In this document: one piece after another, positions 1 through 64,000 of the stretch
Position numbering within the stretch: position 1 is the stretch's first letter
Layout: every line of letters starts with the position of its first letter
DNA from: Rhodococcus oxybenzonivorans
GTDB taxonomy: Bacteria > Actinomycetota > Actinomycetes > Mycobacteriales > Mycobacteriaceae
Reading direction: 5' to 3'
DNA: 64,000 nt
Assembly: GCF_003130705.1 (NCBI RefSeq)
Contig: NZ_CP021354.1
Location: 1,240,001-1,304,000 of the forward strand
The notes under the pieces: generated by a model
Told to the model about the DNA's origin: nothing
Seen by the model: only the letters and a program-made list of their open reading frames with translations
Database searches by the model: none
Position numbers and translations under genes: made by a program

Positions 1-2011
1 GGCCGTCACCTTCAAGGTCGAAAGCCACAACCATCCGTCCTACGTCGAGCCCTACCAGGGTGCGGCCACCGGTGTCGGCGGCATCGTCCGCGACATCATG
101 GCCATGGGCGCGCGGCCCATTGCCGTCATGGACCAGCTGCGTTTCGGTGCGGCGGATGCCCCCGACACGCGGCGCGTGGTCGACGGTGTGGTGCGCGGTG
201 TCGGTGGCTACGGCAACTCGCTCGGGCTGCCCAACGTGGGCGGCGAAACCGTGTTCGACGAGTCGTACGCCGGAAATCCTCTGGTCAACGCCCTGTGTGC
301 TGGTGCCATGCGCGTCGAGGATCTGCATCTCGCCTTCGCCTCGGGTGCCGGTAACAAGATCATTCTGTTCGGTGCCCGCACCGGACTCGACGGCATCGGC
401 GGCGTGTCCGTGCTTGCGTCGGAGACGTTCGACGGCGACGAGAGCGGGGACGAAGCCGACGGCGGAGCATCGAAGAGCAGAAAGAAGCTCCCGGCGGTGC
501 AGGTGGGTGATCCGTTCACCGAGAAGGTGCTCATCGAGTGCTGTCTCGAGCTGTATGCCGCCAAGCTCGTGGTCGGTATCCAGGACCTCGGTGGTGCCGG
601 ACTGTCCTGCGCCACGTCCGAGTTGGCCGCGGCGGGCGACGGCGGCATGCACATCGACCTCGAGCAGGTCCCGATGCGCGCGACGGGCATGACGGCGGCG
701 GAGGTGCTGTCCAGCGAGTCGCAGGAACGTATGTGTGCCGTCGTGACTCCCGAGAACGTGGATGCGTTCATGGCCGTGTGCAAGAAGTGGGACGTTCTCG
801 CCACGGTGATCGGCGAGGTCACCGACGGTGACCATCTCACCATTTCCTGGCACGGCGAAACCGTCGTCGACGTGCCGCCGCGCACCGTCGCCCACGAGGG
901 CCCTGTCTACGAGCGTCCCGTGCAGCGGCCCGCGAGCCAGGATGCGCTGGTCGCGAACACCACGGCGGGGCTGAAGCGGCCCGAGTCCGCCGACGAGCTG
1001 AAGGCGACGCTGCTGAAGATGATCGCGTCGCCGGCGCTGTGCAGCCGGAAGTGGATCACCGAGCAGTACGACCGTTACGTCCGCGGCAACACGGTACTGG
1101 CCGAAAATGCCGATTCCGGTGTCATCCGGATCGACGAGGAGACGGGCCGCGGCATCGCCCTGGCCACCGATGCGTCCGGTCGCTACACCGCACTCGACCC
1201 GTACACCGGAGCGCAGCTGGCACTCGCCGAGGCGTTCCGCAACGTTGCCGTCACCGGAGCCACCCCGAAGGCCGTCAGCAACTGCCTCAATTTCGGATCC
1301 CCGGAAGACCCGGGCGTGATGTGGCAGTTCCAGCAGGCCGTGCGCGGTCTGGCCGATGGCTGCGCCAAGCTGGGCATTCCCGTCACCGGTGGCAACGTGA
1401 GCTTCTACAACCAGACCGGTTCCACGCCGATCCTGCCCACCCCGGTGGTCGCGGTGCTCGGCGTCATCGACGACGTGCACCGGCGCATCCCCACGGGCCT
1501 CGGTCTCGAACCCGGTGAAACGCTGATCCTGCTCGGCGAGACGCGCGACGAATTCGACGGTTCGATCTGGTCGCAGGTCGAGCACGGACATCTCGGCGGC
1601 GTTCCCCCGCGGGTCGATCTCGACCGCGAGCAGCTTCTCGCCGACATCCTTCTGGCGTCGTCGCGTGACGGGCTGGTGTCTGCCGCACACGATCTGTCGG
1701 AGGGTGGCCTCGCGCAGGCTGTCGTCGAGGCCGCGCTCGCCGGTGAAACCGGTTGCCGCATCCTGCTTCCCGACGACGCCGATCCGTTCGTCACCTTGTT
1801 CTCCGAGTCGTCGGGCCGCGTGCTCGTCGCCGTCCCGCGTACGGAAGAAACTCGCTTTACCGGAATGTGCACGGCACGTAACCTCCCGTGGGTGCGCATC
1901 GGTGTGGTGGACGAAGGCTCCGACTCCGTGGAGATCCAGGGACAATTCTCGATCACCCTTGCCGAACTGCGGGCGACGTCAGAAGCGACCCTGCCGGCGT
2001 TGTTCGGGTGA
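1..2011 (+). CDS. purL: Phosphoribosylformylglycinamidine synthase II (3' part)
   Basis: Catalyses the ATP- and glutamine-dependent step FGAR to FGAM in de novo purine synthesis; PurL is the synthetase subunit acting with PurQ and PurS. The reading frame is already open at base 2, so the 5' end lies outside the window. About 669 residues are visible against roughly 765 for actinobacterial PurL. The first visible residues carry the family block [20 protein letters not shown], followed by two AIRS-type halves ([12 protein letters not shown] in the first, [12 protein letters not shown] and [13 protein letters not shown] in the second). The stop is at 2011 and the next gene starts 4 bases later. 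Identification is firm; only the N-terminus is missing. Confidence 0.97.
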
Positions 2012-2014
2012 TGC

Positions 2015-3784
2015 GTGGTCGAATCGGGGGCGCTGGACAGGATTGACACCGAGCCGCGGGAACGCCCGCGGCTCGGTGGATCGATCCGTCTTCGCGACTC
2101 CCGGCTCGAAAGATTGTGGCGTCTACTGCGTCTCGACGTCACCGGCATCGCCTGTGCGACGCTGTTCTTCTGCTGGTCGCTCACGCCGTCGTTGCTGCCT
2201 CGCGACTGGCTGTTCCAGGGTCTGATCGGGGGGATCAACGCCGCGATCGGCTACGCGTTCGGTACGGCGCTCGGTTGGGCCGTGCGCCGGTACTTTTTGC
2301 GACGCAAGGCGTGGTGGCCGCTGCCGGAGTCACGGTCCACCACGATCACGGTATTCGTCACGGTCACCTCCGTGGTGGTGAGCCTGGTGATGCTCGGGTA
2401 CTCGGCGGCGTGGCAGCGGGAGATCGCCGGCCTCATGGGCGCCGAGGGCACCTCGACCACGGGATACATCCGTACCGGTGGGCTCAGCTTGCTGGTCGGT
2501 GGGGCCATCGTCTCGGGGTGGCGGCTGCTGCGCGAGTTGGTGCGATGGATAGCGGGCCGTTTGATCCGGCGCTGGCACCTCGCAATTCCCACCGCCACGA
2601 CAGCGGGCATCCTCATCGTCACGGTGTTGTTCCTGCTCCTCGTCGACGGGGTTCTGGTACGCGGCATCTATGCCGTCGCCAATCTCGGGTTCAGCCTGCA
2701 GAATTCGTCCACCCGGGACGGTGTCGTCCAGCCGGTCGACCCCGAAAAGTCGGGCAGCCCGGCGTCGTTCGCGCCGTGGGACACGCTCGGGTACGAGGGC
2801 CGCAACTTCGTCTCCCGGGGGCTGGACGCAGCCGGACTCACTGCAGCGAACGGCACACCGGCCGTAAACCCGATCCGTGTCTATGCCGGCCTCGAGACGG
2901 CCGAGGACGCGGAGGCCCGCATGGACATCGTCATCGACGAACTCGAGCGGACCGGGGCATTCCAGCGCGAGGTGCTGGTGATCATTCCGACCACGGGAAC
3001 GGGATGGGTGAATCCCACTGCAGCGCAGGCTATCGAGCTCGTTCACAACGGAAACACCGCGTTGGTGGCCAGTCAGTATTCCTTCCTGCCGAGTTGGGTG
3101 TCCTTCCTCGCCGACCGAGACAAGGCCGCCGAGGCGGGAAGGCAACTCATCGGCCGGGTGCACGAACGTTGGCTCCAGGAGCCCGAGGCAACCCGTCCCA
3201 AATTGCTGGTCTACGGCGAGAGTCTCGGGACTCAGGCGGGGGAGGGTGCCTTCGACACGCTGACCGACATCCGGCAGACCGTCGACGGTGTGCTCTGGGT
3301 CGGCCCGCCCAATGCAAACCGCTTGTGGGGGCAGTTGATCGAGCGTCGTGACCCCGGCACCTCTGAGGTGGATCCGGAGTACTCCGCGGGTCTGGTGGTG
3401 CGATTCGCCGACGACGCCGCCGACATGGTCGACAACACCGGGGAGTGGCTCTCTCCCCGGATCCTCTACGTGCAACACGCATCCGATCCGGTGGTGTGGT
3501 GGTCGCCGGACCTCGCGTTCACCAGACCGGACTGGTTGAAGGAACCGCCGGGCGACGACCGCTCACCGTCGATGAAATGGTTTCCCTTCGTGACGTTCTG
3601 GCAGGTGTCGGCCGATCTCACCAACGCGGCCGGAGTTCCGGACGGGCACGGTCACAATTACGGGACGCTGGTGCTCGACGGGTGGGTCACCGTTGCTCAG
3701 CCCGAGGGATGGACACCGCTCGACACCATGCGGGTCCGGACGGCCCTCGACATGCTTGCCGGTAGCGAGGGTCCCGAGAAGTGA
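2015..3784 (+). CDS. Membrane alpha/beta-hydrolase (Abhydrolase_9 family)
   Basis: A 589-residue protein with a GTG start 4 bases after the purL stop, so probably co-transcribed. The N-terminal 220 residues hold about five hydrophobic segments (for example around residues 45-62, 70-90, 110-130 and 195-215), as in the Abhydrolase_9 N-terminal region. The soluble C-terminal part has a nucleophile elbow GESLG with Ser at about residue 403, and a late GHGHNYG stretch that could supply the catalytic His. Family members are membrane-bound actinobacterial putative esterases of unknown substrate. It overlaps the next gene by 4 bases, suggesting translational coupling. Family assignment is good; the function is unknown. 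Confidence 0.8.
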   Translation: MVESGALDRIDTEPRERPRLGGSIRLRDSRLERLWRLLRLDVTGIACATLFFCWSLTPSLLPRDWLFQGLIGGINAAIGYAFGTALGWAVRRYFLRRKAWWPLPESRSTTITVFVTVTSVVVSLVMLGYSAAWQREIAGLMGAEGTSTTGYIRTGGLSLLVGGAIVSGWRLLRELVRWIAGRLIRRWHLAIPTATTAGILIVTVLFLLLVDGVLVRGIYAVANLGFSLQNSSTRDGVVQPVDPEKSGSPASFAPWDTLGYEGRNFVSRGLDAAGLTAANGTPAVNPIRVYAGLETAEDAEARMDIVIDELERTGAFQREVLVIIPTTGTGWVNPTAAQAIELVHNGNTALVASQYSFLPSWVSFLADRDKAAEAGRQLIGRVHERWLQEPEATRPKLLVYGESLGTQAGEGAFDTLTDIRQTVDGVLWVGPPNANRLWGQLIERRDPGTSEVDPEYSAGLVVRFADDAADMVDNTGEWLSPRILYVQHASDPVVWWSPDLAFTRPDWLKEPPGDDRSPSMKWFPFVTFWQVSADLTNAAGVPDGHGHNYGTLVLDGWVTVAQPEGWTPLDTMRVRTALDMLAGSEGPEK

Positions 3785-4425
3785 GCAGATCGTCGTCCGT
3801 GTTGGTGGCAACGGCGGTCGTGGTGTGGAACAACGGGATACTTCCGCGGTGCGGGTGGGGGCCGTACGGGCGCGCGGTCGCCGGCGCCGCAACGGCGCTG
3901 ACAGCGGTGGGAGTGGCGCGCGCCGCCGGGTACAGCCGGAACGAACTAGGGGTGTCCCCTTCCACAGTGCCTGCGGGACTGCGATACGGCGCGGCGGCCG
4001 CTCTGATCCCGGTGGTCGCAGGTGCCACGGCCGTAGTGGCGCAGCCGTGGCGAAGTGGGATACCGCGCGCAGCGTATTCCGCGGACTTCTACGGCTGGGT
4101 CGGTTTTCGGATACCCGTGGGCACGGTGGTCGCCGAGGAACTGCTGTTCCGCAGCGTCCTGAGCGCCGTCCTGCAACGGGTGTGGTCACCGCGGACCGCG
4201 CGTGCGTTGCATGCGGTGACGTTCGGACTCTGGCACGTTCGGGCCGCCCGACTCGCGCACGAGAGTGTCCTCGGCACGGTGATCGTCACCGCCGCATCGG
4301 GGGTGTTGTTCGAAGAGCTGAGGCGCCGGAGCGGCAGCGTCGTAGCGCCCGCACTGCTGCACCTTTCGGTCAACGTCGCCGGCGCGGTGGCCGCCCGGGC
4401 CGCGGAACCCGGACCAGTAGATTGA
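3781..4425 (+). CDS. CPBP family intramembrane metalloprotease
   Basis: A 214-residue membrane protein starting with GTG inside the stop of the preceding hydrolase gene (GTGA overlap). It shows the two hallmark motifs of the CPBP/CAAX-like protease family: EELLFRS (the EExxxR motif, near residue 120) and FGLWHV (FxxxH, near residue 145). Several hydrophobic segments surround them, consistent with an integral glutamic-type intramembrane protease. Substrate unknown; some family members process prenylated or bacteriocin-like peptides, others have no known role. The coupling suggests one operon with the upstream membrane hydrolase. Confidence 0.8.
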   Translation: MSRSSSVLVATAVVVWNNGILPRCGWGPYGRAVAGAATALTAVGVARAAGYSRNELGVSPSTVPAGLRYGAAAALIPVVAGATAVVAQPWRSGIPRAAYSADFYGWVGFRIPVGTVVAEELLFRSVLSAVLQRVWSPRTARALHAVTFGLWHVRAARLAHESVLGTVIVTAASGVLFEELRRRSGSVVAPALLHLSVNVAGAVAARAAEPGPVD

Positions 4426-4429
4426 AGGC

Positions 4430-4813
4430 ATGCCGCGTCGAGCCGTGAACCCAGCCGAGATGAGGGCGGCCGTCCTGGAAATCGGCCCGTGGTTACGCGG
4501 GGACACCGTCGAGAAGCCGTCCCGGACCGTCCTCGCTGCGGCGGTCCGGCTCAGCGCCCGAACTCTCGAGCAGGTGGCCCCCGGATCGAGTGTCGAGGTG
4601 AGGGTTCCCCCGTTCGTGGCGGTGCAGTGCATCGAGGGCCCGCGCCACACGAGGGGCACACCACCCAACGTGGTGGAAACCGACCCGCGGACGTGGTTGC
4701 TCCTCGTGACGGGCCTGATCGACTTCGATGAGGCGACTCAGGGCGGCGGGGTCACCGTGTCGGGGGCCCGCGCCGGGGAGATCGCCCACTGGTTGCCGCT
4801 GCTGCGGGTGTAG
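4430..4813 (+). CDS. Sterol carrier (SCP2-like) family protein
   Basis: A 127-residue soluble protein starting at ATG 4 bases after the CPBP gene. It resembles the actinobacterial sterol-carrier family protein found at the same place (between purL and purF) in mycobacteria. The conserved stretch PPFVAVQCIEGPRHTRGTPP and a C-terminal IDFDEA segment are typical. No catalytic residues are recognisable. It is convergent with the cyclopropane synthase gene, and the two stops are adjacent (4813/4814). Its role in purine or lipid metabolism is not known; the assignment rests on conserved position and sequence impression. Confidence 0.7.
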   Translation: MPRRAVNPAEMRAAVLEIGPWLRGDTVEKPSRTVLAAAVRLSARTLEQVAPGSSVEVRVPPFVAVQCIEGPRHTRGTPPNVVETDPRTWLLLVTGLIDFDEATQGGGVTVSGARAGEIAHWLPLLRV

Positions 4814-6130
4814 TCAGCCCAGCCACAACGAACGGGTGCGCGGCAGCCCGCTCGACCCGTCGTCGGACGGACGAACGGCGAGCACCTGATGAATCGTCAG
4901 CCGGTCCTTCTCCTCGAAGCCCAGCGCGCTGGCGGCGAGATAGAGCAGCCAGGTACGGGCGCGTTCACCGCCGACGAGACGAACCGCGTCGTCCCAGGAG
5001 TCGCGTAACCGGTCGACCCAGGCGCGCAGAGTGAGCGCGTAGTGCTCGCGCAGCGCCTCGGTGTCGCGGACTTCGAGTCCGGCGCGTTCGAATGCGTCCA
5101 CCGTTCTGCTCAACGGCAGCACCTCCCCGTCGGGGAAGATGTAGTTGTCGATCAGGCCGTTGCCGTTGCCGCCCTCGCGTGCGACGACCGACGCGATGGC
5201 ATGGTTGAGGAGGCGTCCTTCCGGCTTCAGGAGGCCGAACAGCTTCGCGGCGTATCCGGGCAGGGCCGACGCGCCCACGTGTTCCGACATACCGATGCTG
5301 GAGATGGCGTCGTAGGGCCCGTCGGCGACGTCGCGATAGTCCTGCACCCGAATCTCGATCCGGTCGGTCAGTCCCGCCTCCTCCACCCGCGCCCGCGCCC
5401 ATTGGCACTGCTCACGGCTCAGCGTGATCCCGACGACGGACACGTCGTACTTCTCGGCGGCATGGAGCGCCATCGACCCCCAGCCGCAACCGATGTCCAG
5501 CAGTCGCATGCCCGGTCCGAGTCCGAGCTTGCGGCAGATCAGATCCAGTTTGTCGATCTGCGCGTCGTCGAGCGTTCCGCTGTCGCCGGAACTCTTCGGT
5601 TGCCGGTCCCAGTATCCGCACGAATACACCATCGTCGGGCCCAAGAAGAGCCGGTAGAAATCGTTGCCCACGTCGTAGTGGTGGGAGACGGATGATGCGT
5701 CGCGCGCCTTGGTGTGCTTGGCGCCGCGGCGTCGCGACACCTCCACGGACGGCGGCCGCGGTGGCAGGCCGGGACCGGCGAGACGGAGGAACGTGGCCAG
5801 TGACCGCAGGACGATGCGCCGATCCGGGCTGCGGAGGCTCAATTTACCCAGCCGGTCGACGAGTTGGGGGAGGGTCAGCAACCGGAAGATGTCGCCGTCG
5901 ATCTCGAGGTCGCCGGACACGTAGGCCCGCACGAACCCCAGCTCGTTCGGCGACCACAGCACTCGGCGGATCGCCCGGCGGTTCCGGAACACGACGGTGA
6001 GGTCCGCATCGGCCCCCGCCTCGGAGCCGTCCCAGCATCGGACGCGCACCGGAAGTGGTATTCCGATGACGCCCTCGAAGGCGTCGAGGAGGCGTGTGGC
6101 CGCGGTCGGAGCCGTGGTGCGGACAGTCAA
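4814..6130 (-). CDS. Cyclopropane-fatty-acyl-phospholipid synthase family methyltransferase
   Basis: A 438-residue protein of the CFA/mycolic-acid cyclopropane synthase family, which transfers a methylene group from S-adenosylmethionine to a lipid double bond. SSVSHHYDVGNDFYRLFLGP and VYSCGYW are the substrate-side family motifs, and LLDIGCGWGS (about residue 200) is the SAM-binding loop. GMSEHVG follows. The chosen start is TTG at 6130, giving the usual family length; the frame stays open far upstream (to about 7516) only because it runs antisense to purF. Divergent from purF with a 171-base gap. Whether it acts on phospholipids or another lipid cannot be told from sequence. Confidence 0.88.
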   Translation of the reverse strand: MTVRTTAPTAATRLLDAFEGVIGIPLPVRVRCWDGSEAGADADLTVVFRNRRAIRRVLWSPNELGFVRAYVSGDLEIDGDIFRLLTLPQLVDRLGKLSLRSPDRRIVLRSLATFLRLAGPGLPPRPPSVEVSRRRGAKHTKARDASSVSHHYDVGNDFYRLFLGPTMVYSCGYWDRQPKSSGDSGTLDDAQIDKLDLICRKLGLGPGMRLLDIGCGWGSMALHAAEKYDVSVVGITLSREQCQWARARVEEAGLTDRIEIRVQDYRDVADGPYDAISSIGMSEHVGASALPGYAAKLFGLLKPEGRLLNHAIASVVAREGGNGNGLIDNYIFPDGEVLPLSRTVDAFERAGLEVRDTEALREHYALTLRAWVDRLRDSWDDAVRLVGGERARTWLLYLAASALGFEEKDRLTIHQVLAVRPSDDGSSGLPRTRSLWLG

Positions 6131-6301
6131 CGGAAGACCCCACTCTGTCGATCCGAGCTTCCGATCGGTATCGAAACTAACCGATGTCGGCCCGTCCGTC
6201 CCGGATCTGCACACACGCATAGGGCACCGTGGCCGAGCCGACCGCCGACGGCACGTAGACTGTGGGTGCCCCTCACACGCCCATCCCCAGGGAGCACCCC
6301 G

Positions 6302-7885
6302 GTGACCAGAGCCGATCTGTCGGTCAACAGTCCTAATCTCCTCTCTTCGAACCCGTCCGACGAGGACGAGAACGAACCCCGCGAAGAATGCGGCGTCTTC
6401 GGCGTCTGGGCGCCGGGAGAGGATGTGGCGAAACTCACGTACTACGGGCTCTATGCTCTGCAGCACCGTGGACAGGAAGCGGCAGGCATTGCCGTCGCGG
6501 ACGGCTCCCAGGTGCTGGTGTTCAAAGACCTCGGTCTGGTCAGTCAGGTGTTCGACGAGCAGACGTTGGCCGCCATGCCCGGGCACGTCGCCGTAGGGCA
6601 CTGCCGGTACTCGACCACGGGATCGACCACGTGGGAGAACGCCCAGCCGATCTTCCGGACCACCGCCGCGGGCAGCGGCATCGCTCTCGGACACAACGGC
6701 AACCTGGTGAACACGGCGGAGTTGGCCGGACGGGCGCGGGAAGCCGGGCTGGTCAACGACAAGCGCCCTGGCGGCGCCACCTCCGATTCGGATGTCGTCG
6801 GTGCGCTCCTCGCGCATGCCGCCACGGACAGCACCATCGAGCAGGCGGCCATGAAGCTGCTGCCGACGCTGCGCGGCGCGTTCTGTCTCACCTTCATGGA
6901 CGAGCACACTCTCTACGCGGCCCGAGACCCGCACGGCATCCGCCCACTCTGTCTCGGCCGCCTGGACCGCGGCTGGGTGGTCGCCAGCGAGACCGCCGCC
7001 CTCGACATCGTCGGTGCATCCTTCGTCCGCGACATCGAGCCCGGTGAACTCCTCGCCATCGATGCCGACGGAGTCCGCTCCTCCCGCTTCGCGAACCCCG
7101 AGCCCAAGGGCTGCGTGTTCGAGTACGTGTACCTGGCGCGCCCGGACAGCGTGATCGCCGGCCGTTCGGTGCACTCCACCCGCGTCGAGATCGGCCGTCG
7201 ACTCGCCACCGAGCATCCGGCCGACGGCGACCTCGTGATTCCGGTTCCGGAGTCGGGCACCCCCGCCGCGGTCGGGTACGCGCAGGGGTCGGGAATTCCG
7301 TACGGCCAGGGGTTGATGAAGAACGCCTACGTGGGCCGTACATTCATCCAGCCGTCCCAGACCATTCGTCAGCTCGGTATCCGGCTCAAACTCAATCCGC
7401 TCAAGGAAGTCATCCGAGGTAAACGTCTCGTCGTGGTGGACGACTCCATCGTCCGCGGCAACACGCAGCGTGCACTCATCCGTATGCTGCGGGAGGCGGG
7501 TGCTCTCGAAATCCACGTCCGGATCGCCTCACCGCCGGTCAAATGGCCCTGCTTCTACGGCATCGACTTCGCCTCGCCCGCCGAGCTGATCGCCAACGGC
7601 GCCGGTGGCGGAGCCGAGCCCGGAAGCTTCGACGAGATGCTTGAAGGCGTCCGCCGATCCATCGGCGCCGACACCCTCGGCTATATCTCCACCGACGGGA
7701 TGATCGCGGCCACCGAGCAGCCCGCCACGCGGCTGTGCACGGCGTGCTTCACCGGCACCTATCCCATCGCACTTCCGACGGAAACGTCGATCGGCAAGAA
7801 CGTCCTCGAAGGAATGCTCGAGAGCGCGGCAGGCGGTCCCGCCACCCGGGACAACGACAACGCGCACGCGCTCAGCCGACCCTAG
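6302..7885 (+). CDS. purF: Amidophosphoribosyltransferase
   Basis: First committed enzyme of de novo purine synthesis: PRPP + glutamine to 5-phosphoribosylamine. A GTG start at 6302, preceded by GGGAG, gives 527 residues. A 29-residue propeptide precedes ECGVFGVW, where Cys30 is the expected Ntn-type glutaminase nucleophile exposed after cleavage. The PRPP loop VVVDDSIVRGNT lies near residue 378, and late cysteines (CFYGID, LCTACFTG) match the Fe-S cluster type of PurF. Followed 118 bases later by purM, as in mycobacteria. Divergent from the cyclopropane synthase gene. Confidence 0.97.
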   Translation: MTRADLSVNSPNLLSSNPSDEDENEPREECGVFGVWAPGEDVAKLTYYGLYALQHRGQEAAGIAVADGSQVLVFKDLGLVSQVFDEQTLAAMPGHVAVGHCRYSTTGSTTWENAQPIFRTTAAGSGIALGHNGNLVNTAELAGRAREAGLVNDKRPGGATSDSDVVGALLAHAATDSTIEQAAMKLLPTLRGAFCLTFMDEHTLYAARDPHGIRPLCLGRLDRGWVVASETAALDIVGASFVRDIEPGELLAIDADGVRSSRFANPEPKGCVFEYVYLARPDSVIAGRSVHSTRVEIGRRLATEHPADGDLVIPVPESGTPAAVGYAQGSGIPYGQGLMKNAYVGRTFIQPSQTIRQLGIRLKLNPLKEVIRGKRLVVVDDSIVRGNTQRALIRMLREAGALEIHVRIASPPVKWPCFYGIDFASPAELIANGAGGGAEPGSFDEMLEGVRRSIGADTLGYISTDGMIAATEQPATRLCTACFTGTYPIALPTETSIGKNVLEGMLESAAGGPATRDNDNAHALSRP

Positions 7886-8003
7886 GCCAGTACATCGGGT
7901 CGGCCGTCGAATGTGCTCCGGTACCGTAAGGGCGCAATCACAGCACTCGATTGCCCGACCGACACCACATTGACGAGCAACAGAAGGCTGGAGTAACAAC
8001 CAC

Positions 8004-9083
8004 ATGACCGAGGATCCGACAAGTCGCCCTGGAGCGTCCTACGCCGCCGCGGGAGTCGACATCGCCGCAGGCGATCGGGCGGTGGAACTCTTCGCGCCCC
8101 TGGCCAAGAAGGCCAGCCGTCCCGAGGTTCTCGGGGGTCTGGGTGGATTCGCGGGTCTGTTCGCGCTCAAGGGTGATTACAAGGAGCCGCTGCTCGCGGC
8201 CTCCACGGACGGTGTCGGCACCAAGCTCGCCGTCGCCCAGGCGCTCGACAAGCACGACACGGTCGGACTCGACCTGGTCGCGATGGTCGTCGACGATCTC
8301 GTGGTGTGCGGCGCCGAGCCGCTGTTCCTCCAGGACTACATCGCTGTCGGACGGGTCGTCCCCGAGCGGGTCGCCGAGCTGGTCAGCGGCATCGCCGAGG
8401 GCTGCATCCAGGCCGGCTGCGCGCTGCTGGGCGGCGAGACGGCAGAGCACCCCGGCGTGATGGCCGACGGTGACTACGACCTGTCGGCGACCGGCATCGG
8501 CGTAGTCGAGGCCGACCAGGTCCTCGGTCCCGACCGGGTCCGGCCCGGCGACGTCGTGATCGCCATGGGCTCCTCCGGTCTGCATTCCAATGGTTACTCG
8601 CTCGCTCGCAAGGTGCTGCTCGAGATCGACCACATGAGCTTGACGGCCCACGTCGACGAGTTCGGCCGCACGCTGGGCGAAGAAATGCTCGAGCCCACGA
8701 AGATCTACGCAAAGGACTGCCTGGCCCTCGCCGCCGAGACCGACGTGCGCACGTTCTGTCACGTCACCGGCGGGGGACTTGCCAACAACCTGGCCCGGGT
8801 CATGCCCAAGGGGCTCGTCGCCGAACTCGATCGCGGAACCTGGAGCCCCGCTCCCATCTTCGCGATGATCGCGCAGCGCGGTCGCGTCGAGCGCAGTGAG
8901 ATGGAACAGACGTTCAACATGGGTGTCGGCATGGTTGCCATCGTGGCTCCCGAAGACGTCGATCGTGCGCTGGCCGTCCTGACGGCACGGCACATCGACT
9001 GCTGGACGTTGGGCAGCATCAAGAAGTCGCACGACGCCTCGGAGCTGCGGGCTCAGCTCGCCGGGGACCACCCGCGATTCTGA
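8004..9083 (+). CDS. purM: Phosphoribosylformylglycinamidine cyclo-ligase (AIR synthetase)
   Basis: Converts FGAM to AIR using ATP, the step after PurL. It has 359 residues starting at ATG 8004, preceded by GGAG. The AIRS-family features are LLAASTDGVGTKLAV near residue 70, the glycine-rich HVTGGGLANNLARV, and FNMGVGMV near the C-terminus. Same strand as purF after a 118-base gap with no obvious terminator, so they probably form one purine operon. Two strong hairpins follow its stop. Confidence 0.97.
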   Translation: MTEDPTSRPGASYAAAGVDIAAGDRAVELFAPLAKKASRPEVLGGLGGFAGLFALKGDYKEPLLAASTDGVGTKLAVAQALDKHDTVGLDLVAMVVDDLVVCGAEPLFLQDYIAVGRVVPERVAELVSGIAEGCIQAGCALLGGETAEHPGVMADGDYDLSATGIGVVEADQVLGPDRVRPGDVVIAMGSSGLHSNGYSLARKVLLEIDHMSLTAHVDEFGRTLGEEMLEPTKIYAKDCLALAAETDVRTFCHVTGGGLANNLARVMPKGLVAELDRGTWSPAPIFAMIAQRGRVERSEMEQTFNMGVGMVAIVAPEDVDRALAVLTARHIDCWTLGSIKKSHDASELRAQLAGDHPRF

Positions 9084-9097
9084 CGACGATCTGACAA

Positions 9098-9132
9098 AGC
9101 CGGACGGGGCGAGCTAGCGGCCCTGTCCGGCT
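9098..9132. terminator. Hairpin downstream of purM
   Basis: A 12-bp stem (AGCCGGACGGGG with CCCTGTCCGGCT, one G-U pair) starting 15 bases after the purM stop. It lacks a clear T-run, so it may act with the next hairpin in ending purM transcription. Confidence 0.6.
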
Positions 9133-9142
9133 GAAGATGTGG

Positions 9143-9178
9143 AAATGAGGGGGAGCCGGACTCGGCTCCCCCTCATTT
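9143..9178. terminator. Bidirectional terminator between purM and DUF3073 gene
   Basis: A perfect 16-bp inverted repeat with a 4-base loop (gact). The arms carry AAATGAGGGGGAGCCG and its complement, so each strand ends in ATTT after a GC-rich stem. It sits between two convergent genes and can serve both. Confidence 0.85.
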
Positions 9179-9192
9179 CGTTGTCGCTACTA

Positions 9193-9393
9193 TCAGCGCC
9201 GCCAGTCGTCATCGTCCTCCAAGGAGTACCCCTCCCTGTCGGCACGCTGGTCAGCAAAGACCTCGTCCCGATGCGAGTTGGACGACCCACCTGAGAGCTC
9301 TCGTTGCAGGCTGTCAAAATCCGTGGTCGGTACGCTGTACTTCAACTCGCGTGCAACCTTGGTCTGCTTTGCCTTAGCCCGGCCGCGGCCCAT
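9193..9393 (-). CDS. DUF3073 small acidic-tailed protein
   Basis: A 66-residue protein beginning MGRGRAKAKQTKVARELKYS and ending in a very acidic DDDDW stretch, the signature of the actinobacterial DUF3073 family, at the same position (after purM, opposite strand) as in mycobacteria. The start at 9393 was chosen because the family begins with MGRGRAKAKQTKVAREL and a GAGGGGG ribosome site lies just upstream; the longer open frame is not supported. A GC-rich hairpin (about 9400-9422) overlaps this ribosome site on the minus strand. Basic head and acidic tail suggest a nucleic-acid or ribosome contact, but the function is unknown. Confidence 0.85.
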   Translation of the reverse strand: MGRGRAKAKQTKVARELKYSVPTTDFDSLQRELSGGSSNSHRDEVFADQRADREGYSLEDDDDWRR

Positions 9394-9574
9394 GGCTGAC
9401 CCCCTCGCGCTTTCGCGGGGCGGCCTGGGGAATTTGGCGGCCCCGTTTGAGTGTGTAAGTTCCTGCCCACACTCTAGCGTGGAAAAGTCGCTCGCGCTTC
9501 CATCCACCGCCTGTCGTGGTGTCTGTTGTGTCTCACCCAGTGCGCGAGCAGCCAGAATGCCGAAATTATTCGGC

Positions 9575-10528
9575 TCAGAACACTCCGGGAATCGCGCGGA
9601 CCGTTCCCACCCGGACGCCGCCACCGAGCACGGGCTGCGAGGCGAGGGCAGCGAGGTCCTCCGTCCACTCCGCGCCCATCCTGTGCAGCAGGGCTGCCGC
9701 CAGCGGCAGGCGGGCCCGCTCGTGGCCGTCCTCGATCTTGAGCGCGAACGCCGAACCGTCCGGCAGTGCTCCGGCGTAGACGCCCTCGGCGCCGGCCTTC
9801 GACACCAGGCCGGGCACCACCGGCATCAGCCGGGCGTCGTCCTTTCCGGTGCCCGAGATCAGATAGGGGTGCTCCCGAATGGCATCGGCGACGGCGCGCT
9901 CCGGTGAATCGGGCTCGGCCGTGACGAGTCGCGCGAATGCCCGCGCCAGATGCGTCAACGACAGCGGGACGATCGGGAGGCCGCAACCGTCGATACCTAA
10001 CTCCGCGTCGACGTCACCGCTGATCGACCCGAGGGTCTCGACCACCGCGAGTTGCAACGGGTGCGTCGGCTCGAGGTAGCTGTCCAGCGGCCAGTCGTTG
10101 GCCAGGCAGGTGGCGAGCATCGCGGCATGCTTGCCCGAGCAGTTCATGTAGACCGGCCGGGGGAGCTCTCCGGCCGCCAGCAGTTCGGCGCGGGCGAGTT
10201 CGTTGGACGGGAGGTCCGCGGGACAGCGGAGCTGATCCTCGTCGAGTCCGTGGCGGAGAAGTAGTTCCTCGACCAGCTCGACGTGGTCCGATTCCCCTTC
10301 GTGCGAGGCGGTCGCAATCGCGAGTTCCTCCGCACTCGTCGGCGCGAAGCCGTTCCTGAGGAGGGTCACCGTTTGCCAGGGTTTGTTGGACGAGCGCGGG
10401 TAGATCGGCGTGTGCACCTCACCGACCGCGACGGCAGTGTCGCCGTCCGGACCCAGGATCACCGCGGATCCTCGATGAACGCACTCGCGGAAACCCGATC
10501 GAACCACCTCGACGAGTTCGATGCTCAC
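9575..10528 (-). CDS. Asparaginase (L-asparaginase II-type family)
   Basis: A 317-residue protein of the actinobacterial/rhizobial type asparaginase family (hydrolysis of L-asparagine to aspartate and ammonia). Family blocks seen: YPRSSNKPWQ, ASHEGESDHV, YMNCSGKHAAMLATC, DGCGLPI and LISGTGKDD. The GTG start at 10528 overlaps the stop of the upstream MOSC gene (GTGA), so it is the last gene of a coupled ygfZ-MOSC-asparaginase run. The cytoplasmic location is inferred from the absence of a signal peptide. Confidence 0.87.
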   Translation of the reverse strand: MSIELVEVVRSGFRECVHRGSAVILGPDGDTAVAVGEVHTPIYPRSSNKPWQTVTLLRNGFAPTSAEELAIATASHEGESDHVELVEELLLRHGLDEDQLRCPADLPSNELARAELLAAGELPRPVYMNCSGKHAAMLATCLANDWPLDSYLEPTHPLQLAVVETLGSISGDVDAELGIDGCGLPIVPLSLTHLARAFARLVTAEPDSPERAVADAIREHPYLISGTGKDDARLMPVVPGLVSKAGAEGVYAGALPDGSAFALKIEDGHERARLPLAAALLHRMGAEWTEDLAALASQPVLGGGVRVGTVRAIPGVF

Positions 10529-11208
10529 GTCGTCACCCTGTCCTCCGGCTCGGCGATGCCCGCTCGCTCGACGATGCGCCGGGCCATCTGGGCGGCGGCC
10601 GGCGAGAGATCCTCCTGCTGCGCGAGGAGAGCGGCGCAGCGCTCGGCGTCGCGGCCGGTGAAGAGATCACGCACGGTGACACCGTGCGCGGGTACATGGT
10701 GGCGGTGCACGGTGTCACCGGCACTGATCGACCCTTCCGTCACCACCCGCAGGTAGGCCCCCGTGTCCCCGCGCTGAGTGAAGCGCTTGACCCAGTGCTC
10801 CTCGCCTGCCCACACCGCAAAGGTGCGGCAGGGCGTCCGGGGGCTGTCGACTTCCAGCTCGGTGGTGCCGATCCGCAAACGCTCCCCGATCACCGCGTCG
10901 CTCGTCGGGACGCCGCGTACCCGCAGATTTTCGCCGAACCAGCCCGGTGGTAACTCGCGGCCGAGGTCCGCCTCCCACCGCCGCGCCTCGTCTTCCTGAT
11001 ACGCGTACACGGCTTTGAACGGGCCGCCGTGGTACTTGGTGTCGCAGACGTAGTCGCCTGCCAGCCCGGTTGCCGTCACCCGTATCGGACCGTCCACGGG
11101 ACGCTTGTCGATAGCCGTGCGTTCCACGCGTCGGATACCACTGTCCCGCTCGGTGTGCAGGACACAGATGGCCAGCACCTCGCCGGCCGCCCCGGCGCCT
11201 GCGCTCAC
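10525..11208 (-). CDS. MOSC domain-containing protein
   Basis: A 227-residue YiiM-type MOSC protein (molybdenum cofactor sulfurase C-terminal family). Seen: VCDTKYHGGPFKAVYAY and GWFGENLRVRGV (the conserved GENL segment), TPCRTF with the MOSC cysteine, and RGDTGAYLRVVTEG. The C-terminal segment HGVTVRDLFTGRD is typical of YiiM-like members. The GTG start at 11208 overlaps the ygfZ stop; a longer open frame exists but this start gives translational coupling. The likely role is reduction or handling of N-hydroxylated compounds with molybdenum cofactor, inferred from YiiM only. Confidence 0.83.
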   Translation of the reverse strand: MSAGAGAAGEVLAICVLHTERDSGIRRVERTAIDKRPVDGPIRVTATGLAGDYVCDTKYHGGPFKAVYAYQEDEARRWEADLGRELPPGWFGENLRVRGVPTSDAVIGERLRIGTTELEVDSPRTPCRTFAVWAGEEHWVKRFTQRGDTGAYLRVVTEGSISAGDTVHRHHVPAHGVTVRDLFTGRDAERCAALLAQQEDLSPAAAQMARRIVERAGIAEPEDRVTT

Positions 11209-12326
11209 CGTCCGCGCAGCCGCTCGACGGCGGCCCGGCCGGCCTGCACGGTCTCCTCGGTGGGAACGGAGTCGGGATCGATGGAGGCGGCGCACGGTCC
11301 CGTGACCAACTCGGTGTCGATGGGAATGGAGCGTTTGATCAGGGCGAGGGCGATGGGACCGAATTCGTGATGGTCGATCACCGTGCCCACACGGCCCACT
11401 GTGCGGCCGCCTGCGGTGACAGGATCACCGGTTTCCGGGCGACCTTCGGCGCTCCCGTCGAGGTGCAGCAGCACGAGGTGCCGGGGCGGCTTGCCGAGAT
11501 TGTGAACACGGGCCACCGTCTCCTGCCCGCGGTAGCAGCCCTTCTCCAGGTGGACGGCCCCGTGCTCGGCAGGACCGCCGATCCACCGGACCTCGTGCGG
11601 GATGGTGCGTTCGTCGGTGTCGAGTCCGAGGCGGGGCCGCAGGGCCGCGACCCGGAGCGCCTCGAAGGCCCACGTTCCGGCTGGTGCGGCTCCCGCCGTG
11701 GTGAGCCGGGCCCACCAGTCGGTCAGCTGCTCGCGTGGCACCAGCAGGTCGAACGAGGAGTCGGTAGGCCATGGCATGCGGCGAACGAATCCGCCGCCCG
11801 CCAGCGCGGCGGCGGCGTAAGGCTCGGTGGGTGCGGCGGCTCCGGCTCCCTCGAGTGCGGCGGGAGCGTCCGGTCCGATCACGCTCAGGACCGCCAGCTC
11901 GTTCCCGTCGCGGGGCTCAGCCTTGGCCCAGAACACCATCTTGGTGAGGAACGACAGGAGGTCGGGTCCGCGACCGGTCTCGGTGTCGATCCAGGTGACG
12001 CCGGCGAGGTCGGTCTGCACGAAGTGGTGTTCGACGCGGCCGTTGACGTCGAGGCTGAGGTTCTCCGCACCCTCGCCGTCGGCGAGGGCGGCGATGTGCT
12101 GGCTGGAGATGGTGTGCAGCCAGGTCAGTCGTTCGGCACCCGCGACAGCGAGGACGAAACGGTGAGACCGATCGATGACCACGGCGGAACGCTCGGCGCT
12201 GCGCTGTTCCCCGAGGGGGTCGCCGTGGTGCCATGCGACCCCGGCGTCCGGCGAGTCGTCGGGCGCGCGGACAGCGCCCGGGGCCGTGAGAAGTGGACTG
12301 GGTGAAACGGGCAGTTTGTCGACCAC
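11205..12326 (-). CDS. ygfZ: Folate-binding protein YgfZ (Fe-S cluster repair)
   Basis: A 373-residue GcvT-related protein. The diagnostic motif EKGCYRGQETV is present at residues 261-271 with the conserved Cys264, and EVRWIGG and GLGLDTDERTIPHE-like segments precede it. YgfZ uses tetrahydrofolate and supports repair or maturation of Fe-S proteins. The GTG start at 12326 is 61 bases from the divergent pabC-like gene. It heads the minus-strand run with MOSC and asparaginase. Same position relative to pabC as in mycobacteria. Confidence 0.9.
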   Translation of the reverse strand: MVDKLPVSPSPLLTAPGAVRAPDDSPDAGVAWHHGDPLGEQRSAERSAVVIDRSHRFVLAVAGAERLTWLHTISSQHIAALADGEGAENLSLDVNGRVEHHFVQTDLAGVTWIDTETGRGPDLLSFLTKMVFWAKAEPRDGNELAVLSVIGPDAPAALEGAGAAAPTEPYAAAALAGGGFVRRMPWPTDSSFDLLVPREQLTDWWARLTTAGAAPAGTWAFEALRVAALRPRLGLDTDERTIPHEVRWIGGPAEHGAVHLEKGCYRGQETVARVHNLGKPPRHLVLLHLDGSAEGRPETGDPVTAGGRTVGRVGTVIDHHEFGPIALALIKRSIPIDTELVTGPCAASIDPDSVPTEETVQAGRAAVERLRGR

Positions 12327-12387
12327 GAACCCAGTCTAGGGACCACGGAGGGGGTGGGGCGGCAGGCAGGGTAGATAGGCTGGCTCC

Positions 12388-13260
12388 ATGTCTGATGCAG
12401 TGCTGGTGACGCTGGACCACGAGGTACGCGATGCGAACGCCCCGCTCCTGTACGCGGACGATCTGGCGGTGGTGCGCGGCGACGGTGTCTTCGAGACACT
12501 GCTCGTGCGCGGCGGCCGGGCGCTCAAGGTGGAACCGCATCTGTCCCGGCTCGTGACGTCCGCCCGGGCACTCGCCCTGCCGATGCTGGATCTCGACGAG
12601 TGGCGCCTCGCGATCGAACTTGCCGTGGAACAGTGGGGCTCAGAACGCGAGGGTGCGATGCGTCTGGTGCTCAGCCGAGGGAGGGAATCTGGGGGTGACC
12701 CGACGGCGTTCGTCACGATCGGTGCGGTGTCCGATCGCATTCTCGACGCTCGTCGCGACGGCGTGTCGGTTCTCACACTGGCGCGTGGGTACTCCGTGGA
12801 CCTGTCGGCGAGTGCGCCGTGGCAGCTGCTCGGGGCCAAGACCTTGTCATATGCGACCAACATGGCGGCTCTGCGCTACGCGGCGACGTTGGGCGCCGAC
12901 GATGTGATCTTCGTCAGTAGTGAAGGCAATGTGTTGGAAGGGCCACGTTCCACGGTCGTCATCGCCCGGGAGAAAACGCTCCTCACCCCGCCGCCGGAGC
13001 ACGGCATCCTGCCGGGGACTACGCAGCAGGCGCTGTACGACGTGGCGTCCAAAAGAGGCTTCCGCTGTGAGTATGCTGCACTGCGTCCTGCGGATCTCAT
13101 TACTGCAGAAGGTGTTTGGCTGATCTCCAGCGTCACCATGGCGGCTCGGGTGCGCAAGATCGACGGACTGGTGCTTCCGGAGCCCCCTCTCGCTGACGAG
13201 ATCGTGAAGCTGGTGGACCTTGCGGTCGAGACCGCGGGCTCGGAGTCTGCCGAGGCTTGA
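12388..13260 (+). CDS. pabC: Aminodeoxychorismate lyase / class IV aminotransferase
   Basis: A 290-residue fold-type IV PLP enzyme. Lys151 in LLGAKTLSYATNMAALR is the expected Schiff-base lysine. RGDGVFETLLV near the start and EGNVLEGPRSTVVI and ILPGTTQQ later are typical of ADC lyase, which makes 4-aminobenzoate for folate. Class IV aminotransferases (branched-chain or D-amino acid) look similar, so the precise reaction is inferred. Pairing with the folate-using YgfZ on the divergent strand supports the folate role. Confidence 0.85.
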   Translation: MSDAVLVTLDHEVRDANAPLLYADDLAVVRGDGVFETLLVRGGRALKVEPHLSRLVTSARALALPMLDLDEWRLAIELAVEQWGSEREGAMRLVLSRGRESGGDPTAFVTIGAVSDRILDARRDGVSVLTLARGYSVDLSASAPWQLLGAKTLSYATNMAALRYAATLGADDVIFVSSEGNVLEGPRSTVVIAREKTLLTPPPEHGILPGTTQQALYDVASKRGFRCEYAALRPADLITAEGVWLISSVTMAARVRKIDGLVLPEPPLADEIVKLVDLAVETAGSESAEA

Positions 13261-13265
13261 CAGGC

Positions 13266-13284
13266 CTACTACATTCGGTAGTAG
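13266..13284. promoter_or_regulatory. Palindrome upstream of cydA (candidate operator)
   Basis: CTACTAC-attcg-GTAGTAG, a perfect 7-bp inverted repeat 5 bases after the pabC stop and about 140 bases before cydA. There is no T-run, so a terminator is unlikely. The TACTAC/GTAGTA half-sites resemble those of BlaI/MecI-type winged-helix repressors; this is a resemblance only. A second small repeat, TGCGAG with CTCGCA, lies at 13307-13326. Confidence 0.5.
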
Positions 13285-13423
13285 CTAGGTCCCGTCGGGG
13301 AAGTCGTGCGAGGGAAGCGTCTCGCAAAAAGGACTGCCTCGACAGGATCACGCGCACAGGGATCGAGCGGATGCCCACGCCTCGACCCCGAAGCCTGTCC
13401 TAGGGCCCAGTTTCGGAGTAGCC

Positions 13424-14920
13424 ATGGATACCCTGGATGTCTCTCGGTGGCAGTTCGGCATCACCACCGTTTATCACTTCATTCTCGTCCCGCTGACGAT
13501 CGGGCTCGCGCCTCTGATCGCTGCAATGCAGACGATGTGGGTGGTCACCGGCAAGGCCCACTGGTATCGGCTCACCAAATTCTTCGGCAAGCTCTTTCTG
13601 ATCAACTTCGCGCTCGGGGTCGCGACCGGCATTGTGCAGGAATTCCAGTTCGGCATGAACTGGAGCGAGTACTCGCGCTTCGTGGGAGACGTGTTCGGCG
13701 CCCCGTTGGCGCTCGAGGGGCTCGTCGCATTCTTCCTCGAGTCGACCTTCCTGGGGCTGTGGATCTTCGGCTGGGGCCGGCTGCCGAAGCTCGTCCACCT
13801 GGCGACCATCTGGCTGGTCGCGGTCGGGGTGAATGCGTCCGCGTACTTCATCATCGCGGCCAACTCATTCATGCAGCATCCGGTCGGCGCCACGTACAAC
13901 CCCGACACCGGTCGCGCAGAACTCACCAGCATCTGGGCGCTGCTCACCAACAACACGGCGATGGCAGCTTTCCCGCATGCGGTGGCAGGGGCGTTCCTGA
14001 CCGCCGGAACGTTCGTCGCGGGTATCTCCGGATGGTGGATGGTGCGCAACATGCGACGGGCGCGGACGGCCACCGCACCCGAGGCGGCGAAGCTCGAAGG
14101 TGACGCACGGACCATGTTCCGTCCGGCCGCGCGCCTGTCGCTCCTGGTGGTGATTGCCGCCGGTGTCGGACTCGTCTACACCGGCGACGTGCAGGGCAAG
14201 CTGATGTTCGAGCAGCAACCCATGAAGATGGCGTCGGCAGAATCGTTGTGTCACACCGCAACCGACCCCGACTTTTCCATTCTCACGGTCGGCACCCACA
14301 ACAACTGCGACGGTGTGAAGCATGTGCTCGAGGTGCCGTTCGTCCTGTCCTATCTCGCCGAGGGCGAGTTCACCGGGGTGACGTTGCAGGGCGTCGAGGA
14401 TTTGCAGGCCCAGTACGAGGAACAGTTCGGTCCGGGCAACTATCGCCCCAACCTATTCGTCACCTACTGGTCGTTCCGCGCGATGATCGGTCTGGCCGCC
14501 GGGTCCGCTCTGCTTGCGGTGGCCGGGTTGTGGCTCACCCGCGGCAACCGTGTCCCCGACCAGAAGTGGTTCTCGTGGCTCAGCATCGCCGCGATCCCGA
14601 CACCCTTCCTCGCCAACAGCGCCGGCTGGATCTTCACCGAGATGGGCCGCCAACCCTGGGTGGTCGCGCCCAATCCCACCGGGGTGGACATGATCCGGCT
14701 GACGGTCGACCAGGGCGTGTCGCATCACTCGGTGTGGACGGTGTGGTTCTCGCTGATCACCTTCACGCTCCTGTACGGCGCACTGGGTGTGGTGTGGTTC
14801 ATGCTGATTCGTCGTTACGCCGTCGAGGGGCCACTCGAGCACGATGCCCATCCGCCGGGTGACGACGACGAGGAACCCGAAGAGCCGGGCACGCCGAAGC
14901 AACTCTCGTTCGCCTACTAG
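13424..14920 (+). CDS. cydA: Cytochrome bd ubiquinol/menaquinol oxidase subunit I
   Basis: A 498-residue polytopic subunit carrying the three hemes and the quinol site of the high-affinity bd terminal oxidase. The start MDTLDVSRWQFGITTVYHF places His18 as a heme ligand. AFPHAVAGAF holds the second expected ligand region, and GRQPWVV is the conserved C-terminal motif. The length is that of short-Q-loop actinobacterial CydA. First gene of cydABDC, cydB following after 8 bases. A 160-base leader upstream contains a palindrome at 13266-13284. Confidence 0.97.
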   Translation: MDTLDVSRWQFGITTVYHFILVPLTIGLAPLIAAMQTMWVVTGKAHWYRLTKFFGKLFLINFALGVATGIVQEFQFGMNWSEYSRFVGDVFGAPLALEGLVAFFLESTFLGLWIFGWGRLPKLVHLATIWLVAVGVNASAYFIIAANSFMQHPVGATYNPDTGRAELTSIWALLTNNTAMAAFPHAVAGAFLTAGTFVAGISGWWMVRNMRRARTATAPEAAKLEGDARTMFRPAARLSLLVVIAAGVGLVYTGDVQGKLMFEQQPMKMASAESLCHTATDPDFSILTVGTHNNCDGVKHVLEVPFVLSYLAEGEFTGVTLQGVEDLQAQYEEQFGPGNYRPNLFVTYWSFRAMIGLAAGSALLAVAGLWLTRGNRVPDQKWFSWLSIAAIPTPFLANSAGWIFTEMGRQPWVVAPNPTGVDMIRLTVDQGVSHHSVWTVWFSLITFTLLYGALGVVWFMLIRRYAVEGPLEHDAHPPGDDDEEPEEPGTPKQLSFAY

Positions 14921-14928
14921 GAGAGGTC

Positions 14929-15966
14929 ATGGGACTCGTAGAAGTGTGGTTCATCCTGATCGCGGTGCTCTTCACCGGCTACTTCGTGCTGGAGGGGTTC
15001 GACTTCGGCGTCGGGATGCTGATGCCGGTGCTCGGCAGGCGCAAGGATGCCGACGGCGACACTCGCCGGCGAGTCGTCCTCAACACCATCGGTCCTGTGT
15101 GGGACGGCAACGAGGTGTGGCTCATCACGGCGGGCGGTGCCTTGTTCGCAGCGTTCCCCGAGTGGTACGCCACATTGTTCTCCGGTTTCTACCTGCCGCT
15201 CCTGCTCATTCTGGTGGCCCTCATCGTGCGGATCTGTGCCATCGAGTACCGCGGCAAGATCGACGACGACACCTGGCGCCGGCGTTGCGACTGGGGCATC
15301 GTCTTCGGGTCGTGGGTCCCCGCGGTGTTGTGGGGTGTGGCCTTCGCGAACATCGTGCGGGGAGTGGACATCAATGCCGAGAAGGTGGTCACCTCCAGTC
15401 TTCTCGATCTGCTCAATCCCTACGCGCTGCTCGGTGGTCTGACCACGGCGCTCCTGTTCGCATTGCACGGTGCCGTCTTCCTGGCGCTGAAGACCGCCGA
15501 CGAGGTCCGCGTCGACGCTGTCGAACTGGCAGCGAAGCTGGCACTGCCCACAGTTCCGGTAGCCGGGGCGTTCGTTCTGTGGACGCAGTTGGCGCACGGC
15601 AAGGCGTGGACCTGGATCCTGGTGGCCGCGGCAGCCGCTGCTCTCGCCGGGGTGGTCGCGCTCACCCGGGCCGGACGTGAGGGCTGGGCATTCGCACTGA
15701 CGTCGATCGCCGTCATCGCGAGCGTGGTGCTGCTGTTCGGTTCGCTGTTCCCCGACGTCATGCCGTCCACCCTCGACGCTGCGTACAGCCTGACTGTCGA
15801 CAACGCGTCCTCGAGTCCGTACACGCTGACAGTGATGACCTGGGCGGCTGCCTTCCTCACTCCGGTGGTCCTCCTCTACCAAGGCTGGACGTACTGGGTG
15901 TTCCGGCAACGTATTTCGACCAAGCAGATCCCGCCGTCGATCGGTCTCCCACTCGGGCGCAGATGA
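14929..15966 (+). CDS. cydB: Cytochrome bd oxidase subunit II
   Basis: A 345-residue membrane subunit of the bd oxidase. The N-terminal family signature is clear: LEGFDFGVGMLMP, then GPVWDGNEVWLITAGGALFAAFP, with about eight hydrophobic segments. An AGGAG ribosome site precedes the ATG. Its stop overlaps the ATG of cydD (ATGA). CydB packs against CydA without binding heme itself. Confidence 0.97.
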   Translation: MGLVEVWFILIAVLFTGYFVLEGFDFGVGMLMPVLGRRKDADGDTRRRVVLNTIGPVWDGNEVWLITAGGALFAAFPEWYATLFSGFYLPLLLILVALIVRICAIEYRGKIDDDTWRRRCDWGIVFGSWVPAVLWGVAFANIVRGVDINAEKVVTSSLLDLLNPYALLGGLTTALLFALHGAVFLALKTADEVRVDAVELAAKLALPTVPVAGAFVLWTQLAHGKAWTWILVAAAAAALAGVVALTRAGREGWAFALTSIAVIASVVLLFGSLFPDVMPSTLDAAYSLTVDNASSSPYTLTVMTWAAAFLTPVVLLYQGWTYWVFRQRISTKQIPPSIGLPLGRR

Positions 15967-17666
15967 GCGTCGACACAGGAAGCGAACTTCGTCTCCCCGG
16001 TGAGCGTCCCACCGGGAAGGCCGGTTCACGGCCGCCGATCGACCCCCGGCTGTGGCGCTACTCCGCCGCGGCTCGCGGCTATCTCGTCCTGACCGTCGGC
16101 CTGTCGGTCGTCAACGTCGCGATGGTCGTCATCTCGGCCCTGGCCCTCGGGCGGATACTCGCGGGAATCATCGTCGACGACGTCACCGACGTTCGCCGAT
16201 GGATCACCGAACTGTCGGTTCTTCTGTTGGCGATGGGAGTTCGGGTCCTCGGCACCTGGTTGCAATCGAGGTTCGCCCATCGCGCAGCCAGTCGGGTGGT
16301 GGCAGAACTGAAGGGTGAAGTACTCGGTGTCGCCGCCCGGATTCGGCCCCGCGACCTCGACGTGCGTCGGGACGAGATCGCAACGGTACTGACGCGCGGG
16401 ATCGACGGTCTGCTGCCCTACCTCACGGGGTATCTCCCCGCCCTGGTTCTGGCCGCCACGCTCACCCCGGCGACTCTGGCGGTCATCGTCTTTCAGGACC
16501 TGACGTCCGCGGCGATCATCTTCGTCACGTTGCCGTTGATCCCGATCTTCATGATCCTCATCGGGTTACTGACCCGAGGCAAGGCTGCTAAGACGCTGAC
16601 CGCGATGACGGCGCTGTCGTCGCAGCTGCTCGACCTACTCGCCGGTCTGCCGACGCTCCGCGCGCTGGGGCGTGAGCACGGACCCGCCGCACGCGTGCGC
16701 GAACTCGGTGACGCACATCGCCGCACCGCGATGTCCGCCCTGCGGGTGGCGTTCCTCTCGTCCATGGTGCTCGAACTGCTTGCGACACTGTGCGTCGCGT
16801 TGGTCGCCGTCAGTATCGGTCTGCGTCTGGTATACGGCGAGATGAGCCTGGAGGCAGGAATTGTGGCGCTCATCCTCGCGCCCGAGGTGTATCTCCCACT
16901 GAGGATGGTCGGAACACGCTTTCATGCCGCGGAAGACGGAATCGCCGCCGCAGAACGGGCATTCGCGGTGATCGATACCGAACTGCCCGGCAACGGCGGC
17001 GGCATCGGCCGTATCGACGCACGAGGGGCGAGCATCGAGTTCGACGGCGTCAGTGTGCAGTCGCGCCGCGGGATGGCGCCGCATGCCTTGTCGGGAGTGC
17101 TCGAGCCTGCTCGGGTCACCGCGCTGACCGGACCGAACGGCTCCGGCAAGTCGACGGCCGTGCAGGTACTTCTGGCTCTCACGGACCCGGACGCAGGTGA
17201 GGTGCGGGTGGCCGGAACGCCTGTCCCGCAACTCGACCGGACCGCGTGGTGGGCGCAGGTGGCCTGGTTGCCGCAGCGTCCCGTCCTGGTACCCGGCACC
17301 CTCGAGGAGAACCTTCGGCTGATCGGCGACGTCGAGGATATTGGGGCAGCCTGCGCGGCAACCGGTTTCGATGCGGTTCTCGCCGAGCTTCCGGACGGGT
17401 GGTCCACCCGCGTCGGGGCAGGCGGAGCCGGCTTGTCGCTGGGCCAGCGTCAGCGGCTCGCGCTGACCCGTGTGCTCGCCACCCGCCGTCCGGTCCTGAT
17501 CCTCGACGAACCGACAGCGCACCTCGACGACAGGTCGGAAGAAACCGTGCTTTACTCGCTGCGCAGACTCGCGGCGGCGGGAAAGACCGTCGTCGTCATC
17601 GCGCACCGGGCCAGTGTGCTGGCAGCCGCCGATTCTGTGATCGAGGTGCGTGCCGATGTCGAATGA
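15963..17666 (+). CDS. cydD: Thiol reductant ABC exporter, CydD subunit
   Basis: A 567-residue half-transporter: membrane domain (about residues 30-310) followed by an ATPase domain. Walker A is GPNGSGKST near residue 385, the signature region is LSLGQRQRLALTRVLATRRPVLILDEPT, and IAHRAS is the H-loop. With CydC it exports glutathione/cysteine-type thiols needed for cytochrome bd assembly (known from E. coli; the thiol in this mycothiol producer is unknown). Coupled to cydB by ATGA, and cydC begins before its stop. Confidence 0.93.
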   Translation: MSVDTGSELRLPGERPTGKAGSRPPIDPRLWRYSAAARGYLVLTVGLSVVNVAMVVISALALGRILAGIIVDDVTDVRRWITELSVLLLAMGVRVLGTWLQSRFAHRAASRVVAELKGEVLGVAARIRPRDLDVRRDEIATVLTRGIDGLLPYLTGYLPALVLAATLTPATLAVIVFQDLTSAAIIFVTLPLIPIFMILIGLLTRGKAAKTLTAMTALSSQLLDLLAGLPTLRALGREHGPAARVRELGDAHRRTAMSALRVAFLSSMVLELLATLCVALVAVSIGLRLVYGEMSLEAGIVALILAPEVYLPLRMVGTRFHAAEDGIAAAERAFAVIDTELPGNGGGIGRIDARGASIEFDGVSVQSRRGMAPHALSGVLEPARVTALTGPNGSGKSTAVQVLLALTDPDAGEVRVAGTPVPQLDRTAWWAQVAWLPQRPVLVPGTLEENLRLIGDVEDIGAACAATGFDAVLAELPDGWSTRVGAGGAGLSLGQRQRLALTRVLATRRPVLILDEPTAHLDDRSEETVLYSLRRLAAAGKTVVVIAHRASVLAAADSVIEVRADVE

Positions 17667-19335
17667 CCCGCTCCTGCGAGCTCTCCCGCTCCTCGAACTC
17701 GAGCCGAAGAGAGTGCTGCGGGCCGTCGCCGCCGGCGTAGCCACCCTGGGAAGCGCGTTGGCACTCGCCGCGCTCTCGGCGTGGCTGATCACCAGAGCCT
17801 GGCAGATGCCGCCCGTCCTCGATCTGAGCGTCGCTGTGGTGGCGGTCCGTGCCCTCGGAATCTCCCGCGGCGTGTTCCGGTACCTCGAGCGGCTGGCCAC
17901 CCACGACACCGCCCTCAGGGGAACGACGTCCGCCCGGAGTCGGCTGTACCAGCGGCTGGCCGCCGGCAATCCCGCAGCTGCGGCAGGATTGCGCCGCGGC
18001 GACCTCCTCGCTCGCACCGGGGCCGACGTGGACACTCTCGGCGATGTCGTCGTGCGTGCGCTGGTGCCGATCGCAGTCGCGGTCGTCCTCTCGGTGGCCG
18101 CCGTGGGCATCCTCGCTGTCATCTCGCCCGCCGCGGCGCTGATCCTGGCGGTCTCGCTCGCCGTGTCCGGGATTGCGGCGCCGGTGCTGTCCGCCCGCGC
18201 CGCGCTGATGTCCGAAAAAGACAGCGCAGCAGCGCGGGCACGCTTCAGCGAAGAGGCCGTCACGGCGCTCGATCACGTCGCTGAACTGACAGTGGCCGGT
18301 CGACTCGACCGCACCGTCGACGGTGCGATCGCTGCCGAGCGGGCCGCCGTCGCAGCGACCGACCGCGCCGCCGTGCCCGGCGCCTTCGCCGACGCCGCGA
18401 CCCCGCTCGCGGTCGGGGCCAGCGTGATCGGTGCACTGCTGATCGGCATGAACCTGTACTCGTCGGGGACGATGAGCCCGATGGCCCTGGGCATCCTCGT
18501 CCTCATGCCGCTGTCGGCGTTCGAGGCGACCAGCACCCTTCCCGCGGCCGCTGTCGCGCTGACCCGGGCCAGGATCGCGTCACGTCGTATCCTCGCGCTG
18601 TTCGATGCCGCCACCCCGGACCCACATCCCGGAGACCGGGAACTGGACGGTCCCGTGCACCTGCGAACGACCGGTCTCCGATGCGGATGGCCCGGTGGTA
18701 GGACAACAGCGCCGATCGACCTGGACCTTCCGCCCAGCGCCCGGGTCGCGATCGTGGGCGGCAGCGGCTCCGGCAAGACCACGGCGCTGATGACACTGGC
18801 CGGACTGCTACCTCCGGTGTCGGGGGCGATCGACGTCAACGGCGCCGCACCGGCCGACATCCGGCCCGACTCCCTGCGACGCCGGATCGGATTCTTCGCC
18901 GAAGACGCGCACCTTTTCGACACATCCGTCCTCGAGAATTTGCGCGTCGCACGCGGCGATCTACAGGAGCATGAGGCGCTCGACGTCCTGGAGTCCGTGG
19001 GGCTGAGGGAGTGGGTTTCGCAGTTGCCGCAGGGCCTGGCCACCACGCTCTCCGGCGGCGCCCGGGCGGTGTCGGGCGGGCAGCGTCGCAGGCTGCTGCT
19101 CGCCCGCGCCCTCCTCTCACCCGCCGACGTGCTGTTGCTCGACGAACCCACCGAACATCTCGACACGGACAGCGGAGCGCAGCTGCTGCGGGATCTCCTC
19201 GCGCGGGACGCAAAGCTGGTGTCGGGGGAGCGCTCCGTCGTCGTGGTCACTCATCAGCTGCCGGAGGATACCAGCGCTGACGTGGTGATTCGCGTCGAGA
19301 ACGCGGAGAGCGAAAATACGTTGCCGACGATGTGA
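17656..19335 (+). CDS. cydC: Thiol reductant ABC exporter, CydC subunit
   Basis: The partner of CydD, about 559 residues with a membrane domain and an ATPase domain. Walker A is GGSGSGKTTAL, the Q-loop region is GFFAEDAHLFD, the signature part is SGGQRRRLLLARALLSP, and Walker B is VLLLDEPTEHLD. The ATG at 17656 is preferred over the GTG at 17650 because GAGG at 17643-17646 is then 9 bases away. It overlaps the cydD 3' end by 11 bases. Last gene of cydABDC. Confidence 0.92.
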   Translation: MSNDPLLRALPLLELEPKRVLRAVAAGVATLGSALALAALSAWLITRAWQMPPVLDLSVAVVAVRALGISRGVFRYLERLATHDTALRGTTSARSRLYQRLAAGNPAAAAGLRRGDLLARTGADVDTLGDVVVRALVPIAVAVVLSVAAVGILAVISPAAALILAVSLAVSGIAAPVLSARAALMSEKDSAAARARFSEEAVTALDHVAELTVAGRLDRTVDGAIAAERAAVAATDRAAVPGAFADAATPLAVGASVIGALLIGMNLYSSGTMSPMALGILVLMPLSAFEATSTLPAAAVALTRARIASRRILALFDAATPDPHPGDRELDGPVHLRTTGLRCGWPGGRTTAPIDLDLPPSARVAIVGGSGSGKTTALMTLAGLLPPVSGAIDVNGAAPADIRPDSLRRRIGFFAEDAHLFDTSVLENLRVARGDLQEHEALDVLESVGLREWVSQLPQGLATTLSGGARAVSGGQRRRLLLARALLSPADVLLLDEPTEHLDTDSGAQLLRDLLARDAKLVSGERSVVVVTHQLPEDTSADVVIRVENAESENTLPTM

Positions 19336-19381
19336 GGGCGGCGTACTTTCTTGAGTACACGAGGAAGGAGGTGGTCTGAAG

Positions 19382-19420
19382 TTGAATGACAAACGGACAC
19401 GTGAGGTGGCTGCCAGCTAG
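19382..19420 (+). CDS. 12-codon ORF with strong Shine-Dalgarno
   Basis: The TTG start at 19382 lies 8 bases after AGGAGGTG (19366-19373), one of the strongest ribosome sites in the window. It encodes LNDKRTREVAAS then TAG. The last codons (GAG GTG GCT GCC) are also the left arm of a 10-bp stem with 19472-19481, so translation would change the RNA fold. An overlapping alternative (ATG at 19386, 15 codons, MTNGHVRWLPASRYR) has a poorer 12-base spacing. I do not recognise a function; a leader peptide is the natural reading. Confidence 0.55.
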   Translation: MNDKRTREVAAS

Positions 19421-19548
19421 CCGCTACCGCTGACGGAATTCACTGACCGCGCGAGCGGCGAGCGAATCCCAGGCAGCTACCCGGCCCCCGAGCCCCCGGT
19501 CTGGTCCAGATCGGGACCGGTGCACCCGCACCGGAAGGCTCGGGGGCC
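19405..19548 (+). ncRNA. Candidate structured RNA with nested stems
   Basis: Two structural blocks follow each other. Block 1: GGTGGCTGCC (19405-19414) pairs with GGCAGCTACC (19472-19481), one G-U, enclosing CCGCT/AGCGG (19421-19425 with 19454-19458). Block 2: a perfect 12-bp outer stem GGCCCCCGAGCC (19483-19494) with GGCTCGGGGGCC (19537-19548) encloses two hairpins, 19495-19515 (9 bp, 3-base loop) and 19517-19534 (CCGGTGC-accc-GCACCGG), giving a three-way junction. No T-run follows, so it is not a simple terminator. Family unknown to me. Confidence 0.55.
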
Positions 19549-19563
19549 GTTCTGCGCTCCGCA

Positions 19564-19609
19564 CCTGTGAGTACTTATTAACAATCCATTGTTAATAAGT
19601 ACTCACAGG
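19564..19609. repeat. Perfect 21-bp inverted repeat
   Basis: The arms at 19564-19584 and 19589-19609 are exact complements with the loop tcca; the core is GTGAGTACTTATTAACAA. It is AT-rich against a GC-rich background. A related, imperfect copy lies on the other side of the AbiEi-like gene (20727-20766). A DnaA-box-like TTATCCACA follows at 19613-19621. An operator, a terminator or a cassette boundary are all possible. Confidence 0.75.
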
Positions 19610-19703
19610 CGGTTATCCACAACCTCACATCCATCCACAGGCCAATTCCGATCGTCGGCTTTCGCCCATAGGTCTGTCGGTGACGCTGCGCACCGTTCGG
19701 ACC

Positions 19704-21353
19704 ATGACCACCGCGACATCCGACTACACACCCGAATTCCAGCGCGTTCTCGACTACCAGCACGGGATCATCACCACCAAGCAATTGCACTACTTGGGTC
19801 TTTCGACCCGCCAGATCCAGCATCGCGTCGAGTCGGGGCAGTGGCCGGCCGTGCTCCACGGCGTGTATGCGGTGACCAACGGACCACTCGACCGCTCCAT
19901 GACTCTGTGGGCGGCCCTGTTGTTCGGTGGTCCGAGGGCTGTCCTCAGCCATCGCACGGCGGCCGAGGAGTGGGCGCTCGAATCCGTCGACGCCACTGCG
20001 CCCGTCCACGTGACCGTGCCCTACGGACTGTCGGCGGAGTCGCAGGCGCCTACGTACCGGCAGGCCGGTAGCCGGTCCGAACGGCTCGTCCCGAGAGAGG
20101 GCGATCTACTCCATCCCGGTGTCGTCGTGCATCGCTCCCGAGCACACACCCACATCACCGTGCCGACAGTGCCACCGCGGACATCGCGAGCGGACACCAT
20201 CCTGGACCTCGCCGTTTCCGAACCATCGGCGGCAACTGGAGCCCGGGTAGTGGTGGCAGCAGCGACGACTGGCGGTGTTCCGGTGCACGATCTGCTCCGA
20301 CGGATCGAGGAGCGGCCACCGCGCAGATATCGTCGTGCTTTGACCGCAGCACTCGTGTCGGTGTCGGATGGCGGTGTTCAATCGCTCCTCGAGCACCGTT
20401 ACGCCGCAGACGTGGAGAAGGCGCACGGGCTACCGGCAGCGCGTCGACAGTCACCCATTCTCGTCGACGACCGCACCCTGTACGAAGACGTGGACTACTC
20501 GGACACCGGGATTCCGCTGATCGTGAGACTCGATGGATTGCGGTACCACTCGTCACGCGTGGTTGCTCTGCGCGACCGGCGCCGCGGCAACGCAGCGGAA
20601 ATCGCAGGAAAACCGACGCTGGTGTACGGCTGGGAAGAAGTGACTCGGCGCCCGTGCGTCGTCGCCGCGGAGGTTCGAACGGTGCTCGGACGCGGTGGCT
20701 GGAGCGCCCCAACCCGTGCCCGCACTGTGCGCACTTATCAACCGCGGAGTGTTAACAAGTACTCACGGGTGGGGTCAGCCGATGTAGCGGGTAAGACGCG
20801 CCGAAAGGCGGGGAAGAAGTTCTCCGTCGGCGATGATGCGTTCCTCGACGTACGCCAGGTCGCCGCCTTCGACGATGCCGTACAGACGCTTGGCGCCGCC
20901 GACGAGGGCACCGGAAGTGCTGCGGATGACGACATCGGTGGCGAGTTCCCACGACGACTGCGTGAGGGCGCGACCGTAGAACAATTCGACGATGCCGGAG
21001 CTGTGGGTGAGGAGCAGCTCGACGACTTCTTCGTTGGTGCTGCCGGGTATGCCGTCGCCGCTGATGCGCCAGAAACCGGATTCGCGGAGATCGGGACGGA
21101 CGTATTCACCTTCGCTGTCGAGAACCCAGGACTGGGACTCCCAGCTCAGGTAGTTGCCGCCGTTGTGAGAGACGATGATTTGCTGCCCGAATCGGTAGTC
21201 ACCGGTTTCGGGGTCGTGGCCTTCGCCTTCACCGCGCCACACACCCACGAGGGGCAGTACCGCCAGGAGTTCGTTGTTGAGGTCCGGCCCGAGCCGCAGG
21301 TTCGCGGTGTCCTCGGGCAGCGGAAGGTCCGGAAGCAGGGGAATGTTGCGTGA
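19704..21353 (+). CDS. AbiEi-like / DUF559-type protein with extended 3' end
   Basis: The first ~340 residues look like the actinobacterial 'type IV toxin-antitoxin AbiEi family antitoxin domain' proteins: an N-terminal winged-helix part ([20 protein letters not shown], then [11 protein letters not shown]) and a C-terminal DUF559-like part ([20 protein letters not shown]). No AbiEii toxin is adjacent. The usual size is near 300-340 residues, which would end around 20720, but no stop occurs and the frame stays open to 21353, running 579 bases antisense through the nitrobindin gene. The distal sequence is low-complexity and probably meaningless. The ATG at 19704 is favoured; a GTG at 19680 is possible. 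Confidence 0.6.
20727..20766. repeat. Imperfect copy of the 19564-19609 palindrome
   Basis: GTGCGCACTTATCAAC (20727-20742) faces GTTAACAAGTACTCAC (20751-20766); 12 of 16 positions pair, more with G-U. The right arm nearly repeats the right arm of the upstream palindrome (ends AAGTACTCAC). Together the two copies bracket the AbiEi-like domain. Confidence 0.6.
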
Positions 21354-21497
21354 CGCCGTCGACTTGGATCGCTCGATGGCGGCCGCGACGGCTGCGTCTC
21401 CGCTTCCGCGACGAACGGTCGCGGAATCGCCGGCCTGCTCGTCGGAAGCCGGCCGGTCGGGAGACGGATCTGCGCCTGAGTCCGGGGAAGAACTCAC
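20775..21497 (-). CDS. Nitrobindin / FABP-like heme-binding beta-barrel protein
   Basis: A 240-residue protein with the nitrobindin (THAP4-like) signature [15 protein letters not shown] near residue 87, then [22 protein letters not shown], and a C-terminal barrel region. Nitrobindins bind ferric heme and isomerise peroxynitrite; the actinobacterial homologue at this position in M. tuberculosis is Rv0813c. The N-terminal ~60 residues are Ser/Pro/Asp-rich and probably disordered. The GTG start at 21497 overlaps the stop of a small upstream membrane ORF. Its whole length except the 5' part is overlapped by the opposite-strand extension of the AbiEi-like frame. Confidence 0.85.
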
Positions 21498-21592
21498 GAC
21501 TCGTCGGTGACCAGGCGGTAGATCGTGTACAGCGAGAACCACGTGATCAACACGGCGGCAAGGACAAGAAGTACCTCGAAGAAGATAACCAC
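21494..21592 (-). CDS. Small single-pass membrane ORF (32 aa)
   Basis: A GTG-started ORF encoding 32 residues, beginning [19 protein letters not shown] and ending YRLVTDES. One hydrophobic helix of about 20 residues is followed by a short polar tail. Its TGA overlaps the GTG of the nitrobindin gene (GTGA), an arrangement typical of real, coupled genes. The ribosome site is weak. No family recognised. It could be a small membrane partner or a translational feeder for nitrobindin. Confidence 0.5.
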
Positions 21593-21741
21593 GCTGCCAT
21601 CTTAAACCGACGCATTCGAACGGTCGAAACGGGAGCGGCGTTCCCGGACGGCTAGTACGGTTCTCGCGTCGCCGGCCTTCGGGGCCGGGATTCTCCTTTC
21701 TCTATCCGGCCAGGTCGTTCCGCGATATCCATGGAGGTTTC

Positions 21742-23031
21742 ATGCTGCGCCCATGCCCTGAACTACTGATGAAAGGTGTGATCATCGCCACAGCAACTCT
21801 TCTCGCGTCGGCGATGCCTGTGGTCGCGGTGGCGGCGCCGGACACCGGAAGTGTCGGCTCGGGGAGTGCCGACACGAACCGGGTGGATCCGAACAACTAC
21901 GCCACCCAGTGCCCGGACGTCCTGATCGTCGCGGTGTCGGGCGCCACCGATTCGACGGAGGACCGCAACCCGCTCGCGGACGAGGAGCGACAGCTCTGGT
22001 CGAATTGGGTGGGCAACGTGACGGTTCCGACGGGGGCGCGCAACGCCGGTGAGCCGGGGAAGGTGGGATGGATGTACGTCCCCTATCCCTCCACCTACGG
22101 TGTTGGACTCCTCGAACCCGTTCCCACGTACCAGGATTCGATGGCGGCGGGTGTTGCCTCGACCAATCGGATCCTCGACGAGAACAAGAAGAAGTGTGGT
22201 GATGCCACCGACTACGTTCTCGTCGGGTACAGCGTCGGCGCCGAGGTGGTGGAAAGGGTGGCCCGCGAACTCGGTCACCGCGACTCCACCGCGCTGGTGA
22301 CTGCGGACGACATCGCCGGCGTGGCCTTGATCGGCGACCCGTACCGGCCCGCGGGAACTCCGTCGCTCGGTGATACCGGCCCGGCGGGTGGCGGTTTCAT
22401 GGCGTCCGAGCCCGCCGACTACGGCGCGCTGGACGGGAAGATCACCTACGCCTGCAGGCCGTACGACATCGCGTGCGACGCGCCTCAGGACATCGCGGTT
22501 CTCGAGCTCGCGTTGGGAGTGCTCGGTCAGATGCACTTCACGGTGCTGAACCCGGGCCAGACGTTCTCCGACTTCGCGACCGCGGTGTCGGGCATGGCTG
22601 CGCGCTCCATCGTGCACATCATCACCCATGAGGACTGGTTCGGTTCGGAGGAATCATTTCTCGATGTGCTGCGGAAGGTGGCCGACCTCAGCTATGACCC
22701 CGATGGGCCAGACCGCGACATTCAGTTGACCGACGAGCAGGTTGTCGAGGCGCTGAACTGGGCGACGGGGCCTGGCGCAGACGTGGTGCAGGCCAAGCTG
22801 GCCGACGAAGGCGCCGGATTCCTCGAGGACAACAAGGACATCTTCGACCTGGTGGTCAAGCCGTACATTTTCCTGGCGTTCATCCAGCACTTGCTCTATT
22901 GGAACAACAATCCGAACGACCCCTGGTACTGGGAGAGCGAGAAACTGGTCGATTGGATCACCGACTTGGCCCACGCCGAAAAAGGCAGCGATACAGCGGC
23001 GCAGCCGGACGCTGCAACCCCGGGCAGCTAG
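21742..23031 (+). CDS. Secreted cutinase-family (PE-PPE/cutinase-like) hydrolase
   Basis: A 429-residue exported protein. The ATG at 21742 is preceded by GGAGG. A hydrophobic signal peptide (about residues 10-31, ending VAVAAPD) leads the mature protein. GYSVGAEV places the catalytic Ser at about residue 164, CPDVLIVAVSGATDS is the family's first strand, and CRPYDIACDAP gives the Asp/Cys region. Cutinase-like enzymes of mycolate actinobacteria hydrolyse lipid esters outside the cell. The extra C-terminal ~150 residues are not typical of minimal cutinases. A UUCG-type hairpin (about 21671-21688) lies upstream. Confidence 0.82.
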   Translation: MLRPCPELLMKGVIIATATLLASAMPVVAVAAPDTGSVGSGSADTNRVDPNNYATQCPDVLIVAVSGATDSTEDRNPLADEERQLWSNWVGNVTVPTGARNAGEPGKVGWMYVPYPSTYGVGLLEPVPTYQDSMAAGVASTNRILDENKKKCGDATDYVLVGYSVGAEVVERVARELGHRDSTALVTADDIAGVALIGDPYRPAGTPSLGDTGPAGGGFMASEPADYGALDGKITYACRPYDIACDAPQDIAVLELALGVLGQMHFTVLNPGQTFSDFATAVSGMAARSIVHIITHEDWFGSEESFLDVLRKVADLSYDPDGPDRDIQLTDEQVVEALNWATGPGADVVQAKLADEGAGFLEDNKDIFDLVVKPYIFLAFIQHLLYWNNNPNDPWYWESEKLVDWITDLAHAEKGSDTAAQPDAATPGS

Positions 23032-23047
23032 ACCCTCGCAGCCGAGA

Positions 23048-23079
23048 AAGGCCCCGCTCCGTATACGGAGCGGGGCCTT
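23048..23079. terminator. Bidirectional terminator, cutinase/DUF1416
   Basis: A perfect 32-base palindrome built on AAGGCCCCGCTCCG and its complement, between two convergent genes, with AA/TT ends on both strands. Confidence 0.85.
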
Positions 23080-23094
23080 CGTGGTGCGGTGAAA

Positions 23095-23400
23095 CTAGTC
23101 GCCGACGGTGACGTCGACGTTGTGAACGCCTGCGCCGCTCGGGCTCACCGTGGCGGTGCCGTTGCCGGAGCTGGACAGTGCACGCACGGTCCAGTCGCCG
23201 GGAGCGGCGAAGAAGCGGAAGTCGCCGGTGCCAGAGGCAACGACCTCGGCGGTGAACTCGCCGCTGCCGTCGAGGAGGCGCACGAACGCTCCACCGATCG
23301 GCTGGCCGTCAGTGGCGAGGACCCGGCCGGTGATGACCGTTTCCTTCTCCACGTCCACGCCTGCGGGCAGGGTCTGGGTCTGTACGGGTGCTCCACACAT
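23095..23400 (-). CDS. DUF1416 (SseC-like) sulfur-metabolism-associated protein
   Basis: A 101-residue protein starting MCGAPVQTQTLPAGVDVEKE, the DUF1416/SseC signature, with a carboxypeptidase-regulatory-like beta fold (ITGRVLATDGQPIGGAFVRL). It lies 2 bases after the sulfurtransferase gene and is co-transcribed with it, as in mycobacteria (sseC-cysA). The role in sulfur handling is inferred only from this constant linkage. The N-terminal Cys2 is conserved in what I recall of the family. Confidence 0.85.
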   Translation of the reverse strand: MCGAPVQTQTLPAGVDVEKETVITGRVLATDGQPIGGAFVRLLDGSGEFTAEVVASGTGDFRFFAAPGDWTVRALSSSGNGTATVSPSGAGVHNVDVTVGD

Positions 23401-23402
23401 GA

Positions 23403-24239
23403 TCAGTGAACCTCCAACTCGATCGGGGCGCCGACGAGTGAGCCGTATTCGACCCAGCTGCCGTCGTAGTTCTTGACATCGGACTTGCCGAGGATTTCCT
23501 TGAGCACGAACCAGGTGTGGCTGGAGCGCTCACCGATGCGGCAGTACGCGATGGTGGGCTTGGACTCGTCGTAGCCCTTCTCCGAGTACAGCTTCTCGAG
23601 GTCGTCGTCCGACTTGAAGGTGCCGTCCTCGTTGGCGGTGGTGCTCCACGGGATGTTCAGGGCGCCGGGGACGTGTCCGCGCTGCTGCGCCTGCTCCTGG
23701 GGAAGGTGCGCCGGGGCGAGGATCTTGCCGGAGAACTCGTCGGGGGAACGGACGTCGATCAGGTTCTTGTTGCCGATCGAGTCGATGACCTCGTCACGGA
23801 ACGCGCGGATCGACAGGTCGGGGGCCTCGGCCTTGTACTGGGTGGCCGGGCGGGTGACGGTCTCCTTGGACAGGGGGCGTCCGTCGAGTTCCCACTTCTT
23901 GCGTCCGCCGTCGATCAGCTTGACGTCCTGGTGGCCGTACAGCTTGAAGTACCAGTACGCGTAGGCGGCGAACCAGTTGTTGTTGCCGCCGTACAGGACG
24001 ACGGTGTCGTCGTTGGCGACGCCCTTGGCGGACAGGAGGTCGGAGAACTGCTGCTGGTTCAGGAAGTCGCGACGGACGCCGTCCTGCAGGTCCTTCCGCC
24101 AGTCGAGGCGGATGGCACCCTCGATGTGGCCGCCGTCGTATGCGCTGGTGTCCTCATCCACCTCGACGAAAACGGTCTTGGGGGCGTTGAGGTTCTGCTC
24201 AGCCCAGTCGGCGGAGACTAGGACATCGGAGCGAGCCAT
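23403..24239 (-). CDS. Thiosulfate sulfurtransferase (two-domain rhodanese, CysA-type)
   Basis: A 278-residue tandem rhodanese that moves sulfane sulfur from thiosulfate to cyanide or other acceptors. The second domain carries the active loop CRIGERSSH with Cys233; the first domain lacks a catalytic Cys at the equivalent place (VLYGGNNNWFA), as is usual. FVEVDEDTSAYDGGHIEGA is the N-terminal CDC25-like block. It sits in the operon DUF4395-sulfurtransferase-DUF1416, which is preceded by a poly-cysteine upstream ORF, so expression probably responds to cysteine supply. Confidence 0.93.
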   Translation of the reverse strand: MARSDVLVSADWAEQNLNAPKTVFVEVDEDTSAYDGGHIEGAIRLDWRKDLQDGVRRDFLNQQQFSDLLSAKGVANDDTVVLYGGNNNWFAAYAYWYFKLYGHQDVKLIDGGRKKWELDGRPLSKETVTRPATQYKAEAPDLSIRAFRDEVIDSIGNKNLIDVRSPDEFSGKILAPAHLPQEQAQQRGHVPGALNIPWSTTANEDGTFKSDDDLEKLYSEKGYDESKPTIAYCRIGERSSHTWFVLKEILGKSDVKNYDGSWVEYGSLVGAPIELEVH

Positions 24240-24299
24240 GGTGTTCCTTTCGATGTGTACTTACTCGGTTCGGGTGGATGGTGCAGTGGTGTGTGGCGG

Positions 24300-24752
24300 T
24301 CAGGCGATGGCGCGCACCCGTGCGACCAGCGGATAGATCTGGCAGCCCAGACAGAAGCCGAACGCCGCGTTGAGGAACGCCGCGAACAGGGCGAAACCGG
24401 TGGCCACGGCGCCGACGATGCCGGAACCGGCCAGGAAGCCGATGGTTCCGACTGCTGCGAAGACGAAACCGACGAACTGGGCGAATCGAAGCGGTGCGAC
24501 GGGTTCCTTCTCGGTCACCGGGGCGAGCCGGGGAGCAACGAGTGCGCCGAAGATGCGGCCGTAAGGGCTGCGGCGCGGCCCGGTGGCCGCACCGACTGCG
24601 AAGACGACGGCCTGCAGGGCGAGCAGGACGCCCGCGGCGAGCAACGAGAACGCAGAGAGAACGAACACGGCGACCAGGACGGCGGTGGTGACCCAGGCGG
24701 CGAACCGGGGGCCACGGACGTCGACCTGCTCGACTTCGAGGGTTGTGGACAT
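24300..24752 (-). CDS. DUF4395 membrane protein
   Basis: A 150-residue membrane protein with four hydrophobic stretches and a C-terminal FCLGCQIYPL (CxxC) motif, the DUF4395 pattern. DUF4395 proteins are regularly linked to rhodanese and thioredoxin genes, hinting at thiol or sulfur transport/redox at the membrane. GGAG precedes the ATG at 24752. First structural gene of the sulfur operon, 127 bases after the poly-Cys upstream ORF. Confidence 0.82.
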   Translation of the reverse strand: MSTTLEVEQVDVRGPRFAAWVTTAVLVAVFVLSAFSLLAAGVLLALQAVVFAVGAATGPRRSPYGRIFGALVAPRLAPVTEKEPVAPLRFAQFVGFVFAAVGTIGFLAGSGIVGAVATGFALFAAFLNAAFGFCLGCQIYPLVARVRAIA

Positions 24753-24879
24753 GAGAAGTGCTCCTGCGGTGAGTGCTGAATGCTTGGCTGGCTCCGACGG
24801 GCGACGAACATCGTCGTCATCGGGTTTCGATCACGTGAGCGGAGTCCGCGGTGTCAGCAGAAAGTGACAGCCCTGGTGA
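24753..24879 (-). promoter_or_regulatory. Candidate cysteine attenuator leader
   Basis: The segment between the poly-Cys ORF stop and the DUF4395 start. It contains two compact hairpins, CGACGA-aca-TCGTCG (24802-24816) and GCGGA-g-TCCGC (24839-24849). By analogy with mycobacterial cysteine-responsive attenuators, ribosome stalling on the Cys codons would change folding here. Exact alternative pairings were not computed. Confidence 0.45.
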
Positions 24880-24945
24880 TCAGCAGCAGGTACAGCAACA
24901 AGCCCCGAGGCGGCACAGGTCAACCGTGCGGCGTCGGGTGAGCAT
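24880..24945 (-). CDS. Poly-cysteine upstream ORF (cysteine attenuator peptide)
   Basis: A 21-residue ORF from ATG 24945 to TGA 24880. It begins MLTRRRTVDLC and ends GACCCTCC: six of its residues are Cys, five of them in the last six positions. It lies directly upstream of the DUF4395-sulfurtransferase-DUF1416 operon. This matches the leader ORFs described in mycobacteria (Canestrari and colleagues), where translation of Cys codons senses Cys-tRNA and controls the downstream sulfur operon. There is no strong ribosome site; the TAAACT at about 24976-24981 could be a -10 element. Too short for ordinary gene calling, but compositionally unmistakable. Confidence 0.85.
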   Translation of the reverse strand: MLTRRRTVDLCRLGACCCTCC

Positions 24946-24988
24946 GAGCTCGTGGCTGGATTGCACGTCGGTGAGTTTACCCGGTTCT

Positions 24989-25468
24989 TCAGGAATTTGA
25001 AGCGGGGGGCCGGGAGAGCGGCTCCAAGGCGGCGCGGAGGTCGGCTGCGGAAGGCACACCGGACACCCGAAAGCGTTCGCGCAGGTCGCTGTCCAGAATG
25101 AACGTCGTCGGCAGGGACAGAACGCCCAGTTCCCTGGCGAGAGCGGGGTATTCGTCGATGTCGAGTTCCACTTCGGCCGGTGGGTGCGGCTCGTCGGAGA
25201 GGTCCTGGACGACCTGTCCCACCACCCTGCGCACGGCGGCGCACGGGCCGCACCAGTCTGCGGAGAAATGCAGCACGGTCGCCGAATGGTGAGACGCTGC
25301 CGCTTCGGAACCCACGCCGGCGGCCCCGAGGAGCCGTCGCCGTTCATCGGTCACGAAAGAGTCAGTCGACCCGCTCGGGGTACGAACCCTGCCTTGCCTG
25401 CGTTGCCACCAAAGCCCGAACGCAATGGCGACGAGCAGTGTGACGATCAGCAATGTGATCTCGGTCAT
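24989..25468 (-). CDS. Membrane-anchored thioredoxin-like protein (ThiX-type)
   Basis: A 159-residue protein with an N-terminal transmembrane anchor (residues 4-21) and a thioredoxin domain with active site WCGPC (Cys73, Cys76) and cis-Pro region LSLPTTF. Orientation suggests a domain facing the cytoplasm or the periplasm; with a short N-terminus this is not decided by sequence. Its ATG overlaps the stop of lmeA (ATGA), so it is coupled to it. Same order as thiX-lmeA in mycobacteria. Confidence 0.88.
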   Translation of the reverse strand: MTEITLLIVTLLVAIAFGLWWQRRQGRVRTPSGSTDSFVTDERRRLLGAAGVGSEAAASHHSATVLHFSADWCGPCAAVRRVVGQVVQDLSDEPHPPAEVELDIDEYPALARELGVLSLPTTFILDSDLRERFRVSGVPSAADLRAALEPLSRPPASNS

Positions 25469-26244
25469 CTGTTCTGCAGTTCGTCGAGGTCGATCGTCAC
25501 GTCGTTGCCCACACCTTCGATGACTATCTGTGAACCCTCGGCGTAGACCTCCGTGGGCTGGACCCCGAAGGGCAGTTCCCTGGGGTCGATCGTCCGGGTG
25601 AAGAGTCCGAGGATGGCGGGAGCCAGGGGATCGGGGATGCTGAAGTCGGCGTGACCCTCCGGACCGAAGTAGAAGTCGCTGGCCACGATCTTCACCTGGC
25701 CGCCCTCGAGAACGAGGTCGGCCTGCACGCTGACCGTCGTCTCGATCGGCCCGACCGGAACCGTGCCCGTGAGGACGACGCCCCCCGCCGTGGGCATGCC
25801 CGAGCCACCCGATCCGCCGGTGCCGTCCGATTTGCTCGCCGGCGGTGCCGACACCTGCAGGTCAGGTATGCCGAGGAATCTGCCCAGGTCGGTGGCGTCG
25901 ATCAGCATCCGGCCTGTCAGGTGATCGACGGGAAGCGCCTGGACCGAGCCGTCCACCAGATCGGACAGCGGGGCCGAGACGCCCTGGAGGGTGGACTCGA
26001 TCGTCACCTCGCCCACCACATCACTCTGTACCCCCTGTGCCCGGATTTCGATGTTGTCGTACTCGCCCTCCCAGGCCTGGGTGAGGAACGGGAACCCGTG
26101 AACCGTGACCTCCGGATCCGCCGTGAGCGAGGCGCCCGCCCGCAGTTCCCTCGACACCCGGTACTCCGCGTAGGCCGCCGCCCCGAAGTCGACGACGAGA
26201 CCGAGGGCGACGAGGAAGACGATTCCCATGATGAGTTTCCGCAC
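25465..26244 (-). CDS. lmeA: LmeA family lipid-binding protein (DUF2993)
   Basis: A 259-residue exported protein with an N-terminal hydrophobic segment (residues 4-27) and the DUF2993 pattern: [20 protein letters not shown], then a repeating beta-rich body. In mycobacteria LmeA is a periplasmic phospholipid-binding protein that controls mannan chain length of lipomannan/lipoarabinomannan. The [11 protein letters not shown] run is a flexible insert. Divergent from glnR with a 204-base gap. Downstream it is translationally coupled to the thioredoxin-like gene. Confidence 0.85.
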
Positions 26245-26448
26245 GGCCCCATTGTGACCGACACGGTGACCGTGGGCGCCGGTGCAACCATCGGCGCCGG
26301 GCCTCGGGGGTTCGGTGCAACGAACAGGTCTGGTGGCGCGCTACTCTGTCACCGACAAAAGTGTCGATACCTTCAGGGTCGATCTACCTGCACCGGCTGT
26401 CTCACCAGTCGGCCGGTCGGGTACGACGGTGACGAGATGGGAGGCTGT

Positions 26449-27204
26449 GTGGAGCTACTGCTTCTTACCTCCGACCCCAACCCGGAGGCGGTCCTACCGG
26501 CCCTCTCCCTGTTGGCGCATTCGGTGCGGCCTGCTCCGACGGAGGTGTCTTCGCTTCTGGAAGCGAGCTCTGCTGATATCGCCCTGGTGGACGCGCGGAC
26601 TGATCTTGCGGCCGCCCGTGGCCTGTGCAGGCTGCTGGGAAGTACCGGTTCTGCCGTACCGGTGGTCGCCGTGCTGACCGAGGGTGGCCTGGTGGCCGTC
26701 AATTCCGACTGGGGATTGGACGACATCCTTCTGCCCGGCACCGGACCTGCCGAGGTCGACGCACGTTTGCGTCTGCTCGTCGGGCGCAGCGGTGGAGTTG
26801 CCAGCCCGGAGGCCTCGGGCAAGATCACGCTGGGCGAACTCGTCATCGACGAGGGCACCTACACGGCCCGGCTTCGTGGCCGTCCCCTCGACCTCACCTA
26901 CAAGGAATTCGAGCTCCTCAAGTACCTGGCGCAGCACGCGGGACGCGTTTTCACCCGCGCGCAGTTGCTGCAGGAAGTGTGGGGCTACGACTTCTTCGGC
27001 GGCACCCGCACCGTCGATGTCCACGTGCGGCGCCTCCGGGCGAAGCTGGGCAGCGAGTACGAATCCTTGATCGGTACAGTCCGCAACGTGGGCTACAAGG
27101 CTGTTCGACCCGCCAGGACCAAGTCGGGTACACCGGTCGTGCCCGTCGACGACATGGATGCCGACGACATCGACTTCGAGTCGGCCGAGGGGCCGGCGAT
27201 CTGA
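26449..27204 (+). CDS. glnR: OmpR-type response regulator GlnR
   Basis: A 251-residue orphan regulator. The receiver domain is followed by a winged-helix domain containing [20 protein letters not shown] and [15 protein letters not shown]. In actinobacteria GlnR controls nitrogen assimilation genes. The GTG at 26449 (VELLLLTS) was chosen because it matches the mycobacterial N-terminus and has GGGAGG just before it; an in-frame ATG exists at 26437. The stop overlaps the mshD ATG (TGATG). The C-terminal tail is acidic. Confidence 0.92.
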
Positions 27205-28115
27205 TGAGTGCTTCGGTGCAGTCTTGGCAGGATCGACTCGACGCGACGCAGGCCGTCGAAGTGTCCGCGCTGTTGGAGCGGGCAGCGGAGGCGGATGGGA
27301 CCGCCGCGGTGTCGGAGCAGGGAATCCACGCGTTGGCCGGCGTCGGCGAGGCGCGACATCTCGTATGGACCGACGAACATCGCGTGGTCGGGTACGCGCA
27401 GTTGCAGCCGGGTCACGGCGAGCACCCTGCAATGGCGGAACTCGCGGTCGACCCGCAGGCCCGTGGCCGCGGAATCGGTGGCCGCCTGGTCGCCGAGGCG
27501 CTGGACGAGGGTGGCCCTGACTCGCGGGTCTGGGCGCACGGCAATCTGCCGGCCGCGCAGGCGGTAGCGCGGCGTCTCGAACTGGCCGGTGCACGTGAAT
27601 TGCTGCAGTTGAGGCGTCCGCTCGCGGGCACTGATCTGCCGGAACTCGTTGCGCCGCAGGGTATTACGCTGCGCGCCTACCGTGGAGTCGAGGACGACTC
27701 CGAGGTGCTGCGGGTCAACGCCGCCGCATTCGCCTGGCATCCCGAGCAGGGTTCGTGGACCGCGCGCGAGATCGCGGAGCGTCGCGCCGAGGACTGGTTC
27801 GATCCCGCGGGGCTGTTCATGGCCTTCGAGGCGTCGGACGAGCGCACCTTGCTCGGATTCCACTGGACGAAGGTGCATCCCGCACAGGGCGAGGATCCGG
27901 CGATCGGTGAGGTCTACGTCGTGGCGATCGACCCGTCGGCGCAGGGGCGTGGACTCGGCCGATTCCTCACGCTCGCCGGACTGCATTATCTGCGCGACCG
28001 GGGAATCGGGGCAGTACTGCTCTATGTGGAAGGCGACAACGCTGCCGCCCTCCATACCTATGAGCGGCTGGGCTTCGCGCCGTTCCACGTCGACGTGGCC
28101 TACGCGCGCCGCTGA
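27204..28115 (+). CDS. mshD: Mycothiol synthase
   Basis: Acetylates Cys-GlcN-Ins with acetyl-CoA, the last step of mycothiol synthesis. It has 303 residues with two GNAT domains. The first has ELAVDPQARGRGIGGRLV (acetyl-CoA loop) and the second VYVVAIDPSAQGRGLGRFLT, and the C-terminus is YERLGFAPFHVDVAY. The start codon overlaps the glnR stop. Its presence fixes the host as an actinobacterium using mycothiol. Confidence 0.95.
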   Translation: MSASVQSWQDRLDATQAVEVSALLERAAEADGTAAVSEQGIHALAGVGEARHLVWTDEHRVVGYAQLQPGHGEHPAMAELAVDPQARGRGIGGRLVAEALDEGGPDSRVWAHGNLPAAQAVARRLELAGARELLQLRRPLAGTDLPELVAPQGITLRAYRGVEDDSEVLRVNAAAFAWHPEQGSWTAREIAERRAEDWFDPAGLFMAFEASDERTLLGFHWTKVHPAQGEDPAIGEVYVVAIDPSAQGRGLGRFLTLAGLHYLRDRGIGAVLLYVEGDNAAALHTYERLGFAPFHVDVAYARR

Positions 28116-28175
28116 CGGTCTCCACTACGTTCCGGTCGGCCGTACGTCCGGGAAATCTGGACGAATGCGTGGTCT

Positions 28176-28192
28176 GTTCACTTTCCGTTCAC
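28176..28192 (+). promoter_or_regulatory. Pho box upstream of pstS
   Basis: Two direct GTTCAC hexamers spaced 11 bases apart (28176-28181 and 28187-28192, the second extended to GTTCACC), the arrangement bound by PhoP/RegX3-type phosphate regulators in actinobacteria. About 140 bases before pstS. Confidence 0.75.
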
Positions 28193-28333
28193 CGATCATG
28201 GTCCTACTGGACATTCACTACCCCTAGGTTTCTCCATGGGCAGCGCCGTGTTGCCTGGTGCAGGATTCAACCAGCGATCCGCGCCTCATGTCGCCGCCCG
28301 ATCGTGGGCGAGACGATATTTCCGGAGGACTAG

Positions 28334-29452
28334 GTGAATTTCAAGCGCAATGGTGCCCTGCTCGGTGCAGTGGCCCTGGGTGCCATGACCTTGGCCGCGT
28401 GTGGCAGCGACAACAACGCCGCAACGAGCGGAGTCGACGTGTCGGCTTCCAACGCCACGTGCGAGGGCAAGGCCAACCTCTCTGCCGCTGGTTCCTCGGC
28501 GCAGAAGAACGCGATGGACCAGTTCGTGTCCACCTACATCTCCGTCTGCCAGGAAAAGGGCAAGACCGTCAACCTCGCGTACAACCCCAGCGGATCCGGT
28601 GACGGCCGTACGCAGTTCATCGCCGGCCAGATCGACTTCGCAGGTTCCGACTCGGCAATCAAGGCGGAGCAGGCCGAGCAGGCGAAGGCCCGCTGTGTCG
28701 GCGGCGAGGCCTGGAACCTTCCGCTCGTCTTCGGGCCCGTCGCCGTCGCCTACAACCTGGACGGTGTCGAGGACCTCGTGCTGAACGGCGAGGTGACGGC
28801 CAAGATCTTCAACGGCACCATCAAGAAGTGGAACGATCCGGCCATCGCCGCGCTCAACGAGGGCGCCACCCTGCCGGATCAGGACATCACCGCGATCATC
28901 CGCTCGGATTCTTCGGGCACCACCGACAACTTCCAGCAGTACCTCACCGCCGCCTCGAACGGCGCCTGGACCACCGGCGCCGGCTCCGACTTCACCGGTG
29001 GTATCGGTGAGGGCGCCAAGGGTTCGGCCGGTGTCGCGCAGGCAGTGGCCTCCGCCCCCGGCTCGATCACCTACGTCGAGAAGTCCTTCGCCGACCAGAA
29101 CAAGCTGTCGGCCGCGCAGATCGACAACGGCTCCGGCCCCATCACGCTGTCCGACGAGTCCGCGGCGAAGGCGATCGAGGGTGCGCAGTTCAAGGGTGAG
29201 GGCACGGGCGACCTGACCCTCGACCTCGCTTCGATCTTCGGTACCCAGGAGTCCGGCGCATACCCGTTGGTGCTCGCCACCTACGAGATCGTGTGCTCCA
29301 AGGGATACGACGCCGACACCTCGGCTGCGATCAAGTCGTTCCTGACCAGTGCCGCGAACGAGGGTCAGGCCGACCTGGCCGAGCAGGGCTACGTGCCGCT
29401 GCCCGACACGTTCAAGGAGAAGCTGAACGCGTCGATCGCCGCCATCGGCTGA
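28334..29452 (+). CDS. pstS: Phosphate ABC transporter substrate-binding lipoprotein
   Basis: A 372-residue phosphate-binding protein exported as a lipoprotein: the signal peptide ends in a lipobox LAAC (Cys at about residue 23). Conserved PstS segments include AAGSSAQKNAMDQF, NPSGSGDGRTQF, DFAGSDSAI and IIRSDSSGTTDNFQQYL. GTG start with GGAGG upstream. Heads pstSCAB and lies under a Pho box, so it should be induced by phosphate starvation. Confidence 0.96.
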   Translation: MNFKRNGALLGAVALGAMTLAACGSDNNAATSGVDVSASNATCEGKANLSAAGSSAQKNAMDQFVSTYISVCQEKGKTVNLAYNPSGSGDGRTQFIAGQIDFAGSDSAIKAEQAEQAKARCVGGEAWNLPLVFGPVAVAYNLDGVEDLVLNGEVTAKIFNGTIKKWNDPAIAALNEGATLPDQDITAIIRSDSSGTTDNFQQYLTAASNGAWTTGAGSDFTGGIGEGAKGSAGVAQAVASAPGSITYVEKSFADQNKLSAAQIDNGSGPITLSDESAAKAIEGAQFKGEGTGDLTLDLASIFGTQESGAYPLVLATYEIVCSKGYDADTSAAIKSFLTSAANEGQADLAEQGYVPLPDTFKEKLNASIAAIG

Positions 29453-29504
29453 TAGCACGCAGTTCGTTCGGACCGCTCATGTCTCTATATCCTGACGAGA
29501 AAGA

Positions 29505-30596
29505 ATGCGAGCGCAGATGAGTGAAGCGCCCACCGAATCAGCACCTCGCACCTCCGGCTCCGCTTCAGGCGGGGCCGGGGTGGGCGGTCCGAACGGCACC
29601 CCGGAGGCCGAGTTGAGTTCTACCCAGGCCGAGACCCCGACCCCGACTTCGGCGGGAGGGACCCCCGGCAAGGCGGTCACCAGGCCCGGAGACCGGGTCT
29701 TCCGCTCGCTCGCGACCAGTTCGGCGATCTTTGTCTCCGTTCTCATCGCGGCGATCGGCATCTTCCTCGTGTGGCGCGCGGTTCCTGCTCTGAGCCGGAA
29801 CGAAGTGAACTTCCTCACCAGCCGTGAGTGGGTCACCGTCGACATCAATGCGATGGCGTTCGGTGTGCTCGACCTCTTCCAGGTGACCCTGCTGGTGTCG
29901 GTGTTCGCGCTGGTGCTCGCAATGCCTGTTGCTCTCGGAATCGCGATCTTCCTCACTGCGTACTCACCGAGTTGGCTCAAGCGCCCGCTGGCATACGTCA
30001 TCGACCTGCTCGCCGCAGTGCCGTCGATCGTGTACGGGTTGTGGGGTCTCCTCGTCTTCGCCCCGGCAATCAAGCCGTTCGCCATCTGGCTGAACGAAAA
30101 TCTCGGCTGGTTTCCGCTGTTCGCGACCGGCAGCGGATCCATCCTCGGCGGCGGCACCATCTTCACCGCGGGCATCGTTCTCGGTGTGATGATCCTGCCG
30201 GTGATCACCGCGGTCACCCGGGAAGTGTTCGTCCAGACGCCCACCGCGCACATCGAGGCGGCGCTCGCGCTCGGTGCCACCCGGTGGGAGGTCGTCCGAA
30301 CCACGGTCATCCCGTTCGGCAAGTCCGGTTACATCAGTGGTTCCATGCTCGGCCTCGGCCGCGCTCTCGGTGAGACCATGGCGCTGTATCTGATCTTGCG
30401 GACCACCTCGCAGTCGTTCTCCTGGTCGCTGTTCGACGGCGGCGCCACCATCGCCTCCAAGATCGCTCTCGGCTACGCGGAGTTCAACAACGACATCCAG
30501 GCCGGCGCCTACATCGCCGCCGGTCTCGTGCTCTTCGTGCTCACCTTCGTCGTGAACGCCGCTGCCCGCGCCGTGATCGCAGGAAAGAAGGACTGA
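29505..30596 (+). CDS. pstC: Phosphate ABC transporter permease PstC
   Basis: A 363-residue permease. A Pro/Thr/Gly-rich N-terminal ~60 residues are followed by about six membrane helices. The ABC permease loop EAALALGATRWEVVRTTVIPFGKSG (the EAA motif) is near residue 245, and LGRALGETMAL follows. The ATG at 29505 is taken; an ATG at 29517 (MSEAPTES) is equally possible. Forms the channel with PstA. Confidence 0.93.
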   Translation: MRAQMSEAPTESAPRTSGSASGGAGVGGPNGTPEAELSSTQAETPTPTSAGGTPGKAVTRPGDRVFRSLATSSAIFVSVLIAAIGIFLVWRAVPALSRNEVNFLTSREWVTVDINAMAFGVLDLFQVTLLVSVFALVLAMPVALGIAIFLTAYSPSWLKRPLAYVIDLLAAVPSIVYGLWGLLVFAPAIKPFAIWLNENLGWFPLFATGSGSILGGGTIFTAGIVLGVMILPVITAVTREVFVQTPTAHIEAALALGATRWEVVRTTVIPFGKSGYISGSMLGLGRALGETMALYLILRTTSQSFSWSLFDGGATIASKIALGYAEFNNDIQAGAYIAAGLVLFVLTFVVNAAARAVIAGKKD

Positions 30597-30600
30597 TCCC

Positions 30601-31509
30601 ATGACCGCGACCCTCGACAAGCCGGTCAAGGCGCCCACATTCCGGGGTGTCGGTACCCGGCGCCGTATCACGGACGTCACCGCTACCGTGCTCGTCACGC
30701 TGGCGGTGCTCATAGCGTTGATTCCGCTGGTGTGGGTGCTGTTCACCGCGATCGCCAAGGGAATTCCCGCCCTGACCTCGGCTACCTGGTTCACCCACTC
30801 GCTCAGTGGCCTGACGTCCTCGGCGGCCGGCGGTGGCGTTTACCACGCGCTGATCGGCACGATCCTGCAAGGACTCGTCTGCGCGCTGCTGTCCATCCCG
30901 CTCGGCCTTTTCGTGGCGATCTACCTCGTCGAGTACGCCGACCGGCAGTCGCGGCTGGCCAAGCTCACCACCTTCATGGTCGACATCCTGAGCGGTGTCC
31001 CGTCGATCGTGGCGGCCCTGTTCATCTATGCACTGTGGATCGCGACCTTCGGCTTCCCGAAGTCGGGATTCGCGGTGTCGCTCGCGCTGGTGTTGCTGAT
31101 GGTTCCCGTCGTCATCCGCAGTACCGAGGAAATGCTCCGCATCGTCCCCCAGGACCTGCGGGAAGCGTCCTACGCACTCGGTGTTCCCAAGTGGAAGACG
31201 ATCGCCAGGATCGTGCTTCCCACTGCGCTTCCCGGCATCATCACGGGTGTCATGCTGGCCCTCGCCCGCGTGATGGGAGAAACGGCTCCGCTGCTGATCC
31301 TCGTCGGCTACGCACCGTTCATCAACTTCGATCTGTTCGGTGGTGAGATGGGGACGCTGCCCGGGGTCATGGTGTCCGAGATGAACAACCCCACCGATGC
31401 GGGCACAAACCGCATCTGGGGCGCGGCGCTGACGCTGATCCTGCTCATCGCCATCCTCAACGTTCTGGCCAAGGTCATCGGCCACTTCTCACAGGTTCGT
31501 AGCAAGTGA
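30601..31509 (+). CDS. pstA: Phosphate ABC transporter permease PstA
   Basis: A 302-residue permease with about six membrane helices and the EAA loop [20 protein letters not shown] near residue 190, followed by [17 protein letters not shown]. It starts 4 bases after pstC. FLVEYAD-type and [14 protein letters not shown] segments are typical of PstA. Confidence 0.94.
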
Positions 31510-31540
31510 CACATACACATACATCAGTAGGGAGCCGGTA

Positions 31541-32317
31541 ATGGCCAAGCGTCTGGATCTCAAGGACGTCAACATCTACTACGGCAAGTTTCATGCCGTC
31601 GCCGATGTCGGGCTGTCGGTTCCCCCGCGGAACGTGACTGCCTTCATCGGACCGTCCGGCTGCGGCAAGTCGACCGTCCTGCGCACCCTCAACCGTATGC
31701 ACGAGGTGACTCCCGGTGCGCGCGTTGAGGGTTCGATCCTCCTCGACGGTGAGGACATCTACGGTTCCGGCACCGACCCGGTCGGTGTCCGCAAGACCAT
31801 CGGCATGGTGTTCCAGCGTCCCAACCCGTTCCCGACGATGTCCATCAAGGACAACGTGGTGGCCGGTCTCAAACTGCAGGGCGAGCGCAACAAGAAGCGG
31901 CTCGACGAGGTGGCGGAGCGCTCACTGCGCGGCGCAAACCTGTGGAACGAGGTGAAGGACCGTCTCGACAAGCCCGGCGGCGGCCTCTCCGGTGGCCAGC
32001 AACAGCGTCTGTGCATTGCCCGTGCCATCGCGGTATCGCCCGACGTGCTGTTGATGGACGAGCCCTGCTCCGCTCTCGACCCCATCTCGACGCTCGCGAT
32101 CGAAGACCTCATCACCGAGTTGAAGAAGGACTTCACCATCGTCATCGTCACCCACAACATGCAGCAGGCAGCGCGGGTGAGTGACCAGACGGCGTTCTTC
32201 AACCTCGAGGCGACCGGCAAGCCGGGCCGTCTCGTGGAGATCGACGACACCGAGAAGATCTTCTCGAACCCGACGCAGAAGGCCACCGAGGATTACATCT
32301 CCGGCCGCTTCGGATAG
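31541..32317 (+). CDS. pstB: Phosphate ABC transporter ATP-binding protein
   Basis: A 258-residue ATPase. Walker A is GPSGCGKST, the Q-loop region is [14 protein letters not shown], the signature is [16 protein letters not shown], Walker B is [13 protein letters not shown], and the H-loop is VTHNM. It corresponds to mycobacterial phoT. Last gene of pstSCAB, ended by a strong terminator shared with phoU. Confidence 0.96.
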
Positions 32318-32327
32318 AGCTCGACGA

Positions 32328-32362
32328 CGAACGCCCCGACCGTAATTCGGTCGGGGCGTTCG
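32328..32362. terminator. Bidirectional terminator, pstB/phoU
   Basis: A perfect 15-bp stem (CGAACGCCCCGACCG and its complement) with a taatt loop between two convergent genes. Confidence 0.85.
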
Positions 32363-32376
32363 TGTTGGAAAGGCTC

Positions 32377-33072
32377 TTACAGATCGGGGTAGGTGGTCAG
32401 GTTGTCGGCATCGGCCACAGGGCCGGTCTCGTCGGGCAGCTTGCCGGTGACCAGGAAGATGACGCGGCGGCCCACCTCGACGGCATGGTCGGCGAAACGC
32501 TCGTAGAAACGGCCCAGCAGCGTGACATCGACGGCCGCGGCTACGCCGTGCTTCCATTCACGATCCATCAGGACGGTGAACAGGTGGCGGTGCAGGTCGT
32601 CCATCGCCTCGTCCTCCTCGCGGAGGCGTGCGGCCCGCTCGGGGTCCCGGGTCTCGAGAACCTCACGGGCGGCTGCACCGATGGAGACGGCAATGCGCCC
32701 CATCTCGGCGAAGTATCCGTTGACCTCTTCGGGCAGAACGTGATTGGGATGTCGGCGGCGCGCGATCTTGGCGACATGGAGTGCGAGGGCTCCCATGCGG
32801 TCGATATCGGCGACGATCTGGATTCCGCTGACGACGGAGCGGAGGTCGCCGGCAACGGGTGCCTGAAGGGCGAGGAGGGCGAACGCACGCTCCTCGCAGA
32901 TGGTGCTGAGATCGGTGATCTTGTCGTGCTCTCCGATCACCTGCTCGGCAAGGGAGAGGTCGGCCTGGAGCAGTGACTGGGTGGCCCGCTCCATGGCGGC
33001 CCCCGCAAGCCCCGCCATCTCACCGAGCAGGTCGGCAAGCTCGGTCATTTGTTCGTTGTAAGCCACGCGCAT
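32377..33072 (-). CDS. phoU: Phosphate signalling protein PhoU
   Basis: A 231-residue all-helical protein with two PhoU repeats. Metal-binding-like motifs lie around [16 protein letters not shown] in the first repeat and [19 protein letters not shown] in the second. PhoU links the Pst transporter to the phosphate two-component system and represses it when phosphate is plentiful. Convergent with pstB. Confidence 0.95.
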
Positions 33073-33153
33073 GAGGTCACAGCCTACGGTGCACGGGAGT
33101 CCAAGTCACGATCGCAGGGTGAACGCGGGGTGAACGACGTGCCTGATCAGCGC

Positions 33154-35181
33154 TCAATCACAGGACGCGTCGCCGGCATTGACCACCGCAAGATCGGCGG
33201 GGATCTCGACGTCCTCCGGCTGGCCGACACGCACCCCGGACATGTCCAGCGGGGTGTCGATCGCGCTCGGTGCCTGCACGGTCCCGGAGAAGTTCGACCC
33301 GACGGCAACCTCGGTCACCGTGCCCAACCCGGAGGTCGACTCGAGGATCGCGCCGGGGAAGGCCGACGCGAGGGTGGCGGCCTCGGCTTCGTGCCCGGGG
33401 GAGAACCGGACGACCGTCTCGGCACTGGTGGCGGTGTAGTTGCCGACGTTGTAGATCTGAAAACCCTGTGCGGCCAGCGCGTCCGCGGTGGTCGCGGCCA
33501 GCCCCGATTCGCCGGAAGCGTTCGAAACCTGCACCGACACGCTGGTCGGGTCTACCGCGAAAACGGAGAGTGGTGCGCTCGGCGTCGGAGTGGGGGCGGA
33601 GGCTGCAGCCTCGATTGGTTCGGCCCGCTTCTCCCCGGGAAGCGGAGCGTCGTCGATGATGGCGCGGAAGATGGCCTTGATGTCATCGGTGCGGGGAATC
33701 TCGTTTCCCCAGTCGGTCGTTCCTGCGGTTGGGACCGTCAGGAAGGTGACCGCGCCGGCGTCGACGTTCTGCAGCGAACGGCCGAGTGTGACCAGGGACT
33801 TGGTGTCGATGTTCTCCACGAACGTGTCTCGGGTGAAGGCGTTGATGAACCCGTTGAGCTTGCCGGGGTTGAGGAGTACCTGACTGGACAGAGCTCCTCG
33901 GAGAAGCGCAGACAGGAACCGCTGCTGACGATTGATGCGGCCGTAGTCACCGTTGCCCTCCGCCTCCACGTGGCGGGCACGTACGAAGTTCAGCGCTGTC
34001 TTTCCGTCGAGCACCTGGGTGCCGGCCTCGGGAAGCACGGTGCCGAGGACGAAATCCTCGAGCGGCTGTGTGGTGCAGATCTTGACGCCACCGATCTCGT
34101 TGACCATCGACTCGAAACCGGCGAAGTCCATGCCGACGAAGTGGCCGATCTTCAGGCCCGACATCTTCTGGATCACCTTCACCAGACACTTCGGCCCGCC
34201 CAGGGCGTAGGTGGCATTCAGCTTGTCGCCCTCGGCGGAGGGGAACGTTTCCTCGGTGTACGTCCCGGTGGCGTTGTCCCAGCCCTGGCAGACCGGGCGC
34301 TCGACGTCGAGGTCGCGGGGAAAGGAGACCGCCACGACGCGGCTGCGATCAGCAGGAATGTTGACGAGCATCACGGTGTCGGCGCGCGAACCCTCGGCGT
34401 CCTCGACCGTTCCGGCGCCGATCGTGCCGCTGGCACCGGCTCGCGTGTCGGTGCCGACGATGAGATAGGTCTCGTCACCGGTCTGCCCACCTGCGTCGAC
34501 GATATCCGTCGACTCGGTGTCGAGGGCGGCGATCTGGTCGAACTTGCCTTCGGTGGAACGCAGGTAGCCCCACACGATTCCTGTTCCGGCGAGCGCGATC
34601 ACCGCCACCAACGCGACGAACGCTCGTCCCACCGCCCGCAGGCGGCGGCGTCGACGGCTCTTGCTCAACGCCAGACGAGTCAATCCCGGATTACCGACGA
34701 CCTGAGGAGTCGCGGTGGTTTCGGCGTCCGCATACCAGCCGGTCTCTGCGTCGTCGGTGGCGAGTTGTGAGGGCGGAGGTGTGAACGTCGGCTCCGGTGG
34801 GGCGACGGCACCGGGTGGGGGATGTCGCTCGTCGACGGGGGCGATCGTCTCGGTCTTGTCCGGATCATCCGGTCGCTGTGGTTCGTCTCCGGCGACCTTC
34901 TTGACGAGGTCTGCAACGGAGAGGCCTTCGGTGGGTCCGCCGGCCGCGCGCCGGCCGATGCGCCCGCTGTCCTGGCGGATGGCGTCCGTGCGCTCGATCG
35001 GGGGACGACGGTCCGACGGAGCCGGACGTTCGGGAGGCCGCTGTTCCGGAGATGGCTGGCGTGGAGGCAGCCGACGTTGTCGTCCCGACTGCGCTTCCCG
35101 ATAGCGTTGATCGGCGAGAGGGCGTTCCCAGGGGGCGCGCGATTCGGGCGCCGGGGCGTCCGAACTGTGATCATCACCCAC
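33154..35181 (-). CDS. LytR-CpsA-Psr (LCP) cell-wall ligase with LytR_C domain
   Basis: A 675-residue membrane protein: a Pro/Arg-rich cytoplasmic N-terminus (about 180 residues), one transmembrane helix (about 185-210), the LCP catalytic domain, and a C-terminal LytR_C domain (about 560-640). LCP landmarks are VGTDTRAG, RADTVMLVNIPADRSRVVAVSFPRD-type segments (the DxR polyprenyl-phosphate site) and NFVRARHVEAEGNGDYGRINRQQ. LCP enzymes attach arabinogalactan-type polymers to peptidoglycan. GTG start at 35181. Same place as Rv0822c. Confidence 0.9.
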   Translation of the reverse strand: MGDDHSSDAPAPESRAPWERPLADQRYREAQSGRQRRLPPRQPSPEQRPPERPAPSDRRPPIERTDAIRQDSGRIGRRAAGGPTEGLSVADLVKKVAGDEPQRPDDPDKTETIAPVDERHPPPGAVAPPEPTFTPPPSQLATDDAETGWYADAETTATPQVVGNPGLTRLALSKSRRRRRLRAVGRAFVALVAVIALAGTGIVWGYLRSTEGKFDQIAALDTESTDIVDAGGQTGDETYLIVGTDTRAGASGTIGAGTVEDAEGSRADTVMLVNIPADRSRVVAVSFPRDLDVERPVCQGWDNATGTYTEETFPSAEGDKLNATYALGGPKCLVKVIQKMSGLKIGHFVGMDFAGFESMVNEIGGVKICTTQPLEDFVLGTVLPEAGTQVLDGKTALNFVRARHVEAEGNGDYGRINRQQRFLSALLRGALSSQVLLNPGKLNGFINAFTRDTFVENIDTKSLVTLGRSLQNVDAGAVTFLTVPTAGTTDWGNEIPRTDDIKAIFRAIIDDAPLPGEKRAEPIEAAASAPTPTPSAPLSVFAVDPTSVSVQVSNASGESGLAATTADALAAQGFQIYNVGNYTATSAETVVRFSPGHEAEAATLASAFPGAILESTSGLGTVTEVAVGSNFSGTVQAPSAIDTPLDMSGVRVGQPEDVEIPADLAVVNAGDASCD

Positions 35182-35299
35182 CGATACAACCTGCCCTTTC
35201 CGCCGACCCGGACCTCCGTCGGGGCCGACGGATTCCAGTCATAGTACTTATCGAACGTCGGCGCTCCACTCGGGAAGCGATGCGACTCGCCCCCTGCTC

Positions 35300-36442
35300 C
35301 TAACCGCCCGAGTGCATCATGTCCGCTCCAGCCGGAACCAGGCAGTCCTCGGGATCGTCGAGCCAGCCCTCGGGGAGGGCCACGGTTCCCGGCGAGCCCT
35401 GGCGTCCCCGGGGTCCCTCGGCGTCCTTGGGGAAGGGGATCGACGGATCGAGCTGGGCGAGGAGCCCGTCGAGTTCGGTGAGGGTGCTGACGAGGGCCAT
35501 GGCCACGCGCAGATCGGAGCCGGCCGGGAATCCGCGCAGATACCAGGAGACGTGTTTGCGCAGTTCCCGGAGGCCTTTGTCTTCGCCGTGGTGAGCGGCG
35601 AGGAGTTCGGCGTGCCTCCGGATGATGGTCGCGACCTCACCGAGGGTGGGCGGCGTCGGCAGTGGTAGTCCGTTCAATGCGGCGCTCAGCTCGGCGAACA
35701 GCCACGGCCTGCCGAGGCATCCGCGGCCGACGACGACGCCGTCGCACCCGGTCTGGTCCATCATGCGGGCCGCGTCCCCGGCGTCGAAGATGTCACCGTT
35801 TCCGAGCACCGGAACGTCCGTGACGTGTTCCTTGAGCCGCGCGATCTCGTTCCAGTCGGCCGTACCCGAGTACCGCTGGGACGCGGTGCGCGCGTGCAAG
35901 GCGACAGCGGCGGCGCCCTCGGCCGCGGCGATGCGGCCGGCGTCGAGATGCGTGTGGTGTTCTGCGTCGATGCCGACACGGAATTTCACCGTCACCGGGA
36001 TGTCGGTGCCCTCGGTGGCCTTGACGGCGGCGGCGACGATCCGGCCGAACAGGTTGCGCTTGTACGGCAAGGCCGCGCCGCCACCTTTGCGTGTCACCTT
36101 GGGTACCGGGCAGCCGAAGTTCATGTCGATGTGGTCGGCCATGTTCTCGTCCACGATCATCTTGGCCGCCGCGTATGTCGTGTCGGGATCGACCGTGTAC
36201 AGCTGCAGCGACCTCGGCGTCTCCGTCGGCCCGAACGTGGTCATGTGGAGAGTTGCGGGTTGCCGTTCGACGAGTGCCCGGGCGGTCACCATCTCGCAGA
36301 CGTAGAGGCCGGACGTGCTCCCCGCCCGCTCCGTCTCGAGTTCCCGGCACAGCGTGCGAAATGCGACATTGGTGATGCCTGCCATGGGAGCGAGCACCAC
36401 CGGGCTGCGCAGCTCGAGCGAACCGATACGAAGGGTAGACAT
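35300..36442 (-). CDS. dusB: tRNA-dihydrouridine synthase
   Basis: A 380-residue FMN enzyme reducing uridines in tRNA D-loops. VVLAPMAGITNVAFR at the N-terminus binds FMN, and HIDMNFGCPVPKVTRKGGGAAL carries the catalytic Cys. VKFRVG, ALHARTASQRYSG and VLGNGDIFD are family blocks. The ATG at 36442 was chosen because of AGAGG upstream; the frame opens 27 bases earlier. Which position it modifies is not shown by sequence. Confidence 0.92.
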   Translation of the reverse strand: MSTLRIGSLELRSPVVLAPMAGITNVAFRTLCRELETERAGSTSGLYVCEMVTARALVERQPATLHMTTFGPTETPRSLQLYTVDPDTTYAAAKMIVDENMADHIDMNFGCPVPKVTRKGGGAALPYKRNLFGRIVAAAVKATEGTDIPVTVKFRVGIDAEHHTHLDAGRIAAAEGAAAVALHARTASQRYSGTADWNEIARLKEHVTDVPVLGNGDIFDAGDAARMMDQTGCDGVVVGRGCLGRPWLFAELSAALNGLPLPTPPTLGEVATIIRRHAELLAAHHGEDKGLRELRKHVSWYLRGFPAGSDLRVAMALVSTLTELDGLLAQLDPSIPFPKDAEGPRGRQGSPGTVALPEGWLDDPEDCLVPAGADMMHSGG

Positions 36443-36520
36443 TGACGACCTCTGGGAAAGTACTGACAAAAAGCGTGCCCGGCACCGAATCCGGTACCGG
36501 GCACAGGATAGCTGTTTCGG

Positions 36521-37477
36521 CTACGAAGCCTTCTGCTCACGCTTCTTGGCCTCGCGAGCAAGCATGCGGTCGCGCTGCTCCTCGAACTTGGTGGCCTGGC
36601 CCTCGAGGTTCTCGAGGAAGGCGCCGAGCGACTCGCGGATTTCTTCGCCACGGGCCGTGAAGTCGGACCGCTCGAAGATGTTCCACTTGCGCAGGACCGG
36701 CATGACGACCTCTTCGAGGTGCTGCCGGAGATCGTAGATGCCGTGCTTGGCCATGAGCACGCCGTTGCGGCGGAAGTTCGGCATTCCCGCGCCCGGCATC
36801 TGGAAGTTCTGGACGATCATGTTGATGGCCTCGAGTGCCTGGTCGGGCGCGAGATCGAGGGCTGCACCGCACATGTTGCGGTAGAAGATCATGTGCAGGT
36901 TCTCGTCGGCCGCGATGCGCTGCAGCATCTTGTCGGCGACGGGGTCTTTGCAGGCTTTACCGGTGTTGCGGTGGCTCACCCGGGTGGCCAGCTCCTGGAA
37001 GGTGACATATGCCACCGAGTGGAGGAAGCCGGCATCGACGTCGGCGGGGGAGGCGAAGCCGTTCGTCATGTGCTCCATGCGGAAGCGCTCGAGCTGGACG
37101 GGGTCGACGGCGCGGGTCACGACAAGGTAGTCACGCATCACGATGCCGTGACGGTTCTCCTCGGCGGTCCAGCGGCCGACCCACGTGCCCCACGCGCCGT
37201 CCTGGGAGAAGTTTTCGGCGATCTCACGGTGATACGAGGGAAGGTTGTCCTCGGTGAGCAGGTTGGTGATCATGGCGGCCTTGGCGACCTCGTCGAGCTG
37301 TGACTGCTCCGGATCCCAGTCGATTCCGCCCATCGCAGCGAAGTTGCGGCCTTCGTCCCACGGAACGTAGTCGTGTGGATGCCATTCCTTGGCCATGGAG
37401 ATGTGGCGGTTGACGTTCTCTTCTGCGACCGGCAGCAGCTCCTGCAGCAGCTCGAGTTGGGTCAGATCCCTCGCCAT
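36521..37477 (-). CDS. desA: Acyl-ACP desaturase (DesA type, di-iron)
   Basis: A 318-residue ferritin-like acyl-[acyl-carrier-protein] desaturase, introducing double bonds in long acyl chains (in mycobacteria for mycolate precursors). Iron-ligand motifs EENRHG near residue 110 and DENLH near residue 200 are present. The ATG at 37477 has GGAGG upstream, so the longer open frame is not used. The neighbour order (LCP, dus, desA1) matches mycobacteria. Confidence 0.93.
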   Translation of the reverse strand: MARDLTQLELLQELLPVAEENVNRHISMAKEWHPHDYVPWDEGRNFAAMGGIDWDPEQSQLDEVAKAAMITNLLTEDNLPSYHREIAENFSQDGAWGTWVGRWTAEENRHGIVMRDYLVVTRAVDPVQLERFRMEHMTNGFASPADVDAGFLHSVAYVTFQELATRVSHRNTGKACKDPVADKMLQRIAADENLHMIFYRNMCGAALDLAPDQALEAINMIVQNFQMPGAGMPNFRRNGVLMAKHGIYDLRQHLEEVVMPVLRKWNIFERSDFTARGEEIRESLGAFLENLEGQATKFEEQRDRMLAREAKKREQKAS

Positions 37478-37962
37478 GTGTTTAGCCTCCATATAGCTCA
37501 CTGTGACTGTCGTTCAGCCTACGGCACCGTAAGTACGTCGGTAAACGCCTTCGGTGCGCCGGAGACCGTGGAAGTTACCGATCCGTAATCGAATCTCCGG
37601 GGTCTGTCGCCGCGACACGGCCGACCGTTACACACAGTGTACTGGGAGACGCCGATGGGCAGTGACCTGCGCGGTTATGCGGGAAAGATCATCACGTCGG
37701 CTGGCCGGGCACTGTGGGCGGTCACAGATTGCGGCGTTTGCCGAGGTCGTCGTTACGTGCCCGAGTCCTGGGCCTTGCAGTCGCTGACCGTTTCGTGTCC
37801 GATTTCTTCGGTGTGTCGTACCGTGATGTGAATCCCGACACGCCGTGGAGCTTCTCCACGAATAACAGGCTTCTTCACGACGGCAGTGCACGTGGTTGCG
37901 CTGGACCCCGGCACGGCCAACAATCGGGTCATGGCAACTGTGCCGACGCAGGGGGACGAACG
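37478..37962. other. Long intergenic region between desA and a membrane protein gene
   Basis: 485 bases with no convincing gene. It holds the divergent control region of desA. Small palindromic elements include ACACAGTGT near 37632-37640 and a TAAGTA-centred repeat near 37530. Short open frames here have no recognisable features. Confidence 0.5.
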
Positions 37963-38547
37963 ATGACGGCCGACATCAACGGTTCGACCACACCAGCGAA
38001 GCCGGGCTTGCCCGCCTGGGCGAAGAAGGCTATTGCTGTCGCTGCGGTCCTGGTAGTCCTGGTCATCGCCTATTTCATTCTGGCGGCCTACCTTCCGCGG
38101 GCGTGGGCGCAGAACGTCGGTGGGCTGGCCGACGGCAGCTTCGGTGCCGGAATTCTCTGGGGCTTGTTGTTCGGCCTCCTGTGCACTCTCATTCCACTCC
38201 TGCTGTTCCGCGGAGCCTGGCGATTGTTCCGCCGGCGCCGATTCAGACCGATGCAGGTAATCATGCTGATTGTCGCCGTGATCGTCGCGCTGCCCAATCT
38301 CCTGACACTCAGCGTGGTGCTCGGCGGGAACAGTGCGGCGCATGCGGGCGAACGCATCATGGATGTGGACGCGCCCGGGTTCCGGGGGGCGTCTCTGGCG
38401 GGCGCGATCATCGGCGTCGTCGCCTTCCTCGGCGTCATCGGGCTCACCTACACCTATCGCAAGCGCGGCGAGGATCTCGCCGAGCTCCGTGATGCCGATT
38501 CGAAGGGCCCGGCGACGGGACCCGGTGAGGCGCCGTCCGCACGCTGA
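37963..38547 (+). CDS. Four-helix membrane protein, unknown function
   Basis: A 194-residue protein with about four hydrophobic segments: KAIAVAAVLVVLVIAYFILA near residues 22-45, GILWGLLFGLLCTLIPLLLF, VIMLIVAVIVALPNLLTL, and GAIIGVVAFLGVIGLTY. The N-terminus is short and cytoplasmic-looking and the C-terminus polar. AGGGGGA precedes the ATG; the frame opens further upstream but without a ribosome site. A conserved-looking actinobacterial permease-like hypothetical; I cannot assign a role. Confidence 0.7.
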   Translation: MTADINGSTTPAKPGLPAWAKKAIAVAAVLVVLVIAYFILAAYLPRAWAQNVGGLADGSFGAGILWGLLFGLLCTLIPLLLFRGAWRLFRRRRFRPMQVIMLIVAVIVALPNLLTLSVVLGGNSAAHAGERIMDVDAPGFRGASLAGAIIGVVAFLGVIGLTYTYRKRGEDLAELRDADSKGPATGPGEAPSAR

Positions 38548-38557
38548 GGGTTGCCGA

Positions 38558-39647
38558 TCACCACACCAGTACCGGTTTGACGACGCTGCCGGAGGTCTGA
38601 TCGGCCACGGCGCGATTGATGTCTGTGAACGGGTATCGGGTGACGAGCCGGTCGACCGGGAACTTCCCTTCCGCGTGCAGGGCGAGGAGCCGCGGAATGA
38701 AGGTCTGCACCGACGAGTCACCTTCGATGCACCCTCGCAGAGTTTTGCCCTTGCGCATCACGTCCTGGATGTTCACTGTGACGTCGGGTGCGCCTAGTGC
38801 CACCACGACGGCCGTGCCCCTTTCCCGCAGTGACGAGACGGCCTGGCCGATCACCGCCGGAATTCCCGTCGTATCGAGCGTATGGGTGGCGCCGCCGCCG
38901 GTCAGTGCCCGAATCTCGGCGACGACGTCCTGGGTGGCCGGATCGAGGGCCACGGCACCGAAATCCTCCGCGAGGGCGCGTCGTGCAGGAACGGTGTCTA
39001 CCGCGCACAGCGTCGCAACCCCCGCTCGCGCGGGCAGCGAGAAGGGCTGCGGATCCGACGCTTCCGGCGCCGAAGACCACCACGGTCGAATCGTCATTCG
39101 GAGCAAGCACATTCAGAACTGCACCCGCTCCCGTCTGGAAACCGCATCCGAAGGGCGCCGCAAGGGTGAGATCCACGGACTTGTCCACCACGACCACGTT
39201 GTCCGCCGTCGCCACCACGTACTCGGCGAAGCTGGACTGGCCGAAGAAGGTGGCCCGCACGTCTCCACCGTTCTGGGTGATCGTCGTCGATCCGTCCGGT
39301 CGGCGTCCCGAACTGTTGAGCTGTTGGGCGCGTTCGCAATAGGCGGGATGCCCGCCGCGGCACTGCCGGCAGGCGCCGCAGTGCCGATAGCTGAGCACCA
39401 CGTGGTCACCCGGTGAAATGTCCTTCACCAGTGCGCCCACCTCCTCGACGACTCCGGCGCCTTCGTGCCCGAAGACGGCCGGCCCCATCGCGGCGGGAAG
39501 CGTCGACTTGGCGATGAGGTCGGTGTGGCACAGCCCGGTGGCAACGATGCGCACGACCACCTCGTCGGGACGCGCACGATCGAGCTCGACCGTTTCGAGC
39601 GAGAAAGACGACCGAGGGTCACGGGAAAGTGCGGCCTTCATCTGCAT
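38558..39647 (-). pseudogene. Zinc alcohol dehydrogenase, frameshifted
   Basis: Medium-chain NAD(P)-dependent alcohol dehydrogenase of the aryl-alcohol/class III-like type. The N-terminal frame (from ATG 39647) has GLCHTDL with a catalytic zinc Cys, FGHEGAGVVEEVG, the structural zinc cysteines CGACRQCRGGHPAYC, and VVVFGAGSVGSAALLAARASG. The continuation VATLCAVDTVPARRALAEDF to VVKPVLVW is in another frame, ending at 38558. Removing one base from the CCCCC run (plus strand 39019-39023) restores one frame of about 363 codons. Either a recent inactivation or a homopolymer sequencing error. Confidence 0.85.
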
Positions 39648-39695
39648 GGGAGCGTCCTCGGTGTCGAGGGGGCGATTCGTCGATTCGTCACCGGG

Positions 39696-40169
39696 TCAGT
39701 CTCTTTCGAGAACGAAGTAGTAATGCCTGCCACCATCGAGGACGAGTGCGGACTTGCCGTTCATGATGCCCATCAAGGTGGTGTCGTCGACCCGTTTGAA
39801 GTGATCGAAGATGGGCGCGCCGTCGTAGACCATGGTCGCGGTCACCTCACCCCGGAACTCGATGTTCCACAGGCTTGCCTCCCCGTTTCCGCTCGCGATG
39901 TCGGAGAAGAGGTTTCCGTCCGCGTCGCGGCAGATCAGGGGTTTCGCGTCGTCGAGCGAATTGAACGTCTTTCCGTGCCAACGGCTCGCGGCGAGTTTCT
40001 CGTGGAGGCGATGTCCGGTGGCGAAGTCGTCACCTTTCCACTGCCCGAGGATCTCTTCGGCGCGGACCGGGTCGAGCGCTGCCCACACTGCGTCGAGGTT
40101 GTCGGGGGATACGCCGCTCTCGAGCCGGCGGAGTGTGCTGAAGGTGCTGCGTGCCTCATCGATGTCCAT
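39696..40169 (-). CDS. GXWXG/DUF4334 domain protein
   Basis: A 157-residue protein with the GQWKGDD (GxWxG) motif near residue 40 and a C-terminal DUF4334 region (ATMVYDGAPIFDHFKRVDDTTLMGIMNGK). The ATG at 40169 follows a clear GGAGGA site; the longer open frame would start inside the operator region. Divergent from a TetR gene with two palindromic operators between them, so it is probably the regulator's main target. Biochemical role unknown. Confidence 0.82.
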   Translation of the reverse strand: MDIDEARSTFSTLRRLESGVSPDNLDAVWAALDPVRAEEILGQWKGDDFATGHRLHEKLAASRWHGKTFNSLDDAKPLICRDADGNLFSDIASGNGEASLWNIEFRGEVTATMVYDGAPIFDHFKRVDDTTLMGIMNGKSALVLDGGRHYYFVLERD

Positions 40170-40218
40170 GGACAGTCCTCCGGAGAGAGCGCTGGATGCT
40201 GCGCTCGGAATGATGTTC

Positions 40219-40236
40219 GCGAACCATCTGGTTCGC
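40219..40236. promoter_or_regulatory. TetR operator 1
   Basis: GCGAACC-atct-GGTTCGC, a perfect 7-bp inverted repeat in the divergent promoter between the DUF4334 and TetR genes. Confidence 0.8.
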
Positions 40237-40252
40237 CGAAACGGAACCCTAC

Positions 40253-40272
40253 GCCGAACCAAACGGTTCGGC
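40253..40272. promoter_or_regulatory. TetR operator 2
   Basis: GCCGAACC-aaac-GGTTCGGC, a perfect 8-bp inverted repeat with the same GAACC-4-GGTTC core as operator 1; the centres are 35 bases apart. It lies 16 bases before the TetR start and so probably also mediates autorepression. Confidence 0.82.
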
Positions 40273-40287
40273 AACGGTCAACTTAGG

Positions 40288-40881
40288 ATGATCCGTATGC
40301 GTTCAGCCGGTGAAGCCACGAGGGAACGGATTCTCGCTGCGGCGAAGGAGGAGTTCGCTCGCTACGGAGTGGCCGGGGCCCGGATCAATCGCATCGCGGC
40401 GGCAGCCCGGGCGAGCAAGGATCGGTTGTACGCCTACTTCGACAGCAAGGAAGCGCTCTTCGACGCGGTCTCGCACCAGTGGATTGTCGAAACGACCGGA
40501 GAGACCGCGCTGCGCGGAGACGACCTGCCCGGGTACGTCGGCCGACTGTTCGACAACTATCTGGCTCATCCCGAGAACGCGAGACTGCAGGAATGGGCCG
40601 ATCTGGAGATGGGCGAGCTGGACGACGAGAACGACATGCGGATCCGCGCATTGCGGCCCAAGATCGCCGAGATTCGTCGCGGCCAGGAGGCGGGGTTCAT
40701 CGACCCGTCGTGGAACCCCGCTGAGTTGCTGCTGGTGATCACCGACATCGCGCGCACGCTCGCGACGACACGTCTCGCGTTTCACGGCGGAAGATCGGGC
40801 CAGCGCGGCGCTTGCGAACGAAGACAGACAGCTGTCGAGGCCGTGCGGCGACTGATCGCGGTGCCGGGCTCCGAGCCCTGA
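40288..40881 (+). CDS. TetR family regulator of the DUF4334 gene
   Basis: A 197-residue TetR repressor. The N-terminal helix-turn-helix TRERILAAAKEEFARYGVAG ... INRIAAAARASKDRLYAYFDSKEALF is clear; the rest is the variable ligand domain. ATG at 40288, or at 40297 which is better spaced from GGATG. It lies directly downstream of two operator palindromes and divergent from the DUF4334 gene, so it likely represses both. Ligand unknown. Confidence 0.88.
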   Translation: MIRMRSAGEATRERILAAAKEEFARYGVAGARINRIAAAARASKDRLYAYFDSKEALFDAVSHQWIVETTGETALRGDDLPGYVGRLFDNYLAHPENARLQEWADLEMGELDDENDMRIRALRPKIAEIRRGQEAGFIDPSWNPAELLLVITDIARTLATTRLAFHGGRSGQRGACERRQTAVEAVRRLIAVPGSEP

Positions 40882-40893
40882 ACGGGCCGCTGA

Positions 40894-40925
40894 CCCCTTA
40901 CCCGGCGAAGGCGCCGAGTAAGGGG
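40894..40925. terminator. Terminator between TetR and tRNA-Lys genes
   Basis: CCCCTTAC-C-CGGCG with CGCCG-A-GTAAGGGG (one mismatch, aagg loop), 13 bases after the TetR stop and adjacent to the convergent tRNA-Lys 3' end. Confidence 0.75.
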
Positions 40926-40930
40926 AGTGG

Positions 40931-41006
40931 TGGTGCCCCCAGTAGGGCTCGAACCTACGACCTGCGGATTAAAAGTCCGTAGCTCTACCAACTGAGCTAT
41001 AGGGGC
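40931..41006 (-). tRNA. tRNA-Lys (anticodon TTT)
   Basis: Full cloverleaf on the minus strand: acceptor GCCCCTA/TGGGGGC (one G-U), D-arm AGCTCAGTTGGTAGAGCT, anticodon loop CTTTTAA on an ACGGA/TCCGT stem, T-arm GTTCGAGC, and an encoded CCA end. Confidence 0.97.
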
Positions 41007-41090
41007 GCGGAGCCAGAGTCTAGTGCGCGGACGGCCGGGGTGAGAACTGGACCCCCCGACACGCCGTCACCTGTCTCGAACCGACGGGTG

Positions 41091-41126
41091 GGCTCGGGTG
41101 CGCACCCCCTGCAGCGCACCCGAGCC
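41091..41126. repeat. Orphan 13-bp hairpin
   Basis: GGCTCGGGTGCGC (41091-41103) and its exact complement (41114-41126) flank a 10-base loop. It sits upstream of tRNA-Lys and about 200 bases upstream of the divergent ScbR-like gene. There is no T-run on either strand and no gene to terminate. Confidence 0.6.
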
Positions 41127-41133
41127 GACCCAA

Positions 41134-41156
41134 ATTATACCACTCGGTGTGTTTTT
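41134..41156. promoter_or_regulatory. ARE-like palindrome upstream of ScbR-like regulator
   Basis: ATTATACCACTCGGTGTGTT: ATACC and GGTGT half-sites around a short spacer, similar in shape to the autoregulatory elements bound by gamma-butyrolactone receptors. The 316-base gap 41007-41323 otherwise holds the tRNA-Lys upstream region and the orphan hairpin. Confidence 0.4.
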
Positions 41157-41323
41157 GGCAGAGGTCTGTTTACTGCCCCATAAAAATCCTGGGGTCGGCT
41201 CAGGCGGTACTTTTCATGGCGGACAGACTGTTGTGTCGGTTTTTTCGAAACGGGCATACTGTTATGTGAGACTTCGCGTCCTGGACGTCGGAGCCCGGAA
41301 CAGCCGGAGAGGGATCTACCGCC

Positions 41324-41980
41324 ATGGCACGTCAACAGGAGCGTGCGCGACGTACTCGCGCTGCACTGGTGGAGTCGGCCGCGATCGAATTCGCCAAGCG
41401 CGGTTACGCCGCTGCGTCGGTGAACACGATTCTCGAGGGCTCGAACGCCACCAAGGGGGCGATGTACTTCCACTTCCAATCCAAGGAAGAACTCGCCCGA
41501 GCTGTTCTGCAGGCTGGGGTCGAGCAGTTCACCGCCCTGACGGAACGCTGGACGCGTCGCAACGACCTGGACCCCTTCGAGGCGCTGCACTGCCTCGTCG
41601 TCGATCTGGCCGAGCTGTTCCGCACCAATGTGATCGTGCAGGCCGAATTCCGGCTCATCATCGAGCCCGAGTTCTACGCGGACGTGCAATCCGGTGGTTC
41701 GCAGGTGTGGGGCGCCACCGCTCGCCAGTTCGCCCTGCGCGCGCAGAAAGAAGGGCTGCTGCGGGAGGGTGTCGACACGGAGAAGTTCACCCGGGTGCTG
41801 GCGGCCTCGTTGGCCGGTCAGAGGTACATGGCGGATCTGACGGAACTGAGGGGCGACCTGGCCGACCTCTTCGAGGAATCGCTCGAGGTGGTCCTTGCTG
41901 CGATGGCATCCGAGCAATGGCACGAGAAGTTTGCCAGGCAGGGATGGCCCGAATGTCGGTCAGAACTGCCCGAATTATAG
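41324..41980 (+). CDS. TetR regulator, ScbR/ArpA-like (butyrolactone receptor type)
   Basis: A 218-residue TetR protein whose N-terminus MARQQERARRTRAALVESAA ... GYAAASVNTILEG ... ATKGAMYFHFQSKEELARAV is the pattern of ScbR/ArpA-type gamma-butyrolactone receptors. The start at 41324 fits the family; the preceding frame has no ribosome site. No butyrolactone synthase (AfsA-like) is visible in the window. It may sense a diffusible signal; the ligand is an inference from family only. tRNA genes follow on the same strand. Confidence 0.82.
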   Translation: MARQQERARRTRAALVESAAIEFAKRGYAAASVNTILEGSNATKGAMYFHFQSKEELARAVLQAGVEQFTALTERWTRRNDLDPFEALHCLVVDLAELFRTNVIVQAEFRLIIEPEFYADVQSGGSQVWGATARQFALRAQKEGLLREGVDTEKFTRVLAASLAGQRYMADLTELRGDLADLFEESLEVVLAAMASEQWHEKFARQGWPECRSELPEL

Positions 41981-41994
41981 TTTGACCTGGCGAT

Positions 41995-42024
41995 TTGGGA
42001 TTTTCTCGATCTGTGTCCTAAGCT
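41995..42024 (+). promoter_or_regulatory. Probable promoter of the tRNA-Glu-Asp-Phe cluster
   Basis: TTGGGA at 41995-42000 and TAAGCT at 42019-42024 with an 18-base spacer, 55 bases before tRNA-Glu. Confidence 0.45.
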
Positions 42025-42078
42025 ATCCAAGCTCCCAACGGAACGCCGTTGAGGTACTGGTTCGGAGAAATCCGACGG

Positions 42079-42151
42079 GCCCCCTTCGTCTAGCGGCCTA
42101 GGACGCCGCCCTTTCAAGGCGGTAGCGCGGGTTCGAATCCCGTAGGGGGTA
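42079..42151 (+). tRNA. tRNA-Glu (anticodon TTC)
   Basis: 73 bases; anticodon loop CTTTCAA on a CCGCC/GGCGG stem, T-arm GGTTCGAATCC, acceptor GCCCCCT/AGGGGGT with a G-U first pair. CCA is not encoded. Confidence 0.96.
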
Positions 42152-42261
42152 CGTTTGACCGGTGTCGAGCATGCGGTATGGTTCGGCAGCAGTAAAAGTA
42201 GGACAGCAGTAAAAGTGACATGCAGTATCGCTTCACTTGTGAAGCGCAGCAGGACAAGCAA

Positions 42262-42335
42262 GGCCCTGTGGCGCAGTTGGTTAGCGCGCCGCCCTGTCAC
42301 GGCGGAGGTCGCGGGTTCGAGTCCCGTCAGGGTCG
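42262..42335 (+). tRNA. tRNA-Asp (anticodon GTC)
   Basis: 74 bases; anticodon loop CTGTCAC on a CCGCC/GGCGG stem, T-arm GGTTCGAGTCC, acceptor GGCCCTG/CAGGGTC with one G-U, discriminator G. The 110-base spacer from tRNA-Glu holds two copies of CAGCAGTAAAAGT and a small hairpin CGCTTCAC/GTGAAGCG. Confidence 0.96.
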
Positions 42336-42340
42336 CAGAT

Positions 42341-42369
42341 GCGTATCCGATACCCGGTATCGGATACGC
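42341..42369 (+). repeat. 13-bp hairpin between tRNA-Asp and tRNA-Phe
   Basis: GCGTATCCGATAC pairs exactly with its complement around a 3-base loop. With no T-run it is a better candidate for a processing signal than for a terminator. Confidence 0.6.
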
Positions 42370-42401
42370 AATGCGATAGGCATTCGGTTCGGGTGCCGTC
42401 C

Positions 42402-42478
42402 GGCCAGGTAGCTCAGTTGGTACGAGCGTCCGCCTGAAAAGCGGAAGGTCGCCGGTTCGATCCCGGCCCTGGCCACCA
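42402..42478 (+). tRNA. tRNA-Phe (anticodon GAA)
   Basis: Acceptor GGCCAGG/CCTGGCC perfect, anticodon loop CTGAAAA on a TCCGC/GCGGA stem, T-arm GGTTCGATCC, CCA encoded at 42476-42478. Last tRNA of the cluster. Confidence 0.96.
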
Positions 42479-42483
42479 AGCAC

Positions 42484-42518
42484 ACTCCGTTGTCGGATCA
42501 TCGACAGCGGAGTTTTTT
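42484..42518 (+). terminator. Terminator of the tRNA cluster
   Basis: ACTCCG-t-TGTCG, gatcat loop, CGACA-g-CGGAGT, followed immediately by TTTTTT: a classical Rho-independent terminator. Confidence 0.92.
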
Positions 42519-42666
42519 CATTCCGGCGCCGCACGACGACGCTACTTTCGACGATCTTCGGTAGGACCGGTGGCTCTGTACGCCGCGGCGAGGAAGTGTT
42601 CCGTGCTGTCCGGGTTGCCGGGCAACCGCCACCGGGGAGGCCCTGGCGACTCGCTAGGCTGACCCC

Positions 42667-43320
42667 ATGAGCACTGCTGAAGAGCCGTTGACCGCGGGCC
42701 GCGACGGGCTGTTGTCGTTGCTGCGTCACGGACAACTCCCCTCACGGGCAGCGAAGGCACCGCAACGGGAGCGTTATCAGCGCATCGTCGCGGCGGCCAT
42801 GGAACTCGCGTCCGAGGGTGGCTACGACGCCGTGCAGATGCGGGCGATCGCAGATCGGGCCGGGGTCGCCCTCGGCACGGTATATCGGTATTTTCCCTCG
42901 AAGAATCACATGCTCGTCATGGGACTCCTCATGGTGTTCGAGGGAATGCGCGCCCGCTTCGAGGACGTCGTGATTCCCGGCGACACGCCGTCCGAACGGA
43001 TTCTGTTCGTTCTCCGCAAGAACACGGAAGTGCTGGAGAAGGACCGACCGCGGTACGAGGCGCTGGTTCGGGCGTTCATGTTCGCCGACGCGTCGGCATC
43101 GGCTGAACTCGATGCCTTCGGCGCGCTGATGACGGAGATGTTCGCCAAAACCATCGGTGTCGAGAAGATCTCGGACGACCAGTTGAACGCGATACGCGTG
43201 ATCGGTGACGTCTGGATGTCGAGCCTGGTGTCGTGGGTGGCCGGCCGCATCTCGGTGGACGAGGTCATGTCGCACCTCACTCTTGCTGTCCGCCTCGTGT
43301 TCCGGCGACTGGGCGGCTGA
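42667..43320 (+). CDS. TetR regulator, KstR-like
   Basis: A 217-residue TetR protein. Its helix-turn-helix region GGYDAVQMRAIADRAGVALGTVYRYFPSK and later segments RAFMFADASASAELDAF and IRVIGDVWMSSLVSWV closely follow KstR, the cholesterol-catabolism repressor of mycobacteria and rhodococci. The DNA-recognition helix is near-identical in what I recall. Upstream of an acyl-CoA/SDR operon, so probably a steroid or lipid-side-chain regulator. The KstR consensus palindrome was not found nearby by eye. Confidence 0.83.
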   Translation: MSTAEEPLTAGRDGLLSLLRHGQLPSRAAKAPQRERYQRIVAAAMELASEGGYDAVQMRAIADRAGVALGTVYRYFPSKNHMLVMGLLMVFEGMRARFEDVVIPGDTPSERILFVLRKNTEVLEKDRPRYEALVRAFMFADASASAELDAFGALMTEMFAKTIGVEKISDDQLNAIRVIGDVWMSSLVSWVAGRISVDEVMSHLTLAVRLVFRRLGG

Positions 43321-43409
43321 AGGTCGGACTACTCCCGACAACGACTGTCGCTGACGGATGTGCACGTCGGCGACGCCCTGCAGGCACCGCTGCAGACGCG
43401 CGAAGCTCG

Positions 43410-43594
43410 GGCATTGAACCGGTAGTCATGAGCGGCGCTGCCGCCGTACTGTTCTGGAACCTCCAAGCCTAGGTGGCCGTTGGCGTCGGCCTCGAGCCAG
43501 ATCTCGCGTCGATGTAGCGCTGCTCGATGAACTTCTCCTCGTTGGGCACCAGATGACAGTTGACGAACTCGCGTACCAAATCCCGGAACGACCT
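43410..43594 (-). pseudogene. Acyl-CoA dehydrogenase N-terminal fragment, decayed
   Basis: Minus-strand remnants of an acyl-CoA dehydrogenase N-terminus in two frames: SFRDLVREFV ... PNEEKFIEQRYID (43594 to about 43510), then EIWLEADANGHLGLEVPEQYGG ... DYRFNA (43505 to about 43410). A one-base shift separates them, and homology ends abruptly on both sides. No start codon or C-terminus remains. Confidence 0.7.
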
Positions 43595-43778
43595 GCTCGG
43601 CCCGGGCGACCGGCGATGTAGACAGCCTCGCAGCGTCCGCGCTCGCAGCGCGACTTCGAATGCACAGGAGCCTTGGCGGTGATGGCTGACTGTACGAGAC
43701 CGCCGTCCCTTCCGTCGTAGCCATTCACCGCTGCGGTAGAGAACGACAACTATTGCGTCAAAATTGTGAGCATTGCAC

Positions 43779-43807
43779 TTGAACTTGACGCCAGATTCGA
43801 CTATACA
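43779..43807 (+). promoter_or_regulatory. Probable sigma-70-type promoter of the SDR operon
   Basis: TTGAAC (43779-43784), 17-base spacer, TATACA (43802-43807), 46 bases before the GTG of the first SDR gene. AT-rich compared with surroundings. Confidence 0.55.
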
Positions 43808-43852
43808 AAAAGCGACGCGAGTCACAATGCACGGCGAAGGAGAGGGAGCCTC

Positions 43853-44671
43853 GTGAAGGTTGCACGGAAGGTCGCCATCGTGACCGGCGGTGGAAACGGG
43901 ATCGGCGGAGCGATCGCCGAACGTCTCGCCGAACAGGGTGCGCGGGTACTCGTGGCCGATCTCGACCCGAAAGCAGCCACCGCGGTTGCGGACCGCATCA
44001 ATGAACGGCACTCCGGATCGGCTCTCGCGGAAGGTGCGGATATAGCAGATTCCGAGCAGATTCGGCGCGTCATCGAGCGGGCAGAGACCGAATTGGGTCC
44101 GGTCGACCTCTACTTCGCCAACGCCGGCATCGGGGGAGCGCCGGGCCTCGACGCCGACGACGCCAGCTGGGATCGAGCCTTCGACGTCAACGTCCGCGCC
44201 CACATCCGCGCCGCCCAGCAGTTGGTGCCCGGATGGGTCGAGCGCGGTGAGGGCTACTTCGTTACGACGGCGTCTGCGGCGGGCTTGCTTACCCAGATCG
44301 GCTCCGCCACCTACTCGGTCACCAAGCATGCGGCTGTCGCGTTCGCCGAATGGCTGTCGGTGACGTACGGAGACCGAGGAGTCCGGGTGAGCTGCCTGTG
44401 CCCGATGGGCGTGGAGACGAAGTTGATGCGCTCGGGTGAGGGCTCGGGGGATCCGCTCGGCGTTGCGGCCACCCGGGCCGTGATCTCTGCGGGGGACGTG
44501 CTGCAGCCGGCGGAGGTCGCCGACATTGTGCTGGACGCCGTCGACCGCGAAAAGTTCCTGATTTTGCCCCACGAGAGCGTCCTCACCATGTACCGGCAGA
44601 AGAGTTCCGACTACGACCGCTGGCTGCGCGGGATGCGCCGCTACCAGAGCTCGCTGCTGGAACACGCATGA
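43853..44671 (+). CDS. SDR family oxidoreductase
   Basis: A 272-residue classical short-chain dehydrogenase: TGGGNGIG (Rossmann loop) near residue 11, FANAGIGG, Ser in TTASAAGLL, and the YSVTK active-site Tyr/Lys pair. The GTG at 43853 has GGAGAGGGAG upstream; the longer frame from 43766 overlaps the promoter. The substrate is probably a hydroxyacyl-CoA or alcohol, inferred from the operon. It overlaps the next gene by ATGA. Confidence 0.87.
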   Translation: MKVARKVAIVTGGGNGIGGAIAERLAEQGARVLVADLDPKAATAVADRINERHSGSALAEGADIADSEQIRRVIERAETELGPVDLYFANAGIGGAPGLDADDASWDRAFDVNVRAHIRAAQQLVPGWVERGEGYFVTTASAAGLLTQIGSATYSVTKHAAVAFAEWLSVTYGDRGVRVSCLCPMGVETKLMRSGEGSGDPLGVAATRAVISAGDVLQPAEVADIVLDAVDREKFLILPHESVLTMYRQKSSDYDRWLRGMRRYQSSLLEHA

Positions 44672-45483
44672 CGGGTGCGCAACAGGATTTCGTGCTCGCC
44701 GAGCGCCGCGGACCTGTGCTGGTTCTGACGTTCAACCGGCCGTCGAAACTCAACGCCTGGACGAACGAACTCGAGGACCGCTATTTCGACCTGCTCGACG
44801 CCGCCGAAGACGACCCGCACGTGCGTGCTGTCGTCGTGACGGGTGCCGGCCGCGGGTTCTGTGCCGGTGCCGACCTGACGGACCTGCAGGCGGTGGGTGA
44901 TGTCACCGAGCTGCTGGATCGTCGGCCGCGTGACGTGCCGCTGCAGCTCCGCAAGCCGCTCATCGGTGCGGTCAACGGCGTCGCGGCAGGGCTCGGCATG
45001 GTCGAGGCGCTCTATTGCGATGTCCGGTTCGCTTCACCGGCTGCGCGTTTCACCACCGCCTTCGCTCAGCGTGGGCTGATCGCCGAATACGGCATCTCGT
45101 GGATGCTGCCACGGTTGGTCGGACGAAGCCGCGCCGCGGATCTGCTGCTGTCGAGTCGGATGGTCGACGCAGAGGAAGCGTTGCGTATCGGACTGATCGA
45201 TCACCTGATCGTCGACGGAAACGTGCTCGCCGCGGCGGTGGCGTACGCCCAGCAGCTGGCCACGCAGTGCTCACCGACCTCGATGGCCGTGATCAAACAA
45301 CAACTACAGACCGATGCGGACGGCACCTACGCCGACTCCGTGTCCCGCGCGGAAGGTCTGATGTTCGACGCCTTCCGAGGTGAAGACCTCGTCGAGGGCG
45401 TGCAGAGCCACCTCGACAAGCGCACACCCACCTTTCCCTCCCTACCTACGAGGAGTTCCCGTGTCCCTGTTCGACATCTCTGA
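44668..45483 (+). CDS. Enoyl-CoA hydratase/isomerase family protein
   Basis: A 271-residue crotonase-fold protein: [12 protein letters not shown], the oxyanion-hole segment [12 protein letters not shown], and [12 protein letters not shown]. The second half has [18 protein letters not shown]. Probably hydrates or isomerises an enoyl-CoA in this operon. Coupled to the SDR upstream, and the following dehydrogenase starts 23 bases before its stop. Confidence 0.88.
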
Positions 45484-46714
45484 CCGCGCGAAGAAGTACC
45501 AGGCCGATCTGCTGGAGTTCATGGACTCCCACGTGTATCCCGCGGAGGCGGTGTACGAAGAGCAGATGCGCGAATCGGGTGATCCGCACTTCCAGCCACC
45601 GATCCTCGAAGAGCTGAAGGTTGAAGCCCGTAGCCGCGGGTTGTGGAACCTCTTCCACCCACACCCCGACTCCGGACCCGGGTTGACGAATCTCGAGTAC
45701 GCGCCGTTGGCGGAGATCATGGGCCGCAGCCACATCGCCTCGGAGGCGTGCAACTGCAACGCCCCGGACACCGGGAACATGGAGGTGCTCGAGCTCTTCG
45801 GTACCGAGGAGCACAAGGAGAAGTATCTGAAGCCGCTTCTCGACGGGACGATGGCGTCCGCGTTCGCGATGACGGAGCCGGCGGTGGCGAGTTCCGATGC
45901 TACCAATGTCGAGCTGTCGATGGTCCGCGACGGCGACGAGTATGTGCTCAACGGTCGGAAGTGGTTCGCGTCCAATGCGTTGCATCGCAACTGCAAGGTA
46001 ATGATCGTGATGGGGAAGACCGATCCGTCGGCGGCGCCGCATCGTCAGCAGTCGATGATGGTGGTTCCGATCGATGCGCCCGGTGTCACGGTGATGCGGG
46101 GTCTGCCGGTGTTCGGATATCAGGACCGCGAGGGGCACGCGGAAATCGACTTTGCCGACGTGCGGGTTCCGGCCAAGGATGTGCTGAAAGGTGAGGGCGA
46201 GGGTTTCGCGATCTCTCAGGCCCGGTTGGGCCCGGGACGCATTCACCACTGCATGCGGGCGATCGGGATGGCCGAGCGGGCGCTCGAGCTGATGTGCCGG
46301 CGGGCGTCGTCGCGGGTGACGTTCGGGAAACCGGTCAGCGAGAACGCCAATATCCAGGACTGGATCGCCGAGGCCCGGATCGAGATCGAGATGATTCGGT
46401 TGCTCACGCTGAAGGCGGCCTACCTGATGGACACCGTCGGGAACAAGGAGGCGCGCATTGAAATCGCGGCGATCAAGGTGGCGGCCCCGAATATTGCGCT
46501 GAAGATCGTAGATCGGGCTATCCAGGTGCACGGCGGCGCCGGGGTGACCGACGACTTCCCGCTTGCCATGGCCTGGGCGCACTTGCGCACGCTGCGCCTG
46601 GCGGACGGTCCCGACGAGGTGCACAAGCGGTCCATCGCCAAGCAGGAACTGCGCCGGTACCGGGATGGCGCGCCCGCGCCCTCGACCAACGGCCACAAGG
46701 TTGCGGTGAGCTGA
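45461..46714 (+). CDS. Acyl-CoA dehydrogenase, ACAD10/11-like
   Basis: A 417-residue flavoprotein. [19 protein letters not shown] and [13 protein letters not shown] are the FAD/acyl-CoA middle-domain motifs; [15 protein letters not shown] and [20 protein letters not shown] are C-terminal, the latter with the Glu position typical of the ACAD10/11 group. GTG 45461 has ACGAGGAG upstream. A separate APH-type kinase gene two genes downstream mirrors the kinase-dehydrogenase fusion of ACAD10/11, which handle 4-hydroxyacyl-CoA phosphates. Confidence 0.88.
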
Positions 46715-46715
46715 G

Positions 46716-47498
46716 ATGACCGGACTCGACCTCACCGGGCGCACCGCCATCGTCACCGGCGCGTCCCGCGGAATCGGCCTCGCGGTGGCTGAGGCCATCG
46801 CGGCCGCCGGCGGCAACGTGGTGCTCACCTCCCGGTCCCAGGACTCGGCGGACGCCGCCGCAGCACAGGTCGGAGGAACCGCGATCGGCGTCGCTGCCCA
46901 TGCCGTCGACGAGGACGCGGCCCGGCGGTGTATCGATCTGACGCTCGAGCGATTCGGCAGCGTGGACATCCTGGTCAACAACGCGGGCACCAACCCCGCG
47001 TTCGGGCCGGTGATCGATCAGGACCATGCCCGCTTCGCGAAAACCTTCGACGTGAATCTGTGGGCGCCCGTGCTGTGGACGGGGCTGGCCACGAAGGCAT
47101 GGATGGGTGAGCACGGCGGCGCCGTCGTCAACACCGCCTCCGTCGGCGGGATGGCGTTCGAGGCGAACATCGGCGTGTACAACGCGTCGAAGGCGGCGCT
47201 CATTCACCTCACGAAACAACTGGCACTGGAACTTTCACCGAAGGTGCGGGTCAATGCCGTCGCTCCCGGTGTGGTGCGGACCAAGCTCGCCGAAGCGTTG
47301 TGGAAGGAACACGAGCAGACGGTGTCCGCGTCCACAGCCCTCGGACGCATCGGTGAACCCGAAGACGTCGCCTCGGCGGTCGCGTTCCTCGTCTCCGACG
47401 CCGCCAGCTGGATCACCGGCGAAACTCTGGTCATCGACGGCGGGCAGGTGCTCGGTGACGTTCTTCCCTTCCGGCAGGGGGTCCAGCTCGGTGTCTAG
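46716..47498 (+). CDS. SDR family oxidoreductase
   Basis: A 260-residue SDR of the FabG-like group: TGASRGIG near residue 14, [10 protein letters not shown], Ser in NTASVGG, and the YNASK catalytic pair. It starts 1 base after the dehydrogenase stop and its 3' end overlaps the kinase gene by 8 bases. Part of the five-gene acyl-CoA operon; the exact substrate is unknown. Confidence 0.87.
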
Positions 47499-48525
47499 CG
47501 TGGGTATCGTCGGAATCGACACCGTCGCCGTGGCCCGATGGTTGCACACCATCGGCGTCGATTACACGGGCACACTGACTTTCGACCGGATCGGTCTCGG
47601 TCAGTCGAACCTCACCTACCTTGTTCGCGACAGCGTCGGTGGGCGGTGGGTGCTGCGGCGCCCACCGCTGGGGCACCTTCTCGCGTCGGCACACGACGTG
47701 GCCCGTGAGGCCCGAATACTCTCCGCACTGCAGGACACCGCGGTGCCGACCCCGCGGGTGTTCGGCTTCACCGAAGACCCGGCGGTCACCGACGTGCCGC
47801 TGCTGCTGATGGAGTTCGTCGAGGGGCAGGTGGTCGACCGGATGTCGGTGGCGCAGGCGCTGACACCCGAGCGACGGCGGGCGATCGGCCTGTCCCTACC
47901 CCGCACGCTCGCAAAGATTCATGCGGTCGACCTCGAGCAGACCGGGCTGATCGATCTGGCCAGCCACAAGCCGTATGCGCAGCGTCAACTCAAACGGTGG
48001 GCGGGGCAGTGGGAGCAGTCGAAGACCCGCGAGTTGCCCGCCCTCGACGATCTGACGCGTCGGCTCGTCGAGTCGGTGCCCGAACAACACGAGCTGACAT
48101 TGGTGCACGGGGATTTTCATCTCCGCAACGTCATCACGTCCACTGACACCGGCGAAGTCACCGCGGCACTTGACTGGGAATTGTGCACCCTGGGCGATCC
48201 ACTCGCCGATCTCGGCAGTCTGCTCGCCTACTGGCCGGAGCCCGGCGAGACGTTCGGTGGTGAATTCCCGGCTTCGACCCTCGACGGCTTTCCCGACCGA
48301 GCCGAGATCGCCCAGGTGTATTTCGACGAGACGGGGCGCGACCCGGAGGCGCTCGGATTCTGGCATGTTCTGGGTCTGTGGAAGGTCGCGGTCATCGCCG
48401 AGGGTGTCATGCGCCGGGCGCGAGATGAACCGCAGAACAAAGCAGCAGCAGGAACGCCGACGGTGGAGCGTATCGACGCGCTCGTGGAAAAGGCGTGCGA
48501 CATCGCCTCCCGAGCCGAAATCTGA
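47491..48525 (+). CDS. APH-family phosphotransferase (ACAD10/11 kinase-like)
   Basis: A 344-residue aminoglycoside-phosphotransferase-fold kinase: [11 protein letters not shown] (nucleotide loop), [19 protein letters not shown] with the ATP-binding Lys replaced by Arg as in this subgroup, [12 protein letters not shown] (catalytic Asp) and [17 protein letters not shown] (metal Asp). The subgroup corresponds to the kinase domain of mammalian ACAD10/11 and to LvaA of levulinate catabolism, which phosphorylate 4-hydroxyacyl-CoAs. The GTG at 47491 overlaps the SDR stop region. Confidence 0.85.
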
Positions 48526-48690
48526 CTCGGGTTCTGGGCTGGCGAGTGATGATTACCAAGACCACACAGTTGGTCAGCGGCGTTCTCGGACACGCGCGGT
48601 TTCACCTGTAGCAGAACATATTTCCGCTTCACCTCAACAGGTTTGAGGCAACACTCGGATGCTAGCCGTCGAGGTTGAGCGGGAGACCGC

Positions 48691-48734
48691 CGAATGGAGT
48701 CGGTCCACTGTTCAACACGGACAGACTCCATTCG
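48691..48734. repeat. 11-bp inverted repeat after the acyl-CoA operon
   Basis: CGAATGGAGTC (48691-48701) and its exact complement (48724-48734), with an inner GGTCC/GGAC extension. It lies about 165 bases past the kinase stop in otherwise gene-free, decayed DNA. It could be an operon-end hairpin or an insertion-sequence end. Confidence 0.5.
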
Positions 48735-48889
48735 TCAATCGATTAATTCCCCCGAACGACATCGAGGCCGCGGATACGAATGGGAATTCCACGTCGAAAA
48801 CGCGCCGGCGGAGACCTGGAGTGGCTGGCGCGCGCTCTGGCCTGGCTGGCGCGGCGCCAGCTCGACCAGTGCCAGACATGTACGAGGGC

Positions 48890-49188
48890 GTGTTCGACCG
48901 GACAGGAGACGCGGCCCCAAACAATCGCCGTATCTCGTTGATTGTCAGAGGTATTAGATCTCGGGTACCGGCTGGAACTCCCCTCTTTGAGCGCCGCGGC
49001 GCAGGATGGTCAGGAAGGCGGCCGCGGCCATCGACAGGGTGATGTGCCGGTACCAGGCCGGGCACCCGCGCACCTGGTAGTGGTCGGTCGAGTCCGGTCT
49101 CGTTCTTGGTGGTTTGAAAACACTCCTCGATCGCCCAGCGACTTCCGGCCACCCGGCCAAGCTCGACGGGTTCGGTGTCGGCGGGCAA
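48890..49188 (-). mobile_element. IS701-type transposase C-terminal remnant
   Basis: Minus-strand fragments of an IS701-family transposase C-terminus: VAGSRWAIEECFQTTKNETG in one frame, then DHYQVRGCPAWYRHITLSMA in the next, then GVPAGTRDLIPLTINEIRRL back in the first. At least two frameshifts, no N-terminus. A dead insertion-sequence relic separating two catabolic operons. Confidence 0.75.
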
Positions 49189-49460
49189 CTCGAGGCAACA
49201 ACAACCTGCTGATCATCGGCGGCGCACTGGTCGGCTCCTCCGTTGCCTACCTGTCCTACATCATGTGCAAGGGGGATGAACCGCTCCTTCATTTCGGTTA
49301 TCACCGGCGGGTTCGACATTGCGGCTGGACCGGTCGACGACACCGACTACGGCGAGCACCGCGAGATCCAGGCGGACGCCACCGCCGGGCTGCTCTCCGG
49401 CGCAGGTCTCGCCAGCTTCGGTGACAGCCGTTCTCGAATCCTGCAGTCCAGCAGCACGTG
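49189..49460. other. Decayed intergenic DNA
   Basis: No intact gene. A plus-strand stretch reading LIIGGALVGSSVAYLSYIMC (about 49207-49266) looks like a membrane or nucleotide-binding fragment but has no start or continuation. Together with 48526-48889 this forms a nearly 1-kb scar around the transposase relic. Confidence 0.5.
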
Positions 49461-50099
49461 TCAAGAAGGCTCGTCGAGGGGTTGCCGGTCGGCACACCCG
49501 ACCATTCGAAGGGCAAGTTCGACGTAGCGAGCCGCGATAATGCGTGGGTCGGAGTAGGCGCGGGAGGGGAACCACCTGCTGACATCGACACCGAGGGACG
49601 TGATTGCCAGCGCGGCGGCCTCGATGTCGAATGGGTGAAAGTCGCCTGCCGTTGCGCCGGCTTCGATGATCCGCTTGAACACCTTCGTGGTGGACCGGCG
49701 GATGTCCGCAATGATTGCAAAGTGCACAGGCGAGAGCGAACGTAGTTCGTACTGCGCGACCCGGGCGCTCGCGCGGTTGTCGGCGTGCCAGATCACGTAG
49801 GCCGTCACGGTCGACGTCAGCCGGTCGGGCGCCGCGACGTCGGGACTATCAGCGGCGGTGATGGCCGCCAGTACCGAATGGTGGCCCTCGAGGCTGATGG
49901 CGTAGAGAAGGGATTCCTTGGTTTTGTAGTGCGGGTATACGGCTCCTGGGCTCATGTCGAGGCTGGCGGCGATCTCCCGGGTAGTGGCGGCGCCGTACCC
50001 CTTGGCGGCGAACACCTCGATGGCCGCGGCGCGTATCCGCGCAGCGGCTTTCGAGGTCCCCAGTTCGCTGATCGCTCCGGTTAGTGGTGCGTCCGTCAC
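49461..50099 (-). CDS. TetR family regulator of the thiolase operon
   Basis: A 212-residue TetR protein with ARIRAAAIEVFAAKGYGAAT ... IAASLDMSPGAVYPHYKTKESLL. The GTG at 50099 has GAGAGG upstream; the longer frame would run into the operator. Divergent from the thiolase operon across a 146-base region holding a 14-bp-arm palindrome. Probably represses that operon and itself, releasing with an acyl-CoA-type ligand (inference). Confidence 0.87.
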   Translation of the reverse strand: MTDAPLTGAISELGTSKAAARIRAAAIEVFAAKGYGAATTREIAASLDMSPGAVYPHYKTKESLLYAISLEGHHSVLAAITAADSPDVAAPDRLTSTVTAYVIWHADNRASARVAQYELRSLSPVHFAIIADIRRSTTKVFKRIIEAGATAGDFHPFDIEAAALAITSLGVDVSRWFPSRAYSDPRIIAARYVELALRMVGCADRQPLDEPS

Positions 50100-50152
50100 A
50101 CTGTTGCCTCTCGGTTGGCAGGGGTTGACAGGTCTCCTGCGACACCTCAGTA

Positions 50153-50185
50153 TATGCAGACGCATAGTAAATATGCGGTTGCATA
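50153..50185. promoter_or_regulatory. Palindromic operator between TetR and thiolase genes
   Basis: TATGCAGACGCATA (50153-50166) and TATGCGGTTGCATA (50172-50185) pair at 12 of 14 positions around gtaaa. Each arm is itself partly symmetric (TATGC..GCATA), so the site could hold two repressor dimers. Confidence 0.75.
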
Positions 50186-50245
50186 TTTTTGGCTGCATAG
50201 CTTTCCCATCACCGTCGCCAGACGACCCGCACCCAGGAGTTCCGC

Positions 50246-51463
50246 ATGCCCGAGGCTGTCATCGTTTCCATCGCCCGTTCTCCGATCGGTCGTGCCATGA
50301 AGGGGTCGCTCAAGGGCATGCGCCCGGACGACCTGGCCGCGCAGATGGTGCAGGCGGCCCTGGAGAAGGTGCCCGCCCTCGATCCCACCGACATCAACGA
50401 CCTGATTCTGGGGTGCGGGCTGCCCGGCGGCGAGCAGGGCTTCAACATGGGCCGCAACGTCGCCGTCCAGTTGGGCTACGACTTCATTCCCGGCACCACC
50501 ATCACCCGCTACTGTTCCTCGTCGCTGCAGACCACCCGCATGGCATTGCACGCGATCAAGGCCGGTGAGGGTGATGTGTTCATCTCCGCCGGTGTGGAGA
50601 CGGTGTCCCGGTTCATCAAGGGCAGCTCCGACTCGCTGCCCGACACCCAGAACCCGCTCTACGCCGACGCCCAGGCCCGCACCGAGAAGCTCGCCCAGGG
50701 CGGCCAGCAGTGGGTCGACCCCCGCGAGGAAGGGCTCGTCCCGGACACCTACATCGCGATGGGCCAGACCGCCGAGAACGTCGCCCAGATCACCGGCATC
50801 ACCCGCGAGGAGCAGGACCGGTGGGCGGTGCGCTCGCAGAACCGCGCCGAGGAGGCCATCAACAGCGGCTTCTTCGAGCGGGAGATCACCCCGGTCACGT
50901 TGCCCGACGGCACCGTCGTGTCGAAGGACGACGGCCCCCGCGCCGGCACCACCTACGAGGCCGTGTCGCAGCTCAAGCCGGTGTTCCGGCCGGACGGCAC
51001 CGTGACCGCCGGTAACGCGTGCCCGCTCAACGACGGCGCCGCCGCCCTGGTGATCATGTCCGACACCAAGGCCAAGGAGCTGGGGTTGACCCCGCTCGCC
51101 CGGATCGTGTCGACCGGGGTGTCCGGTTTGTCGCCGGAAATCATGGGGTTGGGTCCGATCGAGGCCACCAAGCGGGCCCTGGCCATCGCCGGGATGGGTA
51201 TCTCCGATATCGACCTGTTCGAGATCAACGAGGCGTTCGCGGTGCAGGTCCTCGGGTCGGCGCGGGAACTCGGCATCGACGAGGACAAGCTGAACGTCTC
51301 CGGCGGTGCGATCGCTCTCGGTCACCCGTTCGGCATGACCGGTGCCCGGATCACCGCGACTCTGCTCAACAACCTGACCACCCAGGACAAGCAGTTCGGC
51401 GTCGAAACCATGTGCGTCGGCGGCGGTATGGGCATGGCCATGGTCCTCGAACGCCTCAGCTGA
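50246..51463 (+). CDS. Acetyl-CoA C-acyltransferase (thiolase)
   Basis: A 405-residue degradative thiolase. The acyl-carrying Cys is in TRYCSSSLQTTRMALHAI (near residue 91), the His in GGAIALGHPFGMTGAR, and the second catalytic Cys in MCVGGGMGMAMV. NEAFAVQVL is the conserved NEAF loop. It cleaves 3-ketoacyl-CoA in beta-oxidation. First gene of a five-gene operon (thiolase, SDR, dehydrogenase, SDR, MaoC). Confidence 0.94.
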   Translation: MPEAVIVSIARSPIGRAMKGSLKGMRPDDLAAQMVQAALEKVPALDPTDINDLILGCGLPGGEQGFNMGRNVAVQLGYDFIPGTTITRYCSSSLQTTRMALHAIKAGEGDVFISAGVETVSRFIKGSSDSLPDTQNPLYADAQARTEKLAQGGQQWVDPREEGLVPDTYIAMGQTAENVAQITGITREEQDRWAVRSQNRAEEAINSGFFEREITPVTLPDGTVVSKDDGPRAGTTYEAVSQLKPVFRPDGTVTAGNACPLNDGAAALVIMSDTKAKELGLTPLARIVSTGVSGLSPEIMGLGPIEATKRALAIAGMGISDIDLFEINEAFAVQVLGSARELGIDEDKLNVSGGAIALGHPFGMTGARITATLLNNLTTQDKQFGVETMCVGGGMGMAMVLERLS

Positions 51464-51483
51464 GTAGAAAGACAGGAAACACG

Positions 51484-52215
51484 ATGGGCAACATCACGTA
51501 CGACTTCACCGGCAAATCGGTCATCGTCACCGGCGCCGCCCGCGGCATCGGGCAGGCCCTGGCCCGCCACTTCGCCGAGGCAAAGGCGACAGTGTTCATG
51601 GTGGACTTCGACAAGGACGAACTCGACAAGGCCGCGCGCGAAATCGGAGCCATCGGCATCCCCGCCGACGTCAGCGACACCGGTGACGTCGAGAACGTTG
51701 TCTCTACCGTGATCGCCGAGACCGGGCGGGTGGACATTCTGATCAACAATGCCGGGATCCTGCGCGACAAGGTGCTGTGGAAGCTGACCGACGAGGACTG
51801 GGACCAGGTCCTCGATGTCCACGCGGGCGGCACGTTTCGGTTCACCCGCGCCTGTGTTCCGCATTTCCGGAGCCAGGAATTCGGGCGGGTCGTCAACATC
51901 ACCTCCTACACCGGGCTGCACGGTAACCGCGGGCAGGCCAACTACGCCACCGCCAAGGCCGGGATCATCGGGTTCACCAAGACCGCCGCGAAAGAGCTCG
52001 CTGCTTTCGGGGTCACAGTAAATGCGATCTCCCCGAATGCTGCGACCCGGATGACCGCCTCCATTCCGAAGGAGAAGATCGCCGAGGTCACCGGTCCGAT
52101 CTCGCGGTTCGCTGATCCCGCCGAGATGGCCGACGCCATCTGCTTCCTCGCGTCGGAGGAAGCCGGCTACGTCACCGGCGTCGTCCTTCCGGTCGACGGC
52201 GGCATCTCCATCTGA
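51484..52215 (+). CDS. SDR family 3-hydroxyacyl-CoA dehydrogenase-like
   Basis: A 243-residue SDR: VTGAARGIG near residue 16, NNAGILRDK, Ser in NITSYTGL, and YATAK catalytic pair. The LRDKVLWKLTDEDWDQVLDVH region resembles the dehydrogenase part of MFE-2-type hydroxyacyl-CoA enzymes. It lies 20 bases after the thiolase. Likely oxidises the 3-hydroxyacyl-CoA for it, with the MaoC hydratase two genes later. Confidence 0.87.
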   Translation: MGNITYDFTGKSVIVTGAARGIGQALARHFAEAKATVFMVDFDKDELDKAAREIGAIGIPADVSDTGDVENVVSTVIAETGRVDILINNAGILRDKVLWKLTDEDWDQVLDVHAGGTFRFTRACVPHFRSQEFGRVVNITSYTGLHGNRGQANYATAKAGIIGFTKTAAKELAAFGVTVNAISPNAATRMTASIPKEKIAEVTGPISRFADPAEMADAICFLASEEAGYVTGVVLPVDGGISI

Positions 52216-52245
52216 GCGAGCCCACCTTGAACGGAACTGATTCTC

Positions 52246-54042
52246 ATGACTGATGTACTTTCTCGCCGCGATCTCGATTTCCTGCTGTACGAGTGGCTCG
52301 ACGTGGTCGCACTGACCTCGCGTAAACGCTTCGCCGAACATTCGAAGGACACCTTCGACGCGGTGCTCGACCTCAGTGCGGACCTTGCACACAAGCATTT
52401 CGCCACCCACAACAAGAAGGCCGACGCGCACGAGCCGACCATGCGCCCGGACGGCACCGTCGAGATGATTTCGGAGGTCAAGACGGCGCTCGACGCTTAC
52501 GCGGCGGCCGGTTTGATCGCCGGGGCATTCGACGAGAGGGTCGGCGGGATGCAGCTGCCTACCACGGTGGCGCGGGCGGCGATGGCCTGGTTTCAGGCGG
52601 CTAACGCCAGCACCTCGTCCTATCCGTTCCTGACGATCGCCAACGCGAATTTGCTCGCCGAGTACGGCACCGAGCAGCAGATCGACGACTACGTCCGTCC
52701 GATGCTCGAGGGCCGCTGGTTCGGCACCATGTGCCTGTCCGAGCCGCAGGCCGGATCCTCGCTGGCGGACATCACCACCCGCGCGGTACTGCAGGAAGAC
52801 GGCAGCTACCGGGTCACCGGAACCAAGATGTGGATCTCCGGAGGCGACCACGAACTCACCGAGAACATTGTGCACCTGGTGCTGGCGAAGACACCGGGTG
52901 GCGGCCCCGGTGTCAAGGGCATCTCGCTGTTCATCGTCCCGAAATACCTTCCCGGCGCCGACGGTGCCGCCGGCGAACGCAACGACGTCACTTTGGTGGG
53001 CCTCAACCACAAGATGGGCAACCGCGGCACCACCAACACCCTGCTCGCTTTCGGCGACGGCACCCACACCCCCGGTGGGAAATCGGGTGCGGTCGGTTTC
53101 CTGGTCGGCGAGGAACACCGCGGCCTGTCCTACATGTTCCACATGATGAACGAAGCCCGGATCGGTGTCGGGTTCCTCGCGATCGCCCTCGGCTACGTGG
53201 GATACTGCAAGTCGCTCGAATACGCGACGGTGCGGACCCAGGGCCGCTCTCTCGGAGCCAAGGACCCCTCCTCGCCGCCGGTGCCGATCATCGAACACGC
53301 CGATGTCCGCCGCATGCTGCTGGCCCAAAAGTCCTACGTCGAGGGCGCGCTCGCGCTCGGCCTCTACTGCTCGCGGTTGGTGGACGAACACGACACGGCC
53401 GACGATGCGGCCACCGGAGACCAGGCGACGTTGCTCCTCGACGTGCTGACCCCGATCGCGAAGAGCTGGCCATCGCAGTGGTGCCTCGAGGCGAACAGCC
53501 TCGCGATCCAGGTGCACGGCGGTTACGGCTACACCCGCGACTACGACGTCGAACAGTACTACCGCGACAACCGATTGAATCCGATCCACGAGGGCACGCA
53601 CGGGATCCAGGGGCTGGATCTGCTGGGCCGCAAGGTGATCATGCAAGACGGTGCCGGGCTGCGGTTACTCGGATCGAAGATCGCCGCCACCGTCGCGCGG
53701 GCGCGGTCTCTCGGTGGCGATGCCACCGGTTACGCCGACGCCCTCGACACCGTCTGGAACCGGGTCGTCGACATCACCGCCGCCTTGTGGGCGGCCGGTG
53801 ATGCGGCGGCTGCGCTGGCGAACTCGTCGGTCTATCTGGAAGCCTTCGGGCACACGGTCATCGCGTGGATGTGGCTCGAACAGCTCATCGCCACCGAGGG
53901 TAAGAGTGGTGACTTCTACGACGGAAAGCGCATGGCAGCCCGCTACTTCTACACCCACGAGCTACCCAAGGTCGGCCCCCAGCTCAATCTGTTGGCCAGC
54001 GGAGACCGGACCACTCTCGACATGAAAAACAGCTGGTTCTGA
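52246..54042 (+). CDS. Long acyl-CoA dehydrogenase (DmdC-like, with C-terminal extension)
   Basis: A 598-residue acyl-CoA dehydrogenase with the extra C-terminal domain found in DmdC-type enzymes. MCLSEPQAGSSLADITTRA and VTGTKMWISGGDHELTENI are middle-domain motifs, QVHGGYGYTRDYDVEQYYRDNR and the EGTHGIQGLDL segment with the catalytic Glu are typical, and MKNSWF ends the protein. Probably the first oxidation of the pathway. It sits between two SDR genes. Confidence 0.9.
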   Translation: MTDVLSRRDLDFLLYEWLDVVALTSRKRFAEHSKDTFDAVLDLSADLAHKHFATHNKKADAHEPTMRPDGTVEMISEVKTALDAYAAAGLIAGAFDERVGGMQLPTTVARAAMAWFQAANASTSSYPFLTIANANLLAEYGTEQQIDDYVRPMLEGRWFGTMCLSEPQAGSSLADITTRAVLQEDGSYRVTGTKMWISGGDHELTENIVHLVLAKTPGGGPGVKGISLFIVPKYLPGADGAAGERNDVTLVGLNHKMGNRGTTNTLLAFGDGTHTPGGKSGAVGFLVGEEHRGLSYMFHMMNEARIGVGFLAIALGYVGYCKSLEYATVRTQGRSLGAKDPSSPPVPIIEHADVRRMLLAQKSYVEGALALGLYCSRLVDEHDTADDAATGDQATLLLDVLTPIAKSWPSQWCLEANSLAIQVHGGYGYTRDYDVEQYYRDNRLNPIHEGTHGIQGLDLLGRKVIMQDGAGLRLLGSKIAATVARARSLGGDATGYADALDTVWNRVVDITAALWAAGDAAAALANSSVYLEAFGHTVIAWMWLEQLIATEGKSGDFYDGKRMAARYFYTHELPKVGPQLNLLASGDRTTLDMKNSWF

Positions 54043-54057
54043 CCCAGGAGGCATCAC

Positions 54058-54819
54058 ATGAGTGTGCTCGAGAAGTTCCGCCTCGACGGCCGCGTCGCCA
54101 TCGTCACCGGCGCCTCGTCCGGCCTCGGTGTGGCCTTCGCTCAGGCCCTCGCCGAGGCCGGCGCGGACATCGTCCTCGCGGCGCGCCGTGTCGACAAACT
54201 AGACGACACAGCCGCACTTGTCCGTGCCACCGGCCAGCGGGCACTGCCGGTGGCTACCGACATCGCTGATCCGGATCAGTGCGCGGCTCTGGTCGACGCG
54301 GCAATGACCGAGTTCGGCCGCGTCGACGTTCTCGTCAACAACGCCGGCGTCGCTACCGCCCACCCCGCCACCCGCGAAACCCCGGACCAGTTCTGCTCGG
54401 TGATCGACATCAACCTGGGCGGCTCCTACTGGACCGCCCAGGCGTGTGGGACGGTCATGCAACCCGGCAGTTCCATCGTCAACATTTCCAGCGTCCTCGG
54501 GCTCACCACCGCCGGTCTGCCCCAGGCCGCCTACAGCGCCAGCAAAGCCGCAATCATCGGTCTGACCCGAGATCTCGCCCAACAGTGGGGCACCCGCAAG
54601 GGAATTCGCGTCAACGCGCTCGCCCCGGGCTTCTTCGCCTCCGAGATGACCGACCAATATCACGACGGCTACCTCGACAGCCTCGCGCCTCGGATGGTGC
54701 TCGGGCGCACCGGCGATGCTGCCGAACTCGCCGCCACCCTTGTCTGGCTCGCCTCCGACGCAGCCGGGTACGTCACCGGACAGACTCTTGCGGTCGACGG
54801 CGGCATGACCATCACCTGA
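54058..54819 (+). CDS. SDR family oxidoreductase
   Basis: A 253-residue SDR: VTGASSGLG near residue 18, NNAGVATAHPATR, Ser in NISSVLGL, and the YSASK pair. AGGAGG precedes the ATG. FabG-like; a second dehydrogenase or reductase of the thiolase operon, perhaps for a different functional group on the substrate. Confidence 0.87.
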   Translation: MSVLEKFRLDGRVAIVTGASSGLGVAFAQALAEAGADIVLAARRVDKLDDTAALVRATGQRALPVATDIADPDQCAALVDAAMTEFGRVDVLVNNAGVATAHPATRETPDQFCSVIDINLGGSYWTAQACGTVMQPGSSIVNISSVLGLTTAGLPQAAYSASKAAIIGLTRDLAQQWGTRKGIRVNALAPGFFASEMTDQYHDGYLDSLAPRMVLGRTGDAAELAATLVWLASDAAGYVTGQTLAVDGGMTIT

Positions 54820-54885
54820 CCGAACGGCGCGCTTTCGACATGCACACCACCCGCTGATCTCCTCACTCTCCGCGAGAAGGTAACC

Positions 54886-55344
54886 ATGCCCACCACAATC
54901 GACGACGTCGACGCCCTCCACGGACTGCTCGGACAGCAACTCGCAAGTAGCGACTGGTTCGACATCACCCAAGACCGGGTGAATACCTTCGCCGACGCCA
55001 CCGACGACCACCAATGGATCCACGTGGATGTCGAGCGCGCCAATAGCGAAAGCGCCTATGGCGGGCCCATCGCCCACGGTTACCTCACGCTGTCGTTACT
55101 CAGTGCCATGTTCTCGCAGGTCTTCGAGGTTCGGCAAGCGTCGATGGCGGTGAATTACGGTCTGAACAAGGTCCGATTCCCTGCTCCGGTTCCGGTCGGG
55201 TCCAAGGTCCGACTGAGCGCGGAGCTGATTACCGTCGAAGACATCGCCGGCGGCATCCAGATCGTCCTCCGAGCAACAGTGCACTGCAGCGCAGTGGACA
55301 AGCCAGTGTGTGTGGCCGAACCGGTATTCCGGTTCTATCGCTGA
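54886..55344 (+). CDS. MaoC-like (R)-enoyl-CoA hydratase
   Basis: A 152-residue hotdog-fold protein with the hydratase-2 motif region FADATDDHQWIHVDVERAN ... YGGPIAHGYLTLSLL (catalytic Asp and His). Provides the hydration step between the acyl-CoA dehydrogenase and the SDR of the same operon. Last recognisable gene of the operon. Confidence 0.9.
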   Translation: MPTTIDDVDALHGLLGQQLASSDWFDITQDRVNTFADATDDHQWIHVDVERANSESAYGGPIAHGYLTLSLLSAMFSQVFEVRQASMAVNYGLNKVRFPAPVPVGSKVRLSAELITVEDIAGGIQIVLRATVHCSAVDKPVCVAEPVFRFYR

Positions 55345-55782
55345 GTCGCTCGAGGCCCACAAACTCGAACCGACATACTCGCGGGGAATATCGGGACAAT
55401 GTTTGAGCTGGGACTGTCAACGCTGGAATCTTTGGTGGATCCAAATCTGGCAAGGTACACCGGCCGCACGGACGAACACTCAATTTCGATGAAGTACCGA
55501 ATAGCTCTCGCCCCCAACAGCGGCGAGGTGGTCATGCTCAGCCCACGGTGGCCGTGCGACCTCTCACTGGAAGGTTCCGGGTCAATGGGAACTGGCTCCG
55601 TCATCCTGGCGACTGTTATCGGCTGACAACGCGGAGGGAAGCCGATCGGCCCGGGTGGTGGTGGCGGTTGTCGCGTGTTCGACGCGTATGGAGGGGTACC
55701 GGTTACACGCTGCACCGCCTGCGCGGCGTCGTCCGGGTGTCCTCGGCGTCGGTCCTCTGCCTCCATTACACATAGCGGCTCC
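55345..55782. other. Intergenic region after the MaoC operon
   Basis: 438 bases without a recognisable gene. Open frames up to 75 codons exist on the plus strand but show no family features or good ribosome sites. No clear terminator or repeat was seen. Confidence 0.5.
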
Positions 55783-56565
55783 TTACGCCGTGTATCCACC
55801 GTCGACGTCGAGTTTCTGTCCGGTGATGAACCCCGCACGGTCACTCGCCAGGAAACACACGGCCTCGGCGATGTCCGTGGCCGTGCCGAAACGGCGAAGC
55901 GGGATGCGGCTCATGGCCACGTCGAGGGCGCGTTGGTCGAGATCGGCTGACTGGATCAGGCGCTGCGCCATTCCGTCGGTGAGCATGCCCGGGCCGACCG
56001 AGTTGAAACGGACCCCGAAGCGGCCCTCCTCGGCCGCGAACCCCTTGACCAGTTGCTCGACAGCACCTTTGGTGCCTGCCGAGAGGCCGTCGCGGACGGG
56101 GTAGCGGCTGGTGGCAGCGGTCGTGACCGCGACCACGGAACCTGCGGATTCCCGTAGGGCAGGGAGGGCGGCGCGGACGACGGTGAAGAACGCGACAGCC
56201 TCTTGTTCGAGATGGACGGCGTAATCCTTCGGCGTGATCTGCGACAGGTGGACCATCGGAATGTGCGGTCCCGCTGCGTGAATCAGGACGTCGAGCCCGC
56301 CGAAGTGCTCAACCGTCTGCCGAACAACCTCGGCGACGCGAAGTTCGTCGACGAGATCCGTGGAGAAGGCGGCACAGGTGACACCGGTCTGCTCGAGTTC
56401 GGTCACCAGGTCGGCCGCGACATCGGCGTGGGATCGGTAGGTGATGGCCACGTGGTGCCCGAGGTCCGCGAGCCGCCGCGCCACGGCGGAACCGATGCCA
56501 CCCGTGCCGCCGGTGACCAGAGCGGACCGTCGCCGCGGGGGAGCGCTGTTGCCGGGTGCCGCCAT
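55783..56565 (-). CDS. SDR family oxidoreductase
   Basis: A 260-residue SDR: VTGGTGGIG near residue 16, HAAGPHIPM, TTAATS, and a catalytic region RYPVRDGLSAGTKGAV in which the usual YxxxK Tyr is displaced (Tyr in RYPV or a non-classical arrangement). The C-terminal GQKLDVDGGY is typical. The ATG at 56565 has GGAG upstream. The altered active site makes ordinary dehydrogenase activity uncertain. Confidence 0.8.
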   Translation of the reverse strand: MAAPGNSAPPRRRSALVTGGTGGIGSAVARRLADLGHHVAITYRSHADVAADLVTELEQTGVTCAAFSTDLVDELRVAEVVRQTVEHFGGLDVLIHAAGPHIPMVHLSQITPKDYAVHLEQEAVAFFTVVRAALPALRESAGSVVAVTTAATSRYPVRDGLSAGTKGAVEQLVKGFAAEEGRFGVRFNSVGPGMLTDGMAQRLIQSADLDQRALDVAMSRIPLRRFGTATDIAEAVCFLASDRAGFITGQKLDVDGGYTA

Positions 56566-56622
56566 AGGGACTCCAATGATCGGGTACGAGCCACACCAAC
56601 CTAGCAACTGCTTGGTCGCGCT

Positions 56623-56682
56623 GCGAACCGAGCGACCGCGCAGCGAACCGAGCGACCGCGCAGCGAACTGAGCGACAGCGCA
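56623..56682. repeat. Three tandem 20-base repeats
   Basis: Three consecutive copies of gcgaaccgagcgaccgcgca (the third with two changes), between the SDR start and the divergent VIT-type gene. The unit is itself nearly a repeat of GCGACCG/GCGAACCGA words. Confidence 0.8.
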
Positions 56683-56729
56683 GCCTTGCCTCGCTATCGG
56701 GCAACTCTCTGCGGACCTAGCCTGAATCC

Positions 56730-57458
56730 ATGTCCGCAGAACGCGCTGAGTCCTCGCATGCCGCCGTGGAACCGCACGGCCCCACACTGGCCGGTCGCCT
56801 CAACTGGTTGCGTGCCGGGGTTCTGGGAGCGAACGACGGCATCGTGTCCACCGCCGGTCTTGTGGTCGGTGTCGCGGCGGCCACCACCGAGCGGTCGGCG
56901 ATCTTCACTGCAGGGTTCGCCGGTCTGGCGGCCGGCGCGGTGTCCATGGCTCTCGGCGAGTATGTGTCGGTGAGCACGCAGCGCGACACGGAACGGGCGT
57001 TGCTGTCGAAGGAACAACAGGAACTTTCCGAAACCCCGACTGCCGAATTCGAAGAGCTCGTGGAAATCTATCAGCGAAAGGGGTTGCAGGAAGACACTGC
57101 CCGCACGGTGGCCCGCGAACTCACCGAACACGATGCGTTTGCCGCGCACGTCGACGTCGAGTTGGGTCTCGATCCGGACGAACTGACCAATCCGTGGCAG
57201 GCCGCCGGGTCTTCGGCGCTGTCCTTCACTCTCGGTGCCGCCATTCCCTTACTGGCGATTCTTCTCACGCCGGTGCACCTGCGCGTCCCGGTGACTTTTC
57301 TGGCCGTACTGTTTGCGCTGGCCCTGACCGGGTCGGTGAGTGCGACTCTCGGCGGTGCTCGGCGGACCCGCGCCGTCCTGCGGGTGGCGCTCGGCGGCGC
57401 ACTCGCCATGGGGGTGACCTATGGCATCGGTCAGTGGGTGGGGACCGGCATCACGTAG
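56730..57458 (+). CDS. VIT1/CCC1-type metal transporter family protein
   Basis: A 242-residue membrane protein of the vacuolar iron transporter family: LRAGVLGANDGIVSTAGLVVGVAAA is the diagnostic N-terminal helix, GAVSMALGEYVSVSTQRD the second, then an acidic cytoplasmic metal-binding helix region (about 85-150) and three C-terminal helices. Probably exports or sequesters Fe2+/Mn2+. Convergent with the stress-protein gene. Confidence 0.87.
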   Translation: MSAERAESSHAAVEPHGPTLAGRLNWLRAGVLGANDGIVSTAGLVVGVAAATTERSAIFTAGFAGLAAGAVSMALGEYVSVSTQRDTERALLSKEQQELSETPTAEFEELVEIYQRKGLQEDTARTVARELTEHDAFAAHVDVELGLDPDELTNPWQAAGSSALSFTLGAAIPLLAILLTPVHLRVPVTFLAVLFALALTGSVSATLGGARRTRAVLRVALGGALAMGVTYGIGQWVGTGIT

Positions 57459-57471
57459 CGCCGGACGAGTC

Positions 57472-58353
57472 TCAGCTTCGACAGATCATGACCGGAGTGG
57501 TGGCGTGGTGGAGCAGGTTCTGGCTCGTCGATCCCATCAGCGCGCCCAGCAGTGGGCCACGGCCATGGCTGCCCACGACGATCAACTGGGCGTCGGCGGC
57601 GTGCTGCAGAATGACGTCCGCGGCGGCGCCCTGCTGAGCCACCTTCGTCACGGAGACGTCCGGGTACCGCTCCGACTCTCCGGCCAAGCCCTCCGACAGG
57701 ACGGCGGCTTCTTCCTGTTTCACTGCGTCCCAGTCGACGAGCATGCCGGTGCCGCCCGCTCCGAATGTCGGGGAGCCCTGCCAGGTGTGGACCGCAACCA
57801 GGGGCGCGCCGAAAAAGGAGGCGAACTCGAATGCATGCGACACCGCTTCGCGGCTGAGTTCGCTCCCATCGACTCCGACCACGACGGGACGCCCGTCCGG
57901 CGCCGTCACGTCGCCGCGCAGAACGACGACCGGGCACTCCGCACGATTGGCCACGTGCAGCGCGGTCGACCCGAGGAGAACTGAGCGGAACGCGCCTGCT
58001 CCGGTCGAACCCAGCACGATCAGCCGCGCCCAGTCGGCGGCTTCCAGCAGCGCCGTGCCCGCCGGCCCGGGACTGATCGTCGTCTCGATGGTGAGATCCT
58101 CATAGTGCTGCCCCAGTAGGTTCTTCGCGGTGTCGACGATGGCCTCGCCGTCTTCTCTCAATTGGCTGAGAAACTGTGATTCCAGCATGATCGACGCCGG
58201 GCTGTACAGCGGGCCGTCCTGCGGCAGCGCGTGGACGAGTGACAGTGTGGCGCGCCATTTCGCTGCTACTGCGGCGCCCCACGTGGCGGCGGCCGTGGAC
58301 GCGTCGGATCCGTCGAGGCCGACGACGACGGAATGGCTTGAAGAGGTGCTCAC
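57472..58353 (-). CDS. Universal stress protein, two Usp domains
   Basis: A 293-residue protein with tandem Usp domains. The ATP-type loops are GSTGAGAFRSVLLGSTALHV in domain 1 and GSHGRGPLLGALMGSTSQNL in domain 2, each ending in the CPVVVLR/TPVMICR strand. GTG 58353 was chosen as it gives VSTSSSHSVVVGLDGS at the N-terminus. Such two-domain Usps in mycobacteria respond to hypoxia and dormancy signals. Confidence 0.9.
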   Translation of the reverse strand: MSTSSSHSVVVGLDGSDASTAAATWGAAVAAKWRATLSLVHALPQDGPLYSPASIMLESQFLSQLREDGEAIVDTAKNLLGQHYEDLTIETTISPGPAGTALLEAADWARLIVLGSTGAGAFRSVLLGSTALHVANRAECPVVVLRGDVTAPDGRPVVVGVDGSELSREAVSHAFEFASFFGAPLVAVHTWQGSPTFGAGGTGMLVDWDAVKQEEAAVLSEGLAGESERYPDVSVTKVAQQGAAADVILQHAADAQLIVVGSHGRGPLLGALMGSTSQNLLHHATTPVMICRS

Positions 58354-58584
58354 GTCTGGTTCCCTTCGTCGGGCTGTACTCGTCCGGTCTCCACAGTGCC
58401 TTATGTGTGTACTTTGCGGACCCACCTCCGGCAAGTAACGGACTCGTCACGACACGGCGACGGATCGGCGTCGAAACTTCGGAATTCCGAAGATTCACCT
58501 GTCACAACACAATAGTCGTACACCTGTACTTTACTTCTGCCTCAGAGGTATCGGGAGGAGGTCACAAAGGGGAGAAGCCGACCC

Positions 58585-58620
58585 ATGTCCGCGAGCGCGG
58601 AGAGGAAGGACTCAGCATGA
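58585..58620 (+). CDS. 11-residue ORF overlapping the rpf start
   Basis: ATG 58585 encodes MSASAERKDSA and stops at TGA 58618-58620, which overlaps the rpf ATG (58617-58619) as ATGA. GGGGAG lies upstream at 58569-58574. The rpf ribosome site is inside this ORF. A coupling leader is plausible; a real peptide function is unproven. Confidence 0.4.
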   Translation: MSASAERKDSA

Positions 58621-59216
58621 CCACGTGCCACATCGAGAGGCGCACCCTGGGCTGGATTGCCACGATCGGCGCAGCCGTGACGGTTCCACTGGGCCTGAGC
58701 GCCGGTGTTGCGTCTGCCGCACCGCACAACTGGGACGCCGTCGCCGAATGCGAAAGCGGCGGCGACTGGACGATCGATACCGGAAACGGCTACTACGGGG
58801 GCCTGCAATTTCTGCCCGAGACCTGGAAATCCCATGGCGGAAAGGGAGACCCGTCCGAAGCGAGTCGAGCGGAACAAATCCGTATCGCCGAAAAGGTGCT
58901 CCAGAGCCAGGGGGTCGGCGCGTGGCCGGACTGCGGCCAGTACCTGACAGACCCCGTCGAGGTGCCGGAAACCAACGAGCTGCCGGAAACGCCGGATGTG
59001 GGCGAGGTGCCGGAAGTGAGCGAGGTGCCCGAAGTGGCTCCGACGTCCCCTGTGCCCGAAGTGGCTCCGTCGTCGCCCGAGGATCTCACTCCCTCCGAGA
59101 AAGCGGCCGCGGTGAAGGCGGCTGCCCAGGAGGCTCTGGACAGTGCCCGCCGCCTCGCCGAGCAGAACGGATCCGGTCAGGTTCTGGAGCAGAGGGTGGC
59201 GGCCTCGCAGGAGTAG
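58617..59216 (+). CDS. Resuscitation-promoting factor (Rpf), secreted
   Basis: A 199-residue exported muralytic enzyme. The signal peptide (about 1-34, ending VASAAPHNW) is followed by the Rpf domain: WDAVAECESGGDW with the catalytic Glu46, YYGGLQFLPETWKSHGG, and AEKVLQSQGVGAWPDCG. The C-terminal tail is rich in Pro, Glu and Val repeats (PEVAP, EVPE). Cleaves peptidoglycan and wakes dormant cells. GAGGAAGGA precedes the ATG. Confidence 0.93.
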   Translation: MTTCHIERRTLGWIATIGAAVTVPLGLSAGVASAAPHNWDAVAECESGGDWTIDTGNGYYGGLQFLPETWKSHGGKGDPSEASRAEQIRIAEKVLQSQGVGAWPDCGQYLTDPVEVPETNELPETPDVGEVPEVSEVPEVAPTSPVPEVAPSSPEDLTPSEKAAAVKAAAQEALDSARRLAEQNGSGQVLEQRVAASQE

Positions 59217-59238
59217 TTCGACGTCCCTGCGCTGAGTG

Positions 59239-60213
59239 TCATTGCGCCGGCGGGGTAGACGCCGGCCACATCAGGGTCCGCTCACTGACGAACCGGCGGT
59301 GTGCACCCGACAAGGGATCGGTGAATTCCACCGAGCGTGCGAGTAGGCGCAGTGGAGTCGAATAGTCGTCCCCGGCAACATCATAGAAGTCAGGGTAGAA
59401 ATTGTCACCGAAAATTGGGATGCCGAGTGCACTCATGTGCAACCGCAGCTGGTGCGTCTTGCCGGTGTGCGGGAGCAGTCGATAGCGCGCGGCACTATCG
59501 CGGATTTCGAGCAGTTCGATGCGACTCTCGCTGTTCGCGGGCCCCTCCGTCTCGAAAGCCTTCAAGACGCCGCGTTGCTTGACGATGCGGCTGCGGACCG
59601 TTGCGGGAAGGGTCAACTCGGGGTCGTGGCGGGCAAGCGCCTCGTACTCCTTGCGCACTTCCCGTCGATCGAACAGCGACTGGTAGTCCCGCCGGACCTC
59701 GCGTCGCACGGTGAAAATCAGAACTCCTGCAGTGAGACGATCCAGCCGGTGCACGGGCGTCAGGTCGGGAAGTCCGAGACTCCTGCGCAACCGTACGAGT
59801 GCGGACTCGACGATGTACGCGCCTCGCGGTGTGCTGGCCAGGAAATGGGGCTTGTCGGCGACGAGCAGATTCTCGTCGCGATGAAGGATCTCGATCTCGA
59901 ACGGCACCCGCGATTCCACCGGAGGATCCCGGTAAAGATAGACATCTCTGCGCGGGACGAACACCGTCGACTCGGTGACGGGGTGCCCCCGCTCGTCGAC
60001 CACCTCCCGCGCGGCCACCTTCTCGCGGAGCCGTGTTTCGTCGTGAGGAAAGCGGCCGACGAGGTACTCGAGGACGGTGGGCCACGGTCCGTCGTCGGGC
60101 GTCCTCAGCCGCGTCGGGTTGAGGCCGTCACGAATGGGAAGCGGGGCGTCGGGCACACCGTCGACGGTAGTGCAGCTTGTCTGTAACTCGGCGTTGACCT
60201 GGCGCGAACCCAT
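59239..60213 (-). CDS. RluA-type RNA pseudouridine synthase
   Basis: A 324-residue protein with an N-terminal segment (LNPTRLRTPDDGPWPTVLEYL) of the actinobacterial subgroup. The catalytic motif HRLDRLTAGVLIF carries the Asp, and TGKTHQLRLHMSALGIPIFGD is the C-terminal RluA block. The ATG at 60213 was chosen; the open frame extends much further without support. The target uridine (tRNA or rRNA) is unknown. Confidence 0.88.
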   Translation of the reverse strand: MGSRQVNAELQTSCTTVDGVPDAPLPIRDGLNPTRLRTPDDGPWPTVLEYLVGRFPHDETRLREKVAAREVVDERGHPVTESTVFVPRRDVYLYRDPPVESRVPFEIEILHRDENLLVADKPHFLASTPRGAYIVESALVRLRRSLGLPDLTPVHRLDRLTAGVLIFTVRREVRRDYQSLFDRREVRKEYEALARHDPELTLPATVRSRIVKQRGVLKAFETEGPANSESRIELLEIRDSAARYRLLPHTGKTHQLRLHMSALGIPIFGDNFYPDFYDVAGDDYSTPLRLLARSVEFTDPLSGAHRRFVSERTLMWPASTPPAQ

Positions 60214-60293
60214 GGCTACTATCCGGTAAGTTTGTGACGCGGGCCACCCTGGCCGCTGAGGCGCGTCATCGGGAAGTTCACGGGGGTTCTTAG

Positions 60294-62330
60294 GTGATCG
60301 TGCGTCGCTGGGCGTTTCGACCAGGTGTATTGGCAGTCTCGGTAGCAATGTCCATAGGACTCGCTGTAGCGCCCACGGCGTCCGCTGACCCGACCGGAGG
60401 ACCCGCAGCCGCACAGTGGCTGGCTGCCGTCGATGCACCGCCGGCCTACCCGGTCGTCGCCATCGACTGGGACGTGCCCATCACGATGAGCGACGGGACC
60501 GTGCTGAAGGCGAACGTCTATCGGCCCGCCGACGCGGCAGGCATTCCGGTCGACACCAAGATGCCCTCGGTTCTCAATGTCACGCCGTATACCAAGTTGA
60601 TCGGCAACGTCGTCGACTCCGTGCTCGCGGTCCCGGGGCTCGAAGACACCGTTGTCGACCTGGTGAATTCCTACAACCTCGCCGGGACGCCGTTCGACGG
60701 CATCACCGAGGCCGCGAAGGTTCTGTCAGGCGGCGGCATGCGCGTTTTCGGTGTCAACCGCGACCTCGTGCAGAACGGATACACGCAGGTGGTCGTGGAT
60801 GCGCGGGGCACCGGCTTCTCGCAAGGCGAATGGCAGGCACTCGGCCCGGTCGAGCAGCGCGATTCCGTCGAGGTGATCGATTGGATCAGCAAGCAGAGCT
60901 GGTCTGACGGCCGAGTCGGGATGGGCGGCGTGTCCTACTCGGGCATCAACTCCCTACAGGCCGCGGGTCATCAGCCGCCTGCCCTGAAGGCGATCTTCCC
61001 CACCGAACCCGGAAACGATCTGCTCCGCGACATCGTCGGGACCGGCGCCGGACTGGGTGTGGGTTTCATGCCTCTCTGGCTCTCGCTGGTGAACGGTCTC
61101 AAGTTCGTTCCGGACGTGCAAGCGCTCGCGCAGGGCCGCTTCGACCAGACCTGGCTTCAGGATCGGCTTCGTGATCCCCTGACGCTGTTCCCGGCTCTCC
61201 TCGAGGCCATGACAGCGCCCACCGTGAACGACCTGGATCCCGGCACGCTGCGGGTAGCGCAGGATGGGGAGTTCTACGAGGAGCGCAAAGCCCGGGTGGA
61301 CAACATCGAGGTGCCGACGATGCTCTACGGCGCGTGGCACGACATCTTCGCCAACAGCGAGCCCCGGGTCTACAACGACATCCCCCTGCCGCCGGGCGAG
61401 AAGCAGCTGATCATGAGCGACGCCTACCACATCAACTTCGGTGGTGGGTTCGGGGAGCCGGGCGCCCCGCCACGCCTCGACGTTCTCGAACGCGCTTGGT
61501 ACGACAAATGGTTGAAGGGTGTTGACAACGGAATCGACGCCTACGGCCCGGTCACGCTGTATCAGCAGGGCAACGGATGGACCACTACCGATTCGTTCCC
61601 CCGGGCCGGCGTCGACTACCAGCGGATGTATCTGTCGAACGCGCCGAGCGGCACGGCGGGGCACGCTGCGCACGACGGCAGCCTCGTCCCGGCGCAGCCC
61701 GCCGATTCCGCGAATCTCACGGTGGCGCCGGGCCTGCGGGCACTGTGTTCGCGTGACGGTGCCCAGGGCACGGCCGGGGCGGCCGTGATCTTCGGATCGG
61801 CATGCACCAAGGACTCCCGTTTCAACGAGGCTGAAGGCCTCACATTCACCAGCGCTCCCGTCACCCGGCCCACCGAGTTGTCGGGACCCGTCAACCTGCA
61901 TCTCGAGACGGTGCTCGACGCCACCGACGGCTTCTGGGCGGTCACACTCAACGACGTCGCGCCCGACGGTACGTCGACGACCTTGACCAATGGGGCGCTC
62001 ACTGCGTCGATGCGTGCGGTGGACGATGCGCAGAGCACGAAGTCTCCCAACGGCGACTACACCGAACCGCATCACTACCTGACGGTGGCGGCGCGCCAGC
62101 CCCTCGTTCCCGGGGAGGTCACACCCGTGGACATCAACTTCGTGCCCACGGACGCTGTCCTGGCGCCCGGACACCGGTTGCGTGTCGACGTGTACGCGAG
62201 CAGCTTTCCGCGTTATCTGCCGCTCGGACCGATGCTCGCGGACAGCCAGTTGAAGCAGCAGCATGTCCGGTTGTCGCCGGACAGGCCGAGTTTCGTCAAC
62301 CTCCCGCTGGTCGGAGCAACGGCGTGGTGA
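60294..62330 (+). CDS. Secreted CocE/NonD-type X-prolyl dipeptidyl-peptidase-like hydrolase
   Basis: A 678-residue exported alpha/beta hydrolase. The GTG start is followed by a signal peptide (about residues 1-31, ending PTASADP). The nucleophile is Ser214 in GGVSYSGINSLQ, the later SDAYHINF may carry the active-site His, and LHLETVLDATDGFWAV begins the C-terminal jelly-roll domain (X-Pro_dipeptidyl C-terminal). Members hydrolyse esters or peptides; cocaine esterase of Rhodococcus is related. The real substrate is unknown. Confidence 0.85.
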   Translation: MIVRRWAFRPGVLAVSVAMSIGLAVAPTASADPTGGPAAAQWLAAVDAPPAYPVVAIDWDVPITMSDGTVLKANVYRPADAAGIPVDTKMPSVLNVTPYTKLIGNVVDSVLAVPGLEDTVVDLVNSYNLAGTPFDGITEAAKVLSGGGMRVFGVNRDLVQNGYTQVVVDARGTGFSQGEWQALGPVEQRDSVEVIDWISKQSWSDGRVGMGGVSYSGINSLQAAGHQPPALKAIFPTEPGNDLLRDIVGTGAGLGVGFMPLWLSLVNGLKFVPDVQALAQGRFDQTWLQDRLRDPLTLFPALLEAMTAPTVNDLDPGTLRVAQDGEFYEERKARVDNIEVPTMLYGAWHDIFANSEPRVYNDIPLPPGEKQLIMSDAYHINFGGGFGEPGAPPRLDVLERAWYDKWLKGVDNGIDAYGPVTLYQQGNGWTTTDSFPRAGVDYQRMYLSNAPSGTAGHAAHDGSLVPAQPADSANLTVAPGLRALCSRDGAQGTAGAAVIFGSACTKDSRFNEAEGLTFTSAPVTRPTELSGPVNLHLETVLDATDGFWAVTLNDVAPDGTSTTLTNGALTASMRAVDDAQSTKSPNGDYTEPHHYLTVAARQPLVPGEVTPVDINFVPTDAVLAPGHRLRVDVYASSFPRYLPLGPMLADSQLKQQHVRLSPDRPSFVNLPLVGATAW

Positions 62331-62370
62331 CGGGTGTTGGCCGCGTCCCGACTTCCGTAGGGTTGCTCTC

Positions 62371-63249
62371 ATGACCAAGTGGACAGCAGCGGACATCGCG
62401 GATCAGCAGGGCCGGACGTTCGTCGTCACGGGTGCCAACAGTGGATTGGGGGAGGTGGCTGCGCGCGCACTCGCCAAGGCGGGCGCCCACGTCGTCCTCG
62501 CCTGCCGCGACACCACGAAAGGCGACGCGGTCGCGCGCACCATCGGTGACAACGCCGAGGTCCGCCGACTCGACCTCGCCGATCTGGCTTCGGTGCGGGA
62601 CTTCGCCGCGGGCATCGGTTCGGTCGACGTGCTGGTGAACAACGCCGGAGTGATGGCGGTTCCCCGGCGTAAGACTGTCGACGGCTTCGAAATGCAGATC
62701 GGCACAAACCATCTAGGCCATTTCGCGCTCACCGGACTGCTACTCGCCAAGATCACCGACCGAATTGTCACGATGTCGAGCACCGCACACAAGATGGGAT
62801 CCATCGACCTCGACGATCTCAACTGGGAAAACCGCAAGTACAACCGGTGGAGCGCGTACGGACAGTCGAAACTCGCGAATCTTCTGTTCACCTACGAGCT
62901 ACAGCGCAGACTCGCCGCGGCGGGGTCATCGGTCAAGGCTGTGGCCGCGCATCCCGGTTACGCATCGACCAATCTGCAGGCCCACACCGAGTCGGTACAG
63001 GACAAGCTGATGGCCGTCGGTAACCGAATCTTCGCGCAGTCAGCGGAGATGGGTGCTCTGCCCATGCTGTACGCGGCCGCCGTTCCCGATGTGGCGGGCG
63101 GTAGTTATCTCGGGCCGGACGGGCTGTTCGAGCAGCGTGGCCACCCGAAGGTGGTCGGTTCCAATGAGAAGTCGCGGGACGAGAAGACCGCGGGTGCCTT
63201 GTGGTCGCTGTCCGAGAACCTGACGGGCGTCGAATACACCTTCGCGTGA
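62371..63249 (+). CDS. SDR family oxidoreductase (retinol-dehydrogenase-like)
   Basis: A 292-residue SDR of the WWOX/retinol-dehydrogenase-like group: VTGANSGLGEVAARALAKAG, NNAGVMAVP, Ser in MSSTAHKMG, and YGQSKLANLLF as the active-site Tyr/Lys pair. The C-terminal region PDVAGGSYLGPDGLFEQRG is typical of this actinobacterial group. Stand-alone, convergent with ohr. Substrate unknown. Confidence 0.87.
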   Translation: MTKWTAADIADQQGRTFVVTGANSGLGEVAARALAKAGAHVVLACRDTTKGDAVARTIGDNAEVRRLDLADLASVRDFAAGIGSVDVLVNNAGVMAVPRRKTVDGFEMQIGTNHLGHFALTGLLLAKITDRIVTMSSTAHKMGSIDLDDLNWENRKYNRWSAYGQSKLANLLFTYELQRRLAAAGSSVKAVAAHPGYASTNLQAHTESVQDKLMAVGNRIFAQSAEMGALPMLYAAAVPDVAGGSYLGPDGLFEQRGHPKVVGSNEKSRDEKTAGALWSLSENLTGVEYTFA

Positions 63250-63268
63250 CCGACGCCCGCCGGTAGGT

Positions 63269-63691
63269 TCAGTCCTCGGTGACGTCGAGGGTGACCTCGA
63301 CATTTCCCCGAGTTGCGTTGGAATACGGGCAGACCTGGTGCGCCTTCTCGGTCAATTCGAGAGCCTCGTCCCGCGAGAGGTGGGGCAGGGACACTTCGAG
63401 GGTCACGGCGAGACCGAAACCGCCGCCATTCGCCGAGCCGATTCCGACGCGCGCACCGACCGCCGAGTCGGTGACATCTGCCTTGGCCTGGCGGGCCACC
63501 ATCTGCAGTGCCGAGTGGAAGCACGCGGCGTAGCCGGCGGCGAACAACTGCTCCGGGTTGGTGCCGTTGCCCGAACCGCCCATCTCGACGGGGATGGCAA
63601 GGTCGAGATCGAGTCGGCCGTCCGAGGTGCGGGCGCGGCCGTTGCGGCCCTCTCCGGTGGCGAGGGCTTCGGCGGTGTAGAGAATCTGCAC
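63269..63691 (-). CDS. ohr: Organic hydroperoxide resistance protein (Ohr/OsmC)
   Basis: A 140-residue thiol peroxidase reducing organic hydroperoxides. The paired active-site cysteines are in AACFHSALQ (near residue 57) and CPYSNATRGN (near residue 121), with GTNPEQLFAAGYAACF as the family block. GTG start, 4 bases after the upstream MarR-type regulator gene, so co-transcribed with its probable sensor OhrR. Confidence 0.94.
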   Translation of the reverse strand: MQILYTAEALATGEGRNGRARTSDGRLDLDLAIPVEMGGSGNGTNPEQLFAAGYAACFHSALQMVARQAKADVTDSAVGARVGIGSANGGGFGLAVTLEVSLPHLSRDEALELTEKAHQVCPYSNATRGNVEVTLDVTED

Positions 63692-63695
63692 GGGA

Positions 63696-64000
63696 TTACT
63701 TCCTTTTCAGGGGATCGGTTGCGGTGTACTGGTGTAGCGATTCGGTGAGACGACTCAAGGTGTCGCGGAGGGCGACGAGCTCGTCGACGTCCATACCCGT
63801 CGAGCCGGCCAGTGCGGCCGGAATGCCCACGGCGGAATGCCGCAGCTGGTTCCCGGCCTCGGTGAGGTGGATACCGACCCGCCGCTCGTCGGCCGAGTCG
63901 CGACGACGCTCGACCAACCCGAGAGATTCGAGTCTCTTGAGTAGCGGCGAGAGGGTGCCGGTATCGAGATTCAGGGCGTCGCAGATGTCGCGCACGCCGC
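63696..64000 (-). CDS. MarR family regulator (OhrR-like), 5' end cut
   Basis: The C-terminal ~101 residues of a MarR/OhrR repressor; the frame runs off the window end. Visible: the recognition helix RDICDALNLDTGTLSPLLKRLESLGLV and the wing RRRDSADERRVGIHLTEAG. OhrR senses organic hydroperoxides through an N-terminal Cys that lies outside the window. It lies 4 bases upstream of ohr. Confidence 0.88.
   Translation of the reverse strand, partial: GVRDICDALNLDTGTLSPLLKRLESLGLVERRRDSADERRVGIHLTEAGNQLRHSAVGIPAALAGSTGMDVDELVALRDTLSRLTESLHQYTATDPLKRK

Follow-up and report, generated by a model that had tools for sequence, protein, structure and literature searches.

The RNA analyzed here is a homologue of Ms_IGR-5 (RF02471), which Rfam classes as a small RNA (sRNA) of Actinobacteria. 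The S. lividans homologue is SLIV_16488 and was validated by RNA-seq (PMC8079986), the S. avermitilis homologue is an sRNA transcription unit (PMC8780764), and M. smegmatis IGR-5 overlaps ncMSMEG15794c (PMC10454040). A further paper reports ribosome footprints on the M. abscessus and M. smegmatis homologues, with the authors’ caution that footprints can also come from non-coding RNPs (PMC4974804). In a collection of papers searched by name, we found no description of an open reading frame (ORF) or a function of Ms_IGR-5.

We analyzed a 64,000-nucleotide stretch of DNA (‘the window’), with positions counted from its first letter. A sequence-only reading of this locus had assigned it to no named family. 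An Rfam covariance-model scan instead matched 19357–19555 (+) to RF02471 with 150.7 bits, against a gathering score of 45, and the alignment spanned model positions 1–184 of 184, the 3′ hairpin included. The locus is an ordinary member of this known family. The 5′ end of the sRNA probably lies near ACAC at 19357, as taken from the start of the Rfam model. A minus-strand match at 19476–19642 scored 28.8 bits, below the cut-off, and was attributed to the self-complementary 3′ hairpin and the adjoining palindrome. A tmRNA was also rejected: ARAGORN found none at 19200–19700, and the Rfam scan gave no tmRNA match. Elsewhere in the window, 37092–37159 matched the ASdes TB sRNA (RF01781) with 78.1 bits against a cut-off of 40. 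The features of the Ms_IGR-5 homologue are as follows.

19357..19555, + strand: whole sRNA, Ms_IGR-5 homologue (RF02471, 150.7 bits)
19362..19378, + strand: SD1, AGGAAGGAGGTGGTCTG, 17 contiguous pairs with the genome’s own 16S 3′ end
19382..19420, + strand: 12-codon ORF, TTG to TAG, fM-N-D-K-R-T-R-E-V-A-A-S-stop
19395..19398, + strand: GGAC, ORF side of the pseudoknot
19403..19408, + strand: SD2, GAGGTG (codons E-V), internal and SD-like, at a fixed distance to the stop
19405..19414, + strand: P2 outer stem, left arm, within the ORF, 10 bp
19464..19471, + strand: GAATCCCA, frequently conserved, immediately inside P2 on its 3′ side
19472..19481, + strand: P2 outer stem, right arm, 10 bp
19482..19494, + strand: left arm of the 3′ hairpin P4, at the terminator position, perfect 13 bp
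19496..19514, + strand: P4a hairpin, loop GGTCC at 19503–19507, of which GTCC at 19504–19507 is the loop side of the pseudoknot
19517..19534, + strand: P4b hairpin, 7 bp
19537..19549, + strand: P4 3′ hairpin, right arm, perfect 13 bp

The predicted fold of 19360–19560 had an energy of −109.6 kcal/mol (z = −5.22), and none of 200 shuffled sequences was equally stable. The sequence-only reading had correctly described the 12-codon ORF behind AGGAAGGAGGTGGTCTG and the 10-bp stem that its last codons form with 19472–19481. The perfect stem enclosing two hairpins is likewise present, at a length of 13 bp and not the 12 bp given there. Neither the pseudoknot nor the internal SD, with its constant distance to the stop, was noticed in that reading. 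At the position of GAATCCCA, AATCC, AATACC or AATTCC occurred, group by group, in 115 of 159, 17 of 18, 5 of 14, 2 of 8 and 0 of 1 elements. Directly behind the sRNA lies a perfect 22-bp palindrome with a 2-nt centre, CCTGTGAGTACTTATTAACAAT and its complement (19564–19609). Among 283 loci, exact copies of its inner part were seen only in this genome’s loci (L001, L002, L222), and a half-site with two mismatches lies at 20748–20763 (−). The palindrome could be an operator of the downstream AbiEi-like gene, or a mobile repeat.

The Rfam model scored over its cut-off in 37 of 41 own and related genomes and in 35 of 396 genomes of the window’s phylum (70 of 396 at E ≤ 0.001), and had no match in 14 control genomes. 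A covariance model of the core that we built ourselves (R1) matched, at E ≤ 0.001, 139 of the same 396 genomes, 15 of 199 genomes in the phylum of a Bryobacterales MAG, 34 of 98 in that of a Zixibacteria MAG and 16 of 40 in that of a Sumerlaeota MAG; the group names are those of seed record titles and not per-genome taxonomy. In the phylum of a Deltaproteobacteria MAG, R1 matched 1 of 198 genomes, and because only one genome matched we do not claim that phylum, although the element is present in the seed record itself. Relatives of the RNA appear to occur in more than one phylum, the matching genomes being assigned to the groups of the Zixibacteria, Sumerlaeota and Acidobacteria MAGs. The Rfam model passed its cut-off in 7 of 26 scanned loci from these seed-MAG groups (L134 and L155 of one 6; L248, L250, L255, L259 and L261 of another 20), and it gave 50–63 bits, over the cut-off, in six of eight scanned Zixibacteria-group loci. 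L155 looks actinobacterial by sequence, so the Acidobacteriota title of its record could be an error. Almost all matching genomes held one copy over the cut-off; G263, in the window’s phylum, had two R1 matches and was the only such genome among the 139. A plasmid- or phage-borne element was considered and rejected, as phage records yielded none and the one plasmid record was a 2.66-Mb Nocardia farcinica replicon. The sRNA copy in that record (L284; NZ_LN868939.1, ‘plasmid 2’) has no annotation over it, the whole record carrying two features.

For the counts that follow, an element finder matched 265 of 278 loci, which gave 200 distinct sequences; a DNA pattern scan supplied loci from among the matches listed. 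The 13 unmatched loci were element loci L066, L075, L204, L206, L207, L208, L210, L211, L213, L214 and L277 and two 16S loci, the latter identified by count. Dropped before counting were L112, L133, L135 and L152 (chance matches, by eye) and L002 (a minus-strand artefact). The ‘Actino’ group of 159 includes L158–L196, whose titles were unseen, and L155.

In 198 of the 200 distinct elements a stop codon begins exactly 15 nt downstream from the first base of GAGGTG (TAG 163, TGA 20, TAA 15), and the stop was in register in 95 of the 97 elements found by covariance models and not by the DNA pattern. Upstream in-frame stops were absent from all 200 elements at every offset from −3 to −21, and 3 of 195 elements had one at −24, mostly at or before the ORF start. 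Out-of-frame stops occurred in 88/200 elements at −20, 58/200 at −16 and 140/200 at −1, those at −1 being the TGA inside CGTGAGG. A frame open from a canonical start (accepted 4–13 nt after the SD core) to the fixed stop position was found in 185 of 200 elements, and in none for the other two frames. ORF lengths among the 185 were 11 codons in 16, 12 codons in 137, 13 codons in 16 and 14 codons in 16; length varied by whole codons upstream of GAGGTG, and the distance from GAGGTG to the stop stayed constant in 198/200.

Fifteen elements lacked an open canonical frame. L212 has an ATG just outside the accepted range; the other elements without a canonical start carry, by eye, ATC, ATT, ACG or CTG where the start would be. 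Near-cognate codons stand behind a strong SD in L064, L067, L069, L070, L074, L076, L120, L137, L141, L149, L155, L166 and L189, which would fit a tolerance of, or even a preference for, weak initiation. The two elements without the stop at its place were L205, which stops further on, and L276, with no stop in the length read. In L205 and L206, from the phylum of the Bryobacterales seed, the GAGGTG tail is doubled in one ORF (..SEVNYRTREVVAT-stop and ..SEVSYRTREVAAT-stop).

The finder demands GGAGGTG and GAGGTG, so the conservation of both was judged from 69 model-aligned loci alone, the covariance model behind which was itself built from GGAGGTG/GAGGTG-bearing sequences. In these loci GAGGTG was exact in 68, the stop was in place in 66 and a canonical start was present in 63. 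The left arm of P2 overlaps GAGGTG, so this motif’s conservation could stem from P2 alone. Peptide residues between the start and E-V were mostly variable, also within the window’s genus. We concluded that translation of the ORF, as the sequence-only reading had proposed, is strongly supported by conservation of the frame and stop. An ORF frame kept intact in distant groups suggests that translation is part of how the RNA works. That reading had named a lack of ORF or stem conservation in relatives as grounds for dropping its proposal; we found both conserved.

SD1 pairs with the genome’s own 16S 3′ end (four identical copies) over 17 contiguous positions, 13 Watson-Crick and 4 G-U. This was the longest 16S-tail pairing on both strands of the 64 kb, where the runner-up had 12 Watson-Crick pairs in one run versus 13 for SD1. 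The distance from the GGAGG of SD1 to the start codon (n = 185) was 11 nt in 73 elements and 10 nt in 59, with 10 nt in the window itself. From the GAGG of SD2 to the stop, the distance was 11 nt in 198/200. Because 11 nt is also the modal distance from SD1 to the start, the 16S tail should be able to re-anneal at SD2. TAG, which only release factor 1 reads, predominates among the elements (163/200), whereas of 20 long ORFs with GC3 bias in the window 14 end in TGA and 6 in TAG. ACAC stood directly 5′ of SD1 in 17/18 Zixibacteria-group and 115/159 mainly actinobacterial elements. In L250, L254, L258 and some other Zixibacteria-group loci, a stretch ACCTC, complementary to GAGGT, follows the stop and might pair with SD1 or SD2 as an alternative.

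We sought covariation in the stems. P2 was examined in an alignment (A1) of 55 rows hand-picked for diversity from 82 references with a P2 pairing score of at least 18, a score reached by 114 of 150 rows, of which 82 remained after repeats and long inner regions were removed. P2 was paired in 95.8% of cells, a value that leans upward since the rows were preselected by P2 score. The alignment held 27 double-change cells versus a shuffled mean of 7.6 (0/500 shuffles), and slid partners paired in 26 to 65% of cells. In an unfiltered comparison of 197 of the 200 elements, each element’s own left arm scored 15.45 versus 13.80 (sd 0.13) for the arms of others; the highest of 30 permutations was 14.01, and shuffled downstream sequence gave 12.15. 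The P2 outer stem is thus supported by covariation. The sequence-only reading had held that ribosome occupancy would break this stem, and the coupling of ORF and stem that this would need is indeed present in the alignments.

In a second interaction, the GGAC of the ORF pairs with GUCC in the apical loop of P4a, forming a predicted pseudoknot. Rows for its analysis were the distinct ones with a P2 score of at least 15 (130 of 150), 99 entering the permutation test and 100 the alignment test, with loops taken from minimum-energy folds. Own pairing scored 5.16 versus a permutation mean of 4.63 (sd 0.08; 0/500). As controls, four further 10-nt stretches of this region were set against the same loops, and three showed no excess. 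The fourth, just upstream of GGAC, scored 3.49 versus 3.32, with 0/200 permutations reaching it, so relatedness accounts for part of such an excess; its excess was smaller than that of the pseudoknot. In separate alignments, the 6-bp helix was paired in 84.1% of cells versus 77.1% (sd 0.96; 0/500), with 67 double-change cells versus 31.4 (sd 4.85; 0/500). Slid versions paired in 23 to 45% of cells, and the 4-bp core paired in 97.7%. The double changes lay mostly at the two flanking pairs. The core had four: L080 (GTGAC/GTCAC), L136 and L148 (GGAT/ATCC), and L119, the last in an otherwise failing row. The core failed or was unplaceable in 10 of 100 distinct rows, including L026 of the window’s own genus group. 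Outside the counted set, L057 and L059 (P2 score below 15) offered CGAC or CGATC with GTCG, a pairing chosen as the best available one. These results point to a new pseudoknot between the ORF and the P4a loop that covaries in actinobacterial-type elements.

Neither P2 nor the pseudoknot is present in the Rfam consensus structure. The first stem of that structure, which joins the SD with the left arm of P2, was paired in 93.3% of cells with no double change, equal to shuffles. We also considered a hairpin sequestering the SD, in which a GGUCC near SD1 pairs with the ORF’s GGAC. It was paired in 87.6% of cells with 1 double-change cell versus 3.9 in shuffles, and its own pairing, 4.64 against a permutation mean of 4.50, was at least as high as in 494 of 500 permutations. 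Such a hairpin may form; it is not well supported.

The sequence-only reading took the hairpin to be more than a terminator because no T-run follows. There is indeed no terminator-like T-run after P4 in the window, but the wider claim is partly contradicted by relatives, as a stable hairpin directly before a T-run of at least 4 takes the position of P4 in 15/18 Zixibacteria-group loci. T-runs of at least 5 were found in 9/153 mainly actinobacterial, 5/14 Sumerlaeota-group, 1/7 Acidobacteria-group and 1/1 ‘Delta’ elements. By eye, Zixibacteria-group loci have TATAAT-like boxes ahead of the TACAC that adjoins SD1; scanning the window for consensus promoters gave no match. Both flanking genes are as that reading described them: upstream a gene for an ABC-transporter protein, to which it gave the name cydC (CydC), and downstream an AbiEi_4-like gene that scored 22.5 bits, below the Pfam cut-off of 25. 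The ABC-transporter gene lies upstream in the window’s genus, and neighbours differ between lineages. L033 (mycobacteria-like, an inferred label) is preceded by an aminotransferase class IV gene and followed by a THAP4-like gene, L045 (Streptomyces-like, also inferred) has PNPOx and citrate synthase gene neighbours, and a neighbour gene in far relatives is presumably gyrA-like, judging from its sequence. With composition-based gene calls at 74 loci, the nearest downstream gene ran opposite to the sRNA in 56 and with it in 16, and 2 loci had none. Taking simply the longest ORF, a cruder rule that lets in spurious ORFs, gave 98 same-strand, 92 opposite-strand and 10 without a gene among 200 elements. 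The sRNA looks free-standing, which agrees with one of the two roles that the sequence-only reading had allowed; the other, a leader, is disfavoured by the neighbours’ orientation.

Our main reading, to which we give a probability of roughly 60%, is that Ms_IGR-5 is a free-standing sRNA gated by translation of its own ORF. A ribosome would load on SD1 and open the compact pseudoknotted fold. The ORF strand is shared by the ribosome, P2 and the pseudoknot, so translation and the compact fold would be mutually exclusive. The ribosome would then stop at a codon 11 nt downstream of the SD2 core, and re-annealing at SD2 may keep it on the RNA during or after termination. The RNA would switch between two states, open while a ribosome is held and otherwise closed with the pseudoknot formed, with ribosome supply or termination speed setting the share of each. 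This state might in turn control the stability of the RNA, its action in trans on other RNAs, or ribosome titration.

A bolder proposal, which we regard as rather unlikely, makes ribosome parking the central trick, that is, a cross-phylum device capturing post-termination ribosomes. The stop is spaced from the second SD as a start codon would be; a freed 30S subunit would re-anneal to SD2 and, with no start codon to use, stay parked. Parking would block the pseudoknotted fold, and the RNA could thereby report on or tune initiation, termination or recycling capacity.

Among the competing explanations, the one that survives best, although we consider it unlikely, is a 30S or ribosome sink, in which the long SD titrates ribosomes as a global translation brake and the ORF and internal SD serve capture. 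A sink would be in keeping with the 17 nt that pair with the 16S tail, a match unequalled elsewhere in the window, with the placing of the SD2 core before the stop as SD1 is placed before the start, and with a mostly variable peptide. It would nevertheless require very high abundance, and a pure sink needs neither a conserved P2 nor a pseudoknot.

A functional micropeptide of 11–14 residues, acting in trans or arresting the ribosome, seems improbable to us. An E-V-(A/T)-x-x-stop tail is found again in every group, and the peptides of the Zixibacteria group resemble each other, as such a peptide would predict, but most residues vary both between and within groups. The E-V codons are GAG GTG in 68 of the 69 model-aligned elements despite synonymous codons, which points to a constraint at the level of RNA, and RNA pairing accounts for residues in that region.

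We doubt even more that Ms_IGR-5 is an ordinary trans-acting sRNA with an incidental ORF. Rfam files it as an sRNA, and the M. smegmatis RNA was reportedly discovered with the use of heterologous Hfq; an intact frame with a stop fixed in 198/200 elements would nonetheless be unexpected of an incidental ORF. A leader-peptide attenuator of the downstream gene is very improbable, for although SD, short ORF, alternative pairing and terminator-like hairpin come in attenuator-like order, that gene lies mostly on the opposite strand by composition-based calls (about evenly on either strand by the cruder rule) and the neighbours change between lineages.

On comparative grounds, the Ms_IGR-5 family appears to be ORF-dependent, pseudoknotted and cross-phylum. 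Listed so far among actinobacterial sRNAs, and with no function described in the papers we searched, it appears to have kept a mini-ORF in frame with a fixed stop in more than one phylum, and its structure is corrected by the addition of P2 and the pseudoknot. This suggests a way in which the ribosome itself may control a free-standing RNA, and ribosome parking, if true, would make it a new kind of ribosome-responsive RNA.

Comparison with known systems places these features in context. The SD, ORF region and 3′ hairpin of the window’s RNA are all in the RF02471 consensus; that structure has no P2 or pseudoknot, and its first stem uses part of the left arm of P2. The title of the family names Actinobacteria only, whereas its own model also passes in Zixibacteria-group loci. 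Leader-peptide attenuators of the trp, ermC and whiB7 types share with Ms_IGR-5 a strong SD, a short ORF and a fold that a translating ribosome would rearrange, but Ms_IGR-5 has no consistent same-strand gene downstream. The programmed frameshift site of RF2 (prfB) has an internal SD near a stop codon, and in Ms_IGR-5 an SD-like sequence similarly lies inside the ORF, a short and constant number of nucleotides ahead of the stop. In contrast to prfB, its spacing is longer, no frameshift product is apparent, the stop is mostly UAG and not UGA, and the site does not lie in a release-factor gene. SgrS/SgrT is a dual-function sRNA with a translated ORF (PMC11133741). Ms_IGR-5 is likewise a free-standing sRNA carrying a conserved ORF (stop in 198/200 elements, open frame in 185/200); unlike in SgrS/SgrT, the ORF is far shorter, its peptide is largely unconserved, and the fold incorporates the ORF strand.
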